Made by a program: the position numbers and the translations under genes
Part shown: piece after piece, positions 1-64,000 of the stretch
Layout of the letters: the number at the start of each line of letters is the position of its first letter
How positions within the stretch are numbered: position 1 is the first letter of the stretch
The notes under the pieces: model-generated
Databases searched by the model: none
The model's input: the letters and a program-made list of their open reading frames with translations, nothing else
What the model was told of the DNA's origin: nothing
Assembly (NCBI GenBank): GCA_016187925.1
Contig: JACPIS010000036.1
Span: 1 to 64,000 of the forward strand
Reading direction: 5' to 3'
Length of the DNA stretch: 64,000 nt
Source of the DNA: Opitutia bacterium
Lineage (GTDB): Bacteria; Verrucomicrobiota; Verrucomicrobiia; Opitutales; Opitutaceae

Positions 1-39
1 GCAGCTAAGACCTCTCGGCCCCGGCTGGCAATCCCGCCC

Positions 40-88
40 AAGCCGGCTGCCTCCGACGAGCTTTGGGCCCATTCTCGGCAGCCGGCTT
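40..88. repeat. Perfect 12-bp inverted repeat (hairpin)
   Basis: AAGCCGGCTGCC at 40-51 is repeated in exact reverse complement at 77-88, separated by 25 bases. It could be a transcription terminator of an upstream gene or part of a REP-like element. It has no T-run, so a simple intrinsic terminator is less likely. Confidence 0.6.
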
Positions 89-172
89 TGGCTTTGCGCT
101 CATCCAGTTTTAACATCAGGTTGAACATACAAGGATCCACGGCATCGAAGGCCAGATCGCGAGCGAAAGGAT

Positions 173-200
173 GGATTCTTCACTTCGTTCAGAATGACAG
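173..200 (-). repeat. Interspersed intergenic repeat core (VILNEVKNP type)
   Basis: Read on the minus strand, this stretch would encode V-I-L-N-E-V-K-N-P. I recognise that peptide from spurious ORFs annotated over a short intergenic repeat found in many unrelated bacterial genomes. It lies between the inverted repeat at 40-88 and the first gene. I infer a REP-like mobile or structural DNA repeat, not a protein. The assignment rests on memory of the motif, not on a search. Confidence 0.45.
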
Positions 201-351
201 GTTGAGTTGATGGGTGGGGTTGGAAGACACACCCTGGTGTGTTTCGCGGGCCGGCAATCGATCGTGTGGGGCATGCGACCGCTGCACCATTTTCGCAGCC
301 AGCAAACTTCGGGCTGGCGGTGGATGGCGCGTCTTCATTCGCTAGGCAGCC

Positions 352-1560
352 GTGTCCGAAGCTGCGCCTACTCCCGATTCCACTTCGCCCGAGTGGTTTT
401 CCCCCACCTGGGGGCGCTGGGTCTTCGCCCTCGCGCTGGCGATCGGAGGATTCCTCCTGCCGCAGGAAGTCCCGTTGGAGTGGTACCCGCTCAACGAGCC
501 GGGGCAGGACATCCTCTACCTCGAAATCACCTGCGCGGCGGACAAAAACGGATTCTTCGAGATCTACTACAACACGACCGACGGCATCAACGAGCTGGAC
601 AAGATCTACGTCCCGATCTCCCCAACCACCCAGACCTTCACCTATACCTTCCCGCTCAAGGACGCACCGATCACCGAGCTGCGGCTCGATCCCGTGGCCG
701 ACGGCGGCACGCTCACGATCCGGCAAATGCGCATCATCGACCGCCGCAGCACCGAAGTCCGCCGCTTCACCCGCGACATGTTCACGCCGCTTCACGAAAT
801 CGCGGCCATCCAATCCGCCTCCGACGGCTGGACCATCACGTCCACTCCGGGCAACAACGATCCCTATACCCGGATCAACCTGCCGGCACCGCTTTACGCC
901 GTGGGCCTGAACGGCCGCAATCTGCAACGCTGCCTCCTCTCTTCGGGCTACCTCGCGATGATGCTGTGGATTCTGCTGCTCGCGGTGCTGTTCACTTTCT
1001 GGCGCCCAAAGAGCTGGCGTGATTTCTTCCGGCATGTGGGCTTCATGGCCGCCATTGCCCTGCCCTTCTCTCTCGTCGGCAACCGCGGCCTGATCCGCCA
1101 TTCCTTCCATTATGCGCGCTTCACGCTCCCGGCGCCCAGCCCGGCGCTGAACCTGGAAATGGATCTGGCCAGCGATCACCCCACCCCGGCGCAATTGTTC
1201 CGGGACACCGGCCATGGCTACAACGAGACGGAGAGCGTCCGCATCGGCTACGAGCCGGTGGCAGGTCTCCAGACCCTGCGCTTCCCGCTGCCTCCGGGCC
1301 CGCTGCGCGCGCTGCGTTTCGATCCCTTTGATGCGCCGGGCCGTCTGGACATCCGCGGCATCCGGCTCGTCGGTACCGACGGCATCACCCATGCGGTGCT
1401 GCCGCTCGACTCGCTCGTGCCGCAGCGCGACATCGCGCGCCTCGGCGAAGACGGCGGCTTTCTGCGGCTGCAAACACCACCCGAAGCCCGCGACCCGATC
1501 TTGGAATTCTCTCCGTCCGCTCTCGCCGAGATCAACCGGTCGCTGGCCACCCGGCGCTGA
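352..1560 (+). CDS. Membrane protein with duplicated extracytoplasmic beta domain
   Basis: This is a 402-residue protein of unknown function with a GTG start. A hydrophobic segment lies at about residues 20-36 and two more at about 195-220 and 228-246. They separate two soluble beta-rich regions. The two regions look like copies of one domain: each has an L-R-x-D-P core (LRLDP in the first, LRFDP in the second), then a G-x-L-x-I-R stretch and a turn into a second strand set. LRxDP...I-R modules are seen in membrane proteins and glycosyltransferases of surface-polysaccharide loci, so a glycan-binding role is plausible but unproven. It sits directly before the exporter ATPase, where a Wzm permease often lies, but it has too few membrane spans to be Wzm. 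It may be the last gene of an operon that starts outside the window. Confidence 0.75.
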   Translation: MSEAAPTPDSTSPEWFSPTWGRWVFALALAIGGFLLPQEVPLEWYPLNEPGQDILYLEITCAADKNGFFEIYYNTTDGINELDKIYVPISPTTQTFTYTFPLKDAPITELRLDPVADGGTLTIRQMRIIDRRSTEVRRFTRDMFTPLHEIAAIQSASDGWTITSTPGNNDPYTRINLPAPLYAVGLNGRNLQRCLLSSGYLAMMLWILLLAVLFTFWRPKSWRDFFRHVGFMAAIALPFSLVGNRGLIRHSFHYARFTLPAPSPALNLEMDLASDHPTPAQLFRDTGHGYNETESVRIGYEPVAGLQTLRFPLPPGPLRALRFDPFDAPGRLDIRGIRLVGTDGITHAVLPLDSLVPQRDIARLGEDGGFLRLQTPPEARDPILEFSPSALAEINRSLATRR

Positions 1561-1729
1561 ATGGGAACGGAGGGTTGAGAGTTGAAAGTTGGATACTGGA
1601 GATGCGGTGTCGCTTCTGATCTCTGGCCTCTAGCCTATCGCCTACTGCCGCGGATGGCCGCCGGGCCATGACCCCCGACCTTCCCACTTGCCCCTTCCGG
1701 CGGGCTTGGTTCTCCTTGGCTCTCCGAGC

Positions 1730-3151
1730 ATGTCAGCTTCTCCCACCCACCCGGCCGATCACGCACCCGTCATCTCCCTGCACGGCGTGACCAAGACCTA
1801 CGCCATCTGGGACGATCCTTCCGACCGGTTGCTGGCGCCGCTGCGCCGATTGCTGCCGGGCGGAACCAAACATCGAAGCACCCAAGGCCGGCTCTTCACC
1901 GCGGTGCGCGAAATCTCCCTCGACGTCGCACCCGGCGAATGTCTCGGCATCATCGGCCGCAACGGCGCGGGCAAGAGCACGCTCCTGCAGATGATCGCCG
2001 GCACCGTGCGACCGACCGCCGGCACCATCGCCGTGCGCGGACGTGTCGCCGCCTTGCTCGAGCTGGGCAGCGGTTTCAACCCCGACTTCACCGGTCGGGA
2101 AAACATCCAGCTCAACGCCGCCATCCTCGGCCTGGACCCGGAGGAGATCGCCCGCAAATTCGACTCCATCGTGGAGTATTCCGGCATCGCCGAATTCATC
2201 GACCAGCCTGTCCGCACCTACTCCAGTGGCATGACGTTGCGCCTCGCCTTCTCGGTATGCGTGCATGTCGAGGCGGACATCATCATCATCGACGAGGCGC
2301 TGGCGGTGGGCGATGCGCGCTTCCAGTTCAAATGCCACGCCACGCTCGAGCGGATGCTCAAAGAGGGCCGCACCATCATCTTCGTCTCACACGACACCAA
2401 CTCCGTCAAACGCATGTGCCGCACCGCCGTCCTGCTCGAGCGCGGCGAGGTGTTGCTCAAGGGCTCGCCCAACGACGTTACCAACATCTACACGAAGCTC
2501 ATCACTAGCCCGCACGGCGTGGAGGCGATACGGGACGATCTGGCCGCCCTGCGCGAGCGGGGGTCCGAACCGGAATCCACTCCGGCAGTCTCGATCACTT
2601 CAGCCGCAGCCAATCTCGATGCCGCCGTCGATGGGCGCACCGCCTCCGCCACCAGCCTTCTCACCGACGAACGCGCCCACCAGCAGGTCTCCGACAAGGA
2701 ATATTCCTATGGCGGCGCGCTCGGCCGGATCACCTCCGTCCAGCTCACGGATGAACAGGATCAAGCACGCCTGAGTTTCCTCGCGGGCAGCCCCATCCGG
2801 GTCCACATCAGCTGCGAGGCCGCGACGGAAATCCCCAACCCCATCTATGCGCTCACCGTGAAGGATGTGCGCGGCCAGGAGATTTACGGCACCAATACCT
2901 ATTTCCAAAACCAGACGCTGCCGGCCGTGCCGGCGCACGCCCGGGTCGAGGCCGTCTTCGACGTACAGCTCAACGTGCAGCCCGGTGTCTATTTCATCTC
3001 GCTCGGCTGGGTCCGCCTCGTGAACGGCGAAGTCGTCGTCGTCCACCGACGCTACGACGTCCTGCGCTTCGATGTGCTGCCGCGCGACAAATCCTTCGGC
3101 CTGGCCCACTGCCCCACCCGCATCACCGTGCGTCCGTCGACGGTTGCCTGA
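1730..3151 (+). CDS. wzt: Polysaccharide ABC exporter ATPase, Wzt type with C-terminal carbohydrate-binding domain
   Basis: This 473-residue protein is the ATPase of an O-antigen/polysaccharide ABC exporter. It drives export of undecaprenyl-linked polymer across the inner membrane with a Wzm permease. Walker A is GRNGAGKST at residues 76-84, the signature is YSSGM at 164-168, Walker B ends in D188-E189, and the switch histidine is H221 in FVSHD. After a linker, residues about 320-460 match the Wzt C-terminal domain, which in E. coli O9a/O8 recognises the modified non-reducing end of the chain. The ATG at 1730 is preferred over an in-frame TTG at 1688 because the family N-terminus begins shortly after it. 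The stop is two bases before the next start, so it is co-transcribed with the methyltransferase. No Wzm is visible in the window. Confidence 0.9.
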   Translation: MSASPTHPADHAPVISLHGVTKTYAIWDDPSDRLLAPLRRLLPGGTKHRSTQGRLFTAVREISLDVAPGECLGIIGRNGAGKSTLLQMIAGTVRPTAGTIAVRGRVAALLELGSGFNPDFTGRENIQLNAAILGLDPEEIARKFDSIVEYSGIAEFIDQPVRTYSSGMTLRLAFSVCVHVEADIIIIDEALAVGDARFQFKCHATLERMLKEGRTIIFVSHDTNSVKRMCRTAVLLERGEVLLKGSPNDVTNIYTKLITSPHGVEAIRDDLAALRERGSEPESTPAVSITSAAANLDAAVDGRTASATSLLTDERAHQQVSDKEYSYGGALGRITSVQLTDEQDQARLSFLAGSPIRVHISCEAATEIPNPIYALTVKDVRGQEIYGTNTYFQNQTLPAVPAHARVEAVFDVQLNVQPGVYFISLGWVRLVNGEVVVVHRRYDVLRFDVLPRDKSFGLAHCPTRITVRPSTVA

Positions 3152-3152
3152 T

Positions 3153-4169
3153 ATGTTTCAATTCACCTGCCACGGCCAGAGTCACTCCCTCCAGCCCGGC
3201 CAGTATTTTGCCCGCCCGCGCGAACTGGGTTTCCGCGACACGCCCTCCGGTGAACTGCTGGCTCTCGTGGCGGAAATCGAGCAAGGCCGCCCCTGGCGGG
3301 ACGCCGTCGCCGCCCGCTACGCCACGGGAAAGAAGTGGCTCCATCGCATCGTCACGGATCCCAGCCGTACCGCCTTCTTCAACGAGGTGCTTCCCGGCGG
3401 CCCCGGGCCGGTGCTGGACATCGGCTCCGGCTGGGGACAAACCGCCCGACCACTGGCCCATGAACGTCCGGTCGTGGCGCTCGAACCCGTGGCCGAGCGC
3501 CTGGCGTTCGTCAGGGCGACGGCGCGACAGGAAGGTGTGCAAGAGCGCCTGGCAGGCCTCGGCGCGGATTATCTCGAAGTGGAGTTCGCCACCCGGTTCG
3601 CCGTCATCTGCGCCATCGGCGTGCTGGAATGGGTCGGGGCTTTTCAAGATGCCGCCGACCCGCGGCAACGGCAGCGCGATTTCCTGAGCAAAACCCGCCG
3701 CGAGCTGGAGTCCGGCGGCGCGCTGGTCCTCGGCATCGAAAACCGGCTCGGCCTCAAATACCTGCTCGGCTGCCCCGACGACCATATCGGCGTGCCGCAC
3801 ATCGCCTGCCTGCCCGCCGAGCTGGCCGCCCGCCGCTGGCAGGAAACCAGCCGGCACGCGCTCCGCAGTTTCACCTATTCGCTCGTGGAGCTCGACCGGT
3901 TGCTGCGCGACACCGGATTCGGGCAGGTTGAATTTTTCGCCGCGTTCCCCGACTACAAGCTGCCCGAGCGGATCATCAACCTGGCGGACGGCGGCGCGGC
4001 GTTGCATGAATTTCTCCGCTCCGGCGCGCTGCCGCCCGAGCATAACGGCTACGACGGCAGTCCGCTCGGGCAATCGCTCCAAGCCGAGCTGGCCGCGCAA
4101 TACCATGCGCTCGCCGCCGCAGGTGTGGCCCGGCATTATGTGCCGAGCTTCTTCGTCCGCGCCCGCTGA
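3153..4169 (+). CDS. SAM-dependent methyltransferase, candidate chain terminator
   Basis: This is a class I methyltransferase of 338 residues. The SAM-binding glycine-rich loop is VLDIGSGWG at residues 87-95, followed by an acidic strand end (ALEP, about residue 112) and a later C-A-I-G-V-L-E-W motif. The start is the ATG at 3153, one base after the Wzt stop. Its position between a Wzt with a binding tail and a kinase-containing protein suggests that it modifies the glycan non-reducing end, as the methyltransferase part of WbdD does. A sugar O-methyltransferase acting inside the repeat is the main alternative. Confidence 0.8.
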   Translation: MFQFTCHGQSHSLQPGQYFARPRELGFRDTPSGELLALVAEIEQGRPWRDAVAARYATGKKWLHRIVTDPSRTAFFNEVLPGGPGPVLDIGSGWGQTARPLAHERPVVALEPVAERLAFVRATARQEGVQERLAGLGADYLEVEFATRFAVICAIGVLEWVGAFQDAADPRQRQRDFLSKTRRELESGGALVLGIENRLGLKYLLGCPDDHIGVPHIACLPAELAARRWQETSRHALRSFTYSLVELDRLLRDTGFGQVEFFAAFPDYKLPERIINLADGGAALHEFLRSGALPPEHNGYDGSPLGQSLQAELAAQYHALAAAGVARHYVPSFFVRAR

Positions 4170-4184
4170 AACCGCCCGTCCGCC

Positions 4185-6863
4185 ATGGCCGACATCCATA
4201 TCGCGGAAATTTTCGCCGAGCTGGTCCGCCGCGGCCTGGTCGCTCCGACTCCACCACCCGCGCCGCTCTCCGGCGGCAACGCCGACCGGCGCGCTGAAAA
4301 CGTCCGCCTTTCCTGGCAAGCCCACCTACCCGATGGACGGACGGTGCGGCTCACCCTCGGTCCGAAACTCTCCGCGCAGACGGCGCGCCAGGCCGCGTTC
4401 GCCCGCGCTTGCCCGACGCTGGTGCCCGAGCTGCTTTTTTTCGTTTCCCTGGCCCAAGGCGAGGCGGCAGCGGAGGAGTTTTTTGAAGGCGTCTCGATCG
4501 AGCAGGCCGGCCAATCCGGTTCCCCCGCCCCCGAGAAGATCCAGGCCGCGTTTGCCCGCGCCTGCTCCATTCTCGCCGCCACCGAGGAAGCCTCCAGCGA
4601 AGAGGCACGTCGGCGGGAATGGCGGGAATGGTCCGCCTCGCTCACGCAATTATCCTTCTGGACGCCCCTCGGGCGCTCGTTGCTGGAAGAGCAGATCCTA
4701 CCACGCCTCTACGCCCGTCTTGCCGTGGCATCGCCGGCGACCCGCTGGAGCAATGGCGACTTCATCAGCGCAAACCTGCTGGTCGCCCCCGGCGGAGAAA
4801 CGCGGCTCATCGACCTGGAGTTTGCCGCGCGAACCCATTTCCACGCCGAGGATGCCGTGCGCTTCCATGTGTTGTCGTCCATTGCGCGGGCTCATCCCGA
4901 GTGGTTCTCAACGGTGCAGCCTTTGCCCGGCCCGGCCTGGCATTTGTATTTCTGGCTGCGGCAGCTGGGGCTTGAGGCCACCAACAACACACCTGAATAC
5001 CTCGCCGGGATCCTCCCCGTCCGCCTCGCACTCATTCGCCGGCTCGCCGAGCAAACCCTGGGCGTTGTCCTCACGGGCTGGGCAACCGATGCCCTCGCCG
5101 CGCAGGCCCAGGTGGAGGAGGCGCGCTGGGTCTCCTTGCCCGGCGCCGCCGTCAAATTCTCCGGCTGGTGCCATGTGCCCGAGGCGAGGGCACTGCGCGC
5201 CATCTGCCTTTTCGCCGACAACAAATTGCTCGCCGAGACCCCGCTGATCGAGCGGAGCGATGTGCAGCGGCATTTCGCGGGCGAACCACGCGCGCTGAGC
5301 TCCGGTTTCACGTTGACCGCCCGACTCACCGGATTCCCGACCGAGCTCGTTATCTGCGCCCAGACGAACGCCGGTGCGCTGCTACCCTTTCGCACGGTAA
5401 ACCCCGAGGCGCTGCCCGGACGCGGTCCCACACTCGGCGACTACGCCCGCTGGGCCGCGCAACACGACCCCGATCCGCCCTCGCCCGCCACCGTACCGGA
5501 TGGTCCGCGGTTTTCGATCCTTCTGCCGGTCTACAACACGCCGGCCGAGTTCCTGCGAACCTGTCTGGCCTCGGTGCGCGCGCAGCACTATCCCCGCTGG
5601 GAACTCTGCGTGGTGGACGACGCCTCGCCCGCCGCGCACGTCGGTGCCGTCCTGCGTGAAGCCGCCGCGGCCGACGCCCGCATCCGGGTACAAACCCGCG
5701 CGACCAACGGCGGCATCGCCCGCGCGACGAACGACGCCTTGGCGATGGCGCGCGGCGAATTCATCGTGCTGCTCGATCACGATGACCTGCTGCGCCCGCA
5801 CGCCCTGCTTGAGTTCGCGCGCCGCCTCGCGACCGAGCCATCGCTTGATGCACTTTACAGCGATGAGGGCAAGATCACGGCCGAGGGCCAGCTCATCCTG
5901 CCCATCGGGAAACCCGATTTCTCACCGGAATTCCTGCTGGGGGTCATGTATATCGGCCACGCCCTGAGCGTGCGCACCACCGTGGCCCGGGCGACGGGCG
6001 GCTTCGATTCGACCTACGACGGCGTGCAGGATTACGAATTCTTTCTCCGCGTCACCGAGCGGACCCGCCGTATCGGGCACATCGACAAGATGCTCTATCA
6101 CTGGCGCCAGTCGCCCGGCTCGAGCGCACTGCAAGGCAACGTCAAAGGCAACATGGACGAGAAACAGGCCGCCGCGGTGCGCGCGCATCTGCGGCGCACC
6201 GGGCGCAGCGAAACAGCCGTCCCCTTGTCAGAACATCGCGTGCGGCTGGCCGCTGGCGCCGCACCCGCCTTTGCGCTCGTCCGCCCGGTCGCCGGCGAGT
6301 CGGCGCCCGCCGCGCTCCGGCGCGCTGCAGCCGTAACCGCGGCGGAAGTGCTCGTCCTGCTCGGCACCGAAGTCCAAGCGCCCACCGATGACTGGCCCCG
6401 CGAGCTGGCCGCACTCGCGATGCGACCGGACTCCGGCTGCGTCGCACCGGTACTTGTGTCCCCGACCAGCCGCGTCATCGAAGCCGGCTGCACCTTGACC
6501 GGAGGGCGATTCGTCCGGCTGATGCAGGGCTTCGACGCCAGCGGCGACGGCTACAATGGCTCGCTCCGTTGCACGCGCGAGGTTGCAGCCGTGTCACCCA
6601 TCTGCATTGCGGTGCGCCGCACCATCGCATCCGGATACCGCGGCGATGCGTGGCAAGAATTCCTCGAGGTGTTGCGAAAGGCCGGACTTTACCATCGTGT
6701 GGCGCCGGCGGTGCAGCTGACGGTGGGCAACACTCCTCCGCTGCCGGAAAATGCGTCGGTCGGCGCCATCGGTTTTCGTGATCCGTTCTACAACCGCCAT
6801 TTCGCTCCGGATTCGGGCGACTACCGGCTCCGCGACGACTTCGCGCCCTCGACATCATCCTGA
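4185..6863 (+). CDS. APH-like kinase / R module / GT2 glycosyltransferase fusion
   Basis: This 892-residue protein is a fusion. Residues about 30-310 resemble the aminoglycoside phosphotransferase/choline kinase fold. The catalytic loop is NGDFISANLLV (N190-G191-D192, N197; the usual H-G-D has N for H) and the metal-binding aspartate is D210 in IDLE. Residues about 316-405 resemble one R module (FSGW early, F-A-G, G-F). Residues about 440-680 are a GT2 domain with LLPVYN, VVDDAS and DHDD starting at D531. The last 200 residues look like the back half of a second GT2 (D-P-F-Y-N near the end) without its nucleotide-binding part. Neighbours suggest a role in capping or extending the exported polymer. 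The kinase fold is well supported by motif; its substrate is unknown. Confidence 0.75.
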   Translation: MADIHIAEIFAELVRRGLVAPTPPPAPLSGGNADRRAENVRLSWQAHLPDGRTVRLTLGPKLSAQTARQAAFARACPTLVPELLFFVSLAQGEAAAEEFFEGVSIEQAGQSGSPAPEKIQAAFARACSILAATEEASSEEARRREWREWSASLTQLSFWTPLGRSLLEEQILPRLYARLAVASPATRWSNGDFISANLLVAPGGETRLIDLEFAARTHFHAEDAVRFHVLSSIARAHPEWFSTVQPLPGPAWHLYFWLRQLGLEATNNTPEYLAGILPVRLALIRRLAEQTLGVVLTGWATDALAAQAQVEEARWVSLPGAAVKFSGWCHVPEARALRAICLFADNKLLAETPLIERSDVQRHFAGEPRALSSGFTLTARLTGFPTELVICAQTNAGALLPFRTVNPEALPGRGPTLGDYARWAAQHDPDPPSPATVPDGPRFSILLPVYNTPAEFLRTCLASVRAQHYPRWELCVVDDASPAAHVGAVLREAAAADARIRVQTRATNGGIARATNDALAMARGEFIVLLDHDDLLRPHALLEFARRLATEPSLDALYSDEGKITAEGQLILPIGKPDFSPEFLLGVMYIGHALSVRTTVARATGGFDSTYDGVQDYEFFLRVTERTRRIGHIDKMLYHWRQSPGSSALQGNVKGNMDEKQAAAVRAHLRRTGRSETAVPLSEHRVRLAAGAAPAFALVRPVAGESAPAALRRAAAVTAAEVLVLLGTEVQAPTDDWPRELAALAMRPDSGCVAPVLVSPTSRVIEAGCTLTGGRFVRLMQGFDASGDGYNGSLRCTREVAAVSPICIAVRRTIASGYRGDAWQEFLEVLRKAGLYHRVAPAVQLTVGNTPPLPENASVGAIGFRDPFYNRHFAPDSGDYRLRDDFAPSTSS

Positions 6864-6960
6864 CGCCGCCACATTTTACCGCCTACGACCCGACTGATGA
6901 TGGCCGCGTTGACAAAAGACTTCACATCCGGCGGCGGTGCGCCTTGATGTGCTGTCATCC

Positions 6961-7488
6961 ATGAAGCCCGCATCCTCCGAGCCGGCCGAGCTGCTCAATC
7001 GCGTGCGCCAGCAACTCATCCTGGCCCAGGTGCGCATCATGGAATTGGAGGACGTGCGCGACGAACTGGCACCCCGGCTCGCCGAGACGGACCGCCTGCT
7101 GCGCGCCGCGCAGGAACTCGCCGACGCCAAGGCGGACGAGGCCGCGCATCTCGAAAAAGTCCGCGCCGACTTGCAGGCCCAGTTCGAGCACATGCGTCAC
7201 ATGCAGCATGTGACCAACGAGGCGCTGAACACGACCCGCGGCCAGCTCGCCAACGCCGAGCAGGACAGTGAACGCCTCCGGCAGGAAGCCATCGGCCTGC
7301 TCACGCAGGCCGCGCATCTCAGCGAGCAAACCGGCCGTCTGCAGCAGGAGCTGACCGAAGCCCGCACCACGGCCGCGGCCCACCAGACCCGTATCGAACA
7401 ATTGGACGCCGAGCAGCGGGCGACGAAAGCCTCCCGCAGCTGGCGCTGGACCGCCTGGCTCCGCTCCCTCGAACGCGCGCTCCGCTAG
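6961..7488 (+). CDS. Free coiled-coil protein with SRSWRxTA-type C-terminus
   Basis: This 175-residue protein consists almost entirely of charged heptad-like helix from about residue 10 to 160, rich in L, A, E, Q and R. It ends in SRSWRWTAWLRSLERALR, an amphipathic basic tail. The motif S-x-S-W-R-x-T-A-x-L-R commonly ends coiled coils attached to surface-glycan glycosyltransferases and methyltransferases. The start is put at ATG 6961; an in-frame GTG at 6937 would add eight residues. It lies 8 bases before the next gene and just after the kinase-GT2 gene. I infer a membrane-associated scaffold or length ruler, like the coiled coil of WbdD. It has no enzymatic motif. Confidence 0.75.
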   Translation: MKPASSEPAELLNRVRQQLILAQVRIMELEDVRDELAPRLAETDRLLRAAQELADAKADEAAHLEKVRADLQAQFEHMRHMQHVTNEALNTTRGQLANAEQDSERLRQEAIGLLTQAAHLSEQTGRLQQELTEARTTAAAHQTRIEQLDAEQRATKASRSWRWTAWLRSLERALR

Positions 7489-7495
7489 CGCCGCC

Positions 7496-9427
7496 ATGAG
7501 CATTGCCGACACCGTCCGGCTGCACAGCGAGGTCGACACCCCGCGCCCGCTCCGCGCCACCCATGGCCGCATCAAGCTGACCGGCTGGTGCCTCGACGAG
7601 GACCAGGCCGCCCCGCCGGCCGTGCGCCTGTCCGTCGGCGGCGCGGTGCTCGCCGCCCAGCCATCGTCCACCGAGCGCGCCGATGTGCGCGCGCGTTTCC
7701 CCAAACATCCGGCCGCGGCCCGCTGCGGCTTCGTCATCGAGGGAACCGTGCCGGCCGGCGTGCATCTGGCGCAGGCGGAAGCCCGGACCGCCGGCGGCGT
7801 CTGGCAGATTTTCAAGCGCTTCACCGTCGCCGCGGAGGCGGTGCCGTTCACCACGACACTCGAAACACCCGCCGCGACCGGCACGGTCCGCTCCCGGGTG
7901 CTGGTGACCGGCTGGGCGGTGCATCCAAACCAGCCGATCAAGGCACTGACGCTGCGCTACGGTCATCAGGAAATCCCCGCCGATCCAGGCCGGCCCCGGC
8001 CCGATCTGGCACAACTCTTCCCCGGCGCTCCGCAGGCCGCCAGCGCAGGCTTCACCGGCCGGACCATTCTCTCCGCCGGCCGCGGCCTGCTGCGGATCAA
8101 GGCCCGGCTCGCCGACGGTTCGGTGGCGCTCGCCCGCACCGGACTGGAAGTCAACATCGCCACGGATGAAAACTACGGCCCGGAGTTCGACTGGAGCGCG
8201 CCCCGCATTCCCTTGCCGACCCCGGCAGCCCGGCCCGCCGAACCGCTGCCCCGCGCCGCGCGTCCGCTGAACACGCTCTTCATTCTGCACGGCAGCTTCG
8301 CCGCGAACAGCGCCCTGCACGTGGCGGCGCTGGCCAACGAGCTCGCCGCCGCCGGCCACGATTGCGCGGTCGCCGTCCCGCATGATCCGGAGACGCTCGC
8401 GCATTATGTGCAGCCCCGGTTCCGCGGCCTGACTTTCGCCGCCGCCGGGCAAAGCACCGGCTTCGCCAACGGCCGCGGCCCGGACATCATCCACGCCTGG
8501 ACGACGCGCGAAAACGTCCGCCGCCTGACCGAGACGCTGCGGGCGCGGCACCACTCGCGCGTGATCGTCCATCTGGAAGACAACGAGCCGCAACTGCTCG
8601 CGCTCACCCTTGGCCGCAGCATGGCCGAGCTAGAACAGCTGCCCGCCGCGCAGCTCGATGCGTTGGTGCCGCCCGACCTTTCCCATCCGCTCCGCAGCCG
8701 CGAGTTCCTGACCCGGGCCGACGGCGTGACGGTCATCCTCGACCGCCTGCGCGAATTCGTGCCGGCGGACAAGCCCACCACTACGCTCTGGCCCGCGGCG
8801 GACGCCCGCTATTTTTTTCCGCGGGAAAAGCCGCAAGAGTTCCGGCGCATCCTCGATACTGCGCCCGGCACGACCACGCTCTTCTACCATGGCAACGCGC
8901 ACACCGCCAATGCCGCCGAGATGCGCGAGCTCTACCTCGCGGTGGCCCGGCTCAACGAGGCCGGCGAGTCCGTGACGCTGATCCGCACCGGCCGTGACCA
9001 GGTGGACTTCCTCGGCAACGAGGCCGCGCGCGTCCGGCCGCATGTGCTCGAGCTGGGGCAGATCCTGCACCATCACCACCTGCCGCCGCTCATGGCGCTG
9101 GCGGACATTTTCGTGCAACCGGGCGGCCCCGACGCCTTCAACGACTATCGCTTCCCCTCCAAGCTGCCGGAGTTCTTCGCGCTCGGCCGGCCGGTGATCC
9201 TGCCGCGCACGAACCTCGGCACGGCCCTGCACCACGGCGTCGACGCCTACGTGCTCGAGCGGGCGGACGCCGCGGGGATAGCCGGCGCCGTCACCGCGCT
9301 GCGCCGGGATCGCGCGCTCGCCGAACGCCTGGGCGCGGGGGCCGCCGCCTTCGCCACGAAGCGCTTCAGCTGGCGGCGCAGTGCGGCGGCACTGGCCGCC
9401 TTCTACCAGTCTTTGTTACCGGCCTGA
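7496..9427 (+). CDS. GT4-like glycosyltransferase with two N-terminal R modules
   Basis: This is a 643-residue protein. Residues about 20-112 and 128-222 are two beta-rich modules; the second shows TGWAVH, RPD, FPG and GF. From about residue 258 there is a GT-B fold typical of GT4: an N-terminal Rossmann start (LFILHG), a helix with HVAALANELAAAGH, and a C-terminal donor half with MALADIFVQPGG and FPSKLPEFFALGRPVI. The canonical E-x7-E of the other GT4 genes here is not obvious, so it belongs to a different GT4 subfamily. No signal peptide is present, so it should act in the cytoplasm on a lipid-linked acceptor. Confidence 0.8.
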   Translation: MSIADTVRLHSEVDTPRPLRATHGRIKLTGWCLDEDQAAPPAVRLSVGGAVLAAQPSSTERADVRARFPKHPAAARCGFVIEGTVPAGVHLAQAEARTAGGVWQIFKRFTVAAEAVPFTTTLETPAATGTVRSRVLVTGWAVHPNQPIKALTLRYGHQEIPADPGRPRPDLAQLFPGAPQAASAGFTGRTILSAGRGLLRIKARLADGSVALARTGLEVNIATDENYGPEFDWSAPRIPLPTPAARPAEPLPRAARPLNTLFILHGSFAANSALHVAALANELAAAGHDCAVAVPHDPETLAHYVQPRFRGLTFAAAGQSTGFANGRGPDIIHAWTTRENVRRLTETLRARHHSRVIVHLEDNEPQLLALTLGRSMAELEQLPAAQLDALVPPDLSHPLRSREFLTRADGVTVILDRLREFVPADKPTTTLWPAADARYFFPREKPQEFRRILDTAPGTTTLFYHGNAHTANAAEMRELYLAVARLNEAGESVTLIRTGRDQVDFLGNEAARVRPHVLELGQILHHHHLPPLMALADIFVQPGGPDAFNDYRFPSKLPEFFALGRPVILPRTNLGTALHHGVDAYVLERADAAGIAGAVTALRRDRALAERLGAGAAAFATKRFSWRRSAAALAAFYQSLLPA

Positions 9428-9436
9428 GGGGGCATT

Positions 9437-10258
9437 ATGAGCTTGTCAGCAGGGTCGCCGCTTTGCCCGTATGCCACCCGGCCAACGCCTATGACGCCCC
9501 CCGCCGCGCCTCCGCTCGAACAGCACAATATCGAAATCCAACGCAACCGTGAGGCGTGGCGGCAAAAGCCCATGTTGCGGGAGATCTATCATGGTTTCTA
9601 CCGCCGGATCGCGACGCGCATCGACCCGCAGGTCCCCGGCCTGGTGGTGGAACTCGGTTCGGGGATGGGTTGCATCAAGGAGGTAATCCCCCGCTGCATC
9701 ACGACCGACCTCTTTCCCAACCCTTGGCTTGACCGCCGGGAAAACTGCTACCAATTGAGCTTTGCCGACAGGGAGGTCTCGCATCTTATTCTTTTCGATG
9801 TGTGGCATCATCTCCGTTATCCCGGCACCGCCTTGCAGGAGTTTCACCGCGTGCTCACCCCCGGCGGCCGCCTGATCCTGTTCGAGCCCGCGGCCAGCTG
9901 GGTCGGCCGGTTCGTCTATCATTTTTTCCACCACGAGCCGGTGGCCGTGCGCGACCCCATCACTTGGGAGGCGCCGCCGGGCTTCTCTGCCGCTGACGCC
10001 GATTACTATGCCGCCCAAGGCTCTGCCACACGCCTGTTTTGGTGGGGCGAAGGCCACACGCGATTGAAAGGCTGGCATCTGCGCGAGGTCCACCCCCTGT
10101 CGTCGTTCGACTATTTCGCCTCGGGCGGCTTCTCCGGTCCCCAGCTGGGCGGCCGTTTCCTCCACACGCTGATGTGTGCCGTCGATTTCGCCACCGCTCC
10201 CTTTCCCAGGATCTTCGCCGCGCGGCTGATGGTCGTGCTCGAGAAGGAGAAGTCCTGA
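9437..10258 (+). CDS. SAM-dependent methyltransferase
   Basis: This 273-residue class I methyltransferase has the SAM loop VVELGSGMG at residues 70-78, a DVWHHL motif at the catalytic strand, and LTPGGRLILFEP, typical of the Methyltransf_11 group. The ATG at 9437 is supported by a good Shine-Dalgarno run (GAGGGGG, 9426-9432), unusual in this locus; a second ATG at 9491 is possible. It is likely to methylate a sugar or a lipid-linked intermediate. Its stop is one base before the next ATG, so translation is probably coupled. Confidence 0.8.
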   Translation: MSLSAGSPLCPYATRPTPMTPPAAPPLEQHNIEIQRNREAWRQKPMLREIYHGFYRRIATRIDPQVPGLVVELGSGMGCIKEVIPRCITTDLFPNPWLDRRENCYQLSFADREVSHLILFDVWHHLRYPGTALQEFHRVLTPGGRLILFEPAASWVGRFVYHFFHHEPVAVRDPITWEAPPGFSAADADYYAAQGSATRLFWWGEGHTRLKGWHLREVHPLSSFDYFASGGFSGPQLGGRFLHTLMCAVDFATAPFPRIFAARLMVVLEKEKS

Positions 10259-10259
10259 C

Positions 10260-11675
10260 ATGTCCGCTCCCACCGAAATCACCGAACAACATCTGGCGAA
10301 GATCCGGGCCTTCTTCGACACCGTGCCCGAGCCCGGCGCGGCGGCCCGTCATTACCGGGCACTGCTGGCGCGGTATTACAATCAGCTCATCCCGGCCGGC
10401 GCCTCGGTGCTCGAGATCGGCTGCGGCAGCGGCGAACTGCTCGCCCACCTGCACGCCCGCCGCAAGGTCGGCGTGGACCTCTCCCCCCGCCAGATCGAGC
10501 TGGCGCGCGCCCGCGTACCCGACGCCGAGTTTCATGTCCAGGCCGGCGAGACGCTGCAGCTCGCAGAGGCTTTCGACTGCATCGTCATCTCCGACACGCT
10601 GAACTTCGCCGCCGATGTCCAGCGGCTGTTCGAGCAGCTCCAGAGCGTCGCCCATGCCGACACGCGGCTGTTCGTCAATTTCCATAATTCCCTCTGGCGG
10701 CCGATTTTCCTCCCGGCCACCTGGCTGGGCCTGAAGAGCCGGCAGCCGCAGAGCAGCTGGCTGGCCGGCTCCGACATCGTGAACCTCATGCAGCTGGCCG
10801 GGTGGAGCCCCGTCAGCCGGCAGGCTCGCGTGCTGCTGCCCGTTCCCCTGCTCGGGCTCGACCTGCTGGTGAACCGCTGGCTCGCCCCGTTGCTCCAGTG
10901 GTTCTGCCTCACCCTCTTCATCGCCGCGCGCCCCGTCCGCGGTGCGGCGCAAAGCCGCCCGTCGGTCTCGGTGATCATCCCCGCGCGCAACGAGGCCGGC
11001 AACATCGCCGCCGCCGTGAGCCGCACGCCCGACATGGGCGCCGGCACCGAGCTCATCTTCGTCGAGGGCCACTCGCGCGACGACACCTGGGAGCAGATCC
11101 AGCGCGTGCAGCGCGAAAATCCCGGGCGCCAGATCAAGATCATGCAGCAGACCGGCAAGGGCAAGGGCGACGCCGTGCGCCTGGGCTTCGCCGCCGCCAC
11201 CGGCGACATCCTCATGATTCTGGACGCCGACCTGACGATGCCGCCCGAGGAGCTGCCGAAGTTCTACGAGGTGCTCGCGAGCGGCCGGGCGGAGTTCGCC
11301 AACGGCGTGCGCCTGGTCTACCCGATGGACAAGGAGGCGATGCAGTTCCTCAATCTCTGCGCCAACAAGACGTTCGGCCTGATCTTCACCTGGCTGCTGG
11401 GCCAGCCGGTCAAGGACACGCTCTGCGGCACCAAGGTCCTCCGCCGCGCGCACTACGAGAAGATCGCCGCCAACCGCGCGCATTTCGGCGACTTCGATCC
11501 CTTCGGCGACTTCGATCTGCTCTTCGGCGCCGCCAAGCTCAACCTCAAGATCGCCGACGTACCGATCCGCTACAAGGAGCGCACCTATGGCACCACCAAC
11601 ATCCAGCGCTGGAAGCACGGCTGGTTGCTCCTGCGCATGGTGATGTTTGCCGCGCGCAAACTGAAGTTCACCTGA
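10260..11675 (+). CDS. Methyltransferase-GT2 fusion, polyprenyl-phosphate-sugar synthase-like
   Basis: This is a 471-residue fusion. Residues 1-220 are a class I methyltransferase (VLEIGCGSGEL at 50-60). Residues about 235-471 are a GT2 of the dolichol/polyprenyl-phosphate sugar synthase group: SVIIPARNEAGNI, a donor loop with TGKGKGDAVR, DADLT near residue 322, and CGTKVLRR. Such enzymes charge polyprenyl phosphate with a sugar for use by GT-C enzymes on the periplasmic side. Several GT-C genes follow, which fits. No C-terminal membrane spans are present, unlike GtrB. A Shine-Dalgarno-like AGGAGA lies at about 10247. Both activities are inferred from family. Confidence 0.8.
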   Translation: MSAPTEITEQHLAKIRAFFDTVPEPGAAARHYRALLARYYNQLIPAGASVLEIGCGSGELLAHLHARRKVGVDLSPRQIELARARVPDAEFHVQAGETLQLAEAFDCIVISDTLNFAADVQRLFEQLQSVAHADTRLFVNFHNSLWRPIFLPATWLGLKSRQPQSSWLAGSDIVNLMQLAGWSPVSRQARVLLPVPLLGLDLLVNRWLAPLLQWFCLTLFIAARPVRGAAQSRPSVSVIIPARNEAGNIAAAVSRTPDMGAGTELIFVEGHSRDDTWEQIQRVQRENPGRQIKIMQQTGKGKGDAVRLGFAAATGDILMILDADLTMPPEELPKFYEVLASGRAEFANGVRLVYPMDKEAMQFLNLCANKTFGLIFTWLLGQPVKDTLCGTKVLRRAHYEKIAANRAHFGDFDPFGDFDLLFGAAKLNLKIADVPIRYKERTYGTTNIQRWKHGWLLLRMVMFAARKLKFT

Positions 11676-11738
11676 CGCGACCCGTCGCCCCGCAGCGATG
11701 CATCCTTCCGTGGGTTATTTCTCCCGCCCCTTGAGCAC

Positions 11739-12644
11739 ATGACCACCCGCCGGCCGCCACGTCTTCTGGTTTCGGGTGGCCGCGGCCGCCTGGCCGCGCT
11801 CATCGCCGAGCATTTCCGCACCGCGGGGCACGAGGTCGCGCTGTATTCCCGGCAACCGGCTCCCGGGTATCACGATCTGGCCAAGCTGATCGGCCCGGAT
11901 GCGCTGTCGGCCGCCACCGCAGTGCTGCATCTCGCCTGGAGCACGCTGCCCGCCACCGCCGAGCAAAATCCCGGCGCGGAGCAGACGCACGATCTGCCGT
12001 TGTTGGAAAAATTGCTGGCGACCCTCGCCGCACTACCCGCCGAACGGCGGCCGCACTTTGTTTTCTTCTCCTCCGGCGGCGCCGTCTATGGCAACGCCCC
12101 CGGCCGGCCCAACGTCGAGAGCGATGCCTGCCATCCCATCGGTCGCTACGGCCAAGCCAAACTCGCCGCCGAAGAAATGATCCGCGCAGCGGCCGCCCGT
12201 CATCAATTGCCCTGCACCATTCTGCGCATTTCAAATCCTTACGGCTACTCCGTGCCGAGCGGCCGCCTGCAGGGCATCATCCCGCACGCCATCCGCGCCG
12301 CCGTCGAAGGCCGGCCGCTGACGCTCTGGGGCGACGGCCAGGCCCGCAAGGACTTCATCCATTACACGGACTTCCTCGCCGCGCTTGAGGCCGTGTTGAC
12401 GCGACGGCTCACGGGCACCTTCAACCTCGGTGCGGGCGAATCGTACCGCGTCGGAGAGATCCTCGCGCTCGTGGAAAAACACACCGGCCGCAAAGTGGCC
12501 ACAACCACCACGCCGGCCGCAGCCTGGGACGTACAGGACAGTCGGCTCGACATCCGCCGCCTGCGCGAGGCCACCGGCTGGAGTCCGCGCATCACTCTCG
12601 ACGAAGGCATCCGGCGCTTCGCCGCCGGCCAATCCGCCCCCTGA
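11739..12644 (+). CDS. NAD-dependent sugar epimerase/dehydratase (extended SDR)
   Basis: This 301-residue extended short-chain dehydrogenase/reductase probably acts on a nucleotide sugar. The nucleotide-binding loop is SGGRGRLA (residues 12-19, a G-x-x-G variant). The catalytic set is SSGGAVYG (about 109-116) with Y137-G-Q-A-K141. RISNPYG and the DFIHYTDF stretch near residue 205 are typical of UDP-hexose 4-epimerases and related dehydratases. The exact substrate cannot be told. It is followed after two bases by the first GT-C gene and would supply an activated sugar for the locus. Confidence 0.85.
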   Translation: MTTRRPPRLLVSGGRGRLAALIAEHFRTAGHEVALYSRQPAPGYHDLAKLIGPDALSAATAVLHLAWSTLPATAEQNPGAEQTHDLPLLEKLLATLAALPAERRPHFVFFSSGGAVYGNAPGRPNVESDACHPIGRYGQAKLAAEEMIRAAAARHQLPCTILRISNPYGYSVPSGRLQGIIPHAIRAAVEGRPLTLWGDGQARKDFIHYTDFLAALEAVLTRRLTGTFNLGAGESYRVGEILALVEKHTGRKVATTTTPAAAWDVQDSRLDIRRLREATGWSPRITLDEGIRRFAAGQSAP

Positions 12645-12646
12645 CC

Positions 12647-14677
12647 ATGCCCGGCACCGATTCATCGCGAACCTCATCCCGGGCGCTCGCCATCATGTTT
12701 GCCCTCGTGGCCGGGCTCGCGCTCCTGCTGCTGGCACAGTCATGGCACGCCTCGCTGCTCGACCGGTACGAGTTCCGCCAGTTGCAGACCGCGCTCAGCA
12801 CCTACTGGATCGCGCAGGAAGGATGGCAACTGGACTATCCCCTGCCGTTGTTCGGGCCACCATGGTCGGCACCGATGGAGTTCCCCGTTTATCAGGTCAT
12901 CGTCGCCACGCTGCACTCGCTCACCGGCCTGCCGCTGGAGCAAACGGGGCGCCTGACCAGCATCCTCATGCTGCTGGCGACGCTGCCCGCGCTCTACGAC
13001 CTGCTCAGCCTCGCCGACCTGAAACCCTCGCGCCGCCTGATCGTGCTCACCGTCGTGCTGACTTCTCCGGTCTACCTGTTCTATGCGCGAACCTTCATGA
13101 TCGAGACCACGGCGCTGTGTTTCTCCGTGTGGTTTCTCGCGCTCCTGCGGCGGTCGTTGGCGAACCCCGCCTGGCCGTGGGTCGCCGCCACGGCCTTGGC
13201 GGGCACCCTCGCCGCCCTGACCAAGATCACCACGTTTCTGGTGTTCGGCATCCCGGCCCTCGCCCTCACCGTGGCCGCCCTGCGCCGGCCGGCCGCGACC
13301 GTGCGCCGCAGTGCGCTCGCCGCGCTGGTGCCCGCGGTCGTGTCGCTCGGACTCGGCTGGTGGTGGGTCAGGCACGCCGACGCCGTCAAGGACTCGAACC
13401 CCTTCACCGGCTTCCTGACCGCACGCGAGCTGCATGGCTGGAATTTCGGCACATGGAACCTGCGCTTCGATGCGTCGTTCTGGATTCACATTCAGGAAAA
13501 CATCGTGGGCTACAACCTCGCCGAGGGCGCCCTCGCCCTCGCTCTGCTGTGCGCGGTCTTCGCTCCGGCGCGAAGCCGCCGCCTCGCCGCCGTGGCGGTG
13601 CTGGGCTTCGCCTCCGGCCCGCTCGTCTTCGCCAATCTCTACCACCTGCACGACTATTATTACGCGGCCAACTCCCTGTTGTTGCTGGCCGCCGCCGGCC
13701 TGATGCTGGCCGCGGCGTGGGACGATCCGCGCCTGCCGCGCGGGACCAACTGGCTGGTGCTGGGGCTGGTCCTCGCCTTCCAACTGCACGCATTCTACCG
13801 GGGTTATCAGTCCCACCACCGCCATCCTGCTCCTCCACCGCCGGAGCTGGCGGCCACCATTCGCAACGCAGTGCCGGCCGACGGTGTCGTGCTCATCTAT
13901 GGCGCGGACTGGAATCCGCTCCTGCCCTATTATTTTCAGCGACGGGCGCTGATGGTGCCTGGCGAGCGTGAAAACGAAACCGCCGTGCTCGAACAGGTGC
14001 TCGCCCGGCTGCCGCCCCGGCGCATCGCCGCGATGGTCATCCATGGCGCCAAGCTCCGCGCCCGGCCGGATTTCATCCGCGAACGCGCGATCCGCTTCGG
14101 GTTCTCCTCCGAGGCCGCCGCCCGCGACAAGGACGACGAGCTCTACCTGCCGGCCGGACAGGCTCCGCTCCGGCCACCGGCACCAGCGATCAGCTTCGCC
14201 GGGGAGTATGGTTTTCCCACGGACCTGAAGACCGACAACCCGACCGGAGCCGCGCTCGCGATCTTCCGGCCGGCCCCGCAAGCGGTGCGCAGCCGCTACG
14301 GCGTGAGTTCCGCCGAGCTGGACGGCCATCCGATTCTCAACGCCCATGCGCCCTCCGAACTGGAATTCCACCCCGCACCGGGCGCGCGCCACCTCCACGC
14401 CGTCGCCGGGCTGCCCGATGGCGCCTTCGCGCCGGGGCGCGACGCGATCACCGACGGCATCACGATCGAGGTTATCGCCGTGACTCCCGGCGCGCGACAG
14501 CTCCTCTACCAACGCCGGCTCGATCCCGCGCGCCAGCCGGGCGACCGCGGACCGCAGACCATCGAATTGGATCTGCCCGCGGGTTTCACGGGCGAACTCA
14601 TCCTGCGCCTCGGCAACGGACCGGCGGGCAATCCCACCAACGACTGGGCTTACTGGGCCTCGGTCGAGATTCGCTGA
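12647..14677 (+). CDS. GT-C membrane glycosyltransferase (GT39-like), EFRQ family, with S module
   Basis: This 676-residue protein has about ten hydrophobic segments in residues 13-395 and a soluble C-terminal half. The first periplasmic loop carries EFRQ (42-45) in EFRQLQTA, followed by PMEFPVYQ, both conserved in the other locus paralogues. After the last span comes the soluble IYGADWNPLLPYY...RRA block and, at about 535-676, one S module (AHAPSE, TDG, RLDP, final DWAYW). GT39/ArnT-type enzymes transfer sugars from polyprenyl phosphate in the periplasm, with acidic residues in the first loop. The S module is probably a periplasmic glycan-binding beta sandwich. It is the only EFRQ member on the plus strand. 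Confidence 0.8.
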   Translation: MPGTDSSRTSSRALAIMFALVAGLALLLLAQSWHASLLDRYEFRQLQTALSTYWIAQEGWQLDYPLPLFGPPWSAPMEFPVYQVIVATLHSLTGLPLEQTGRLTSILMLLATLPALYDLLSLADLKPSRRLIVLTVVLTSPVYLFYARTFMIETTALCFSVWFLALLRRSLANPAWPWVAATALAGTLAALTKITTFLVFGIPALALTVAALRRPAATVRRSALAALVPAVVSLGLGWWWVRHADAVKDSNPFTGFLTARELHGWNFGTWNLRFDASFWIHIQENIVGYNLAEGALALALLCAVFAPARSRRLAAVAVLGFASGPLVFANLYHLHDYYYAANSLLLLAAAGLMLAAAWDDPRLPRGTNWLVLGLVLAFQLHAFYRGYQSHHRHPAPPPPELAATIRNAVPADGVVLIYGADWNPLLPYYFQRRALMVPGERENETAVLEQVLARLPPRRIAAMVIHGAKLRARPDFIRERAIRFGFSSEAAARDKDDELYLPAGQAPLRPPAPAISFAGEYGFPTDLKTDNPTGAALAIFRPAPQAVRSRYGVSSAELDGHPILNAHAPSELEFHPAPGARHLHAVAGLPDGAFAPGRDAITDGITIEVIAVTPGARQLLYQRRLDPARQPGDRGPQTIELDLPAGFTGELILRLGNGPAGNPTNDWAYWASVEIR

Positions 14678-14686
14678 GAACAACCG

Positions 14687-14738
14687 GCCGCGGCGAGGGC
14701 CCCGCGGCTCCGACCTCAGCCACACTGAGCCGGCTCAG
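14687..14738. terminator. Hairpins between convergent genes
   Basis: GCCGCGG (14687-14693) pairs with CCGCGGC (14702-14708). A second perfect palindrome, CTGAGCCGGCTCAG, lies at 14725-14738 and overlaps the minus-strand stop codon. They sit between two convergent membrane-GT genes and could stop transcription from both sides. There is no T-run, so the call is tentative. Confidence 0.35.
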
Positions 14739-16828
14739 TCGATCTGCAGCGGACCCAGCTGGATCCAATCCCGCGTATCCCGGCCCGCCGGGCCCGGGCC
14801 GAAGAAAAGCTCCACCTCGCCCGCCGCCGGCAGGGTGAAAGAAAACTCCAGTGGCCGCAGGTTGCCGCGATCGTCGCGATTGTGCCGCGGGTCGAAAGAG
14901 CGCGTGGCGAGTTTTGTTCTCTGCCCGTCCGGCGTGAGGGAGAACAGGCTCACTTCCACACCATCGGTGGCGTCGCCCTCCTTCAGATCCATGCGGTAGG
15001 CATCGAACGGCATCTGCAGCGAACTGCGCAGCGTGTGCGGGCCGGCCGGGAGCGCGAAGACCAGCCGGGTGGTCGGGTGCGCGCCATACATGGGTTGTCC
15101 GCTGGAGCCGTCCATGGCCGGGCCGAAGGTGGCAAAAAAGCGGACCGGCTGCGGCCGGAGCCCCACGAAAGGCTGCCGCTGCCAGCGGTGCACCGCCGCC
15201 AGCTCGAACCATTTGCCGGCCAGATTGCTCCGCGGCGGCTCGACGCCGGGGGCGAGCGCCACCTCGTGAAAGTTGTTTTCGAGCAAGGCCAGCAGCAGCT
15301 CGGCGCGCCGGGCCTGCGGCACGTAGACGCGCGCATTGTGCCAGACGTAGAGCGGCTCCGGGCCCAGCCCGCGCGCCACCGTCCGGTCGATCAGCCATTG
15401 CGCTCCACCCGGCTGGCCGACGACCACCAAGGCCCCGATCTTGTCCTCGCCCAGCCCGGCGAGCGCCCGCTCCACCCTCGCCGAGTCCCTCGCGATGTCA
15501 TCGCGGATCATGACGGCGCGCCGCTGGGAGTAGTGGGGCGTCATCGAGTTCCAGTCCTGCCCCAGCACCACGATCACATCCCGGGGATTGGTCAGGACGC
15601 GCAACGACGTGGTCAGGCCGTCGCCGCCGGGGCTGACGGCGTTTTGCGGCGGATAATACTGCTCCAAATAGCTCCACATCTGGCCGCCCAAAACGAAACA
15701 GATCGCAAGACCCGCCAGCCACCGCGAGACGGTTGACTCCGCCAGTGCCACCAAGGCCAACCCCATCGCCATCAGCAACAGCAGGGTGTTCGCGACGTAA
15801 TAGTAGCTGTGGTAGGTGTAGAGCACGGGAAAAACGACCAGGGCGGAACCGAAAAATACCAGGCACGCGGTGATCTCCCGCCAGCGACCGCGGCCCGCCA
15901 GGGGCACCAGCAGTCCGCACAGGAGCAGGACCGGCAGCCAGCTGAGTTCATGGCCCACGATGCGGGCCTTGATCGCCCACAGCGCGGGCGAAAACCGCGT
16001 CGCGGTGGTGCCGAGATTGAACTCCCGCAGTCCGGCCGAGGTGAAGGCGATGCCCAGCGGGTTCAGCGACTTGGTGGCGTCGGCGAAATCCAGCCACCAG
16101 AGCGTCGCCGCAAACGGCAGCGCGACCGCGGCGGCCATCCACGCCAGCTCGGTCTTCCATGCCTGCTTCCGGCTCGCCCACAACCGCGTCAGCGCCCACC
16201 ACCCGGCCGGCAGCAGATAGAGCATGAATGTGGTCACCTTGACGAGCCCGGCGCCCACGCCTGCCAGTATCGCCAGCACCAGCCAGCCCTTGCTCCTTTC
16301 GGACACCGCCCGCTCGAACGCCACCCAGAACCACACGCTGCACATCAGCGCCATCGTTTCGATCAGGAAGGCGCGCGTGTAGAAAATGTAGAGCGGACAC
16401 GTCAGCACGACCGCCAGCACCCACCAGCGCCGCGCCGGAGCGACGTTCCAGCGCCGCAGCAGCAGGAACACCGCCGGCAAAGTGAGGTAGAAGCACGCGA
16501 TGCTCACCGCCCGGCCCGCCTTGGTGAGACTCCAGTGCGTCACCTGGCTGACGACCACCACCGTCCACTGGTAGAGCGGAAACTCCATCGGGATCGACCA
16601 CGGCTTGCCCACCACCGGCGTCGGATAAGCGAGCGAGAAATTGTTCTCCGCCTTGATCCAGTAGGCCGACAAGGCGGTCTGCGCCTGCCGGAATTCCCCG
16701 CCCGGCAGGTTCTTGCTCTGCCAGCCGACCTGCACGCCCCAGAAATGAAAGCACAGGCACGCGACAAACACGGCCAGCGCCAGCCGGCCTTCCCAACGCA
16801 AGGGCTCCCGAGGAGCAGCGGATTCCAT
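14735..16828 (-). CDS. GT-C membrane glycosyltransferase, EFRQ family type A, with S module
   Basis: This is a 697-residue polytopic protein. GEFRQAQTALSAYWI is in the first loop and WSIPMEFPLYQW in the next. PLYIFYTRAFLIE follows in a membrane span, then further spans, the soluble GQDWNSMTPHYSQRRA segment, and a C-terminal S module (YGAHPTT, TDGVEV, FDP, DRG, final RDTRDWIQLG). The start is put at ATG 16828; an in-frame TTG lies 12 bases upstream. Its closest relative in the window by motif is the gene at 27636. It should act in the periplasm with a polyprenyl-phosphate sugar donor. It is divergent from the large GT gene at 16944. Confidence 0.8.
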   Translation of the reverse strand: MESAAPREPLRWEGRLALAVFVACLCFHFWGVQVGWQSKNLPGGEFRQAQTALSAYWIKAENNFSLAYPTPVVGKPWSIPMEFPLYQWTVVVVSQVTHWSLTKAGRAVSIACFYLTLPAVFLLLRRWNVAPARRWWVLAVVLTCPLYIFYTRAFLIETMALMCSVWFWVAFERAVSERSKGWLVLAILAGVGAGLVKVTTFMLYLLPAGWWALTRLWASRKQAWKTELAWMAAAVALPFAATLWWLDFADATKSLNPLGIAFTSAGLREFNLGTTATRFSPALWAIKARIVGHELSWLPVLLLCGLLVPLAGRGRWREITACLVFFGSALVVFPVLYTYHSYYYVANTLLLLMAMGLALVALAESTVSRWLAGLAICFVLGGQMWSYLEQYYPPQNAVSPGGDGLTTSLRVLTNPRDVIVVLGQDWNSMTPHYSQRRAVMIRDDIARDSARVERALAGLGEDKIGALVVVGQPGGAQWLIDRTVARGLGPEPLYVWHNARVYVPQARRAELLLALLENNFHEVALAPGVEPPRSNLAGKWFELAAVHRWQRQPFVGLRPQPVRFFATFGPAMDGSSGQPMYGAHPTTRLVFALPAGPHTLRSSLQMPFDAYRMDLKEGDATDGVEVSLFSLTPDGQRTKLATRSFDPRHNRDDRGNLRPLEFSFTLPAAGEVELFFGPGPAGRDTRDWIQLGPLQID

Positions 16829-16943
16829 CGCGACAGGCAATGAAATCGCCCCGCGCCTGCCAACCCGATTGTGCGCGCTCCCGGACGGTCGGAACAGGCT
16901 TTACTCCCCCGTCACCGCCCGGACTTAATGCGGACTCATTCGC
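16829..16943. promoter_or_regulatory. Divergent intergenic region
   Basis: These 115 bases separate two divergent genes and must carry start signals if both are transcribed from here. I see no convincing hexamer pair; TTAATG at 16925-16930 is a weak -10 candidate for the plus gene. Confidence 0.3.
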
Positions 16944-19900
16944 ATGTCCGATCCGGTCTCGCCTCAGTTCCATATCGACAGTCCCACGGCCTGGCGGCCC
17001 GCCGCCGCCCGTTTCGAGATTGTCGGCTGGCTCTACGCCGGTGAGCGGAACCGCTGTGTCGACCTCCGCGCCGTGGTGGACCAGCGCGTCATGCTCGGCA
17101 TCTACGGCCTGGAGCGGCCCGACACCCAGAAGATTTTCGGCGGCTCGGCGGCCGCCCTGCACACGGGTTTCCTCCAGCGCGTGCAGGCCTGGCGCGGCGC
17201 CCGCGAACTCTCCCTCGAATGGCACGACGGCCGGCAATGGCGTGAATTCTTCCGCACCGCGCTCGACACCTGGTCGCTGCCCCGCACGGACACCAAACCG
17301 CCCCGCATCCTCCGGGCCGCGCTGGTCTACCAGACGCTGCACTACCTCTACCGCCACTTTCACCGCGCCCCGTGGGGCACGCTGTGCCGCGAGACCGACA
17401 CCGTGCTGCGCGACGTGCTCACACCCGTGAGCGACGTGGAGGTCGCCGACGGCTTCGTCGGCTTCATCGAAAACCCCGGGCATTGGGTCAACGTCAACTA
17501 CGAGAAATTCCGGGTCACCGGCTGGGCGTTCGGCATCGGACGCGACATCACCCGTCTCGGCGCACTGGCCGGCGGCCTGGTCGAAAACCGCCTCGTCTAT
17601 CCCAAGGACCGGCCCGACGTCGCCGGCCACCGCCCCGAATACGCGAACGCCCTCAAGTCCGGCTATTACGGCCTCATCGACATCCGCAAGGACACGCCCA
17701 GCCCGGCCAACCTGCTGGTCTTCGCCGAGACTTCCGACGGCGCCCGCTCCCTCGCCTTCGCCCGCCGCCTCCATCTCGACCGGCGCGATGAGCACTCCGG
17801 CCCCATCCCGGTCTTCAAGCCGTTCCTTTTCTACAAGGTCGTCGCCGCCTTCCTGCGCGGCACCCTGCTCGGCCGCTTCCAGTTCGACAGCTGGCCGGAG
17901 GCGCGCGCCGAGATCGCCCGGCTGAAAGCGCATTTCGCCTCCATCCTCAGCCACGGCGAGGAAAAGAAAATCCCGGACGTCATCGTCCGCCGCCGCGACC
18001 AGGATCCCTACACGCGCTGGTGCTGGCACAACCGCCTTACGCCGCGCCTGCGCGCCGTGCTGCAACAAGACGCCGACGCCCTCGTCAAGGCCGGCGGCCC
18101 GCTCATCAGCGTGGTCGTGCCCGCCTACAACACGCCGGAGAAATACCTGCGCGAGCTGCTCGCCTGCCTGCAGCAGCAGATTTATCCGCGCTGGGAACTC
18201 TGCATCGCCGACGACGCCTCGCCGCAGCCGCACGTGCGGCGCATCCTCGAGGAGGCGGCCAAGACCGATCCGCGCATCAAGCCGGTCTTTCGTCCCGAAA
18301 ACGGTCACATCTCCCGCGCCACCAACTCCGCCCTCGACGCCGCGACCGGCGAATTCATCGCGCTGCTCGACCACGACGACCTGCTCCCGCACGACTCGCT
18401 GCTGCACATCGCGCAGGCCATCGACCGCCACCCGACCGCGGGTTATCTCTACACCGACGAGGACAAGATCGACGACCACGGCCGGCGCTTCGACCCGCAG
18501 TTCAAGGGTGGGTGGAGCCCGGAGATGGCGCTCACGCACAACTACACGCACCACCTGACCGTCATCCGCCGCGCCATCGTGGAGAAAGCCGGCCGGCTTC
18601 GCCCCGAGTTCAACGGCGCGCAGGACATCGACCTTTTCCTCCGTTGCTGGGAGCTGATCGACGACGGCGATGTCGTGCATGTGCCGTTCATCGGCTACCA
18701 CTGGCGCGCCCACGCCGAGAGCACGGCGACCCGCGGCGACCAGAAGGGTTATCTGTTCGAAGCCGCGCGCCAGGGCATCGCCGAGGCCATCGCGCGCCGT
18801 GGCTTGCGCGCCGCGCCGATGCTGCCGGAGTTCGCGAAGCACTACGCGCTGTGCCTGCACCAGTTGAAATGGGATGCCGCGATCCTGCGCGAGAATCCCG
18901 TCACCATCGTCATTCCGACGAAGAACCGCGTCGACCTGCTCCAGACCTGCCTCGACTCGCTCGCCCGCACGACCCCGCGCGAGTCCGTGCAGGTGGTGGT
19001 GGTGGACGACAACTCCACCGACGCCGAGACGCTCGCATTCCTGCGCGATCTGCCCGCCCGCACCGACCTGCGGGCCGAAGTGGTGCGCGCGCCCGCGTCG
19101 TCCGAGGGCTTCAACTACTCGCGCCTCGTCAACCTCGGCACGGCCCGGGCCGACACCCCGCTCGTGCTGCACCTCAACAACGACGTCGAGGCGCTCACCC
19201 CCGGCTGGCTGGAAGACATGGCCGGCTGGCTCAGCGTCCCCGGCGTCGGCGTGGTCGGCGCCAAGCTGCTTTACCCCGACGGCACCCTCAACCACGCCGG
19301 CATCTCCCTCAGTCGCGAGGACGGCCTCGCGCATGTGCTGTTCGAGCGGGAGCCCGCCGAGGAACTCGGCTATCTTTTCCTGCCGCAGACCGCGCGCAAC
19401 GTCGCCGCCGTCACCGGTGCCTGCCTGCTCACGCGCACCGACCTCTACCGCCGGCTGCACGGCTTCGACGAGGAGAAGCTGCGCGTCGCCTACAACGACG
19501 TCGACTTCTGCCTGCGCGCCGGCGCGGCGGGTTTCCGCACCGTCATCACGCCGCAAGCCGTGCTCCGGCACGTCGGCAGCGCGTCGCGCGGCATCACCTA
19601 CGCCGAGCGCGAGCATCTCGAATACATCGCCCGGCACGGCACCTACCGCGACCCCTACCACAGCGAATCGCTGCAGTTCCCGCCGCGCAACCTGCCGCTG
19701 AACCCCTACCACCAGCGCTACGCCGAGACCGCCCGGCCCTTCCGCGCGCTCGTGCTCACGCACAACCTCAAGCTCGAGGGCGCCCCGATCTTCATCTTTG
19801 AACTGGCCCGCTACCTCGCCGGCCAGCCCGGCGCACAGCTCACCGTCGCCTCGGCCGAGGACGGCCCGCTGCGCGCCCGCTTCGAGGAGGCGGGGCTCAA

Positions 19901-20906
19901 GGTCGAGATTTGGAACGCAACCGCGCTGACCGCGGCGCAGACGCCCGACGAGTTCAACGCCGCCCTGAAGAAATTCGCCGGCACGCGCACGTGGGACGAC
20001 GCCGAACTTTTCCTCTGCAACACCCTGCTCGCGTTCTGGGGCGTGCACCTCGCCGCGCACCTCGGCCGGCCCTCCGCGCTCTACCTCCACGAGAGCAAGC
20101 CGGTGAAGCGCTTCTTCGAGACCACGCTGCCACCGCTCATGCATCCGACCGCCGAAGAGGCCCTCCGCCTCGCCACGCGCGTCATTTTCACGGCGCAGTC
20201 CACGCGCGACATCCACGAGGAGCAGAACCTCAACGACAACTTCCGCAGCGTCGCCAGCTGGGTGGATTTCGCGCGCATCGACGCCTTCGCCGCCGCGCAC
20301 ACCCCTGCCGAGCTGCGCCGCAAGCACGGCCTCGACCCCGACGCCGTCGTGGTCGTCAACATCGGCTCCGTGTGCGAGCGCAAGGGCCAGCACATCTACA
20401 TCCGCGGCATCGACCTTTTGCGCAAGGAGCTGCCCACCCTCTTCCCGGGCAAGAAAATCCAGTGGGTCATGGTCGGCGCCCGCGACGGGCTCTACATGGA
20501 GACGCTCACGGAGGACATTCAGCTCATGGGCCTGCAGGAGGTGAAGATATTCCGCGAGACGCCGGACATCTACGACTTCTACCGGCTCGCGGACCTGCTC
20601 GTCTGCACGAGCTTCGAGGAGTCCTTTCCCCGGGTCATCCTCGAGGGCATGGTCTTCGGCAACCGCATCGTCAGCACCGATGTCAACGGCATCGCCGAGA
20701 TGCTGACCAACACCGACGAGGCCTACCTCGTGCCGGCCGGCGACCAGCACAAGCTGGCCGCCGCGCTGAAACTCGCCCTCGCCGATCACTTCGCCGGCGA
20801 CCGGCGGATGCTCTCGATGGCCCGCGCCCGCGCCGCGCGCCACTACCATCACGCCCGCGCCTTGCCCCGGCATCTGCAGCTGATCCGCGAAGCCTGGCTC
20901 GGTTGA
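16944..20906 (+). CDS. R-R-GT2-GT2-GT4 multidomain glycosyltransferase
   Basis: This is a 1320-residue cytoplasmic enzyme with five parts. Two R modules lie at about 10-125 and 170-280 (GWLY..., ERPD; FRVTGWAF, DRPD). GT2 number one starts at about 385 (VVVPAYN, ADDAS, DHDD from residue 475, YTDEDKIDDHG, GAQDIDLFLR). GT2 number two starts at about 652 (IVIPTKNR, VVDDNSTD, LNNDV with D747, NDVDFCLRA). A GT4 starts at about 932 (LTHNLKLEGAP, YLHESK, CERKGQH, and E1226-x7-E1234 in EESFPRVILE). All three catalytic domains keep their key residues, so it may add three linkages, perhaps one repeat unit. The paralogue at 38557 has the same order with a decayed first GT2. The next gene starts 8 bases downstream. 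Confidence 0.85.
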   Translation: MSDPVSPQFHIDSPTAWRPAAARFEIVGWLYAGERNRCVDLRAVVDQRVMLGIYGLERPDTQKIFGGSAAALHTGFLQRVQAWRGARELSLEWHDGRQWREFFRTALDTWSLPRTDTKPPRILRAALVYQTLHYLYRHFHRAPWGTLCRETDTVLRDVLTPVSDVEVADGFVGFIENPGHWVNVNYEKFRVTGWAFGIGRDITRLGALAGGLVENRLVYPKDRPDVAGHRPEYANALKSGYYGLIDIRKDTPSPANLLVFAETSDGARSLAFARRLHLDRRDEHSGPIPVFKPFLFYKVVAAFLRGTLLGRFQFDSWPEARAEIARLKAHFASILSHGEEKKIPDVIVRRRDQDPYTRWCWHNRLTPRLRAVLQQDADALVKAGGPLISVVVPAYNTPEKYLRELLACLQQQIYPRWELCIADDASPQPHVRRILEEAAKTDPRIKPVFRPENGHISRATNSALDAATGEFIALLDHDDLLPHDSLLHIAQAIDRHPTAGYLYTDEDKIDDHGRRFDPQFKGGWSPEMALTHNYTHHLTVIRRAIVEKAGRLRPEFNGAQDIDLFLRCWELIDDGDVVHVPFIGYHWRAHAESTATRGDQKGYLFEAARQGIAEAIARRGLRAAPMLPEFAKHYALCLHQLKWDAAILRENPVTIVIPTKNRVDLLQTCLDSLARTTPRESVQVVVVDDNSTDAETLAFLRDLPARTDLRAEVVRAPASSEGFNYSRLVNLGTARADTPLVLHLNNDVEALTPGWLEDMAGWLSVPGVGVVGAKLLYPDGTLNHAGISLSREDGLAHVLFEREPAEELGYLFLPQTARNVAAVTGACLLTRTDLYRRLHGFDEEKLRVAYNDVDFCLRAGAAGFRTVITPQAVLRHVGSASRGITYAEREHLEYIARHGTYRDPYHSESLQFPPRNLPLNPYHQRYAETARPFRALVLTHNLKLEGAPIFIFELARYLAGQPGAQLTVASAEDGPLRARFEEAGLKVEIWNATALTAAQTPDEFNAALKKFAGTRTWDDAELFLCNTLLAFWGVHLAAHLGRPSALYLHESKPVKRFFETTLPPLMHPTAEEALRLATRVIFTAQSTRDIHEEQNLNDNFRSVASWVDFARIDAFAAAHTPAELRRKHGLDPDAVVVVNIGSVCERKGQHIYIRGIDLLRKELPTLFPGKKIQWVMVGARDGLYMETLTEDIQLMGLQEVKIFRETPDIYDFYRLADLLVCTSFEESFPRVILEGMVFGNRIVSTDVNGIAEMLTNTDEAYLVPAGDQHKLAAALKLALADHFAGDRRMLSMARARAARHYHHARALPRHLQLIREAWLG

Positions 20907-20913
20907 GCCGCGC

Positions 20914-23097
20914 ATGACCCCGCCCGACTGGAAGTCCGCCATCGAGATCCATCCGCCGGACTGGGTGTGCCCGGCAGAGCGTTTCTGGGTCGCCGGCTGG
21001 GTTGCCTCCCCTTCCGGCCTCGTGCCCGTGGACGTGCGCGCCCGGCTCGGCGGCCGGGTCTTCCTCGGACTCTGCGGCCTGCCCCGTCCGGACAAGGAAA
21101 TCGAAACGCATGGCCGTGCCGGTCCGCCGCAGGCCGGGTTCTCTTTCCTGCTCAGCCCTGTCTCCGGCGCGCATGGGTTGTGCATCGAGGTGTGTGACCA
21201 AACCGGCCGCTGGACGGAAATCTTTCGCCAGACCGTCACCCATTCCGGCGACACTCCGCCGGCCGCCGCAGCCGAGCCTTCCACCCGCCTGCTGCTCCGT
21301 CTCCTGCGCGCCAAGCACGCCCGGCCGCGCGAAAACTGGAGCTCGCTCGCATCGGAAATCCTTCTCGCCGAAAACGCCGAAAGTTTCGACGTGATGCCGA
21401 GCATTCCTTTTCACGGCGCTCTCGAGGAGATGGAGTCGCTCACGGCGGCCCCCTACGACCATGTGCTGGTCACCGGCTGGGTGGCCCACCGCGAGCAACG
21501 CATCACCGGCCTCACCGCCTTCCTCGACACCGCCGCGCCGCTGCCGCTGGTGCACGGCCTGGCGCGGCCGGATGCCGGCACGCTTTTCCCGGGGCTGGTG
21601 GACGGGGCGAACTCGCGGTTCGCCGGCTATCTCCGCATTCCGCTCACGGCGCCGCGTCCGCTCGCCCTGCGTATTTTCGCCGAGCTGGCCGACGGCCGAC
21701 GCGAACTGGTTTTTCTCAAACGCTTCCACCCGGTCCTCACCAGCGGATACGGCACCGATCTGCCACCGTTCTCGGCGTGGAAATTCACCGCCGCAGCCTG
21801 GGCGCTGCGGAGCGCCGGCGGCGCGACGGACCGTGCGCTGCTCCGCGCCGCGTGGCATGAATTTCGCATGGCCGCGCCGGTCCTCCACCTGCCACCCGCG
21901 CACCCGGCCGATTCGTTGCCCACGGCCACCCGGGCGCTGCGGGTGACGATCGTGACGCACAACCTCAACTTCGAGGGCGCGCCGCTTTTCGCCGTCGAAT
22001 ACGCCCGCCACCTCGCCAGCCTGCCGGGCTGGAGCGTGCAGATCGTAGCGGCGCAGGAAGGGCCGCTGCGCGCCACTTTCGCCGCCGCCGGTTTGAGCGT
22101 CACGGTGGTGGATCCGGCGCCGCTGCTCAGTGCCCGAGGCGATGAGGAGTTTGCCGCCGCGCTCGACCGGCTCGCCGCCGGCTGGCCGGATGCCGATGTC
22201 ATCGTGGCCAACACCGTCGTATCGTTCTGGGCCGTGCATCTCGCACACCGTCTGCGCAAGCCGTCGCTTTTCTACGTGCACGAAAGCGCCAGCATCCGCC
22301 ACTTTTTCGCACTGCAACTGGCGACGCCGGCGTTGGAGCGGGCCGAGCGCGCCTTCGAACTCGCCACCCGCACCGTCTTCATTGCCGCCGATGCGCAACG
22401 GGTGCACGCCGCACTCGGTGGACGCGGAAATTTCCGGACGCTGCCCGGCTGGATCGACGCCGCGCGCATCCGCGCCTACGCCGCAGCGCATTCTCGCGCG
22501 GAACTGCGCCGCCGGTTCGGCGTGCCCGACGGCACCATGGTCTTCGCCAACATCGGCTCGCTGCTGCCGCGCAAGGGCCAGCATGTGTTCCTCGAAGCAG
22601 TCGCGCGGCTGCGCCAGTCGGCGGCGGGCCAATCCTTCGTCTGCTGGCTGGTCGGCGCCAAGGGCGGGACCGATCCCTATGCCGACCTGCTCCGGCATAC
22701 GGTCGCCGCGCTCCCGCTGCCCGAAGTCCAGATCCTCGCACAGTCCGCCGACGCCTACCAATACTTCCTCGCTGCCGATGTGTGCGTGTGCTCCAGCCTG
22801 GAGGAGGTTTTCCCCCGGGTCGTGATGGAGGCGGCGCTCTTCGGCCGGCTCATCGTGTCGACCAACGTGAACGGTATCCCCGAAATGCTGGGCCCGGACG
22901 ACGCCTGGCTCGTGCCGCCCGACGATGCCGGCCGGCTGGCCGAGGCGATGCAAGCGGCGCGGGACGCGCACCGGCGCGGGGATTTTTCCCGCGGCGAGCG
23001 CGCGCGTGCAGCCGTGGGTGCGCGCTTCGACGCCGCCATGCTGCTGCCCCGGCACGCGGATCTGATTCGCACTGTGGCCGCGCTTCCGCTCGATTAA
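20914..23097 (+). CDS. R-R-GT4 glycosyltransferase (P type)
   Basis: This is a 727-residue protein. The first R module lies at about 5-110 (FWVAGW, DVRARLGG, LPRPD). A helical linker follows, then the second R module at about 170-275 (HGALEE, VTGWVAHRE, ARPD, FPG). The GT4 starts at about 340 with THNLNFEGAP, then VANTVVSFWAVH, FYVHES, LLPRKGQH, and E631-x7-E639 in EEVFPRVVME. The E-x7-E binds the nucleotide-sugar donor in GT4 enzymes. Its closest relative is the gene at 34365, which starts with the same KxAIExHP motif. It is cytoplasmic and retaining by family; donor and acceptor are unknown. Confidence 0.85.
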   Translation: MTPPDWKSAIEIHPPDWVCPAERFWVAGWVASPSGLVPVDVRARLGGRVFLGLCGLPRPDKEIETHGRAGPPQAGFSFLLSPVSGAHGLCIEVCDQTGRWTEIFRQTVTHSGDTPPAAAAEPSTRLLLRLLRAKHARPRENWSSLASEILLAENAESFDVMPSIPFHGALEEMESLTAAPYDHVLVTGWVAHREQRITGLTAFLDTAAPLPLVHGLARPDAGTLFPGLVDGANSRFAGYLRIPLTAPRPLALRIFAELADGRRELVFLKRFHPVLTSGYGTDLPPFSAWKFTAAAWALRSAGGATDRALLRAAWHEFRMAAPVLHLPPAHPADSLPTATRALRVTIVTHNLNFEGAPLFAVEYARHLASLPGWSVQIVAAQEGPLRATFAAAGLSVTVVDPAPLLSARGDEEFAAALDRLAAGWPDADVIVANTVVSFWAVHLAHRLRKPSLFYVHESASIRHFFALQLATPALERAERAFELATRTVFIAADAQRVHAALGGRGNFRTLPGWIDAARIRAYAAAHSRAELRRRFGVPDGTMVFANIGSLLPRKGQHVFLEAVARLRQSAAGQSFVCWLVGAKGGTDPYADLLRHTVAALPLPEVQILAQSADAYQYFLAADVCVCSSLEEVFPRVVMEAALFGRLIVSTNVNGIPEMLGPDDAWLVPPDDAGRLAEAMQAARDAHRRGDFSRGERARAAVGARFDAAMLLPRHADLIRTVAALPLD

Positions 23098-23106
23098 TTT
23101 TTGCCC

Positions 23107-25353
23107 ATGCCCGAAACCCCGTTCAGCTACAGCCACCTCGAGTCGCCCGCTCCGGGCGCGACGCTACCGGCCGGCCGCCAGCTGATCCGCGGCTGGGTGT
23201 GGCCGAAGGCCGGCGGGCACTTCGTTGATGTGCGCGCACGGGTCGGAACAAAAGTGTTTGCCGGCGTCTACGGCCTTCCACGCCCCGATCTTGCCGCGCA
23301 TTTCCAAACCGGACGGCCGGTCGCGCTGGCGGAGTTTTATGTGGTGATTGACCTCGCCCCAGGCGCAATCGAGGTCGTGCTGGAAGCGCTGGAAATCGAG
23401 GGTCGCTGGACCGCGTTTCAAGCCGTCGCGTGGACGGTCGTGCCGACGGAATCGCCCGGGCACTTCGCGATTCCAGAGGGACCGCTGCGCTGGATCGACC
23501 ACGGACATGGCTTGCGGCAGTTGCTGCTCGAGGCGGCGCGCCAGCCGGGGCGTCCGCTGGACGAACTCGCCGCAACCCTGGCCGCCGAACTGCCGTGGCC
23601 GCGCGTGCTGCGCGACGCGCCGGCACCGCTGCACGGATTCGTGGACGAGCCGGCTTCGGTGTGCTGCTGCCGTTTTGGACGCATCCCCGCCTTCGGCCAT
23701 CTTTTTCATCCCAAGCTCCGCACGCGGCGCATTCTCGCCACGGTGGACTTGCAGTCGTGGCAACCGCTCGAAATCCACCGACCCTCGCCGGGACCTGCGG
23801 CGCATTACTCCCAGTTTCCCAACGCCCAGGCCTGCGGCTTCACCGGCTTGGTGGATGTGCCCGCCCAGCTGCCGAATCCGGTGAGCCTGCGCATCTACGC
23901 GGAGCTCGAGGACGGCAGCCTGCACCTCGGGCCGGTTGTGCGCACCCGGCTGCACACGGCCGAGGATGAAAAGCTGCCATTGGCCGGCCGGACCGGACTC
24001 ACCTTCGATGCCGCGCTGGCCGCCTGGGAAAAGGCTCTCGCGAACCGCGGCGCACCGGTGGCACGCGACGCCGAGTTCGACCGTTATCTTGCCACGCTGC
24101 GCGCGGAGTATGAAGCGTCGGGCCGCCAGCGCCCGGCGCAGACCGCCGCGCCGTTGGTTGAATCGCCGCGGTCTTCCGGCGCCGCTTGCCCAAAAAACAT
24201 TCTGCTCGCCACGCACGGACTGAGCTTGCAAGGCGCGCCGCGTTTCCTGCTCGAGTTGGGGCGCGCCTATGCCGCGGCGGGCGCCATACTCGAAGTGGTG
24301 AGCGCGGAGGACGGCCCGTTGCGGGCCGAGTTCGCCACCCTCGGCGCCAAGGTGAGCGTGATTGATTGCAGCGGCGTCATGCAGGCCGGATCGATGACGG
24401 AAGCGCACGCCGCGCTGGATGGCCTTGGACCGCAAGCCGGCTGGGCGGCGGCCGATCTGGTCGTCGCCAACAGCTTCACGACGTTCTGGGCCGTGCATGC
24501 CGCCAAGGCTGCCCGTCGCCCGGTTCTGTTTTATGTCCACGAAAGCACGACTCCGGCGGCGTTCTACGGACAGCGCGTGCCCGAGGCGGTGATTGCTCTT
24601 GCGGAGGACGCCTTCGCGCTCGCTGACTTCGTGTCGTTCACCACCGCGTCCACGCGGAACTGTCATCTCGGCTACGGGCGGCCCGAGCGTCACCGCCTGA
24701 CGCCGGGTTGGGTGGACGTGGCGGCGCTGGACCGGTGGATCACCCGGCAGGACCGCGAGGCGCTGCGCCGGGAGCTTGGCGTGCAGCCGGGCGAGCAGCT
24801 CGTCTGCAATATCGGCACGGTGTCCGACCGCAAGGGTCAGCATACCTTTGCCCGGGCGGTGGACTTGCTCTGGCAGCGTCACCCGGAGCTGGCTGCACGC
24901 ACGCGATTCATTCTGCTGGGCGGGCGTAACACACCTTTCGACCGCATGCTCGGCGAAGCGCTCGCGGAACTGGGGCGCGGCAATCTCACCGTCCACCCCG
25001 AAACGACCGACTACCTGCGCTACTACCTGGCTGCGGATATTTTCGCGTGCTCGAGTTATGAGGAATCGTCCCCGCGCGTCGTGTTCGAAGCCATGGCCTG
25101 CCGCACGCCAATCATCTCCTCGGCCGTGCATGGCGTACCCGAATTGGTGCGGGCCGATCGCGAGGCCGTTCTGCTGCCTGCCGGCGACACCGTCGCGTGG
25201 TGCAACGGACTGGCCCGGATGCTGTCTGTGCCTGCCCTCGGCCGGGAGCTGGCGCTCCGCGCCCGCGCCCGCGCGGAAAACCGCTTTGACTCCCCGATGG
25301 TTCTGCCCCGGCATCTTGCGCTCCTCACTGAGGCAGCCCAAGTCGACCATTGA
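23107..25353 (+). CDS. R-R-GT4 glycosyltransferase (Q type)
   Basis: This is a 748-residue protein with two R modules (about 1-110 and 174-285), a linker and a GT4 from about 363. The GT4 has LATHGLSLQGAP in place of the usual HNLN-x-EGAP, NSFTTFWAVH, FYVHES, VSDRKGQH, and E653-x7-E661 in EESSPRVVFE. ATG 23107 is preferred over TTG 23101. The second R module is weaker: RIPAFGHLFH replaces the usual VTGW-x-xH. It converges on the minus-strand GT-C gene with only 6 bases between stops. The same convergent pair recurs at 29908/32114. Cytoplasmic GT4 by family; the sugar is unknown. Confidence 0.8.
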   Translation: MPETPFSYSHLESPAPGATLPAGRQLIRGWVWPKAGGHFVDVRARVGTKVFAGVYGLPRPDLAAHFQTGRPVALAEFYVVIDLAPGAIEVVLEALEIEGRWTAFQAVAWTVVPTESPGHFAIPEGPLRWIDHGHGLRQLLLEAARQPGRPLDELAATLAAELPWPRVLRDAPAPLHGFVDEPASVCCCRFGRIPAFGHLFHPKLRTRRILATVDLQSWQPLEIHRPSPGPAAHYSQFPNAQACGFTGLVDVPAQLPNPVSLRIYAELEDGSLHLGPVVRTRLHTAEDEKLPLAGRTGLTFDAALAAWEKALANRGAPVARDAEFDRYLATLRAEYEASGRQRPAQTAAPLVESPRSSGAACPKNILLATHGLSLQGAPRFLLELGRAYAAAGAILEVVSAEDGPLRAEFATLGAKVSVIDCSGVMQAGSMTEAHAALDGLGPQAGWAAADLVVANSFTTFWAVHAAKAARRPVLFYVHESTTPAAFYGQRVPEAVIALAEDAFALADFVSFTTASTRNCHLGYGRPERHRLTPGWVDVAALDRWITRQDREALRRELGVQPGEQLVCNIGTVSDRKGQHTFARAVDLLWQRHPELAARTRFILLGGRNTPFDRMLGEALAELGRGNLTVHPETTDYLRYYLAADIFACSSYEESSPRVVFEAMACRTPIISSAVHGVPELVRADREAVLLPAGDTVAWCNGLARMLSVPALGRELALRARARAENRFDSPMVLPRHLALLTEAAQVDH

Positions 25354-25359
25354 GCCGGG

Positions 25360-27444
25360 TCACTTCACATTGATGCGCGCCCAGTAGGACCAATCGTAGG
25401 AGTAACTGCGGCGGGGGCTGGTCGAGAAAAGCAGGAACTCGCCCGGCAGAGGTTGATAAGGAATGGTCGCATGCTGCAACCCGCGATCCTCGGGATGCGC
25501 CACCGGATCTAGGACGCGCCGATAGATCACTCGCCGGTCCCGACCTGGTCTCAACCCGGTAACGACCATCTCCACTCCATCCGTCCTGCCGCCGTCCTTT
25601 TCCCATGCCGATGAAACCATGCCAAACTCCCACTCGATGACGCTGGCCTTGGAAGCCGGTCGCAACCAAGCTTCGCTGTCAGGGTGAGCGTTCAAAACCG
25701 GCCGGTTTTCGTAGGTAAACACGTTCATCCCGAAATTGAAACGCGCCATGATCGGAACCGGTGAGATGAGCGTGGTGCTGTCTTTGAACGGACCCCGATC
25801 GAGCTTCACCAAGCCATCGACGGTGCGGGCCGGAGTAACCGGCTCTGCAATCTTGAGGTCATCAAAGTAACCGCGATTCCTGATCTCATCCTTAATTTTC
25901 TGACTGTAGCGGCTCGCGATGTAGACATCGGCCCGGGGACTGGAAAACGTGGGCCTTTCGTCCAACGCAAAAGCCTTTGCCGCCAGATCGCGCACGAGGG
26001 TGTTGCCGCGCTGCCCCTCGATCAACACCAGCCCCGCCACGTCCTCGTCATCCAATTCCGAGAACGCCCGCTCGAGATAAACGCGGTCGCTGACGAGTCC
26101 ATTGCGAATCAGCAGCGCCCGACGCTGCGCGTAATACGGGACAATCGCAGCCCAGTCCGCCCCGCAAACCACAATCACGGATTCACGCGGGGTGAAGGCC
26201 TGCAGCGCTCGCGTGTAAGAAAAGCCTCCCTGCGACACGGCGATTTGCCCCGGGCGATAGACTCGCCAGTAGGTGTGCAATTCCGCCGCAGGCAGCACGG
26301 CTATCAGCAACCAGCACAACCAGCGCGGCAGACGCGAATCCAGCAGCCCGTGCAGGATGAAGCCCAGGCCGCAGAACAAGAACACAGCGCAGGCGTAGAA
26401 ATAGTATTCCTGGTAGGCGTAAGCGTAGGGGAACAGCAACTGGGCCAGGAAAAAGACGGCTACGACACCCGCCACCCGTGCACGCTGGGCCGGGAACGCC
26501 GCGAACCCGGCGACCAGTGTCACACCAATCAGCCACGACGGCATGAGCGCCTCGCTCCAACGTTGTACCAGAACGTTCCAAAGCGAGGGCGAGAACTTCG
26601 CGGCAAAGTCGTTCAGACCCCAGTTGCCCAACGACAAATTGGCCGAGGTGAAGATCCACGCCGAGGCATGCGCCGCCTTGAGCGGATCGGTCAGCCCGAT
26701 CCACAGCTGCAACGCCCCCAGCGGCACGACCACGCCCGCCAGCCCCCAAAAGACCGTCTGCGCAAACGCCCCCCATCCCGCCCGCGTCCGCAGGCCACGC
26801 CACAGCATCCCGGCGGCGTAAGCCGCCGCGGGGATCAGCCAGACGGCCAGCGTGGCGCTCTTGATCAACGCGGCCCCGGTACCGGCCACCGTGGCGAGCA
26901 GAAACCAGAACCACCGCCGGCGGTCCATCATCCACACGTATCCGACCAGGAACCACGCACAGCACATCAGCTCCATGGATTCCATCAGGAAGGACCGTGA
27001 GTAGAAGATATGGATCGGGCAGGCCAGGATCAGGACCAGCGGGAGCAATCGGCGGGGGCGCAGCACCCTGAAGCGGCCGAGCAGCAGCCAGACTGCCGGC
27101 AACACGAGGTAGAAACAGGCGAGGGATACAGTGCGGGCCGCAACCACGTGCGGCCATCCAGTCGCCCGGCTCAATCCCACCACGCTCCACTCGTAGATGG
27201 GCACCTCCAAGAGGATCGACACCCAGGGCTTGCCGACAATCGGAGCCTCATAGAGCAGGGAGAAATCGTCGTTCCGGTCGATGAAATGGGCGATGAAGGC
27301 GGTTTGGGTCTGCCGGAACTCATGCCCGGGCATGAAGCCCACCGTCCAGTTCCGCGTCGCCAGCCAGACGTGCGCCAGCAGCATGCCTGCGAAAATCACC
27401 CCAAGGATCAGGCTTTCATTTTGGGCAGGTGTGCGATTGGCCAT
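25360..27444 (-). CDS. GT-C membrane glycosyltransferase, EFRQ family type B, with S module
   Basis: This is a 694-residue polytopic enzyme. Its motifs are HEFRQTQTAFIAHFI, then WVSILLEVPIYEWSVV (the type B version of the second loop), HIFYSRSFLMESMELM, the soluble CGADWAAIVPYYAQRRA, and a C-terminal S module (LNAHPDSE, RTDGVEM, VLDP, DRG, DWSYWARINVK). The start is put at ATG 27444, which matches the short N-termini of its paralogues. An alternative ATG at 27639 overlaps the stop of the upstream minus-strand gene (ATGA) and would add 65 residues of unlikely sequence. Its paralogue is the gene at 32114. Probably a periplasmic transfer of a polyprenyl-phosphate-linked sugar. Confidence 0.8.
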   Translation of the reverse strand: MANRTPAQNESLILGVIFAGMLLAHVWLATRNWTVGFMPGHEFRQTQTAFIAHFIDRNDDFSLLYEAPIVGKPWVSILLEVPIYEWSVVGLSRATGWPHVVAARTVSLACFYLVLPAVWLLLGRFRVLRPRRLLPLVLILACPIHIFYSRSFLMESMELMCCAWFLVGYVWMMDRRRWFWFLLATVAGTGAALIKSATLAVWLIPAAAYAAGMLWRGLRTRAGWGAFAQTVFWGLAGVVVPLGALQLWIGLTDPLKAAHASAWIFTSANLSLGNWGLNDFAAKFSPSLWNVLVQRWSEALMPSWLIGVTLVAGFAAFPAQRARVAGVVAVFFLAQLLFPYAYAYQEYYFYACAVFLFCGLGFILHGLLDSRLPRWLCWLLIAVLPAAELHTYWRVYRPGQIAVSQGGFSYTRALQAFTPRESVIVVCGADWAAIVPYYAQRRALLIRNGLVSDRVYLERAFSELDDEDVAGLVLIEGQRGNTLVRDLAAKAFALDERPTFSSPRADVYIASRYSQKIKDEIRNRGYFDDLKIAEPVTPARTVDGLVKLDRGPFKDSTTLISPVPIMARFNFGMNVFTYENRPVLNAHPDSEAWLRPASKASVIEWEFGMVSSAWEKDGGRTDGVEMVVTGLRPGRDRRVIYRRVLDPVAHPEDRGLQHATIPYQPLPGEFLLFSTSPRRSYSYDWSYWARINVK

Positions 27445-27635
27445 GGTGGGCTCTTCAAAGATCGGGATACGCGATGCGGCAACAGCTTTTTGCAAACGAG
27501 TCCGATCGTTGCATCGGGGTGATAGTCCGGTTTGCGCACCTGATTGACAACCCCAAGCGCCCAAACCGCCATCGAATAGAGGCAAATTCCGTCGGACGGC
27601 TGTTTCTCGCCGGGTGTGCCGGTCATTGCCGCCGG

Positions 27636-29738
27636 TCATTCGATTTTCATTGCCCCCAATAGAAACCAATCCCGGGTCGTGCTGCCCACTGGCCCAGGTA
27701 GCACGGCGAATTGCATATCGCCCGCATCCTCCAGGACAAAATCGAAGACGACCACTCTCCGGCCACGATCCTTCGGGTTGGCCCGCGGATCGATCAGCTT
27801 GCGTCCTATCTCCCGGGGCTCCCCACCCAGCCCCCGGACCTGAAGGACCAGTTCCACCCCGTCGGACCTATCCTGCCAGCTAAGTTTTCCCTCGTAGGCA
27901 TCGGCGATGAACTCGGTCAAGGCCGTCAGCCGATGCCGTCCTGCGGGCAGTCTGAACCATAGACGTGTCTCCGGATGGGCCCAGACGTAGTCGTGATCGT
28001 GGTATCGGGTCGGGTTGAGTCCGAAGGTGGAGAAGTATTTCCACGGCCGCGGGGTTATCATCGCAAAGAGCGTTTGATGCCGGGGCCGCCACCCCGACAT
28101 GTCGATTTCCCGTCCCAAGGCCGCCTCGGGAGGCCGCGTCGCTTCCGGCGGAAGAGCGATGCCGGGGACCTTGGTCAACAGCGCGAGGTCCAGCGCGCGG
28201 GATTGCCGGGGCAGATACACGTCCGCATCCTGCCGGTGGAAGGCCGGCCGCGGATCGAGCTGGAACCGGGTGACCGCGAGGTCGTGCAAACGTTGGTTTT
28301 CCCGCTGCGGCCCGAGGAGAACGAGGGCGCCCACCGTCTCACCCTTCAGCGCCGCGAAGGCCGGCTCGATCAGTTGCCAGGTTGTTTCCAGGTCGCGCCG
28401 GATCATGAACGCGCGCCGCTCGGCATAATACGGGATCATCGAACTCCAATCGTCCCCCGCAACGATGAGGATGTCATCAGGCTCCGTCACCTGCCGCAGG
28501 GCCCGGGTCAATTCGCTGCCGCCGGGGCTCGGGGCCGCCTGCACCGGGTAAAGGCGGACAAGATAGGCATGTCCTTGGATCGCCAGCAGACCGACAATGA
28601 CCGCCCAAGCCGCCCAACGCGGCACCTGGGATTCCAACAAGCCGCACACCGCCAGGCCGACCGCAGTCATCAGCAGCATCGCAATCGCCACATAATAATA
28701 CTCATGCCATGCATACAGGATCGGAAACATCAGCTGCACCGCGAAGAAGAAGAAGACCAGCAGGCCGATCTGCCGCCAGCGCGCGCGCGCAAAGAACAAG
28801 GCGACGATCCCGGAGATCACCAGCACCGGAACCGTCGCCAGCTCGCTGGATATCACCGTCCAGTGCTGGCTCCATATCGCCGGATCAAAACGTACCCCCA
28901 CCCCAAAATTGTAGTTCGTCATGCTCGCCGACTGAAGAAAGGCGCCCGCCGCCGACTGCGCCTTGATGTGGTCCGAATACCGCACCCACCACCAAGCCGC
29001 GCCGAACGGCAGGACCACGCCTGCTGCGCACCAGCCCGCGCGTCCGGCCAAGGCCCGCCAGCGCACGGCGCCTTGGTGTCCATGCCAATCACGCCAGAAC
29101 CACCCGAGCGTCCAGGTGAAAGCGGGAAAGAGAAAGGCCAGCAACGTGGTGACCTTGACCAAACCGGCCCCGGCTCCGGCTACCGCGGCGATGACCAGGC
29201 AAGCCGGGCTGCGCCTTTCCACGCCCAAAACATAACCCACGAGAAACCACGCGCCGAACATCCAGGCCATCATCTCGATCAGGAATGCCCGCGCATAAAA
29301 AATGTAGAGCGGGCAAGCGACCACGAAAGCGAGCACGAGCGGGGCCCGGCCTCCGGACACACCCAGCCGGCGCACAAGCAGGTAGAGTGCAGGCAGCGTA
29401 AGGTAGAAGCAAACCAACGAAACCAGCCGGCCGACCTGGGTCAGCCCCCAACCCGATTCATCCGCGACCTTGGCGACCGTCCACTGGTAGAGCGGAAACT
29501 CCATGGGGATGGACCAGGGCTTGCCGAGCACCGGCGTGGGGTAAGCCAGCGAGTAGTTCTTTTCCTGCCGGATGAAATGCGCGGAAATGGCCGTCTGTGT
29601 CTGCCGGAACTCGCATCCCGGGAGGTTCAGATTGCTCCAGCCGATGCTCGCTCCCCAGGCATGGAAGGCGAGGGTGAGTAAAAAGCATACCAGCGTAGCG
29701 ATATTTTCGATCCGATCGGAATTCTGGCGTGCGATCAT
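27636..29738 (-). CDS. GT-C membrane glycosyltransferase, EFRQ family type A, with S module
   Basis: This is a 700-residue polytopic protein. CEFRQTQTAISAHFI in loop one is followed by WSIPMEFPLYQW, PLYIFYARAFLIEMMAW, about ten spans in all, the soluble AGDDWSSMIPYYAERRA, and a C-terminal S module (WAHPETR, RSDGVEL, LIDP, DRG, TRDWFLLG). It pairs with the gene at 14735, sharing the same motif versions and ending. It precedes the type B gene on the same strand and may be co-transcribed with it. It acts in the periplasmic face by family inference; the donor is presumably polyprenyl-phosphate sugar. Confidence 0.8.
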   Translation of the reverse strand: MIARQNSDRIENIATLVCFLLTLAFHAWGASIGWSNLNLPGCEFRQTQTAISAHFIRQEKNYSLAYPTPVLGKPWSIPMEFPLYQWTVAKVADESGWGLTQVGRLVSLVCFYLTLPALYLLVRRLGVSGGRAPLVLAFVVACPLYIFYARAFLIEMMAWMFGAWFLVGYVLGVERRSPACLVIAAVAGAGAGLVKVTTLLAFLFPAFTWTLGWFWRDWHGHQGAVRWRALAGRAGWCAAGVVLPFGAAWWWVRYSDHIKAQSAAGAFLQSASMTNYNFGVGVRFDPAIWSQHWTVISSELATVPVLVISGIVALFFARARWRQIGLLVFFFFAVQLMFPILYAWHEYYYVAIAMLLMTAVGLAVCGLLESQVPRWAAWAVIVGLLAIQGHAYLVRLYPVQAAPSPGGSELTRALRQVTEPDDILIVAGDDWSSMIPYYAERRAFMIRRDLETTWQLIEPAFAALKGETVGALVLLGPQRENQRLHDLAVTRFQLDPRPAFHRQDADVYLPRQSRALDLALLTKVPGIALPPEATRPPEAALGREIDMSGWRPRHQTLFAMITPRPWKYFSTFGLNPTRYHDHDYVWAHPETRLWFRLPAGRHRLTALTEFIADAYEGKLSWQDRSDGVELVLQVRGLGGEPREIGRKLIDPRANPKDRGRRVVVFDFVLEDAGDMQFAVLPGPVGSTTRDWFLLGAMKIE

Positions 29739-29907
29739 TGGCGGAAAAAATTGTCACCCGACTTGATGACAAGGCAGTTTTCAAGACCCGCTACTCCCTG
29801 CCGCGGCATGCGATAACAAGCAGGAAGGTGCACCCGCCAGGAACCGGAATGCATTTACGGAATTGAGCCGGCTTGGAATGTTACTCAGCTTCGCCGCTCA
29901 TCGCATC
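29739..29907. promoter_or_regulatory. Divergent intergenic region
   Basis: This is 169 bases between divergent starts. Toward the minus gene there is a TTGTCA followed 17 bases later by a T-rich TTTTTC, a poor -10, so no promoter can be called with confidence. No repeat was seen. Confidence 0.3.
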
Positions 29908-32127
29908 ATGCACGAGATTCCCACCGCCATCCTACACTTTGACGAGCCCTATCCCGGCCTGGTGGGAGGCTCGATCCTGCATGGCTGGCTCGTGGCCAAG
30001 CCCGGTCGACACTACACCGATGTGCGTGTCTCCGCCGGAGGGAAACTGTTCCCCGGCGTCCATGGCATTCCCCGGCGCGACCTCGTGGAGTTCTTCAAAT
30101 CGGATCAACGTTACCTGCTTGCGGGCTTCAGCGTCACGCTCACGCTGCCGGCGGGGCGGCACCGCCTGACGCTCGAAGCCTGTTCTCTTGATGGAAAATG
30201 GGAGGTGTTGGATTCGGTGGAACGCGATGTGACCCCGGCCGAGGCCCGGCCGGACCCCGAGGCTCGCTCGCCGCTTGATGCCGCGGCTGTCGGCGAAGCC
30301 CTGCGCGTGATGCTGCGGCGGCTGTCCGATCCTGCGGTCACACCCCGCGAAGCGGCCGACGCCATCGTGCGCGCCACCCCTCCGCGTCACCACCTGCAGC
30401 ACCCGCCCCGTCCTTTTTACGGACATCTCGATCAACCCCACATCTGGTCCTTTTCTCTCTTTGGCCGGCTCTCGATCACCGGCTGGGTCTTCCATGAAAG
30501 TCTCCCGATCAAGCGGGTGTTCGCCACCACGGATCTGCTCGCGCTGCAGGCTCTGAAATATGGCCGCGAGACACCCTTCCTGCTCAACCGAGCCGCGGCT
30601 TCGGCCCACGCCGCCTGCGCCGGTTATGATGGCTTCCTCGATTTGCCTGCGCAGATCCCGCTGCCGGCCACGGTGCGAGTCTACGCCGAACTCGAGGACG
30701 GAAGCTGGCACCTCGGCTCGGTCGCCCGTTTCACGGTCACCGACCAGGAGTTCGCCAAGCGGGCCTACGCGGCCTTCTCGCCTCTGACCTTCTGGCGGGC
30801 CTGGCGGGCGCTCGCGTGCGCCATCCGGCAACGCGGCTGGCAGGTGCCGGGGGGGCCGGACTACCGCCAGACCATCCTCGATGCTTGGGCGGATTACCGC
30901 GCCCGCGCACCACACCGGACCGCCGTCCGGCCGGCGCCGCCGGCGCGAGCGGCTGCTTCCGGCTCCCGCAACCTGATCCACCTCGTCACCCACAACCTCA
31001 ACCACGAAGGCGCGCCGCTGTTCCTGCTGGAGTATGCTCGCCATCTCCGAACACAGACCGGAGCCGAGCTGGCGGCCACCAGTGCGATGGAGGGGCCGTT
31101 GCGCCGGGAGTTCGAGAAACTGGGTGCTACCGTTCGCATCGTGGAGACCGGGCCACTACATGGGGCGCGGGATGCCGCCGCCCTGCGCGCGGCCCTGCGC
31201 AGGCTGGCCGCAGGCGTGGACCTGTCCACCGCAAGGCTGGTCGTGGCCAATACGCTTTCGTGCTGGTGGGGCGTGCATCTTGCCCGGCAGGCCGGAAGGA
31301 CGAATCTTCTCTACATCCACGAAAGCACGCCGCCCCGCGCGTTTTTCAGCGTCTCCATGGCCGCCCCCACGGTACCGGTGATCGAGGAGACCTTCCGCTT
31401 GGCCGACCGCGTCTCCTTCCTCACCCCGGCGACCGCGCGATACTATGCGGACTTGTCGGACGGAACCAACTATTGCCTGAACCCGGGTTGGATCGACCTG
31501 ACGAAGATCGATGGCTTCCGGGCAACGCACACGCGGGACGAGCTGCGCGCGAGACTCGGCCTGCCTGCGACGCGTCGGCTCGTCATCAATGTCGGCACCG
31601 TCTGCGAACGGAAAGGCCAGCATCTCTTCGCACGGGCTGTTGCCCAGCTCTGGCGCGATGCACCCGATCTCGCCGCTTCCGCGGAGTTCCTGATGATCGG
31701 CGGGCGCGATACACCCTATGATCGCACGCTGGTGGACTTTCTCCGCGGCTTGGGGCGGCCCAACCTGCGCATCGTGGCCGAGACGAGTGAAGTGTATCCT
31801 TACTACGGCGCAGCCGACCTCTTCGTGTGCTCGAGCTATGAGGAATCCTTCCCCCGCGTGGTGCTGGAGGCCATGGGCTTCGGCTTGCCGATCGTCACCA
31901 CCGCGGTCCATGGCATTCCTGAGATCGTCCGGGATGGGCGCGAGGCGCGTCTTGTCCCGCCGGGCGACTCCGCTGCGCTGGCCACCGCCCTATGCGCCGT
32001 TCTCGCCGCGCCGGAGGCTGCTCAGACTCTGGGGGCGGCGGCGCGGGAGCGCGTCGCGGCCGAGTACGACAGCCGCGTATTGCTGCCGCGTCATGCCGCG
32101 CTGCTTTCCGCGCTCACTTCACATTGA
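29908..32127 (+). CDS. R-R-GT4 glycosyltransferase (Q type)
   Basis: This is a 739-residue protein. R modules lie at about 1-110 (LHGWLVAKPGRHYTDV, GIPRRD) and 165-280 (FYGHLD, ITGWVFHE, YAELEDGSWHLG). The GT4 starts at about 354 with THNLNHEGAP, NTLSCWWGVH, YIHEST, CERKGQH, and E646-x7-E654 in EESFPRVVLE. The start is set at ATG 29908 by comparison with the N-termini of the genes at 23107 and 36614; in-frame ATG 29878 and TTG 29863 are alternatives. Its stop lies inside the C-terminal codons of the convergent GT-C gene, so the two genes overlap by 14 bases. Catalytic residues are intact. Confidence 0.83.
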   Translation: MHEIPTAILHFDEPYPGLVGGSILHGWLVAKPGRHYTDVRVSAGGKLFPGVHGIPRRDLVEFFKSDQRYLLAGFSVTLTLPAGRHRLTLEACSLDGKWEVLDSVERDVTPAEARPDPEARSPLDAAAVGEALRVMLRRLSDPAVTPREAADAIVRATPPRHHLQHPPRPFYGHLDQPHIWSFSLFGRLSITGWVFHESLPIKRVFATTDLLALQALKYGRETPFLLNRAAASAHAACAGYDGFLDLPAQIPLPATVRVYAELEDGSWHLGSVARFTVTDQEFAKRAYAAFSPLTFWRAWRALACAIRQRGWQVPGGPDYRQTILDAWADYRARAPHRTAVRPAPPARAAASGSRNLIHLVTHNLNHEGAPLFLLEYARHLRTQTGAELAATSAMEGPLRREFEKLGATVRIVETGPLHGARDAAALRAALRRLAAGVDLSTARLVVANTLSCWWGVHLARQAGRTNLLYIHESTPPRAFFSVSMAAPTVPVIEETFRLADRVSFLTPATARYYADLSDGTNYCLNPGWIDLTKIDGFRATHTRDELRARLGLPATRRLVINVGTVCERKGQHLFARAVAQLWRDAPDLAASAEFLMIGGRDTPYDRTLVDFLRGLGRPNLRIVAETSEVYPYYGAADLFVCSSYEESFPRVVLEAMGFGLPIVTTAVHGIPEIVRDGREARLVPPGDSAALATALCAVLAAPEAAQTLGAAARERVAAEYDSRVLLPRHAALLSALTSH

Positions 32128-34192
32128 TCCGGATCGTATAGGCCCAATCGAAAGCCGGGTTCTCGTGCGGACGCGTGGAGAAACGCAGGCTCTCGCCTGG
32201 AAGCGGCTTATAAGGGATGACTTCGTGCTGTTCGGATCGGTCAGCCAGGTTGCGAGCCGGATCCAGCAGGCGATAGTAGATTTGGTGGTTTTGGCCGTCG
32301 GGCGTCTCGCCAGAGATGATGAATTCGACGCCGTCGGTATGGGCATCGGATTTCTCGTAGGCTCCGGGGAAAATACCGTAACTCCATTCGATCTGCTTCG
32401 CGTTCGCCGGCGGACTGAGCCACAGGTCGGTTTTGGGATGTGAGGAAAGCACGACCTTCCGTCCGGCCATTACCCAGCCGATGCCGAACTGAAACTCCGC
32501 CTGATAGGGCGCGGGCCGGACAATTTCGAAAATGTGCTCGGCCTCCGCAGGGGAAATTTTGACTAGATCCTTCGAGGGGATGTCCGGCACCGTGTTGACG
32601 GGAGGAGCGATACTGTATTGCCGACGTTCGCGCAGCCGGAAGAGCACCCCCCGGGCATAGGTCCGCGAGATGTAGATGTCGGCGTTGGAGTTCGAAAAAG
32701 TCGGAGCGACGTCCATGTCGAAACGCGCCGCCACCATGGAGGTGAATCCCCGATTGGCCCGAAGTCCGCCGAATACCACGAATGCGCTGACCTCCTCATC
32801 CGCGATATCCTTGAATGCGCGCTGCAGGTAGGTCCGGTCATGATCAAGGCCGTTGCGTACCATGAGTGCTTTGCGCTGCGCGTAAAGCGGCGTCATCGCG
32901 GCCCAGTCCGCCCCGGCCACGATGATGATTGAGTTCTTCGGCGTCAGGTCCCGCAGCACTTCCGTGAAAGGATAACCACCCTGGTGGATGGTGCTCTGGC
33001 CTACGCGGTAGTCCTGCCAGTAGGCCCTCACCTGCGCCGCAAACGGCACGACGAAAACCGACGCTACAACCCAGCGGGGCAGCCGCGAGTCCAACACGCC
33101 CAGCAGAGCAAACCCGAGCGCACCGTGCAGGAAAACTGCACAGATATAAAAATAATAATCCTGGTAGGCGTAGGCGAAGGGGAACATGAGTTGCGCGACG
33201 AAGAAAAGACTTCCGACGCCCAGCACCCGCCTGCGCACCGTGGGCAGGGCCAATCCGACAACCAGGCCCGCACCGATCAGCCAGCGGGACATGATCGCCT
33301 GTTCCCAGCAGCGCATCAGGAGCCCCCACAACCCGCCATTGAACAGAGCCTTGAGGTCGAAGAGGCCCCAGTTGCCCTGCGAGAGGTTTTTCGAGGTAAA
33401 GATCCAGGCAGAGGCGTGGGTCGCCTTGATCGGGTCGGTGTAGACGATCCACGCCTTCAGCGCGCCGAGGGCGACCACCACCGTCGCCACGCCCCAGCAC
33501 ACCGTTTTCACGGGCGCAGCCCAGCCGGTGCGGGCGCGTAGATCCCGCCACAGCAGCCACGCGCCGTACGCCGCCCCGGGCACCAGCCAAGCCGCCAGCA
33601 CCGCGCTCTTGATCAGCGCCGCTCCCGTGCCCGCAACAACCGTCAGAGCCAGCCAGCCCCAGCGGCGTTCATCCATCGTGCGCACGAACCCGAGCAGCCA
33701 CCACACACTGCACATGAGCGCCATCGCATCCATCAGGAAGGCGCGGGAGTAATAGATATAGACCGGCGCACTCAGCACGAGCGCCAGCGGCAACAAGCGG
33801 CGCGGCTTCGGCACCGAAAACCGGCCCAGCAGCAACCAGAGAGCCGGCAGCATCAGGTAGAAACAACCCGCCGAGATCGTCCGCGCCGCCACCACATGCG
33901 GCAAACCGGTCGCCCTGCTCAACCACACCACGCTCCACTCGTAGATGGGCACCTCCAGCAAGATCGACACCCAAGGTTTGCCGAGGATCGGAGTCTCGTA
34001 GAGCAGGGAAAAATTATCCTGTTGGTCGATGTAGTAGGCCACGATCGCCGTCTGCGCCTGCCGAAACTCGTGCCCCGACATGAACCCCATCGTCCAGTGG
34101 TAGGTGACGCCATACAGGCTGTAGGCCAAGGCGGCGGCGAACAAGCCGATGAGACACCAATTTTCTCGGCGGGTGGTTTCCGAACTCGACAT
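32114..34192 (-). CDS. GT-C membrane glycosyltransferase, EFRQ family type B, with S module
   Basis: This is a 692-residue paralogue of the gene at 25360. HEFRQAQTAIVAYYI, WVSILLEVPIYEW, YIYYSRAFLMDAMALM and about ten spans are followed by AGADWAAMTPLYAQRKA and an S module (LSSHPKTD, HTDGVEF, LLDP, DRS, final RINVK). The last 15 bases at the C-terminus (TCACTTCACATTGAT on the plus strand) are identical to those of 25360. Here, though, the convergent GT4 gene reads into them. It is expected to transfer a sugar in the periplasm. Confidence 0.8.
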   Translation of the reverse strand: MSSSETTRRENWCLIGLFAAALAYSLYGVTYHWTMGFMSGHEFRQAQTAIVAYYIDQQDNFSLLYETPILGKPWVSILLEVPIYEWSVVWLSRATGLPHVVAARTISAGCFYLMLPALWLLLGRFSVPKPRRLLPLALVLSAPVYIYYSRAFLMDAMALMCSVWWLLGFVRTMDERRWGWLALTVVAGTGAALIKSAVLAAWLVPGAAYGAWLLWRDLRARTGWAAPVKTVCWGVATVVVALGALKAWIVYTDPIKATHASAWIFTSKNLSQGNWGLFDLKALFNGGLWGLLMRCWEQAIMSRWLIGAGLVVGLALPTVRRRVLGVGSLFFVAQLMFPFAYAYQDYYFYICAVFLHGALGFALLGVLDSRLPRWVVASVFVVPFAAQVRAYWQDYRVGQSTIHQGGYPFTEVLRDLTPKNSIIIVAGADWAAMTPLYAQRKALMVRNGLDHDRTYLQRAFKDIADEEVSAFVVFGGLRANRGFTSMVAARFDMDVAPTFSNSNADIYISRTYARGVLFRLRERRQYSIAPPVNTVPDIPSKDLVKISPAEAEHIFEIVRPAPYQAEFQFGIGWVMAGRKVVLSSHPKTDLWLSPPANAKQIEWSYGIFPGAYEKSDAHTDGVEFIISGETPDGQNHQIYYRLLDPARNLADRSEQHEVIPYKPLPGESLRFSTRPHENPAFDWAYTIRINVK

Positions 34193-34364
34193 GGCGCCCT
34201 AGCAAAGTCCCAGTCGACCCGCCGGCAACATTTATCCGGGTGCGGGCGACCAGCTTAGCATTGACTGGGCCGTACTGCATCGTGTGCCCTTGCGACCAGC
34301 GCATGTACGAACCCCCGTCCGTCATCCCCCACTTCGGATCGTCTGTCCGGGACGCTGCTCCGCC
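34193..34364. promoter_or_regulatory. Divergent intergenic region
   Basis: This is 172 bases between divergent starts. There is a TTGACT at about 34261 but no matching -10 at 16-18 bases, so the promoter is unresolved. Nothing else was seen. Confidence 0.25.
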
Positions 34365-36611
34365 ATGATCGTCGATACGCCCCAGTGGAAGCTCGCGATC
34401 GAGGTGCATCCGGCCGGCTGGCGGTTTCCCGCGGGCATCACCTGGCTCGCCGGCTGGTTGTGGTCGCCGCAAAACCGCGTGACCACCGACCTGCGCGCGT
34501 GGGTGGACGGCCGCTGCTTCCTCGCCAACTGGGGTCTGCCCAAGCCCGGCCTCGACGAGGTTTATCTGAAGCGCCCCGGTCCGCCCTATCTCGGCTTCAC
34601 TTTGCTGCTCGAGCCGCACGCCGGCGCCTCGCTGCTGCGGATCGAAGTGCGCGACCAGACCAACCAGTGGACGGAAATTTTCCGCACCGGCATCACGGTC
34701 GCGGGGGACGCGCCCGGCTGTCCGCCGCCCAAATCCTTTCCCGAACTGCTGCCCTCCGAGCTCAACACGCTCCTACGCCTGCAAGTGCGCCGGCCCGCCG
34801 CGCCCCTCCCCGCGCTGGCCGACGAGATTGTCTCCGGCGCGGTGGCCGAGCCACGCAATGCCCTGCCCAATCCGCCGTTCTTCGGCGCCCTCGAGGCGCC
34901 GCGCGAGATTGGTTGGATTCGCTACGGCCGCCTCTCGATCACGGGTTGGCTGGCCCATCGCGAGCATCGCATCACCCGCATCACCGCGATGGTGGATCCG
35001 TTGCAGGAGGGCGCATTGCTCTACGGACTGAAGCGCACCGACGTGGGCAGCGAGTTCGCCGGACTGCGCGGCCATGAGAACTCCGCCTTCGTCGGCCACG
35101 TGGATCTGCCTGCCGACACCGCCGTGCCCGTGCTGCTCAAGGTTTTCGCCGAGCTGGACAATGGCGAAAAACACTTCGTCTTCTCACAGCGCTTCACCCC
35201 GCGCGTGATCGCCGGCGCCGAGCCCGCGCTGCCGGCGCGGTCGCTCCGCACGTTCGTCCGCGCCGCCTGGGCGCTGCGTGAATCCACCAAGCGCCACGGC
35301 CTGCCCCCCGGCAACTGGGCGGCGGTGCGCCCCGCGCTAAAGTCCGCGTGGGCCGCCTACGCCTTGGAGGCTCCGTCGCGGAACAGCCGCGCCCGCCTCG
35401 CGCCGGAGCCGGCCGCGCTGAAAAATTCTTCCGCCCCGCTGCGCGTGCTCGTGGCGACGCACAACCTCAATTTCGAGGGCGCCCCGTGGTTCATCTTCGA
35501 GCTGGCCCGGTATCTGGCGCGCCAGCCGGGCGTCACCGTGCGCGTGGTCTCGCCCCAGGATGGCCCGCTGCGCCGCGTCTTCACCGAGGCGGGCATGCCC
35601 GTCCAGCTGGTGGATATCACTCCCGCGCTGGCCGCCAAGTCCACCATCGAATTCTCCACCCGGCTGGACGCCGCAACGGCTGCGCTGCCTTGGGACACGA
35701 CCGATCTCGTGATCGCCAACACCATGGTTTCCTTCTGGGCGATCCACGCGGCGCAGCGGGCGAGCAAACCCTCCCTCCTCTACGTCCACGAAAGCTCGGT
35801 CATCCGCCGCTTCTTCAAGACCGATCTCGACGCAGGGCTCTTCCCTGTGATCGAGGATGCTTTCCGGCTGGCCGGCCGCGTGGTGTTCACGGCCGATTCG
35901 TCGCGCCGCGTCTTCGCCGATCTCGGCGACCGGCGCAATTTCTCCCTGCTGCCGAGCTGGGTGGACGCCGGCCGGGTGGACGAGTTCGCCGCCACCCACC
36001 ACGCCTCCGACCTGCGGCGCAAACACGGGCTCGACCCCGACGCAGTGTTGGTCGTGAACATCGGCTCCGTTTGCGAACGCAAGGGCCAACACATCTTCAT
36101 CCAGGCGGTCGACCTGCTCAAGGCCGAGCTGGCCCGCGTCCATCCCGGCCGCCCAATCCAGTTCCTCATGGTCGGCGCCCGCCCCGGCCTGTTTCTCGAG
36201 ACGTTGCAGGAGGAAATCGCGCGACTGGGCCTCGGCGAACTGGCGCGTTTCGTGCCGGAGACGGGGGAGATATTCGACTTCTACCAACTGGCCGACGTTT
36301 TCGTCTGCACGAGCTTCGAGGAATCCTTTCCCCGCGTGCTGCTCGAGTCGGCCGCCTTCCGCCGCCTGATCGTCTCGACCAGCGTCAACGGCATCGCGGA
36401 GATGATCGGACCCGACGAGGCCTGGCTGGTTCCCCCGGGCGACCGCTACCGGCTCGCCGAGGCGCTCAAGCTCGCGCTCGACGCCCATTTCGCCGGCGAC
36501 CGCCGCCGCGCCGAGAAGGCCCGCGCCTCCGTGCTGCGCAAATATCACGAAGCGAATTCCCTGCCCCGCCATCTCCGGCTCGCCCGCGCGGTGGCCGCGG
36601 GCCGGACCTGA
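34365..36611 (+). CDS. R-R-GT4 glycosyltransferase (P type)
   Basis: This is a 748-residue paralogue of the gene at 20914; both begin with K-x-A-I-E-x-H-P. R modules lie at about 8-115 (WLAGWLW, DLRAWVDG) and 175-285 (FFGALE, ITGWLAHREHRI, FVGHVDLPAD). The GT4 starts at about 359: THNLNFEGAP, NTMVSFWAIH, YVHESS, CERKGQH, and E653-x7-E661 in EESFPRVLLE. The ATG at 34365 is chosen over an in-frame upstream start (34284) because it matches the paralogue N-terminus. The next gene starts 2 bases after its stop, so the two are translated together. Active-site residues are present. Confidence 0.85.
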   Translation: MIVDTPQWKLAIEVHPAGWRFPAGITWLAGWLWSPQNRVTTDLRAWVDGRCFLANWGLPKPGLDEVYLKRPGPPYLGFTLLLEPHAGASLLRIEVRDQTNQWTEIFRTGITVAGDAPGCPPPKSFPELLPSELNTLLRLQVRRPAAPLPALADEIVSGAVAEPRNALPNPPFFGALEAPREIGWIRYGRLSITGWLAHREHRITRITAMVDPLQEGALLYGLKRTDVGSEFAGLRGHENSAFVGHVDLPADTAVPVLLKVFAELDNGEKHFVFSQRFTPRVIAGAEPALPARSLRTFVRAAWALRESTKRHGLPPGNWAAVRPALKSAWAAYALEAPSRNSRARLAPEPAALKNSSAPLRVLVATHNLNFEGAPWFIFELARYLARQPGVTVRVVSPQDGPLRRVFTEAGMPVQLVDITPALAAKSTIEFSTRLDAATAALPWDTTDLVIANTMVSFWAIHAAQRASKPSLLYVHESSVIRRFFKTDLDAGLFPVIEDAFRLAGRVVFTADSSRRVFADLGDRRNFSLLPSWVDAGRVDEFAATHHASDLRRKHGLDPDAVLVVNIGSVCERKGQHIFIQAVDLLKAELARVHPGRPIQFLMVGARPGLFLETLQEEIARLGLGELARFVPETGEIFDFYQLADVFVCTSFEESFPRVLLESAAFRRLIVSTSVNGIAEMIGPDEAWLVPPGDRYRLAEALKLALDAHFAGDRRRAEKARASVLRKYHEANSLPRHLRLARAVAAGRT

Positions 36612-36613
36612 CG

Positions 36614-38509
36614 ATGCAAGAGAGCGCCCTTTGTTTTCATAATCTCGAATGGCCGCCGGCCGGTGCTTGCCTGGCCGGTCCCGTCGTGTGGCTGCGCGGC
36701 TGGATCGTCGGCCAACCCGGGCACGATTTCATCGACGTGCGCGTGCGGCACGGCGGCGGCATCCATCTCGGTGTGCTCGGACTGCCCCGCGTGGATCTTG
36801 CGGCGCATTTCCGCGCCACGCGTCCGTGGCTGCCCGCGGAATTCATCCTCGGCGTACCCGTGGCCGACGGACCGGTCACCCTCGCGCTCGAGGCCATGGA
36901 CGCGCACGGGGCGTGGCACGAGTTGCAATCGCTCGCGTTGATCATCGCCCCGGACGGCGCTCCGGCCCCGCGCGTCGAGGGCCGGCTTGAATCTTCGCCC
37001 GATGGCAGCTGGACGGTGCGCGATGCCCATCATCCGCTGCACGGTCACCTCGACGATCCCGGCCCGGCCCCGCGTCTCCGGCACGGCCGTGCGCCCGTCT
37101 TCGGTTGGCTGCTCGACGAGACCCGGCCGCTCGCCGCCGTGCTCGCGACGACCGATACGCTCGTCTTCAATCACCTCGAACACAGTCTGACGGACGATGC
37201 GCTTGCCGCCAAAGTCAGCCATCCCGGTGCCCGCCGGGCCCGCCTGCGCGGCGAGGTGGATTTCCCTGTGACGATTTTTCCGCCGGCCTGTCTGCGCGTC
37301 TATGCCGTCTCGTCCGACGGCTCGGCCTGCCTCTGCTTTGCCCAACGGATCACCCCGGCCGAAGCACCGGTGACGGCCGAGCATTCGCAGGCCGCGTCTT
37401 ATCCGCCAGTGACGCCGCGCTCGCTGCCGCCGCTGCCGTCGGGCCGCCCGCGCCGTCTGCTGCTCGTCACGCGCAGCCTGTGGCCGAACGACGCCACGCT
37501 TCGCGCCCTCGATCTCGCCCGCCATCTGACCGCCGGCCATCAGTGGGCCTGCCGGCTCGTCAGCACCGAAGACGGACCGCTGCGACACGATTTCGAACGC
37601 GCCAACATCGGCTCGCTCGTGGTGGACCCCGAACCGCTTTTCTCCGCCTGCGACGAAACCGCGATGCAGCACGCGCTCGGTCGGTTGCAACGGCAAATCT
37701 GGTGGGGCGCTCTCGATGCCGTCGCCGTCTTCGATCCGGTGTGCGGGTGGGCGATCACGCTGGCGCGGCGGCAGAACATCCCCGTGCTCTTCGATTGTCT
37801 CGCCGACGAGCCGATGGAACCCGATCCGACCGCCCTGCCCGCCGTGCAGACGCTGCTGCGCGATGGCTGGCGCTCGGCCACCGCCCTGTGTTTCGGCTCC
37901 GCCGCCGCCGCGCGGGCGCAGCACAGCCAGTTCGGCGACCGGCCGGCGGAAATCATCGCCCAATGGCACTCGCCCAACCTGCCGCCGCGCGCCGCCGCCG
38001 ACGGCCGGCGGGTTGCGCTGGCTCCATTGCGCACCGTCGACTGGCTCGTGCGGCAATATCCCGCCGTCGCGGCGCACTGGAGCTTCCGCCAGGGGCCGGC
38101 CGGCCTGAATTCCGCCGAGCGTCTCGTGCGGCAGGACGACCCGTTCAACGCTCCTGCGCTGCAGCATGGCGCGGACTGGAGCATCGGGGGCATCGCGCTC
38201 TGCCTCGGACCGCTTTTCGGCCGGGGCCCGCTCCGGCCGGTGCTTGATGCCGCCGCGGCCGGTGTGCCGTTGGCCGCGCCGCGCACGCCCACGACGGAGG
38301 AATGGTTCGCCGAGACGCGCCTGCCCTTGAGCGCAGAGGATAATCCCCTCGCCCTCGCGCACGCCCTGCTCGCCTGCGACACGCAGCCTGAGTTGGACCA
38401 GCGCGAATCCACCGCCGCCGCGGCACGGATCCAGGCGCGGCATTCACCGGGTGAACTGCTGTCGCGCTGGGCCGGCCTGCTCGCCACGGTCGCGGCAACG
38501 CGCGGCTGA
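36614..38509 (+). CDS. R-R-GT4-like protein with lost catalytic motifs
   Basis: This 631-residue protein has the Q-type layout: R module at about 1-115 (WLRGWIVGQPGHDFIDV, LPRVD), second at 140-260 (LHGHLDDP, YAVSSDGS), then a GT-B-like part from about 278. The N-half keeps STEDGPLRHDFE. However, HNLN-x-EGAP is replaced by RSLWPNDAT, the (Y/V)HES motif by FDCLAD, and there is no CERKGQH and no E-x7-E. The length is about 110 residues shorter than the active Q genes. It is probably a non-catalytic relative, perhaps a partner or glycan-binding regulator of the gene just upstream. The frame is open throughout, so it is not a simple pseudogene. Confidence 0.75.
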   Translation: MQESALCFHNLEWPPAGACLAGPVVWLRGWIVGQPGHDFIDVRVRHGGGIHLGVLGLPRVDLAAHFRATRPWLPAEFILGVPVADGPVTLALEAMDAHGAWHELQSLALIIAPDGAPAPRVEGRLESSPDGSWTVRDAHHPLHGHLDDPGPAPRLRHGRAPVFGWLLDETRPLAAVLATTDTLVFNHLEHSLTDDALAAKVSHPGARRARLRGEVDFPVTIFPPACLRVYAVSSDGSACLCFAQRITPAEAPVTAEHSQAASYPPVTPRSLPPLPSGRPRRLLLVTRSLWPNDATLRALDLARHLTAGHQWACRLVSTEDGPLRHDFERANIGSLVVDPEPLFSACDETAMQHALGRLQRQIWWGALDAVAVFDPVCGWAITLARRQNIPVLFDCLADEPMEPDPTALPAVQTLLRDGWRSATALCFGSAAAARAQHSQFGDRPAEIIAQWHSPNLPPRAAADGRRVALAPLRTVDWLVRQYPAVAAHWSFRQGPAGLNSAERLVRQDDPFNAPALQHGADWSIGGIALCLGPLFGRGPLRPVLDAAAAGVPLAAPRTPTTEEWFAETRLPLSAEDNPLALAHALLACDTQPELDQRESTAAAARIQARHSPGELLSRWAGLLATVAATRG

Positions 38510-38556
38510 GGGCTTGCGCCACGCCGCGCCCTCTGTCTTGGTTCCACGACTGTCGC

Positions 38557-41500
38557 GTGAACGAAAACGACTCCTACATTTTTGACGTCGAACTGCCCAC
38601 GAAATGGGTTTTTTCCGGCGAACCGACCTGGATCAGCGGCTGGTTTTTGTCGAAGACGGAGGCGTATTTCAGCGACCTCCGCGCTGTCACGGGCGGCGTA
38701 GTCCACCTCGGGATTTTCGGCATTCCGCGGCCGGATGTGGAGGAACGGCATCGCGGGCGCATCGGCCTGCCTCATGCCGGCTTTGTCCTCCAAGTTTGCC
38801 CGCCGGCCGGGGCGAAGGAGCTGCGGCTCGAACTGCTGGACTCCGGCGGCAACTGGGTCGAGTTCTGGCGCTCCCCGATCAAGGTGCGTCAAGGTCCCAA
38901 GCCCGGCGGGCGATTGAACGCCGGCATCGTGCCGGACCAACTGCGCAAGCTCCTGCAGGCCCGGCGCGCCAACCCGAATGCCGATCTAGCCCCGCTCGCG
39001 CGGCGCCTCGCGCGTGAATCGGCCGTCGTGCCGCTGGACACGCTGCCCAACCCGCCTTTTTTCGGCGCTCTGGAAAAACCGCTGCTCACCGGCGGCTCGC
39101 AATTCGGCAAGGTCTCCGTCGAAGGCTGGATCATCCACAAGGAGCAGCGCATCCGCCGGCTCGTCGCGTCGACGCACCCGCTCGTCGAGGTCGAGATGGA
39201 CTACGGCGACCGCGAGCGGCTCGACGCCGGGGCGATGTTCCCCGGGCATCCCCATGCGGCCCGCTCCCAATACTTCGGCATGGTGGACATCGACGAGAAA
39301 ACCGACGATCCCGCGTGCCTGAAGGTGTTCGCCGACCTCGAGGACGGCACGCGCCATCTGATTTTCGTCCGCCGTTTCTACCAGCGCGGCTGCACGCAGG
39401 AGGAGAGACCCCTGCCGGAATTCAGCCGAGCGACGTTTTTGGAGGCGGCAGGGGGTTTCGCCGCCGCCTGCCGCGCCGAAGGCATCCGCCTCGGCGGGCT
39501 GCGCAACTACTGGCGGCAGTGCCAGACGGCCTACCGGCTGTTCCGGCGTTTCGCCCCGACCTCCCTTGCCCACCTGCGGCAAGCGGCGCCTGATGCCTAC
39601 ACCGCGTGGCAGCAGGCCAACGCGCTCACGCCACGCCTGCGTCAGCTGTTGGAAGCCGATGCGCAGCAGGCCGGACCCACGGCACCGCGCTTCACGCTGC
39701 TTGTCGATGCGCGCGACTGCACGCCGGCGCACCTGCGCGACCTCGCCGAGTCGCTGCGCGCGCAAATTTACCCGCATTGGCAGGCATGGTTTGCCGGCGC
39801 ACCGGCGCCGGATGGCGATCCGCGGCTGAAGTCCGCCCCGGGGGACGCGACGGATTTCGTCGGACAACTGAACGGGGCGGCGCGCACCGCCGCAGGGTCG
39901 CATGTGGCGCTGCTGCCCGGCCACTCACGCCTGAGCGCCGATGCGCTGGCCGAGATGGCGGTATCGCTCCGCGGGAATCCCGCACTGGAGCTAATCTACA
40001 CCGACGAAGACCGCATGGACGATGCGGGCATCCGCTCCGATCCGGTTTTCAAGCCGGCCTGGAGTCCCGCGCTCGCCGATTCCGGACTTTTCCCCGGCGA
40101 GCTCTGCGTCATCCGCCAGGACCGCTTTGCCTCGCTCGGCGGCTTCCGCCCGGAATACCCGCGACTGCCTTGGTTCGATCTGCTTCTGCGTGTAAGCGAT
40201 CAATTGCGCGCGGAGCAGGTCGCGCACATTTCCCTGGTCTGCCACCACATCCGGGCCTCGGTGCCGCGCGAAACCGCACTCACCGATCCGTCGTTCGAAG
40301 AGACCCGGCAGGCATTGATCGCCGCCGCCCGCCGGCGCGGACGAAATGCCGCGCCTTTCCTGCCCGAAGCCGGACACCACCGGCAGCTGCGTTATTATCA
40401 ATTCCGCGCCGAGCCGGGCATCCTGGCGCAGCTGCCCGTCACGATCGTCATTCCTACCCGTGACCGGCTGCACCTGCTGCAGGAGTGCGTCGAGCTGCTC
40501 GAGGAGACGGTCGACTGGCGCCATGTGAAGCTCGTGATCGTGGACGACCATTCGCGCGACGCCGATGCCGTGCGCTACCTCGCCACCATCCAGCAGCGCT
40601 CCGACCTGCGCTGCGTGGTGGTACGCCCGGAGGATCGCGCCGCGCCGTTCAACTATTCGCATCTCGTCAACCTCGCGCGCCCGCATCTCGACACGCCGCT
40701 GGTGCTCCACCTCAACAACGACGTGAACGCCCTTGAACCCGGCTGGCTGGAGGAGATGGCCTCATGGTTCCGGCAACCAGACGTCGGCGTGGTCGGCGCG
40801 AAACTGGTCTATCCCGACAAGTCCCTCAATCACACCGGCATCATCGTCGGCCCGCACGGCGGCCTCGCCGATACACCCTTCGCCAAGGTCAATCCCGCCG
40901 AGGTTCCAGTCGAATGGCACGACGCCGCGCGCGAAGTCTCGGCCGTGACGGGCGCCTGCCTGATGACGCGCACTGATCTGTACGCCGAGCTGGGCGGCTT
41001 CGACGAAAAGGACTTCGGCGTCGCCTATAACGATGTCGACTACTGCCTGCGTGCCCGCGCCGCCGGCCGCCGCGTCATCTACACGCCCCAAGCCAAGCTC
41101 ATGCACTGGGGCAGCGCGACGCGCGGCGTGACCTTCGACGATGCCGAGCATATCGCCTTCGCCGAGCGCTATCCTGCCTGCCGCGATTCGTTCCTGAGCC
41201 GCCACCTCGCGCTCGAGGACAACCGCCTGCGCTGCACCGTCACCACCCCAGCCCGCGCCGCGCGCGCCGGCAAACTCCGTCTGCTGCTGCTGACACACAA
41301 CCTCAACCTGGAGGGCGCCCCGCTGTTCCTGCTCGAATACGCCACCTGGATGGTGCGCGAGGCGGGCTTCACGCTGGAAGTGCTGGCCTCGCAGGACGGT
41401 CCGCTGCGCAGCGCCTACGAGGCGCTCGGTGCGCACATCACGGTCATCGACGCTGGCCCACTCTATGCCTCGCCCGACGAGGACACATTTCACCACCGGC

Positions 41501-42432
41501 TCGACGACATCCAGCACAAGCTGGACTGGGATCAGATCGACCTCATCGTGTGCAACACGCTCGTGAGTTTCTGGGGCGTGCATCTGGCGGCCCGCGCCGG
41601 CAAGCCCTCGCTGTTCTACATCCACGAAAGCGCGACGATCTTCCGGTTCTTCGAGCGCAAGCTGGAGCTCGACCTGCACCGGCTCGTGGCGGAGGCGTTC
41701 CACCGGACCACCCGCGCGCTGTTTCTCTGCGCGGCGACCCGCGCCTACTACGAGGACCACAACGTCAGCGGCAACTTCCGCCTCGTACCCAGTTGGATCA
41801 AGCTCGGCGACATCGAGACGTTCCGGGCCGCGCATACCCGCACGGAGATGCGTCGCAAGCACGGCTTCACCGACGACGAGACCCTCATCGCCAACATCGG
41901 CACGGTCTGCGAGCGCAAGGGCCAGCACGTCTTCCTGCGCGCGATCGAGCACTTCAACCGGCAGGGCCACCGCGGCAAGTTCCGCTTCGTCATGGTCGGC
42001 GCGCGCCCGGGCATCTACCTCGCCCTGCTCAAGCGCGACCTCGCCCGACTCGAGCTGCCGAACGTCACGCTGATCCCCGAGACCCGCGAAGTGTTCGATT
42101 TCTTCGTCGCGGCCGACCAGTTCGTCTGCACGAGCTACGAGGAATCCTTCCCTCGCGTCGTGATGGAGGCGATGGCGTTCCGCACGCCGATCGTCTCGAC
42201 CGACGTGCACGGCATCGCCGAGATGATCGGCCAGCGTCAGCAGGGCTACTTGGTGTCGCCCGGCGACCATATCGGCCTCTCGCGCATGATGTGGACCTGC
42301 CTGGCCAAGGAACGCAGCGGCAAATCGCTCACGCCGACCGCCTACTCGAAGGCGCTGCGCCTCTACGACCACCGCAAGGTCCTGCCCTTCCACGTGGACC
42401 TCGCGCGCGAAGCCTGGCTCGCGCACGTCTGA
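38557..42432 (+). CDS. R-R-(degenerate GT2)-GT2-GT4 multidomain glycosyltransferase
   Basis: This is a 1291-residue paralogue of the gene at 16944 with a GTG start. Two R modules lie at about 5-125 and 165-285. A GT2-like domain at about 375-600 has lost its key motifs: DDAS is gone and DHDD is replaced by P454-G-H-S457, while YTDEDRMDD (about 480) is kept. The second GT2 starts at about 628 and is intact (IVIPTRDR, VVDDHSRD, LNNDV near 721, NDVDYCLRA). The GT4 starts at about 905 with LTHNLNLEGAP, YIHESA, CERKGQH, and E1196-x7-E1204 in EESFPRVVME. It likely makes two linkages rather than three. It converges on the GT-C gene at 42448 with 15 bases between stops. Confidence 0.85.
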   Translation: MNENDSYIFDVELPTKWVFSGEPTWISGWFLSKTEAYFSDLRAVTGGVVHLGIFGIPRPDVEERHRGRIGLPHAGFVLQVCPPAGAKELRLELLDSGGNWVEFWRSPIKVRQGPKPGGRLNAGIVPDQLRKLLQARRANPNADLAPLARRLARESAVVPLDTLPNPPFFGALEKPLLTGGSQFGKVSVEGWIIHKEQRIRRLVASTHPLVEVEMDYGDRERLDAGAMFPGHPHAARSQYFGMVDIDEKTDDPACLKVFADLEDGTRHLIFVRRFYQRGCTQEERPLPEFSRATFLEAAGGFAAACRAEGIRLGGLRNYWRQCQTAYRLFRRFAPTSLAHLRQAAPDAYTAWQQANALTPRLRQLLEADAQQAGPTAPRFTLLVDARDCTPAHLRDLAESLRAQIYPHWQAWFAGAPAPDGDPRLKSAPGDATDFVGQLNGAARTAAGSHVALLPGHSRLSADALAEMAVSLRGNPALELIYTDEDRMDDAGIRSDPVFKPAWSPALADSGLFPGELCVIRQDRFASLGGFRPEYPRLPWFDLLLRVSDQLRAEQVAHISLVCHHIRASVPRETALTDPSFEETRQALIAAARRRGRNAAPFLPEAGHHRQLRYYQFRAEPGILAQLPVTIVIPTRDRLHLLQECVELLEETVDWRHVKLVIVDDHSRDADAVRYLATIQQRSDLRCVVVRPEDRAAPFNYSHLVNLARPHLDTPLVLHLNNDVNALEPGWLEEMASWFRQPDVGVVGAKLVYPDKSLNHTGIIVGPHGGLADTPFAKVNPAEVPVEWHDAAREVSAVTGACLMTRTDLYAELGGFDEKDFGVAYNDVDYCLRARAAGRRVIYTPQAKLMHWGSATRGVTFDDAEHIAFAERYPACRDSFLSRHLALEDNRLRCTVTTPARAARAGKLRLLLLTHNLNLEGAPLFLLEYATWMVREAGFTLEVLASQDGPLRSAYEALGAHITVIDAGPLYASPDEDTFHHRLDDIQHKLDWDQIDLIVCNTLVSFWGVHLAARAGKPSLFYIHESATIFRFFERKLELDLHRLVAEAFHRTTRALFLCAATRAYYEDHNVSGNFRLVPSWIKLGDIETFRAAHTRTEMRRKHGFTDDETLIANIGTVCERKGQHVFLRAIEHFNRQGHRGKFRFVMVGARPGIYLALLKRDLARLELPNVTLIPETREVFDFFVAADQFVCTSYEESFPRVVMEAMAFRTPIVSTDVHGIAEMIGQRQQGYLVSPGDHIGLSRMMWTCLAKERSGKSLTPTAYSKALRLYDHRKVLPFHVDLAREAWLAHV

Positions 42433-42447
42433 CCAGGCGCGGCCGGC

Positions 42448-44913
42448 TCAGGGCGTCAGCGTGGATTGCACAATGCGCACTTCCACCGGCACCGCACCCG
42501 CAGCCCGTTCGACCACCCAGCCAATCCAGCCGCCGGGTTCGGCGGTCCAAGCGCGAAAATCAGTCGGTCGATCAGGCCTTACCCATGCGTGCTGCAGGAT
42601 CTGCAGACGTCCGCTCTTGTACCACAATACTCTCACCAGCGTGGGCCGCGCCGTCGCCGTGGTCACGGTCAGCCGTCCGCGGATTTCTCCGGTCATCCCG
42701 GATGTGTGCAGCCACAATTCACCCCACGAAGGCAGCTCCAAGCCCTGCGACCCGGGCCGGCCACCCCGTGTCACCAATTGCTGCGGACGCCAGGCGATGT
42801 CACCAAAAAGGCTTTGCGCGAGTTCGAGTGTGGGCGGCGCCTCGGGCATCGTCTCGTCCTGCAACACCGGCGCGCCACCGGCCGCATCGGCGGCATGGGT
42901 GATTTCCAAATCACGCAGCCCCACGAGGAGTTTTCCCGACTGTTCCGCCGGCTGCGTGATCCAGAGCAAAAGCTGTTTGCCGGAACCATCCGCGTGGAAA
43001 GGCACCGCCAAGGATTGCTGCCCGGCCGGCAATTCAAGCCGCGCCGTCCAACGCACGTCCTCCGGACTCGCACCATGGACGATGGCCTTGACGTCGGCCA
43101 TCAACGGACCGTCGCCCGCGCCCGGTTGTCGATCCAACACGACCATTCCGCCCACACGGTGGACCGGAGTGCGCACCAACACCTGGCCGGCCGGGCGGAC
43201 GGTACCCAGCACCCGGCGGCCATCGGAAGCCTGCCTTCCCGTCAACGGATCGCGGTGCAGGTGCAACACGCGGCCGTCCACGTTGCCCCCGAGTTCGGCA
43301 ATACTCTGAATGCTGTCGCGGAGATTGAGGGAATTCTCGTCGCGCCGGATCCATTGGCGGAAGACCGGCCCGACCGAGTCCCTGACGTAATAGGCCTGCA
43401 GCAGGTCATGCACGGACCCCGGCCAATAATCGAAGGGCACAGTGCACAACACGGCCCGGAAATATTTCTCCCGAGCCAGCCGCGCTTCGAACCGTACCCG
43501 GTCTGCCGGGCCGTAGGTGGTGCCCCAGTGCATCCACAATTGCTGCCCCTTTTCCCAGATGCCCGGGAAAAAACGGTCCGCAAATTCCAAACCTGCGCCA
43601 TAAAAGACCGGGTATCGGCCGTCTGCGCCGCGCTCAGGCAGCCTCGACTCCAACAGTTCGAGGCTCAGGGCGAAATCGGGCGGCAGCCGCAGACCGGCCA
43701 GCCGCGCATAGGCGGGGTTGAGCCGTTCCACCTCAACATACTCGGATCGCGGAACGCTCGAATAGCCGAACTGAGAACGCTGCCCCAGCCAGGCCGACCG
43801 CCACCCAGTGAAACCCAGCGCCAACGCCGGCAGCAGCAGACCGCCCAGAAAGACGGCTCGGCGCCGCGTCGGAGCAAAGCCCAGCCACAGGCTGGCGGCC
43901 AGCACGAGCCAGGCCCCGAGCCCGACGCTGGCGATCTCGAAGTTGGTCGCCAGCAACGCGGCCCCGGCTCCCGCCACCGTCAAAGCCGCCGCCGGGACCA
44001 ACCAGCGATCCGCGCGAGCCGCACCGTTGCCCGGCCAGCATCCGGCCATTGCCGCCAGCGATACAAAGAGGCCGAACAGACCGGCCTGTGGCGGCAACTG
44101 CGGACCATAGTAATCATGAATCGGCTGCAGCAAGAAACTCACCGAGCCAATCTTGGGGAGCGTATCCAACCGCGAGTTGGCGGCGAGTTGCACGACATTC
44201 GCCAACCAGAGTTGCAACGAGGCCCCGGTCCAAGCCAGCTCCGCGGCAAGCGGTAGAAGCACCCCTGCCGCAAAAACGGACAACATCGTCGCAACCACCC
44301 GCCCCCAACCGACCCGGCGCACCAGCCCGGCGCGCAGAGCCCAGGCCAGGCCAGCGGCCACCGCGACGAGATGAAAGTTCAATTTGTTGATCCCACCGAG
44401 AAACAATCCGGCAGCCGCGAGCAGGTGCCAGGGCCAGTTCACCCGCTGCAGCACCGACGCGATCGCAGTCGACCAGCTCACCACGGCCAGACAGAAGACC
44501 CCGAGCGCATTATGCCAGAGGATCGTGTGCTGCGAAGCGCTCGCCACGGTCACGGCTCCGCCGACCAGCGCCGCTGCCCACACGGGCCAGCGCCGCGCCA
44601 GCATCAACGGCAGGACAAGGCCGCTGGCCAGAATCAGACCGGCCGCGCCGTGCGTGAGCGCCGCGTAGGTGCCGCCGCCAGCCTGCTCCACCGCCCAATT
44701 CATGCCGAGAAATCCCGCCTGGATCGGCGTCGTGAAATCCACGTACGGCCGTTGTCCCCGGTCCAGATGCCCGTTGGCCGCAATCACCAAGCCATAATCG
44801 TACAGGTCGCGCAGATAATGATGATTCCGCCACCAGGGCAGCAGGGCCAACACCAGAACGATGGCCAATCCGCCCCACGGCAGAAGAGAGAAACGCCGGG
44901 ATTCGTTGGTCAT
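42448..44913 (-). CDS. GT-C-like membrane glycosyltransferase, distinct subfamily
   Basis: This 821-residue protein has an N-terminal polytopic half (about 10-12 spans to about residue 400) and a large soluble C-terminal half. The first loop reads RDLYDYGLVIAANGHL, then QRPYVDFTTPIQAGF. This loop pattern (acidic residue, G-x-x, YxDF, P) also occurs in other GT-C-like proteins of the locus; the EFRQ motif is absent. The C-terminal part contains two beta-rich stretches but not a recognisable S module. No specific family name can be assigned with certainty. It probably acts in the periplasm. It is the last minus-strand gene of the locus. Confidence 0.7.
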   Translation of the reverse strand: MTNESRRFSLLPWGGLAIVLVLALLPWWRNHHYLRDLYDYGLVIAANGHLDRGQRPYVDFTTPIQAGFLGMNWAVEQAGGGTYAALTHGAAGLILASGLVLPLMLARRWPVWAAALVGGAVTVASASQHTILWHNALGVFCLAVVSWSTAIASVLQRVNWPWHLLAAAGLFLGGINKLNFHLVAVAAGLAWALRAGLVRRVGWGRVVATMLSVFAAGVLLPLAAELAWTGASLQLWLANVVQLAANSRLDTLPKIGSVSFLLQPIHDYYGPQLPPQAGLFGLFVSLAAMAGCWPGNGAARADRWLVPAAALTVAGAGAALLATNFEIASVGLGAWLVLAASLWLGFAPTRRRAVFLGGLLLPALALGFTGWRSAWLGQRSQFGYSSVPRSEYVEVERLNPAYARLAGLRLPPDFALSLELLESRLPERGADGRYPVFYGAGLEFADRFFPGIWEKGQQLWMHWGTTYGPADRVRFEARLAREKYFRAVLCTVPFDYWPGSVHDLLQAYYVRDSVGPVFRQWIRRDENSLNLRDSIQSIAELGGNVDGRVLHLHRDPLTGRQASDGRRVLGTVRPAGQVLVRTPVHRVGGMVVLDRQPGAGDGPLMADVKAIVHGASPEDVRWTARLELPAGQQSLAVPFHADGSGKQLLLWITQPAEQSGKLLVGLRDLEITHAADAAGGAPVLQDETMPEAPPTLELAQSLFGDIAWRPQQLVTRGGRPGSQGLELPSWGELWLHTSGMTGEIRGRLTVTTATARPTLVRVLWYKSGRLQILQHAWVRPDRPTDFRAWTAEPGGWIGWVVERAAGAVPVEVRIVQSTLTP

Positions 44914-45433
44914 GGAAGAGGCCGAAAAGGTGGGCCGGATGTCGGGTCCAGCGCAAGCCCTCTCGCCTGTTGCCGGTCTTGCACGCCAGCACGCTCACTG
45001 TCCGCACCGGTGGCCGACCATCTTGGGCTTCATCGTATTCTCCGAAGTGTCGCCTGCGAGAATCCCCTGCCGGCTTTGGGCGCGGTCGCCACCCTCACCT
45101 TGGTGCGCGCGATCACATCAACCACCATGTCTGCGGGAGCTACTACTTCACCGCCCTGACTCATGCCGTCACCATATCTGGCTGGAAAACCCAGCATACT
45201 TTCCCGACTCGCCTGATCAATCGGCTTTCCCGGCGTCTCCATACGCGAGAAATGTAGATGACCAATGGTAAGACAATCTCGCTCATTTGTCAGGAGGTCA
45301 GAGTACCTGATGCCACTTGCATGAAGCCGTTGCCAAGTCGGCACCGTAGCACCATTCATGACACTCTAAACTAATCGGTCCGGAAGCTTGCCAAGCGCAT
45401 CGCGACCCCAATCTTTTGTCCGCTTCGCAATCC
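44914..45433. other. 520-base gene-poor region, upstream of membrane GT
   Basis: No supported gene lies here. Short open frames exist on both strands, but none has a recognisable domain or good start context. The part from about 45100 to 45420 is visibly less GC-rich than the flanking genes. It must carry the promoters of the divergent genes at 44913 and 45434, but no clear hexamer pair was found. It may be a remnant of a lost gene. Confidence 0.5.
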
Positions 45434-48400
45434 ATGCTGTTCACCCGTTACGCCCGAGTAATCTTCGCACTGCTGCTGATCGGCGGCACCGTCGCCCTCC
45501 GCTGGTCCGCGCTGGACCGCCAGATCTGGAATCTCGACGAGGGTTCCACCATCACCATGGCGCAACAGGTGCTGGACGGACAGGTGCTGTTCCGGGACGT
45601 GGCCGACAACCGCACCCCGCTGGTGCCCTATGTGAAGGCGCTGATCCTCGCGGTCACCGGGAATTGGAACACCTGGGCCATCCACTTCACCCTTGCGCTG
45701 ATGATCGGCCTGACAGCAATTCTGTTGTGGCAGACCTGCCGCAGGCTCGGCCACGAACGCGTGGGTGTGTTCTCGGCGCTCGCTTTCACCGGGTTGGGCA
45801 CAGGACTGATCACAGACGTGGACAGTTTGAGCGCCCACACGGAATGGTTTTTGATTTTCTTCTCGGCCCTTGGTTTCTGGGTCTTCAGCCACGCCCTGAC
45901 TCGGCAGTCCCGCCAAGCAGCCTGCCTGAGCGGGGCGAGCTTCGGCCTCGCCATGCTGGCCAAGCAACCCGGCCTGCTCGATTTCGGCGTCACCGCCATC
46001 GTCGTGCTCCTCCTCTCCCTGGGCCGGGAGATGAGGAGCGCCTGGCGGCTCCTCTCCTTCATGGTGGCCGGGTTCTGCGTGCCGCTGGCTGTCACGTTCG
46101 TTTACTTCCAGGCCAACCATGCACTGGCCGACCTGAAGTTCTACGCGTGGACCTACAACACCCAGTATTACGTGCCCGAAGTCCCGCTCATGATGCGTCT
46201 TGCGGCGATCCGGGTGCCATATCAGCTCTTCACCGAGCGCATGCCTGTCGCCTTCGGTCTGGCGCTGACCGGTCTGCTGGGCTTGCTGTGGCTGGTCATG
46301 GTCCGCGAGCGACGTGAGCCGGCCCGCGCCACGCTGGCCTGGCTCACCTTGGGCTGGGCGGCCAGCGGCCTGCTGTCCACCACGCTGAGCGGCCGGGATT
46401 TTTCCCACTACTCCATCCAGGTCCTGCCGGGAGCCGCTTTGGTGTGTGGCTGGAGCCTGGCCTGGTTGTGGGATCGCGCCGGTCGCGTGCGCTGGATCAG
46501 CCGCGTGGCTGTGGCGGGCGCGTTCCTGAGCCTGGTCGTGCAAGACGTCCGCATGATCGCCGCCGCGGACACAAACGACGGTTACGGCCCCGAACTCGGT
46601 CAGATCATCCAGCGCAATTCCCGGCCGGAAGAACGCATGTTCATCTGGGGTTACATGCCGGAACTGTACGTCTTCGCCCGACGCCTGCCCAGCACACGCT
46701 TCATCTACACCAACTGGATCACCGGTTTCATCCCCTGGACCAACAGCGATTTTCTCAAGGACACTGCCTACGCCATCGTCCCCGGCACGGCCGAGCAGTT
46801 GCGGCAGGATCTCGAGAGGCGCCCTCCGGCCATTGTGGTCGATACCGGCGCATTGCGCACGTACTTAAAATATCCACTGCCCGGGCAAGGTTGGCTTTGG
46901 CAGAAGGTGCTGAGCGAATTCGCCCAGATTGAACCCGCCGCGAGCGGTCGGCTTGGTTTCCGAATCTACCGGCGGGTCACCCGTGTCGCCCCCGGGGCGT
47001 CTTTTCCGGCGAATGTGCCGCTTGATGCCCACCTGCGCCTAGAGCTGCCGACCGAGTCTCGCTCGGAAGACGTCCGAGTAACGGTGCACTACCCCGCCGG
47101 CACCCGCTCGCTTGAACTTTACAAAGACGGAGCGCTTTACCGTCATCTGGAACTGATTTCCACCGAGGCGGGCGCTGTGGTGTTTCATGTCCTGAAAACC
47201 GACTTGTCTCTCGGTCAGCGGCAGTTCCAGGCCCTTGCGCAGGGCACCGACATGACCGCCAGCCACGATATGTCCCTGCAAGTTACCCCGGCGCGACCGA
47301 GCAAATCCACCGGTCCGATGCTGGAATTCGGCGGTTCCCGCTACGCTCCATTGATTGCGACCAATATCGATGGCGTGATGACTCGGGAGCCCGGAGAAGG
47401 CCTGTGGAATGTCCAGGCACCGGCCAGGATAGTCTATGAACGTCCGCCGGGGCTCGTTGGCGTCGAATTCGAATACAAGATGAGCGACGTGCTGGCGGTG
47501 GAACCGCGCCGGTGGCACACCGACGGCATCGATGTCGTCGTGCAATTTGAAGAAAAACGAGGCAAACGCACCGAACTTTACCGCCGCCATCTCGATGCGC
47601 GTTTCAACAAGGCCGATCAGGGCCTGCAGCGCCAACAAGTGATCCTCCCGTCCGACGAACCCGGTCGCGTGACCGTGTGGTTTTCACCCGGAAGCTCCAG
47701 CGACACCTCCTGTGATTGGGTGAAACTCAAGGCAATCCGCGGAATTGGCGTGCCCGTCAGCCTGGCTTTCCGGAATCTACAACTCTTCCCTGCCCGCATC
47801 AGCGCGCCATTCGGTCTGGCCCAAATGCATGTCGGCGATCTCGAGGCCACACTGGCCCACGCGCCATCGGAGATTGAGTTCGAGCTCCGTCCGGGCATGC
47901 GCCGGCTCACGGGTGTTTTCGGGCTGGTATCCTCGGCATGGACCGGCCCCAAGGGTTCGGTTGGCGCCACCTTTGAAATCTGGCACCTGCCTGCGAATGG
48001 AAAACCCAACCGGTTATACCAAGCACAGCTCGATCCCGTCCATGTGGCCAAGGATCGAGAGCGCCAGGCTCTCCTCGTGCCACTGCCCAATCCGGCGGAA
48101 GGCCGCATCCGGCTGATGATCCTCCCCACCCATCCGGAGGACAATTCTTTCAACCACACCTACTGGGCCGCGCTGACCGCCGAGGGATCGCCGCCGGTGA
48201 TCACCCTGCGCGGCTCACCTCTCGAGCCGGAAAAGGTGGTGGCGCGCTTTGGTTACAGTGAAATGGAATATCAACAACGATGGGTTCTATACGCCCACGC
48301 GCCGTCGGAGATAGTCTGCCGTCCATCAGCCGATGTGCGACACCTCACGGGCTCCTTCGGTCTGATTGACCAAGCCTATGCCGGCTCCGATCCCTGCGAG

Positions 48401-48628
48401 GGCGCACGTTTTGTCGTCGAAGGCGAATACGCCAACGGCCAGCGGGTCGAATTGTGGAGCCGCGAGCTCGATCCCCAGAGCCGCCCGGAAGACCGCGGAT
48501 TCATTTCCTTCTCCCTACCGATCCCCCAGGATCATTTCGAGCACTTGGTCTTTCGGACCGACGCCCGCCCGGGGCATGGCTTGAGTCGGGCGTGGACTTT
48601 CTGGCATGATTTGCGATTCAACCTCTGA
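45434..48628 (+). CDS. GT-C membrane glycosyltransferase (type C) with three S modules
   Basis: This is a 1064-residue protein. Residues about 8-380 are polytopic with WNLDEGS in the first loop (D35-E36, the acidic pair of GT39/GT83 enzymes) followed by LFRDVADNRTPLVPY. A soluble segment with ERMFIWGYMPELYVFARR follows, then another beta stretch, then three tandem S-like modules at about 629-770, 789-920 and 933-1064. Copies two and three are clearest (AHAPSEIEFELRPG, AHAPSEIVCRPSAD). ATG 45434 is preferred over TTG 45416. Its membrane half pairs with that of the next gene (49029). It acts in the periplasm by inference; three binding modules suggest multivalent contact with the polymer. Confidence 0.78.
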   Translation: MLFTRYARVIFALLLIGGTVALRWSALDRQIWNLDEGSTITMAQQVLDGQVLFRDVADNRTPLVPYVKALILAVTGNWNTWAIHFTLALMIGLTAILLWQTCRRLGHERVGVFSALAFTGLGTGLITDVDSLSAHTEWFLIFFSALGFWVFSHALTRQSRQAACLSGASFGLAMLAKQPGLLDFGVTAIVVLLLSLGREMRSAWRLLSFMVAGFCVPLAVTFVYFQANHALADLKFYAWTYNTQYYVPEVPLMMRLAAIRVPYQLFTERMPVAFGLALTGLLGLLWLVMVRERREPARATLAWLTLGWAASGLLSTTLSGRDFSHYSIQVLPGAALVCGWSLAWLWDRAGRVRWISRVAVAGAFLSLVVQDVRMIAAADTNDGYGPELGQIIQRNSRPEERMFIWGYMPELYVFARRLPSTRFIYTNWITGFIPWTNSDFLKDTAYAIVPGTAEQLRQDLERRPPAIVVDTGALRTYLKYPLPGQGWLWQKVLSEFAQIEPAASGRLGFRIYRRVTRVAPGASFPANVPLDAHLRLELPTESRSEDVRVTVHYPAGTRSLELYKDGALYRHLELISTEAGAVVFHVLKTDLSLGQRQFQALAQGTDMTASHDMSLQVTPARPSKSTGPMLEFGGSRYAPLIATNIDGVMTREPGEGLWNVQAPARIVYERPPGLVGVEFEYKMSDVLAVEPRRWHTDGIDVVVQFEEKRGKRTELYRRHLDARFNKADQGLQRQQVILPSDEPGRVTVWFSPGSSSDTSCDWVKLKAIRGIGVPVSLAFRNLQLFPARISAPFGLAQMHVGDLEATLAHAPSEIEFELRPGMRRLTGVFGLVSSAWTGPKGSVGATFEIWHLPANGKPNRLYQAQLDPVHVAKDRERQALLVPLPNPAEGRIRLMILPTHPEDNSFNHTYWAALTAEGSPPVITLRGSPLEPEKVVARFGYSEMEYQQRWVLYAHAPSEIVCRPSADVRHLTGSFGLIDQAYAGSDPCEGARFVVEGEYANGQRVELWSRELDPQSRPEDRGFISFSLPIPQDHFEHLVFRTDARPGHGLSRAWTFWHDLRFNL
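47320..47750 (+). repeat. S module copy 1 inside the 45434 gene
   Basis: This is a coding repeat. It has the S-module landmarks HTDGIDV, HLDA, ADQG and a CDWVKL ending. It is the most divergent of the three copies. Confidence 0.5.
47800..48190 (+). repeat. S module copy 2 inside the 45434 gene
   Basis: This is a coding repeat with AHAPSE, GVFGLVSSAW, QLDP and a YWAAL ending. It aligns by eye with copy 3 over its whole length. Confidence 0.6.
48233..48625 (+). repeat. S module copy 3 inside the 45434 gene
   Basis: This is a coding repeat with AHAPSE, GSFGLIDQAY, ELDP, PEDRGF and an AWTFW ending, closing the protein. Confidence 0.6.
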
Positions 48629-49028
48629 TTGCGATGGTGGGTTGCGCGCTTCCGATGGTCGTAAGCATGAATGTGCATATTGGCCGCCAGTTTCTTGCAT
48701 CAAGCAATCCGTTCGGACTGCCTGGCGCTGTAACCGGCATCCACTTCAGATTCCTGCTGACAGCCCGAGCCAAGCGGCTGTTTCATCCGCAGAATCATGT
48801 TGAGCCAGTTCTCGAACTGTAAACCACTAGATGCCGCGCTCCTGCTTGCCGTCCTATGCACGTTCATGTTCGCGTTCCACGCAGTTCTTGTCTGGAAAAT
48901 CATTATATCAACCGTCGCTATGGTGGGAATCCAACGAAGAGCCACGACTGGTTTTCCTCCTCCCGCCCGAACGGCAGCATGGCAAGGACTGGACCTTCTA
49001 GTCCGAACCTAAGATGGAATAATCCGTG
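48629..49028. other. 400-base region between two type C membrane GT genes
   Basis: No supported gene lies here. A 71-codon frame at 48797-49012 has one hydrophobic stretch (LLLAVLCTFMFAFHAVLVW) and an ATG, but no Shine-Dalgarno and no known family; I rate it unlikely. The composition is less GC-rich than the genes on either side. No clear promoter was seen. Confidence 0.5.
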
Positions 49029-51122
49029 ATGCACCGCCTCCCACGCTGGATCGGACTGCTGTTGTTGCCGGTGTTGCTGACGGCGCTCGCCCTCTGGCTG
49101 CGCTGGTCAACGTTCGGCTTCAGCCTCTGGAATGTCGACGAGTCCATCCACGCCGCCGCCGCCCGGACGATCCTCGAAGGTGGCGTTCTGTATCGCGACG
49201 CCGTCGATATCCGCCATCCCCTCAGCTATTATGCCGTCGCGGCAGTATTCGCGGTGTTCGGGAAAAACAATCTGTGGGCCGTCCGCGCCCTGGCCGCGCT
49301 GCTCGTCGCCGGCACGGGCTGGTTTCTCTTTCTCGCCGGGCGCAAGCTGCGTCATGCCTTCGCGGGTGCAGCCGCCGGTGCGCTCTATGTGCTGCTGGCC
49401 ACCGGAGCCCTCACCCAATCCGATGCCAACGCTTCAAACACGGAGTGGTATGTCGCCTTCTTCTCCAGTGCGGCCACGGCGGTTTTTCTCATGGGTGGGG
49501 CCAGGCCAGGCATGTGGCGGCTGTTTGCGACCGGCCTGCTCTCCGCCTGCGCCTTTCTTTCGAAGCAGCCCGCGCTGCTCGAGATCGCCGCACCCTTGGC
49601 CATGTTGCTCTACTCCGGCTGGCGGCAGGCCCTTCCTGCCCGCACCGTGCTGCTCCAAATGGCCGCCGTGGCCGTAGGCTGGCTGACACCGGTACTCCTC
49701 GCCGTCGGCTACTTCGCCGCGCATGGCGCGCTGCGCGACGCCATATTTTACACCTGGATCTACAATCTCACCTACTACGGCCCGGAAATCGCCACCGCCG
49801 ACCGCTTCACCGCGCTGTTCGGGCCGTTCAAACTGATCGGAACCACGCAGCCGTGCCTGCTCGGACTCTGGGCAACGGGCGCACTCGTCACGCTGCACCG
49901 GTTGCTGCAGCGCACGCCCACGCCGGCGGAGACGGCCACGAACCCTGGCATGGTTTTCGTGACGGTCGCCTCGCTGGCCGCCCTCGCCGGAGCGGCCTCC
50001 AGCGGGCGCAGTTTCGACCACTACACGGTGCAATTCCTGGCCCCGTTCTGCCTCGGAGCGGGCTTGGTGCTCGCGCAACTCGGCGGTTGGGTCCGGTCGG
50101 TTTCGACCCGCGGGCTGCTCCGCCTTGGTGCGGCGCTGCTGTTGCTGCTCACGTCATATCAGGCGGTTTCCTCCGCCGTCACGGGCCGAGGGCGTACGCT
50201 GTCAGAGGATCCCTCACACCGCATCGCGGATTACATCCGGGAGCACACCAAGCCCAATGACCGTATTTTCGTCTGGGGCTTCCATGCCGATATTTATCTC
50301 TACGCGAACCGCCGGCCCGCCAGCCGTTACGTCTTCACCACGTTCCAGACCGGCATGATTCCCTGGACCAATGTCGCGCCCCACATCGACACCCACTATG
50401 CCATCGTGCCGGGGACCATGGAAAAACTACTCGCCGATCTGACGGCCCGGCCACCGCGATACATTGTGGATTGCAGCGCCGGCCCCAACCGCTCGTGGCA
50501 GAAATATCCGATCGACAACTACCCTCTCCTGCTCGCGTTCGTGCGGGCGCGCTACCGGCAGGTGGAATCGTATCAATTCGTGCCTCAGGGGTTCCGGTTG
50601 TACCAGATGCGGGATCCCGGCGACACCACGGAAGATACCGCCGAAGTTTCGTTGCCGGCCGATGTGGCGGCGTCACTAAAGCTGCCCATGCTGGGCACAC
50701 CACTGGTCCCCCTCCGCGCGAGCGCACCGCATGGGGGGAACCTGACCACCGTGGGCGGGCGCCGCGAGTATTTCGCCCACGCCCCTTCTTCAATTGTGTA
50801 TCGCCTGCCGGCGAATGTCACCACCCTGCACGGCGGCTTCGGTATCCGGGCGGACGCCTACGGTCCGGAAAATCGCGGCCCGACCGACGGCGCGGAATTC
50901 ATCATCCGTTGGCGCCGGGACGGCGGGACCGAACAGGCCCTCTTGCGCCGATTGCTGCGTCCGCGAGAAGTGCAGGCCGACCGCGGCATCCAGTCGTTCC
51001 AAATCAATCTCCCACCACATCAAGGCGGCGAGTTGGAATTGGTGATCGGCACCGGGCTTTACGAGAATTCCGCCAGCGACTGGACCTTCTGGAGCGACCT
51101 CGTGTTGGAAAAATCCCCCTAG
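49029..51122 (+). CDS. GT-C membrane glycosyltransferase (type C) with one S module
   Basis: This is a 697-residue tandem relative of the gene at 45434. LWNVDES in the first loop gives D37-E38, followed by LYRDAVDIRHPLSYY. About ten spans follow to residue 390, then DRIFVWGFHADIYLYANRR, which matches the same soluble segment of the neighbour. One C-terminal S module (AHAPSS, PTDGAEF, LLRP, ADRG, DWTFW) ends the protein. ATG 49029 directly follows an in-frame GTG at 49026; either could start. It is a GT39/GT83-like periplasmic sugar transferase by family resemblance; substrate unknown. Confidence 0.8.
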   Translation: MHRLPRWIGLLLLPVLLTALALWLRWSTFGFSLWNVDESIHAAAARTILEGGVLYRDAVDIRHPLSYYAVAAVFAVFGKNNLWAVRALAALLVAGTGWFLFLAGRKLRHAFAGAAAGALYVLLATGALTQSDANASNTEWYVAFFSSAATAVFLMGGARPGMWRLFATGLLSACAFLSKQPALLEIAAPLAMLLYSGWRQALPARTVLLQMAAVAVGWLTPVLLAVGYFAAHGALRDAIFYTWIYNLTYYGPEIATADRFTALFGPFKLIGTTQPCLLGLWATGALVTLHRLLQRTPTPAETATNPGMVFVTVASLAALAGAASSGRSFDHYTVQFLAPFCLGAGLVLAQLGGWVRSVSTRGLLRLGAALLLLLTSYQAVSSAVTGRGRTLSEDPSHRIADYIREHTKPNDRIFVWGFHADIYLYANRRPASRYVFTTFQTGMIPWTNVAPHIDTHYAIVPGTMEKLLADLTARPPRYIVDCSAGPNRSWQKYPIDNYPLLLAFVRARYRQVESYQFVPQGFRLYQMRDPGDTTEDTAEVSLPADVAASLKLPMLGTPLVPLRASAPHGGNLTTVGGRREYFAHAPSSIVYRLPANVTTLHGGFGIRADAYGPENRGPTDGAEFIIRWRRDGGTEQALLRRLLRPREVQADRGIQSFQINLPPHQGGELELVIGTGLYENSASDWTFWSDLVLEKSP

Positions 51123-51161
51123 ACGTGCTCCCCGCCCTTTTCTAGTGAACTGAAGTTATCC

Positions 51162-53519
51162 ATGGATTCCGTCCCACTCCCACCCGCCAAGGCCACACCG
51201 CTCGATTGGATTTTCCGTATCCTGGGCTTCACCGCCATGATTGCGGTCTCCTTCTGCCTTCCGCTCTTTCCCGCGATGGAGCTGGACTCCTCGTGGCGCA
51301 TGGCGCTGGGCAGGTTCTTCATGGAAGGCCGCCAATTCGGCACGGATATTGTCTTCACGTACGGCCCGCTGGGCTGGGCCATGGGCAAGACCTACTGGGG
51401 TGATCACTGGTCCATCCTGATCGGCTGGCACGTGGTGCAGGCAGTGGTGTTCACCACCATCGTCTTTTGGCACGCTTACCGGCTGACCGGCTACGCGCGA
51501 ATTTTCTGTTTCGTCTTCTTCTATCTCTTCGGCCTTTCGTACCAGGATGCGGCGCACCAGATCATCATGGCGTACGCCGGATTGGAATTGATCCGGCGCG
51601 CGGGCATGCCCTGGCGATGGAGTTCCGCCGCGCTTCTCGCGCTCCTCGCCATCCTCTCGTTGGTCAAGTTCACCAATCTCCTGCTCGGCTTCTTCCTTGT
51701 GTTGCTCGGCGGCGGCTTGGCTCTGTGGAAGACCCGGCGTGCCTCCGGGTTGGTGGTGCCCGGCCTGTTTCTCGGCCTGTTCCTCCTTGGGTGGATGCTC
51801 TGCGGCCAGCATGTGGGCAACCTGCCGGCATACTTCCGCAGCTCGTGGGAGATCAGCCAAGGCTACCAGGATGCCATGGGGCTGTCCTGCCCGTCGAACC
51901 AGCTCTATCTCGGCCTCACCGTCGCAGGCCTGATGATCGCCTATCTGCTCGTCAACCTCGCGACCAGTCCCGACCGCGAACGCGGCACCGCCCTCACCCT
52001 CGGCGCCCTGGCCCTGCTCTATCTCAATTGGAAACACGGCTTCATCCGCGCGGACGGCCACCAGATCGGTTTTCACTACGCTGCCCTCAGCCTTGTCGTC
52101 GCCTCCCCCATGCTGCTGGAGGACGGCCCTCGCCTGCGCCTCCCCAAGAACCTGCTCCTCGCCGCGGCCGGATTGGTTGCACTCGTCAGCCTGGACACTG
52201 TGCTGCCCGGCCTCGTGCGCGGCGCCATCGGAGGGGCCCAGAACAATCTCAATCGCAACGTCGCCTTCGCACTCGGCCAGGCTTATACGCCCAAAGTCTA
52301 CGCCGGGAAGATGGAAGCCGAGCGCAACAACGTGGACCTCCGCAAGACCAAGTCCGCGGCCGGCCATGCCTCGCTCGACGTGCTCGGCTTCGAGCAGGCG
52401 GTGGCCCTCTACAATGGTTTCAATTACCAGCCTCGCCCCGTTTTCCAGGGCTACTCCGCCTACACGCCGTATCTCTCGCGTCTGAACTACGATTACTATG
52501 CCTCGGATCGCGCCCCGGAGTTCGTGCTCTTCAAGCTGCAGACCCTCGACGGCCGGCTCGCCACGATGGACGACCCCCATGTACTGCGACTGCTGATCCA
52601 GCGCTACACTTACCTGTTCTCCGAACAGGGCTTCGCTCTCTGGCGACGCAAGCCCGGCCCCTTCGACGCCGCGGCCTTCGAGCCCAAGCCCACCCGCTCC
52701 TCCACGCACCGGCTCGGCGAAACGATCAGACTCGCCGACCTGGCCGATCCCAACGTCTGGGTCGAGATCGACTATCATTTCAGCCTGCTCGGCAAGCTGC
52801 GCCGGTTCTTCTTCCGGCCACCGTTGGTCAACCTGCGCATCACCGACGACAAGGGCGCGGAGTCCGTCCACCGCCTGCCCCAGCCCATCGGTCGCGCCGG
52901 CTTCATGCTCAGCCCGGTGGTCAACGACATCCTGGACTACATGCGCGCCGCCGGCGGCGTTCCGACGCGACGCGCCCGCAGCATTCGCATCGAAACCGCC
53001 CCGCAGGATCGCGACTGCGTGCAGGACGAGTTCACGGTATCCTTTTACTCCCTGCCACCCTCCGATGCCGGCAAGGATTATTTCAAGAATGCCGACAAGG
53101 CCAAGTTCCACATGTTCATGGAAACGCCCATCTCCTACGAGGCGCTGAACCCGCCAAACGAGGATGCCATCGACAAGCATCCGGTGATGATCATGCACGC
53201 TCCCAGCCAGATGGTCTTCGAGGTGCCCGCCGGCGCCACCATGATGCAGGGTGATTTCGGCTTCGTCCCGGGAGCCTATTCGAACGGCGGCCGCACCAAT
53301 GGCGCCCAGTTCACCATCTATTGGAGCGACGGCAACGACCGCATGGTGCTGCACGAACGCTACCTCGATCCCGTCACCCGGCTGAACGACCGCGGCCTGC
53401 AGCACTTCTCCGCCAGGCTCCCCAAGGGCAAGGGCACTGTCATCTGCCGCATCGATCCCGGCGAGAACAACGAATACGCCTTCGACTGGACCGGTTGGAC
53501 CGGCATCGAGTTCAAGTGA
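51162..53519 (+). CDS. Polytopic membrane protein (GT-C-like) with S module
   Basis: This is a 785-residue protein. About ten or eleven spans lie in residues 15-355. The first loop holds MELDSSWRMALGRFF, then GRQFGTDIVFTYGPLGW, a motif I have seen in unassigned bacterial membrane proteins thought to be GT-C-like. A soluble region follows, and an S module closes the protein at about 650-785 (MHAPSQM, GFVPGAY, RTNGAQF, YLDP, DRG, DWTGW). There is no EFRQ and no D-E pair, so catalytic activity is less certain than for its neighbours. Its stop overlaps an alternative GTG start of the next gene (GTGA), consistent with a shared transcript. Confidence 0.72.
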   Translation: MDSVPLPPAKATPLDWIFRILGFTAMIAVSFCLPLFPAMELDSSWRMALGRFFMEGRQFGTDIVFTYGPLGWAMGKTYWGDHWSILIGWHVVQAVVFTTIVFWHAYRLTGYARIFCFVFFYLFGLSYQDAAHQIIMAYAGLELIRRAGMPWRWSSAALLALLAILSLVKFTNLLLGFFLVLLGGGLALWKTRRASGLVVPGLFLGLFLLGWMLCGQHVGNLPAYFRSSWEISQGYQDAMGLSCPSNQLYLGLTVAGLMIAYLLVNLATSPDRERGTALTLGALALLYLNWKHGFIRADGHQIGFHYAALSLVVASPMLLEDGPRLRLPKNLLLAAAGLVALVSLDTVLPGLVRGAIGGAQNNLNRNVAFALGQAYTPKVYAGKMEAERNNVDLRKTKSAAGHASLDVLGFEQAVALYNGFNYQPRPVFQGYSAYTPYLSRLNYDYYASDRAPEFVLFKLQTLDGRLATMDDPHVLRLLIQRYTYLFSEQGFALWRRKPGPFDAAAFEPKPTRSSTHRLGETIRLADLADPNVWVEIDYHFSLLGKLRRFFFRPPLVNLRITDDKGAESVHRLPQPIGRAGFMLSPVVNDILDYMRAAGGVPTRRARSIRIETAPQDRDCVQDEFTVSFYSLPPSDAGKDYFKNADKAKFHMFMETPISYEALNPPNEDAIDKHPVMIMHAPSQMVFEVPAGATMMQGDFGFVPGAYSNGGRTNGAQFTIYWSDGNDRMVLHERYLDPVTRLNDRGLQHFSARLPKGKGTVICRIDPGENNEYAFDWTGWTGIEFK

Positions 53520-53533
53520 GCCGCCCCTCTCAG

Positions 53534-56500
53534 ATGTCGGCCCAGGACGGCAGCCGCTGGTGGTTTTGGACGGCGCTCGCCCTGACTGCGGTCAAGCTCT
53601 GGTTGACGGCCGGGCAGACGATCTATGCGATCGGGCCGGCTATTCACGACGACAAGCTGTTCGCCCAGCTCGCTGCGCACATTCTCAACGGCGAATGGCT
53701 CGGCCCCTACACGCAATTCACCCTGGCCAAGGGTCCGCTGTTCTCTCTCTTCATCGCCAGCGCCTTCCGGCTCGGCCTCCCGCTGATCTTCGCGCAGCAG
53801 CTGATCTATGCCGGCGCGTGCGCCGTGGTCACCCACTCCCTCGCGCCCTGGCTGCGTTCGGGCGCCGCCCGGTTCTCACTCTACGCTCTCCTCCTGTGCA
53901 ACCCGATGAGCTACGATGCCGGAAATCTCTCCCGGCTCATGCGGCAGAATATCTACACTCCGCTCGGGTTGCTGGTGATCGCGGGGCTCGTCTACCTTTT
54001 CACCCGTCGCCGCGAGCCCTGGCACCGGCAGGTGGGACCGGCCGCACTGGCCGGTCTGGCCCTCGGCGGATTCTGGCTGACCCGCGAGGAGAGCATTTGG
54101 CTGCTGCCTGCGGTCGGCCTGCTGCTGTTCGGCATCGCGGCATCGCTCGACCGCGAGCTTCACTCCCACGGACGTGCGCTCACGGCCAGTTTCGCGATTC
54201 TGACGGTGGCTGCGCTGTTGCCCATCCTCGCCGTCTGCACGCTGAACCTGCGGCATTACGGCTGGTTCGGCACCGTCGAGTTCCGGGCCAGCGAATTCAA
54301 GGATGCCTACGGCGCCCTCACCCGGCTGAAAGCCGGGCCGGAGCTGCCGCAAGTGCCCGTCACCCGCCAGATGCGGGAGCAGGCTTATCGGCTGAGCCCG
54401 GCCTTCGCCAAGCTGCAACCCTACATCGAGGGCGCAGTCGGCGACCACTGGGTGGAGACAACCCTCTTCCCTGCCTCTGAACGTCAGATTCGCGGCGGCT
54501 GGTTCATTTGGGCCCTGCGCGACGCGACCGTCGCGGCCGGCCTCGCCCCGGATGCAGGCACCGGCATGCGCTATTATCAACAGGTCGCCGACGAAGTGAA
54601 CGCGGCGTGCGATGCCGGGCGCGTGCCGGCACGGCCGCGGCGGAGCGGATTCCTTCCGCCTCTCGATGAAAACCTGATCCAGCCCCTGACCGGCGGTTTT
54701 CTCGAATACGGCGCATTCTTTCTTGGCTTCAAAGGTTTCACGGCCGTTTCGCCCGACAGCGTGGGCGACTACGCCGACCTCAAGCCGTTCCGCGACCTGG
54801 CCGGCACGCCCCTCAGCCACGCGCCACGCTCCCCCCTGCCGTCAGATCCCGACCAGACGACTCTCGATGGGTGGAAGATGGGTCTGCTGGAGAAGACCGG
54901 CACCACCCTCGGCTTCTGCCTGATGGTGGCCGGACCGTTCATTCTCCTCGCCGGTTTGTTGCGGGCCTTCGAATCGCTGCTCGAGCGCCGGCTGACGTTT
55001 TTGCTCGGCGTGGCGGGCGCGCTGCTCACCTCCTGCGCCGCCTACCTCGCCATCAACGTGCTGGTGCACGTCACATCGTTCTACAACATGAGTCCCGCGG
55101 CGATGGCCGCCGCCTATCCACTCTACCTGCTCGCCCTTGTCGTGATCGTCGTTGACGCCGCCGCGACTTGGGGACGTGCCGCTGTCGCCACGACGACACC
55201 GGAGCGAGGCGCACCTGTGCGCTGGTTGTGGCTCATGCCGGCCGGCACCGCCTTGTTCGTCTTCGCCGCGCGCCTCGGGGAGGTTCACGCCTTTGCCAGC
55301 GACGTGCCTTACAACGACCAGTGGTTCATCGAGGCCAGGCAAATCATCGCACCGTGGCTCGACGGCACGCTGCACCTCACGGATTTTTTCCGGCCGCACT
55401 TCGAGCACCTGCCAGTCTGGACCCGGCTGCTGGCCTGGCTGGAAGTGGTCGTCACCGGACGCTGGGATCCGCTGGTGCAGATGACCGTCAACACCGGGTT
55501 ACATACGGCGTTCGTTTGGTTCGTCACCCGCTGGGTGTGGCGGACGCTGGCGGTGCGGGCCGCCCTGCTGATCACGCTTTTGCTGCTGCTGGGGGCTGCG
55601 CTGCCTCACGCTTGGGAAAACATCGCCTGGGGATTTCAGTCCCAGTTCCCCGTCGCCCTGCTCTGCCTGTTTGCCCATGGGCACGGCGTGCTCACGCATC
55701 CGCCGGGCTCACGCAGCTGGTGGCTCGCCCAAGCCGCCGGGCTCGCCGGTTTGCTGACGCTGGCCAGTATGTGGGTGGCGCCGCTGGCCGTAGCGGCCGC
55801 GCTGTTCTGGACAGGTCGTCGCGAGGGCAAGCCGCTGGTCGCACCACTGGCGATCGCAGGCCTCGGCATACTTATCCTCGCCATCATCCGCGCCCAGGGT
55901 GACAGCGGCGGATTCTTCGCGCAGGTCACCGGTTCGCCGTTCGATTTCCTGCATTCGTTCATGCACCTCCTCGGCTGGCCTACGGGCGTGCCCGGCGCCT
56001 TGGCGGTTCTCCAGCTGCCGTGGCTCCTCCACGCCCTGCACATCCGGGGGCGTGCCGACCTCCCGGCGATTGACAGGATCATCTTTGCCCTGGGACTATG
56101 GAGCGTGGTGCAGGCCGCTGCGCTGGGGTTTGCGCGCAATGGCGACACGGCTGATTACGTCTCCCGTTACGGTGACCTGCTTTTCGTAGGTGTTCTCGCC
56201 GGCGCGCTCGCTCTCGCACGGCTGACCTTCGACTCTGTCCGTGGACGGCGGCTCTTTACGGCCGGGACCGTGTTGTGGGCCGGCTTCGTGACCTGGGGAC
56301 TCGTGATCCGCAGCACCGAGGGTCACGCCCGTTATTTCCATCAGACCGCGGCCCAAACTGCGGCACTACGCCGGGATGCTGTGCAGGCGTACTTGCGGAA
56401 CGGCGACCGGCAATTGCTGGAAAAACCGGAGACACGCTGGGTCCTTTCCCAAAGCACCGATGTCGTCACTGGCTTGCTGGACCGGCCGGCGCTCCGGGCG

Positions 56501-57370
56501 CTCCTGCCCGCCTCGGTAAATCCCGCTTCGCCGCCGGATGAGGCGGGCAAATTCGTCCGCGAACTGCAGTCCCGCTGGTGGTGGTTGCTCGCGGCCGGCG
56601 CCCTGCTGGTCAGCGCAAGCGGAGTGCGGGTCATTTGTCACGGGGCCACGGCCGCCGCGCCTCTTCCGCCGTTAGTGATCACGTCCGATCGTCGGTTGGG
56701 CCGTCTTGCACTGGGCGCGGGGCTGATCGCGGGCGCCTTGGTGTTTTCCTGGCCTGACCCGTTGAGTTTTTCGCCGGATTACCGCTGGAACCAGGTGTTG
56801 GGCGGCAAACAGGCCATCCAGAATCTCACTTTCGAATTCGCCGCGCCCACGCCCTTCGGCCCCGAGCGCCTGCAAGGCGCCGCTCCGCTCCGGCCCCCGG
56901 TGCTGCGGAATCAATTTTTCGGCACAGCGCCAGCAGGCCCCGAGCTGACTTGCACGGTGCTGAGTTCACCGTTTGCGATCACGAAGCCTTTGCTGGTCGT
57001 GCCCTACGCCGGCTATCCGGTCGGCAACGGCAACGGACTTCGGGTACGCATCGTGGACGAAGAGGGGCGCAAAGTGGGCGATGAGATCGGCTGCCCCGGA
57101 CCCAACCTCGACGGCATTGGCTTCTGGCTGGTCAATCTGCGCGCCCACCTGGGCCGTAAAGCCCGGTTGGTGCTATACGACGGCCGCACCGACACCGAGG
57201 CATGGGTGGCCGCCGCCCCGCCCATCCCCACTGAGTCCGCCGGACTGGCCGACACTTTGGCCCGCCGCCTGAAGCAAGAACAGCACGCCAATGTCCACAC
57301 CGGCCTGGCCGTGGTCGCCGTGGTCGCCCTGCTGGGCGCGATTATCTCTTGGTGGTATCGTCGGCGTTGA
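53534..57370 (+). CDS. Giant double-module polytopic membrane protein (GT-C-like fusion)
   Basis: This 1278-residue protein contains two membrane modules. The first (about 10-560) starts FWTALALTAVKLWLT, then DDKLFAQLAAHILNGEWLG and TLAKGPLFSLFIA. The same N-terminal pattern is found in the partial gene at 63707. The second (about 560-1080) has NDQWFIEARQIIAPWL and FFRPHFEHLPVWTRLLAW. Near the C-terminus a beta-rich periplasmic stretch (VPYAGYPVGNGNG) lies between two last spans and the chain ends in basic WYRRR. ATG 53534 is preferred by comparison with 63707; GTG 53516 overlaps the upstream stop. Each module looks like a GT-C first half, so two transferase activities in one chain are possible. 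Function unknown. Confidence 0.72.
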   Translation: MSAQDGSRWWFWTALALTAVKLWLTAGQTIYAIGPAIHDDKLFAQLAAHILNGEWLGPYTQFTLAKGPLFSLFIASAFRLGLPLIFAQQLIYAGACAVVTHSLAPWLRSGAARFSLYALLLCNPMSYDAGNLSRLMRQNIYTPLGLLVIAGLVYLFTRRREPWHRQVGPAALAGLALGGFWLTREESIWLLPAVGLLLFGIAASLDRELHSHGRALTASFAILTVAALLPILAVCTLNLRHYGWFGTVEFRASEFKDAYGALTRLKAGPELPQVPVTRQMREQAYRLSPAFAKLQPYIEGAVGDHWVETTLFPASERQIRGGWFIWALRDATVAAGLAPDAGTGMRYYQQVADEVNAACDAGRVPARPRRSGFLPPLDENLIQPLTGGFLEYGAFFLGFKGFTAVSPDSVGDYADLKPFRDLAGTPLSHAPRSPLPSDPDQTTLDGWKMGLLEKTGTTLGFCLMVAGPFILLAGLLRAFESLLERRLTFLLGVAGALLTSCAAYLAINVLVHVTSFYNMSPAAMAAAYPLYLLALVVIVVDAAATWGRAAVATTTPERGAPVRWLWLMPAGTALFVFAARLGEVHAFASDVPYNDQWFIEARQIIAPWLDGTLHLTDFFRPHFEHLPVWTRLLAWLEVVVTGRWDPLVQMTVNTGLHTAFVWFVTRWVWRTLAVRAALLITLLLLLGAALPHAWENIAWGFQSQFPVALLCLFAHGHGVLTHPPGSRSWWLAQAAGLAGLLTLASMWVAPLAVAAALFWTGRREGKPLVAPLAIAGLGILILAIIRAQGDSGGFFAQVTGSPFDFLHSFMHLLGWPTGVPGALAVLQLPWLLHALHIRGRADLPAIDRIIFALGLWSVVQAAALGFARNGDTADYVSRYGDLLFVGVLAGALALARLTFDSVRGRRLFTAGTVLWAGFVTWGLVIRSTEGHARYFHQTAAQTAALRRDAVQAYLRNGDRQLLEKPETRWVLSQSTDVVTGLLDRPALRALLPASVNPASPPDEAGKFVRELQSRWWWLLAAGALLVSASGVRVICHGATAAAPLPPLVITSDRRLGRLALGAGLIAGALVFSWPDPLSFSPDYRWNQVLGGKQAIQNLTFEFAAPTPFGPERLQGAAPLRPPVLRNQFFGTAPAGPELTCTVLSSPFAITKPLLVVPYAGYPVGNGNGLRVRIVDEEGRKVGDEIGCPGPNLDGIGFWLVNLRAHLGRKARLVLYDGRTDTEAWVAAAPPIPTESAGLADTLARRLKQEQHANVHTGLAVVAVVALLGAIISWWYRRR

Positions 57371-57405
57371 GCCCCCGGCACGGTCCCGACGGGAGGGGAA
57401 ATATT

Positions 57406-57417
57406 ATCCCATGGGAT
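57406..57417. promoter_or_regulatory. 12-bp perfect palindrome upstream of sigma factor gene
   Basis: ATCCCATGGGAT at 57406-57417 is an exact palindrome lying 20 bases upstream of the putative -35 box. It could be an operator for the signalling operon. No match to a known regulator site is claimed. Confidence 0.35.
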
Positions 57418-57437
57418 GGTGGGTGGCAGTGCCGGGG

Positions 57438-57466
57438 TTGTCATACGGGGTGAAGTGCTACAGAAT
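57438..57466 (+). promoter_or_regulatory. Sigma-70-like promoter, predicted leaderless start
   Basis: TTGTCA (57438-57443) and CAGAAT (57461-57466) are separated by exactly 17 bases. They match the consensus at five and four of six positions. The expected transcription start, seven bases past the -10, is the A of the sigma factor's ATG at 57473, which has no Shine-Dalgarno. A leaderless mRNA is therefore predicted. Confidence 0.45.
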
Positions 57467-57472
57467 CTCGCC

Positions 57473-58033
57473 ATGTCCGAAAGCCCGCCCCCCTCGCGCG
57501 ACTTCGCCGGTCTGTACCGTGCCACGGTGATGCCCTTGCGCCGCTACCTGTCGCGCCTGCTCGGCAATGCCGCCGAGGCCGAGGATGTGGCCCATGATGC
57601 CTACCTGCGCGTCAAGTCCACTGTCGAGGAGCAGCGCGCCGAGAAACCCGAGGCTCTGCTCTACACCACGGCCCGGCGACTGGCCTTGAACAAGATCAAG
57701 CGCCGGCAGATATCGCCCTTCGTCGCTGCGCCGCCCGATGAGGGAACCACCGCCTCCTCCGCGCCCGATGTCGCCCGGCAGGTGATGGCCCGGCAGGAAT
57801 TGCAATTATTGGAGCAGGCCATCGCCGCGCTGCCGCCGGGCTGCCGGCAGGTGCTGCTGCTGCGCAAGATCGAGCTTCTCTCCCACCAGGAAATCTCCGC
57901 ACGGCTGGGCATCGCCATCAGCACCGTGGAAAAGCAGCACGCCCGGGCCTTGCGGCTGCTGCGCGCCGCGCTGCCTGTCGATTCGGTTTTTTCCGCCAAC
58001 CCCACCCCGTCGGAGCAGGAGGGTCACCCATGA
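57473..58033 (+). CDS. ECF sigma factor, FecI type
   Basis: This 186-residue extracytoplasmic-function sigma factor directs RNA polymerase to its target promoters. Region 2 spans about 10-75 (LYRATVMPLRRYLSRLLG, AEDVAHDAYLRV). Region 4 spans about 120-170 (ALPPGCRQVLLLRKIELLSHQEIS, STVEKQHARALRLLRAAL). ATG 57473 is chosen over an in-frame upstream GTG-region start because homology begins shortly after it. Its stop overlaps the FecR ATG (ATGA). In Fec-type systems it is held by the FecR partner and released when the outer-membrane receptor binds ligand. Confidence 0.9.
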   Translation: MSESPPPSRDFAGLYRATVMPLRRYLSRLLGNAAEAEDVAHDAYLRVKSTVEEQRAEKPEALLYTTARRLALNKIKRRQISPFVAAPPDEGTTASSAPDVARQVMARQELQLLEQAIAALPPGCRQVLLLRKIELLSHQEISARLGIAISTVEKQHARALRLLRAALPVDSVFSANPTPSEQEGHP

Positions 58034-59043
58034 ACACATCCCACAGGCACCTCGATCCCGCCGCCGAGGAACAAGCGGCGCTTTGGGCCGCCCGTCTCGA
58101 CGGCTCGGCTCTTTCCGCGGCAGATCGGGCCGCGCTCGACGCCTGGCTGGCCGAGAATCCCGCGCACCGCCCGCTGCTTTCCTCGTATTGCCAATTTTCC
58201 GCCGACCTCGAGCAGCAGTTACCGTTGCTGGAAGGTATCAAGGATCTGTCGGCGGAGAGCCGCAAGGCGCCCAAGACTGCTCAGCCGCATCCTTGGTTGC
58301 GCTGGCCGACGTTGGCCGGCGCGATGCTGACCGCGGCTGCAGCAGTCGCCCTTGTCTTCTGGCTTGGCCGGCCCGCCCGGCAATCCACGGACATCGCCTC
58401 GCCCGCCGCGCACCGGCAGGCCGTGACGCTCGCCGACGGCACGCGCGTCGAGCTGAACGCCCGTACCAGCCTCCGCATCGAGATCGGCGGCGCCGAGCGC
58501 CGCGTGCGCCTCGCCGATGGCGAAGCCTTCTTCTCCGTCAGCAAGGACAAGGCCCGGCCCTTCTACGTCGAGACGCCGGCCGGCTCGGTGCGCGTGACGG
58601 GCACCACCTTCAATGTCCGAACCGCTCTGCCGTCCTTCCTCGAGGTGACGGTGGTCGAAGGCTCCGTGCTCGTCCGCCCGGGCGAAGCACCCGGCAAGAC
58701 CGCCTCGCCCGTCGCGCTGACCCGGGGCAACCAGCTCTCCAGCGATGCCCAGGGCGTGGCGGTGCAGGCGCTTTCCGAGCGCGACCTGGAAAACTCCCTC
58801 GCCTGGCGGCGCGGACAGATCGTGTTCGCCGGTGTGCCGCTCCACGCGGCGCTCGCGCAACTCGCCCGGTATCACGGCCGGAGCATCACGGCTTCGGCTG
58901 ATGTCGCGGAGCTGCGGGTCGGCGGACGCTACAGCTTGGACGACCTCGACGGCTTCCTCGCGGGTCTGGAGCAGTCTTTCCCGACTGTGCGTGTCACCCG
59001 TGATCCCGATGGCAGCGTCCGCGTGATCCGGCGCCTCGAGTAA
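58030..59043 (+). CDS. FecR-type anti-sigma / transmembrane regulator
   Basis: This is a 337-residue single-span regulator. The cytoplasmic N-terminus (about 15-60) has WAARLDGSALSAADRAAL and LDAWLAENPAHRPLL, typical of the DUF4880 helical region. The span is at about 93-115. The periplasmic FecR domain runs about 125-230 (VTLADGTRVELNA, GEAFFSV, FYVETPAGSVRVTGTTFNV). The C-terminal end resembles DUF4974 (GVPLHAALAQLARYHG). A strong Shine-Dalgarno AGGAGGGT lies just before the ATG. It should transmit the signal from the receptor's STN domain to the sigma factor encoded just upstream. Confidence 0.9.
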   Translation: MNTSHRHLDPAAEEQAALWAARLDGSALSAADRAALDAWLAENPAHRPLLSSYCQFSADLEQQLPLLEGIKDLSAESRKAPKTAQPHPWLRWPTLAGAMLTAAAAVALVFWLGRPARQSTDIASPAAHRQAVTLADGTRVELNARTSLRIEIGGAERRVRLADGEAFFSVSKDKARPFYVETPAGSVRVTGTTFNVRTALPSFLEVTVVEGSVLVRPGEAPGKTASPVALTRGNQLSSDAQGVAVQALSERDLENSLAWRRGQIVFAGVPLHAALAQLARYHGRSITASADVAELRVGGRYSLDDLDGFLAGLEQSFPTVRVTRDPDGSVRVIRRLE

Positions 59044-59106
59044 TCCGTTTCCAATTATTTCACCCGTCTCCGGCTTCGCCGCGGACCGCCACCTTCCTCA
59101 TTCCCC

Positions 59107-62100
59107 TTGCGCCGCTCCACCGTCTCCCGACCGACCCGCCGGGTCCTAGGCATTACGCATCGTTTCCTGTTCTGTCTCGGTTGTCTGCTCCTGCCAATCG
59201 CACGGGCGGAGCCCACGAGCTTCTCTCTTCCGGTGCAGCCGGCGGCCGACGCCCTCCTGGCTTTCTCCCAGCAGGCCGGCATCGAGGTGCTTTTCCCCTT
59301 CGACGATTTGAGCAAGGCTCGCTCGACCGAAGTCCAGGGCCGTTACGAACCCGAGGACGCCCTGAATCGGCTCCTGCGGGACACGGGGTTTGCCGCGCGG
59401 CGCAACGGCACCGGCAAATTCGTCGTGACCCGCACCACCGCGCCCACGGGTTCGATTACCGGCCGGCTCCTCGCGCCCGACGGCCGTCCGGCCGCCGGCG
59501 TCCGCGTCATTCTGCCCGAAGCGCGACAATCGGCGGTGACCGACGCGCAGGGCCGGTTCGATTTCCCTTCGGTCCTGCCGGGCGCACACCAGCTGTATGC
59601 CGTCGGCACCGGTTACCAGTTGTTGCAACTGCCCGACGTGAAGGTGGAGGCCGACCGCGTGCGCGCACTGGCGCCGATCACGCTCCAGGCTTCGGAGGAG
59701 GTCTCCCGGCTCGACCCGTATCTGGTCGAAGGCCGTTCCGCCAACCTGCGGCCCTTCGAGCACAGCCAGACGCTCGGCATGCCGTTGCGCGCCGCGGGCA
59801 ACCTCGACCTGCCCCGCTCCGAAAACGGCGCCCTGCCCTACACCATCTACGACCGCGACCAGATCTCCCGCAGCGGAGTCGTCGACCTCAACGAGTTTCT
59901 CCAGCGCGAACTCCTCGAGAGCGACGCCGCCTCGCGCCCGCCCGGCTCGGGCTCGTCGGTCAGCGACTTCATCAATGGAAGCACCAACCTCAACCTCCGC
60001 GGCTTCGGCGCCGACGAGACCGTCATCCTCGTCAACGGCCGCCGCGTGCCCGAGGTGCTCATCACCGGCGCCCCGGCCGGCGCGCCCGACGTCAACTTCA
60101 TTCCCCTCAGCCTCGTGCAGCAGATCGACGTGCTGCCCGTCTCGGCTTCTTCGCTCTACAGCGGCAATGCGGTCGGCGGGGTCATCAACATCGTGCTGCG
60201 TCCCGCGCCCGATACCAATATCACCGAGCTCACCACGACCTACACCAACGCGCTCCGGGGCTTCGATGCGCCCCAGTCCGCCGTGTCGCTCGTCCACAGC
60301 CGCACGATGCTCGGCGGCCGGCTCCGTTTGCGCCTGCAGGCCTCGTACAGCCGCACCACCCCGCCCACCGAAATGGAGCTCCGCTACCGCCAGTCCCGGC
60401 CAGCCTCGTTCATTGCGGATAGTGCGCCCCTGTATCGCGCCACGCCCAACGTCCGCAGCGCCGACGGCCTGCCGCTCTTGGGCGATGGCACGTCCTCTGT
60501 AACCTCCGTCGCTCCCGGGGCCAACGGCTCGGGCGGCCTCGCCGCCTTCGCCGGCCGGCAGGGCCTGCGCAGCTTCGCGTTGTTCGACGCGCCGGGACAA
60601 TTGTCCATCTCGCCCGACAGCCTCGATTTTCCCTACGGCCTCCGCCAGCAGCGGCGCGTCTTCGCCGGCTCGATCGTCCACGACACGTTCCCGTGGCTCC
60701 AACTCGGCGCCGACGCCGCCTGGTCGCACACCGTCATCAACCGCGGCCTCGATGTTCCGCGCGCCGATCTCCTTTTGGCGCAAGGCAGCCCGTTCAATCC
60801 CTTCGGCCGCGACGTCTACGTCTCGCTCAACGAGACCGCGCCCGCCCTCGGCGAGCATTACAGCGAGGCGCATGTCGATTCCTACTCCGCGGTCCTCGGC
60901 GCGCTGCTCAAGCTCCCCGCCGGCTGGCGCCTGGCCCTCGACCTGCAGTATGCCCGCAACATCATCCGTTACCGCGGCCTCAACGGCGTGAACCCGGACC
61001 GCTGGCAGGCGCTGGTCGACCGCGGCGCCTACAATCCGCTCCGCGACACGCAGGTTTACGGCCCGCCCCCGGCCTTCTACGACGAAGTGCTCGTCTATCT
61101 CGGCGGCAAGGACCGCTTCGTCACGTTCGGCGACTACCAGACGGTCGACGCCGCCGCGCGGCTCACCCACCAGAGTTTCAACCTTCCCACCGGACCGGGC
61201 GTGATCAACCTCGGCGCCGACTATCGCCGCAACCAACTCGCCCGGTACACGCAGGAGTTGCGCTACGCCGACGGCTCGCCGGCCGCCGACCCCGAGTTTT
61301 GGACGGGACGCACGCTGCAGCGCTACAGCGCCTTCGCCGAAGTGCAGGGTTCGCTGCTGCCGCCGAGCCGCCTCCCGCGCTGGGTGCACGCCCTCGAAGC
61401 CGATCTCGCCGTCCGGTACATCGCCTCCGCCAACGCCAAGGAATCCAACACGGCACCCACGCTCGCCTTGAAGCTCGAAACCAGCGGCGGCGTCATCTTC
61501 CGCGGCAGTGTCTCCACCTCCAGCCGCATCCCCACCCCGCAGATGACGCGGCGCGTCGTCCTGCCCGGCGGTGGCGAAGGCGGCGGCAATTTCCAGACCA
61601 TCACCGACCCTGTGCGCAACGAGCGCTACGCCGTGCAGATTCTCGAAGACTTCAACCCGACGCTCTCCCCCGAGGATTCCGTCACCCAGACCGCCGGCAT
61701 CGTCTACCGGACGGGCAAGGTGCACCGCCTCCGCGCCGCCCTGGATTTCGTCGACACCCGCAAGGTCAATGAAGTCATCGGGCTCGGACCCCAGAACGTC
61801 GCGGACGTCGAAGCCATGTTTCCCGAGCGGATCCGCCGCGCGCCGCTGGAGCCCGGCGACACCCACTCCGCCGGATTCATCACCTCGCTGCTCACCGGCG
61901 CCATCAACACCGACCAGCGCCATTCACAAAACTGGAACGCGGCGCTCGACTATTCCTGGACGGAATGCGCCGGCGGCACGCTCGACCTCCACACCCGCTG
62001 GATCTGGTACCAACGCTACGACCGCCGCGTCTTTCCCTCCTCGCCCGTGGTCGACGAACTCGGTGCGCCCGACGGGCTCACCTCCGCCGTGCTGAAATAC

Positions 62101-62439
62101 CGCGCCAACCTCGGCGCCGGCTGGACCAACCGCACAGGCGGCTGCGGGATCGACGGCCATTATTTCCACTCGCGCATCCTGCCCGCCGTCGAACGGACCA
62201 GCCAGGGCTCCTCCCGCATCGATCCGTACTGGCAGTTCGACGCGTACGCGCACGCCGATCTCAGCCGCTGGCTCCCCGGCAAAAACGGCCGTTACGGCCT
62301 GCGCGCGCAATTCCGCGTGAACAACGTGTTCGGCACCGCCTTCCCGCCATACGCCAACGAAGGCTCCGGCTCCGGCGTGCAGCCCTACGGCGACTGGCGC
62401 GGCCGCGGCTACTCGCTCTCCGTCACGGCGACTTTTTGA
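59107..62439 (+). CDS. TonB-dependent outer-membrane receptor with N-terminal STN signalling domain
   Basis: This is an 1110-residue outer-membrane transporter/transducer. A TTG start precedes a signal peptide (about 1-34, hydrophobic RFLFCLGCLLLPIARA). The STN domain lies at about 38-100 (LPVQPAADALLAFSQQAGI), a carboxypeptidase-regulatory-like domain at about 113-195 (GSITGRLLAPDGRPAAGV), the plug at about 235-360 (NLRGFGADETVILVNGRR), then the barrel, ending in a terminal Phe (SVTATF). No better start than TTG 59107 exists, since the signal peptide follows at once. The STN domain contacts FecR-type proteins, so this gene completes a cell-surface signalling set with the two genes before it. 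Ligand unknown; a glycan or siderophore is possible. Confidence 0.9.
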   Translation: MRRSTVSRPTRRVLGITHRFLFCLGCLLLPIARAEPTSFSLPVQPAADALLAFSQQAGIEVLFPFDDLSKARSTEVQGRYEPEDALNRLLRDTGFAARRNGTGKFVVTRTTAPTGSITGRLLAPDGRPAAGVRVILPEARQSAVTDAQGRFDFPSVLPGAHQLYAVGTGYQLLQLPDVKVEADRVRALAPITLQASEEVSRLDPYLVEGRSANLRPFEHSQTLGMPLRAAGNLDLPRSENGALPYTIYDRDQISRSGVVDLNEFLQRELLESDAASRPPGSGSSVSDFINGSTNLNLRGFGADETVILVNGRRVPEVLITGAPAGAPDVNFIPLSLVQQIDVLPVSASSLYSGNAVGGVINIVLRPAPDTNITELTTTYTNALRGFDAPQSAVSLVHSRTMLGGRLRLRLQASYSRTTPPTEMELRYRQSRPASFIADSAPLYRATPNVRSADGLPLLGDGTSSVTSVAPGANGSGGLAAFAGRQGLRSFALFDAPGQLSISPDSLDFPYGLRQQRRVFAGSIVHDTFPWLQLGADAAWSHTVINRGLDVPRADLLLAQGSPFNPFGRDVYVSLNETAPALGEHYSEAHVDSYSAVLGALLKLPAGWRLALDLQYARNIIRYRGLNGVNPDRWQALVDRGAYNPLRDTQVYGPPPAFYDEVLVYLGGKDRFVTFGDYQTVDAAARLTHQSFNLPTGPGVINLGADYRRNQLARYTQELRYADGSPAADPEFWTGRTLQRYSAFAEVQGSLLPPSRLPRWVHALEADLAVRYIASANAKESNTAPTLALKLETSGGVIFRGSVSTSSRIPTPQMTRRVVLPGGGEGGGNFQTITDPVRNERYAVQILEDFNPTLSPEDSVTQTAGIVYRTGKVHRLRAALDFVDTRKVNEVIGLGPQNVADVEAMFPERIRRAPLEPGDTHSAGFITSLLTGAINTDQRHSQNWNAALDYSWTECAGGTLDLHTRWIWYQRYDRRVFPSSPVVDELGAPDGLTSAVLKYRANLGAGWTNRTGGCGIDGHYFHSRILPAVERTSQGSSRIDPYWQFDAYAHADLSRWLPGKNGRYGLRAQFRVNNVFGTAFPPYANEGSGSGVQPYGDWRGRGYSLSVTATF

Positions 62440-62492
62440 GCGCCGCCCTGGCGGGCCCTGGCCGCCGCTGCCGCGAAATTTCTGCCTTTGCC

Positions 62493-63710
62493 ATGCCCCG
62501 CCCGGCTGTTTTGCTCCGGGCCGTGTCTGCTGCTCCCTCCCAGTCCGCCGAGCCCGTCGAGCTAACCGTGGTCATGCCCTGCCTGAACGAGTCCCTCACG
62601 ATTGCGGGCTGCGTCCGCGAGGCTTTGGCCGCGTTGGCCGCCTCCGGCATCTCCGGCGAAGTCCTGATTGCCGACAACGGTAGCACGGACGGCTCGCAGG
62701 TCATCGCCGCCGAAGCCGGCGCGCGCGTGGTGCCCGTCACGGCCAAGGGCTACGGCAACGCGCTGCGCGGCGGCATCGCGGCGGCGCGCGGCCGGTTCAT
62801 CCTGATGGGCGACGCCGACGGCAGCTACGATTTCGGCCACCTGCCGCGCTTCGTCGAGCGCCTGCGCGCCGGCGCCGATCTCGTCATGGGCAACCGTTTC
62901 CGCGGCGGCATCCACCCCGGCGCCATGCCGTGGAAAAACCGCCACCTCGGCAATCCCGTGCTCTCGTTCCTCGGCCGGCTCTTTTTCCGCACCGGCATCG
63001 GCGACTTTCACTGCGGGCTGCGCGGCTTCTCCGCTGCGGCCTACCGGAAGATGGACCTGCGCACCACCGGTATGGAGTTCGCCTCCGAGATGGTCATCAA
63101 GGCGGTGCTCTTCGGTCTGCGCGTCGAGGAGGTGCCGACGGTGCTGCGCAAGGACGGTCGCGACCGTCCGCCGCACCTGCGGCCGTGGCGCGATGGCTGG
63201 CGGCATCTCCGTTTCATGCTGCTGTTCAGTCCGCGCTGGCTGTTCTGGTACCCGGGCATGTTCCTGATCGCAGCCGGCACCCTCTTGGGCGGCGCCCTCC
63301 TGCCCGGTCCGCTGGCCCTCGGCCACATCGCGCTGGATGTGCACACCCTGCTCTTCGCGGCCGTGGCCGTGCTCACCGGTTTCCAGGCCGTGTTCTTCGC
63401 CGTGCTCAGCAAATATTTCGCCATCCGCGCGGGGTTGCAGCTGCCCGCGGCGCGGTTCGAAAGCTGGTTTCGCCACGTCACGCTCGAGTCGGGCCTGTTG
63501 CTCGGACTCGGGCTGGTCCTGGCCGGCGTCATCCTGTGGAGCGGGGCATTCTGGATCTGGGGCGGCCACGGCTTCGGTCCGTTGCAACCTGCCCAGACGC
63601 TGCGCTGGGTGATCCCCGGCGCGCTGTGCCTGGTGCTGGGCAGCCAGATGATCCTGACCAGCTTCTTCCTCGGCGTGCTGCGGCTCGATACGCGCTCGGA
63701 CTCCGCATGA
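62493..63710 (+). CDS. GT2 polyprenyl-phosphate-sugar synthase with C-terminal membrane spans
   Basis: This is a 405-residue GT2. Its catalytic part (about 22-250) has VVMPCLNESLTIAG, IADNGSTDGS, D107-A-D109-G-S-Y-D-F, and FHCGLRGFS. Three to four spans follow from about 255. The GDADGSYDF motif is typical of the membrane-anchored polyprenyl-phosphate hexose synthases. These supply lipid-phosphate sugars for GT-C enzymes, and the next gene is one. ATG 62493 is chosen because the GT2 fold begins about 20 residues later; a much longer upstream frame overlaps the receptor gene and lacks domain content. The stop overlaps the next start (ATGA). Confidence 0.85.
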   Translation: MPRPAVLLRAVSAAPSQSAEPVELTVVMPCLNESLTIAGCVREALAALAASGISGEVLIADNGSTDGSQVIAAEAGARVVPVTAKGYGNALRGGIAAARGRFILMGDADGSYDFGHLPRFVERLRAGADLVMGNRFRGGIHPGAMPWKNRHLGNPVLSFLGRLFFRTGIGDFHCGLRGFSAAAYRKMDLRTTGMEFASEMVIKAVLFGLRVEEVPTVLRKDGRDRPPHLRPWRDGWRHLRFMLLFSPRWLFWYPGMFLIAAGTLLGGALLPGPLALGHIALDVHTLLFAAVAVLTGFQAVFFAVLSKYFAIRAGLQLPAARFESWFRHVTLESGLLLGLGLVLAGVILWSGAFWIWGGHGFGPLQPAQTLRWVIPGALCLVLGSQMILTSFFLGVLRLDTRSDSA

Positions 63711-64000
63711 CCACCCGCGCCAGTTTTTTCCGCCGGCCCTGGATCTGGGCGGCGCTCATCCTGACTCTCTTCAAGCTGTGGCTGACGCGCGGACAGGGCG
63801 TGTGGGCCATCGGCAGCGCGGGGTTCGACGACCGGCTTTTCCTGGAACTCGCGCGGCATCTGATCCGCGGCGACTGGCTCGGACCCTACAACGAGATGAC
63901 CCTCGCCAAGGGACCGTTCTATTCCCTGTTCATCGCCGCGGCCTTCACCCTCGGCCTACCGCTCTTCCTCGCGCAGCACCTGCTTTACGCCGCGGCGTGC
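63707..64000 (+). CDS. GT-C-like membrane protein, N-terminal fragment (runs off window)
   Basis: Only the first 98 codons are present. The start overlaps the upstream stop (ATGA), so the two genes are coupled. The protein begins FFRRPWIWAALILTLFKLWL, then FDDRLFLELARHLIRGDWLG and TLAKGPFYSLFIAAAF. This matches the start of the 53534 protein nearly motif for motif (DDKLFAQLA, NGEWLG, TLAKGPLFSLFIA). The C-terminal end is outside the window, so it is not known whether it also has two membrane modules. It probably uses the lipid-phosphate sugar made by the preceding GT2. Confidence 0.8.
   Translation, partial: MTTRASFFRRPWIWAALILTLFKLWLTRGQGVWAIGSAGFDDRLFLELARHLIRGDWLGPYNEMTLAKGPFYSLFIAAAFTLGLPLFLAQHLLYAAAC

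Follow-up and report, generated by a model that had tools for sequence, protein, structure and literature searches.

Genes at the start of the contig

The genome is 4.0 Mb in size, and the window, by which we mean the whole 64,000-nucleotide stretch analysed here, makes up the first part of its contig 3. Its leftmost genes run in one direction on the plus strand in the order membrane protein, Wzt, methyltransferase (MT), kinase-GT2, coiled-coil protein and GT4 glycosyltransferase, and downstream of the GT4 gene lie more MT/glycosyltransferase and epimerase genes (Table 1). The initial annotation of this DNA had named, in a single orientation, a Wzt with a C-terminal cap-binding domain (CBD), an MT, a GT2 joined to an APH-fold kinase, and a free coiled coil, and Pfam matches, AlphaFold2 models and the heptad signal place every one of these parts at or near the positions proposed for it. 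Two linked genes had been left out, that of the upstream membrane protein and that of the GT4, the coiled coil's real neighbour.

The membrane protein has a homologue kept upstream of Wzt at loci L032, L033, L039 and L103. At L023 and L024 there are 542-aa beta-domain/MT fusions, and these align through their N-terminal half with the C-terminal half of the membrane protein; in Opitutales relatives this half is fused to the MT. No Wzm is encoded within the window. An orphan Wzm of the same kind as that of the complete genome G414 is present on contig 17 of this genome (G000:C17) and is a candidate partner; in G414 the Wzm gene is found at a distance of about 32 kb, in the same orientation.

Table 1. 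Features of the locus, in window coordinates
Feature	Position	Strand	Evidence and remarks
Membrane protein with two beta-domain copies	352..1560	+	No Pfam match; locus partner
Wzt, ABC-transporter ATPase with C-terminal cap-binding domain	1730..3151	+	ABC_tran E 3.9e-22, Wzt_C E 6.7e-29
Wzt cap-binding domain	2702..3106	+	RRYD at 3047-3058
Putative cap methyltransferase, class I SAM type, O7 ORF6-type family	3153..4169	+	Pfam Methyltransf_25/11, AlphaFold2
Kinase-GT2 protein, whole gene	4185..6863	+	
APH-fold kinase domain (residues 1-300 of kinase-GT2)	4185..5084	+	NGD(192)..N197 at 4752-4775; D210 at 4812
Linker/beta domain, GT N-terminal type	5130..5483	+	GWC..SDV..GF read from sequence; no Pfam match
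GT2 glycosyltransferase domain	5484..6104	+	Glycos_transf_2 E 1.9e-24, residues 444-553; chondroitin synthase match, residues 434-639
Free coiled-coil protein, candidate length ruler	6961..7488	+	Ends conserved, middle variable
GT4 glycosyltransferase, constant partner of the coiled coil	7496..9427	+	Pfam Glyco_trans_1_4
MT-GT2 fusion	10260..11675	+	Kept near coiled coil in G414, G080, G066
NAD-dependent sugar epimerase/dehydratase of constant block	11739..12644	+	Epimerase E 1.7e-32; downstream of coiled coil in L132-L134

The Wzt-methyltransferase-kinase module

Relatives were gathered from small alignments and from one scan of 84,980 genomes, and comprise 15 Opitutae loci, one planctomycete locus and one WOR-3 locus. 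Gene-order searches found few relatives in close species, and this points to a variable locus. In Bosea and Rhizobiales the genome scan seems to have picked up cyclopropane fatty acid synthases through a short peptide pattern, and a kinase match in G139 (L013), whose neighbouring genes are of another kind, is likely a chance match and was dropped.

In the initial annotation the parts of an MT-plus-kinase terminator were placed in separate genes next to a cap-binding Wzt, and a gene-neighbourhood search was suggested. Such a search finds Wzt(CBD), MT and kinase in this order wherever an Opitutae locus with this MT is complete enough (the window, L029, L030, L032-L034, L036, L037, L039-L043 and L103) and in part at two loci that lie at contig ends (L031, L035); the same gene set is present in the complete genome G414. 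Because the order is conserved across the Opitutae loci, chance is excluded and the trio is a real module, which supports the proposed arrangement. Some loci have an extra gene in between, which is metallo-hydrolase-like in L030, L032 and L043 and encodes a polymerase-like membrane protein in L038 and L040.

The same parts occur among the relatives both fused and split. At the planctomycete locus L044 an MT (residues 41-348), a kinase (358-667) and GT2s are found in one 1478-aa protein, and in G241 a related MT is fused to a Pfam-APH domain. Loci L041-L043 have kinase-coiled coil fusions, and in L019-L021 the kinase is joined to a coiled coil plus a glycosyltransferase, with the tail S-W-R/K-x-x-x-P-x-R. 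In the Opitutaceae genome G460 the gene after Wzm-Wzt encodes a single 1112-residue protein in which a related MT and a kinase-like stretch are combined with a coiled coil and a GT2.

The AlphaFold2 model of the MT (pLDDT 92.8) has the class I MT fold (Z about 17 in the PDB comparison), and the protein carries the motifs DIGSGWGQ (89) and GIENRLGLKYLLG (194). ORF6 of Klebsiella O7 was shown by Kelly et al. 2024 (PMC11231755) to produce a methyl-phosphate cap; its single chain combines an MT and an APH-like kinase with two GT2s, a coiled coil and an Ig-like module. The profile of the window MT family matches ORF6-like proteins of Pseudomonas asturiensis and Citrobacter with E values of 1e-35 and 7e-39, respectively, and thus the window MT is, by sequence, of the O7 ORF6 type. 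Both gammaproteobacterial proteins are encoded directly 3′ of Wzm-Wzt (1457 residues in P. asturiensis; 649 residues in Citrobacter braakii, plasmid search). Their ORF6-like identity rests on matching published residue numbers (PMC11231755): the P. asturiensis protein has all six SAM-binding residues, Y28, Y66, G91, G93, E112 and Y158, in the numbering published for O7 ORF6, and an Asp at 443 to compare with the ORF6 catalytic D441.

Pfam and NCBIfam recognise the Wzt ATPase and its Wzt_C domain, the MT and the GT2, and give no match within residues 1-430 of the kinase-GT2 protein. The predicted structure of residues 1-323 (AlphaFold2 pLDDT 90.2, 15 sequences in the alignment) has an APH-type kinase fold, near to APH(4)-Ia (Z 18.3 over 271 residues), the amicoumacin kinase AmiN (Z 17.3, 268 residues, rmsd 3.9) and the choline kinase LicA (Z 16.5); this and the Pfam GT2 match bear out the fusion of an APH-fold kinase to a GT2 that had been read from the sequence. 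The kinase contains NGD(192)..N197 and ID(210)LE, with the D-to-N spacing of the APH catalytic loop, and 2 of the 15 kinase relatives have a Pfam APH match. The O7 ORF6 kinase is likewise unannotated, with AmiN as its nearest fold and D441 as its catalytic residue (PMC11231755). By its modelled fold the window kinase agrees with the O7 ORF6 type; the sequence match is weak and local, the kinase profile matching ORF6-like proteins around the catalytic loop only.

Two other readings of the APH-fold domain bear on its role. Arg replaces the beta-3 Lys of canonical kinases in the window (R54), relatives often have His there, and an alpha-C Glu is not evident in the alignment of the kinase sequences, so ATP binding may be unusual or lost; the L034 kinase has also lost the metal-binding Asp (LIIAAEH). 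These features would suit a pseudokinase that has lost catalysis and is retained for sugar binding or as a scaffold, a reading which we nevertheless consider quite unlikely, as D192 and N197 are invariant and D210 is >90% conserved across the 15 sequences. Alternatively, an active kinase might phosphorylate sugars inside the repeat (or attach a small phospho-group), leaving the MT alone to make the cap. The nearest folds are indeed small-molecule phosphotransferases, such as LicA and the fructosamine kinases, and in G192 and G141 kinase-coiled-coil-GT2 genes follow Wzt with no MT, but such loci would fit a phosphate-only cap. Moreover, wherever a locus with this MT is complete enough, MT and kinase adjoin, L044 has them fused, and chain termination has been proven for the O7 ORF6 kinase, which is of this kind (PMC11231755). 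Phosphorylation within the repeat is therefore an unlikely role for this domain, and a terminator kinase remains our preferred reading.

The Wzt_C domain occupies residues 325-459 of Wzt (Pfam). A profile built from relatives of this CBD matches both the E. coli O9a Wzt CBD (2r5o, E 9.5e-10), with which it has RRYD in common, and that of Aquifex aeolicus Wzt (E 7e-16). RRYD is found in every Wzt of loci with MT and kinase in the locus set compared; in G080 and G181, where other enzymes follow Wzt, the motif reads QRYD and GRYD, respectively. The first Arg of the window RRYD aligns with Trp362 of A. aeolicus, a residue that packs against a neutral methyl cap (PMC9445017). This Arg is also found in E. 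coli O9a Wzt, whose cap is methyl-phosphate, and in the 5hno CBD. The idea that the RR motif is phosphate-specific is weakened by its presence in 5hno, and it may instead mark an acidic cap in general. The relationship between this pocket residue and cap chemistry is suggestive only.

The coiled coil and the GT4 block

The free coiled-coil protein shows a heptad signal in 34% of sequence windows, compared with 4% in shuffles. Its ends are conserved (N-terminal LRQQLILAQVRIMELED and C-terminal SRSWRWTAWLR), its length among relatives ranges from 133 to 229 aa, and the middle is the variable part. Conserved ends around a middle of variable length fit what would be expected of a ruler. The free coiled coil recurs in L031, L034 and G414, and there is no terminating enzyme on the same protein in the window, L034, L103 and L130-L134. 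It is followed by the GT4 gene in the window, L103, L130-L132 and L134, and a related GT4 of L039 terminates in a coiled coil of its own.

The coiled coil had been taken initially as a component of the MT/kinase set, and here the comparison with relatives goes against the initial annotation, as the protein is not specific to that set. It occurs without this MT or kinase in five Opitutaceae (G080, G181, G154, G196 and G066), in which the kinase profile has no match and the MT profile finds generic MTs only (E about 1e-7 to 1e-9). In all five the coiled coil adjoins the GT4 and/or the epimerase block. A Wzt_C protein is encoded 10-61 kb away on the same contig in G080, G181, G196 and G066, and the genes that follow this Wzt are of several kinds: an FkbM MT (RfbT match) in G080, a Methyltransf_24 protein in G181, a sulfotransferase in G066 and, one gene later, an FkbM MT in G196. 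In the complete genome G154 no Wzt_C protein is encoded near the coiled coil, and this genome does not fit the cassette picture simply.

The coiled coil is thus better seen as part of a shared ruler/GT4 block. Since it is kept with the GT4/epimerase genes while other enzymes follow Wzt, the comparison suggests that the coiled coil-GT4 part is constant and the cap cassette exchangeable, and because it is found in five Opitutaceae that have neither this MT nor this kinase, the coiled coil may serve the GT4 rather than this terminator. In its strongest form this would mean that the terminator consists of MT and kinase only and that the coiled coil is a scaffold for the GT4 or other polymerase parts, with neither a measuring role nor contact with the terminator. 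The position of the GT4 after the coiled coil, the GT4-coiled coil fusion in L039 and the five genomes just described all favour a scaffold; the ruler-like pattern of conserved ends and variable middle, the kinase-coiled-coil fusions in the sister loci L041-L043, and the presence of a cap-binding Wzt on the same contig in most genomes with the coiled coil speak against it. We regard a pure scaffold as a serious possibility that falls somewhat short of an even chance.

The characterised systems of Klebsiella and E. coli have the terminator on the same protein as the ruler (PMC11231755), and rod length and cap enzyme are therefore hard to vary separately. Here rod, cap enzymes and polymerase parts have genes of their own, and relatives have the same parts fused as well as split, so that measurement of the chain by the rod becomes testable, and it can be asked whether one rod serves different caps and whether the Wzt pocket residues track cap chemistry. 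We put forward only tentatively the broader idea that ruler and terminator have become genetically uncoupled in the Opitutaceae, such that a free ruler with its GT4 would be combined with swappable caps (methyl-phosphate, methyl and perhaps sulfate) and the Wzt pocket would change along with them. If true, this would break the stated rule that the terminator is always on the ruler protein.

Proposed mechanism and comparison with known systems

The locus is probably a terminator/export cassette of the Klebsiella O7 ORF6 type for an ABC-transporter-dependent O-polysaccharide, split into genes and lying beside a free ruler. From its parts we infer the following scheme. The APH-fold kinase would phosphorylate the terminal sugar of the growing lipid-linked chain, and the MT would methylate that terminal phosphate, whereupon growth would stop. 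The Wzt CBD would then bind the acidic cap, and Wzt, paired with a Wzm whose gene lies elsewhere, would export the chain. The GT2 fused to the kinase would be one of the polymerising enzymes. The free coiled coil would form a membrane-anchored rod, its SWRWTAWLR tail lying at the membrane/glycosyltransferase side and its conserved N-terminus acting as a putative docking site, so that the rod would set the distance between the polymerase (the GT4 and the GT2s) and the terminator.

In the literature searched we found no paper on O-antigen ABC export in Opitutaceae. The RfbT-type system of Vibrio cholerae O1 makes a methyl cap. It provides methyl only, and its MT is of a different family that is absent from the window; an FkbM/RfbT-like gene holds the same place after Wzt in the Opitutaceae genome G080. 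The Wzm-Wzt system of Aquifex aeolicus has the Wzt CBD family and cap recognition in common with the window; its cap is a neutral 3-O-methyl group with Trp362 over the methyl, whereas the window Wzt has Arg (PMC9445017).

The initial annotation had likened the locus to WbdD of E. coli O9a. WbdD of E. coli O9a and Klebsiella O3 does resemble the window in combining kinase, MT and coiled coil with a CBD-bearing Wzt, but it is a single protein, with the polymerase WbdA separate, whereas the window parts are in separate genes (PMC3482155). Among the matches listed, profile searches of PDB sequences detected no sequence relation of the window MT or kinase to WbdD; no WbdD entry is among them, which is an absence from those matches and not an exclusion, and the fold comparisons rank other MTs and APH kinases first. 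A true WbdD homologue broken into pieces would account for the same activities and for the same type of Wzt CBD, including the profile match to the O9a domain and the shared RRYD. We think this very improbable, as the MT falls by sequence in the O7 ORF6-type family and the best kinase folds are of the APH type, while the WbdD kinase resembles eukaryotic protein kinases (PMC3482155). WbdD is thus a fair functional analogy and not the closest relative; the analogy of function survives from the first reading of the locus, and the family assignment moves, for both MT and kinase fold, to the Klebsiella O7 ORF6 type (PMC11231755).

Klebsiella pneumoniae O7 ORF6 has, like the window, an MT of this family, an APH/AmiN-like kinase fold, a GT2 on the kinase polypeptide and a coiled coil (PMC11231755), and it adjoins Wzm-Wzt as the window cassette adjoins Wzt. 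ORF6 is one polypeptide of 1414 residues, whereas the window has three genes (3153-4169, 4185-6863 and 6961-7488), in which the MT is separate and the coiled coil is free and downstream of the GT2. The domain that follows the kinase also differs: in the window it looks by sequence like a GT N-terminal beta domain, and in ORF6 it is a reported Ig-like carbohydrate-binding module. The arrangement had been put forward as possibly new. A terminator kinase on a glycosyltransferase polypeptide is already known from the characterised ORF6 (PMC11231755), and what is new is the gene fission. The loci described here would take the methyl-phosphate terminator of the O7 type beyond Klebsiella, where it was characterised, into Verrucomicrobiota and Planctomycetota, and the closest characterised protein is Klebsiella O7 ORF6, not WbdD.

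Genes following Wzt and the kinase set

In related Opitutaceae, the gene right after the Wzt with a cap-binding domain encodes an FkbM/RfbT-like methyltransferase, a Methyltransf_24 protein or a sulfotransferase; these are candidate makers of alternative caps, possibly including a sulfate cap. At several loci an extra lipoprotein-like protein of metallo-beta-lactamase fold lies between Wzt/methyltransferase and kinase, and its L032 copy matches Pfam Lactamase_B. At L019 and L021 (genomes G192 and G141), Wzt is followed immediately by kinase-coiled-coil-GT2 genes with broken reading frames, and no methyltransferase was found with these genes; such loci may specify a phosphate-only cap or may be decayed. 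One kinase relative has lost the metal-binding Asp (LIIAAEH in place of LIDxEF).

Coordinates of the features discussed
Feature	Locus	Position	Strand
Alternative post-Wzt genes	L147	4007-6933	
	L149	9434-13125	
	L150	3207-7086	
Metallo-beta-lactamase-fold insert	L030	3047-3976	
	L032	6267-7196	
	L043	11002-11991	
Kinase genes with no methyltransferase found	L019	4704-7450	
	L021	5469-9894	
Kinase relative	L034	2241-3500	
Large membrane proteins	window	12647-14677	+
	window	14735-16840	-
Wzz/PCP-like protein	L032	1430-2881	
	L103	11786-13204	
Genes with the beta-domain	window	352-1560	
	L036	11026-12867	
	L043	12130-14388	
	L122	8806-13179	

Membrane proteins

The two large membrane proteins of the window (YEFRQLQTALSTYWI and GEFRQAQTALSAYWI, respectively) look like convergent paralogues, and neither has a Pfam match; relatives keep a homologue of the first downstream of the coiled-coil/GT4/epimerase block. 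Immediately 5′ of homologues of the membrane protein encoded at 352-1560, upstream of Wzt, lies a membrane protein that, judged from sequence alone, is Wzz/PCP-like, an unusual neighbor for an ABC-type exporter.

A recurring beta-domain

An uncurated beta-domain (GY.E..S.R...LRFDP..G), matched by no Pfam model, is repeated at several sites: in a membrane protein, behind the kinase, and in the ORF6-like Pseudomonas protein. It is probably the Ig-like module known from ORF6, the one-chain terminator of Klebsiella O7.
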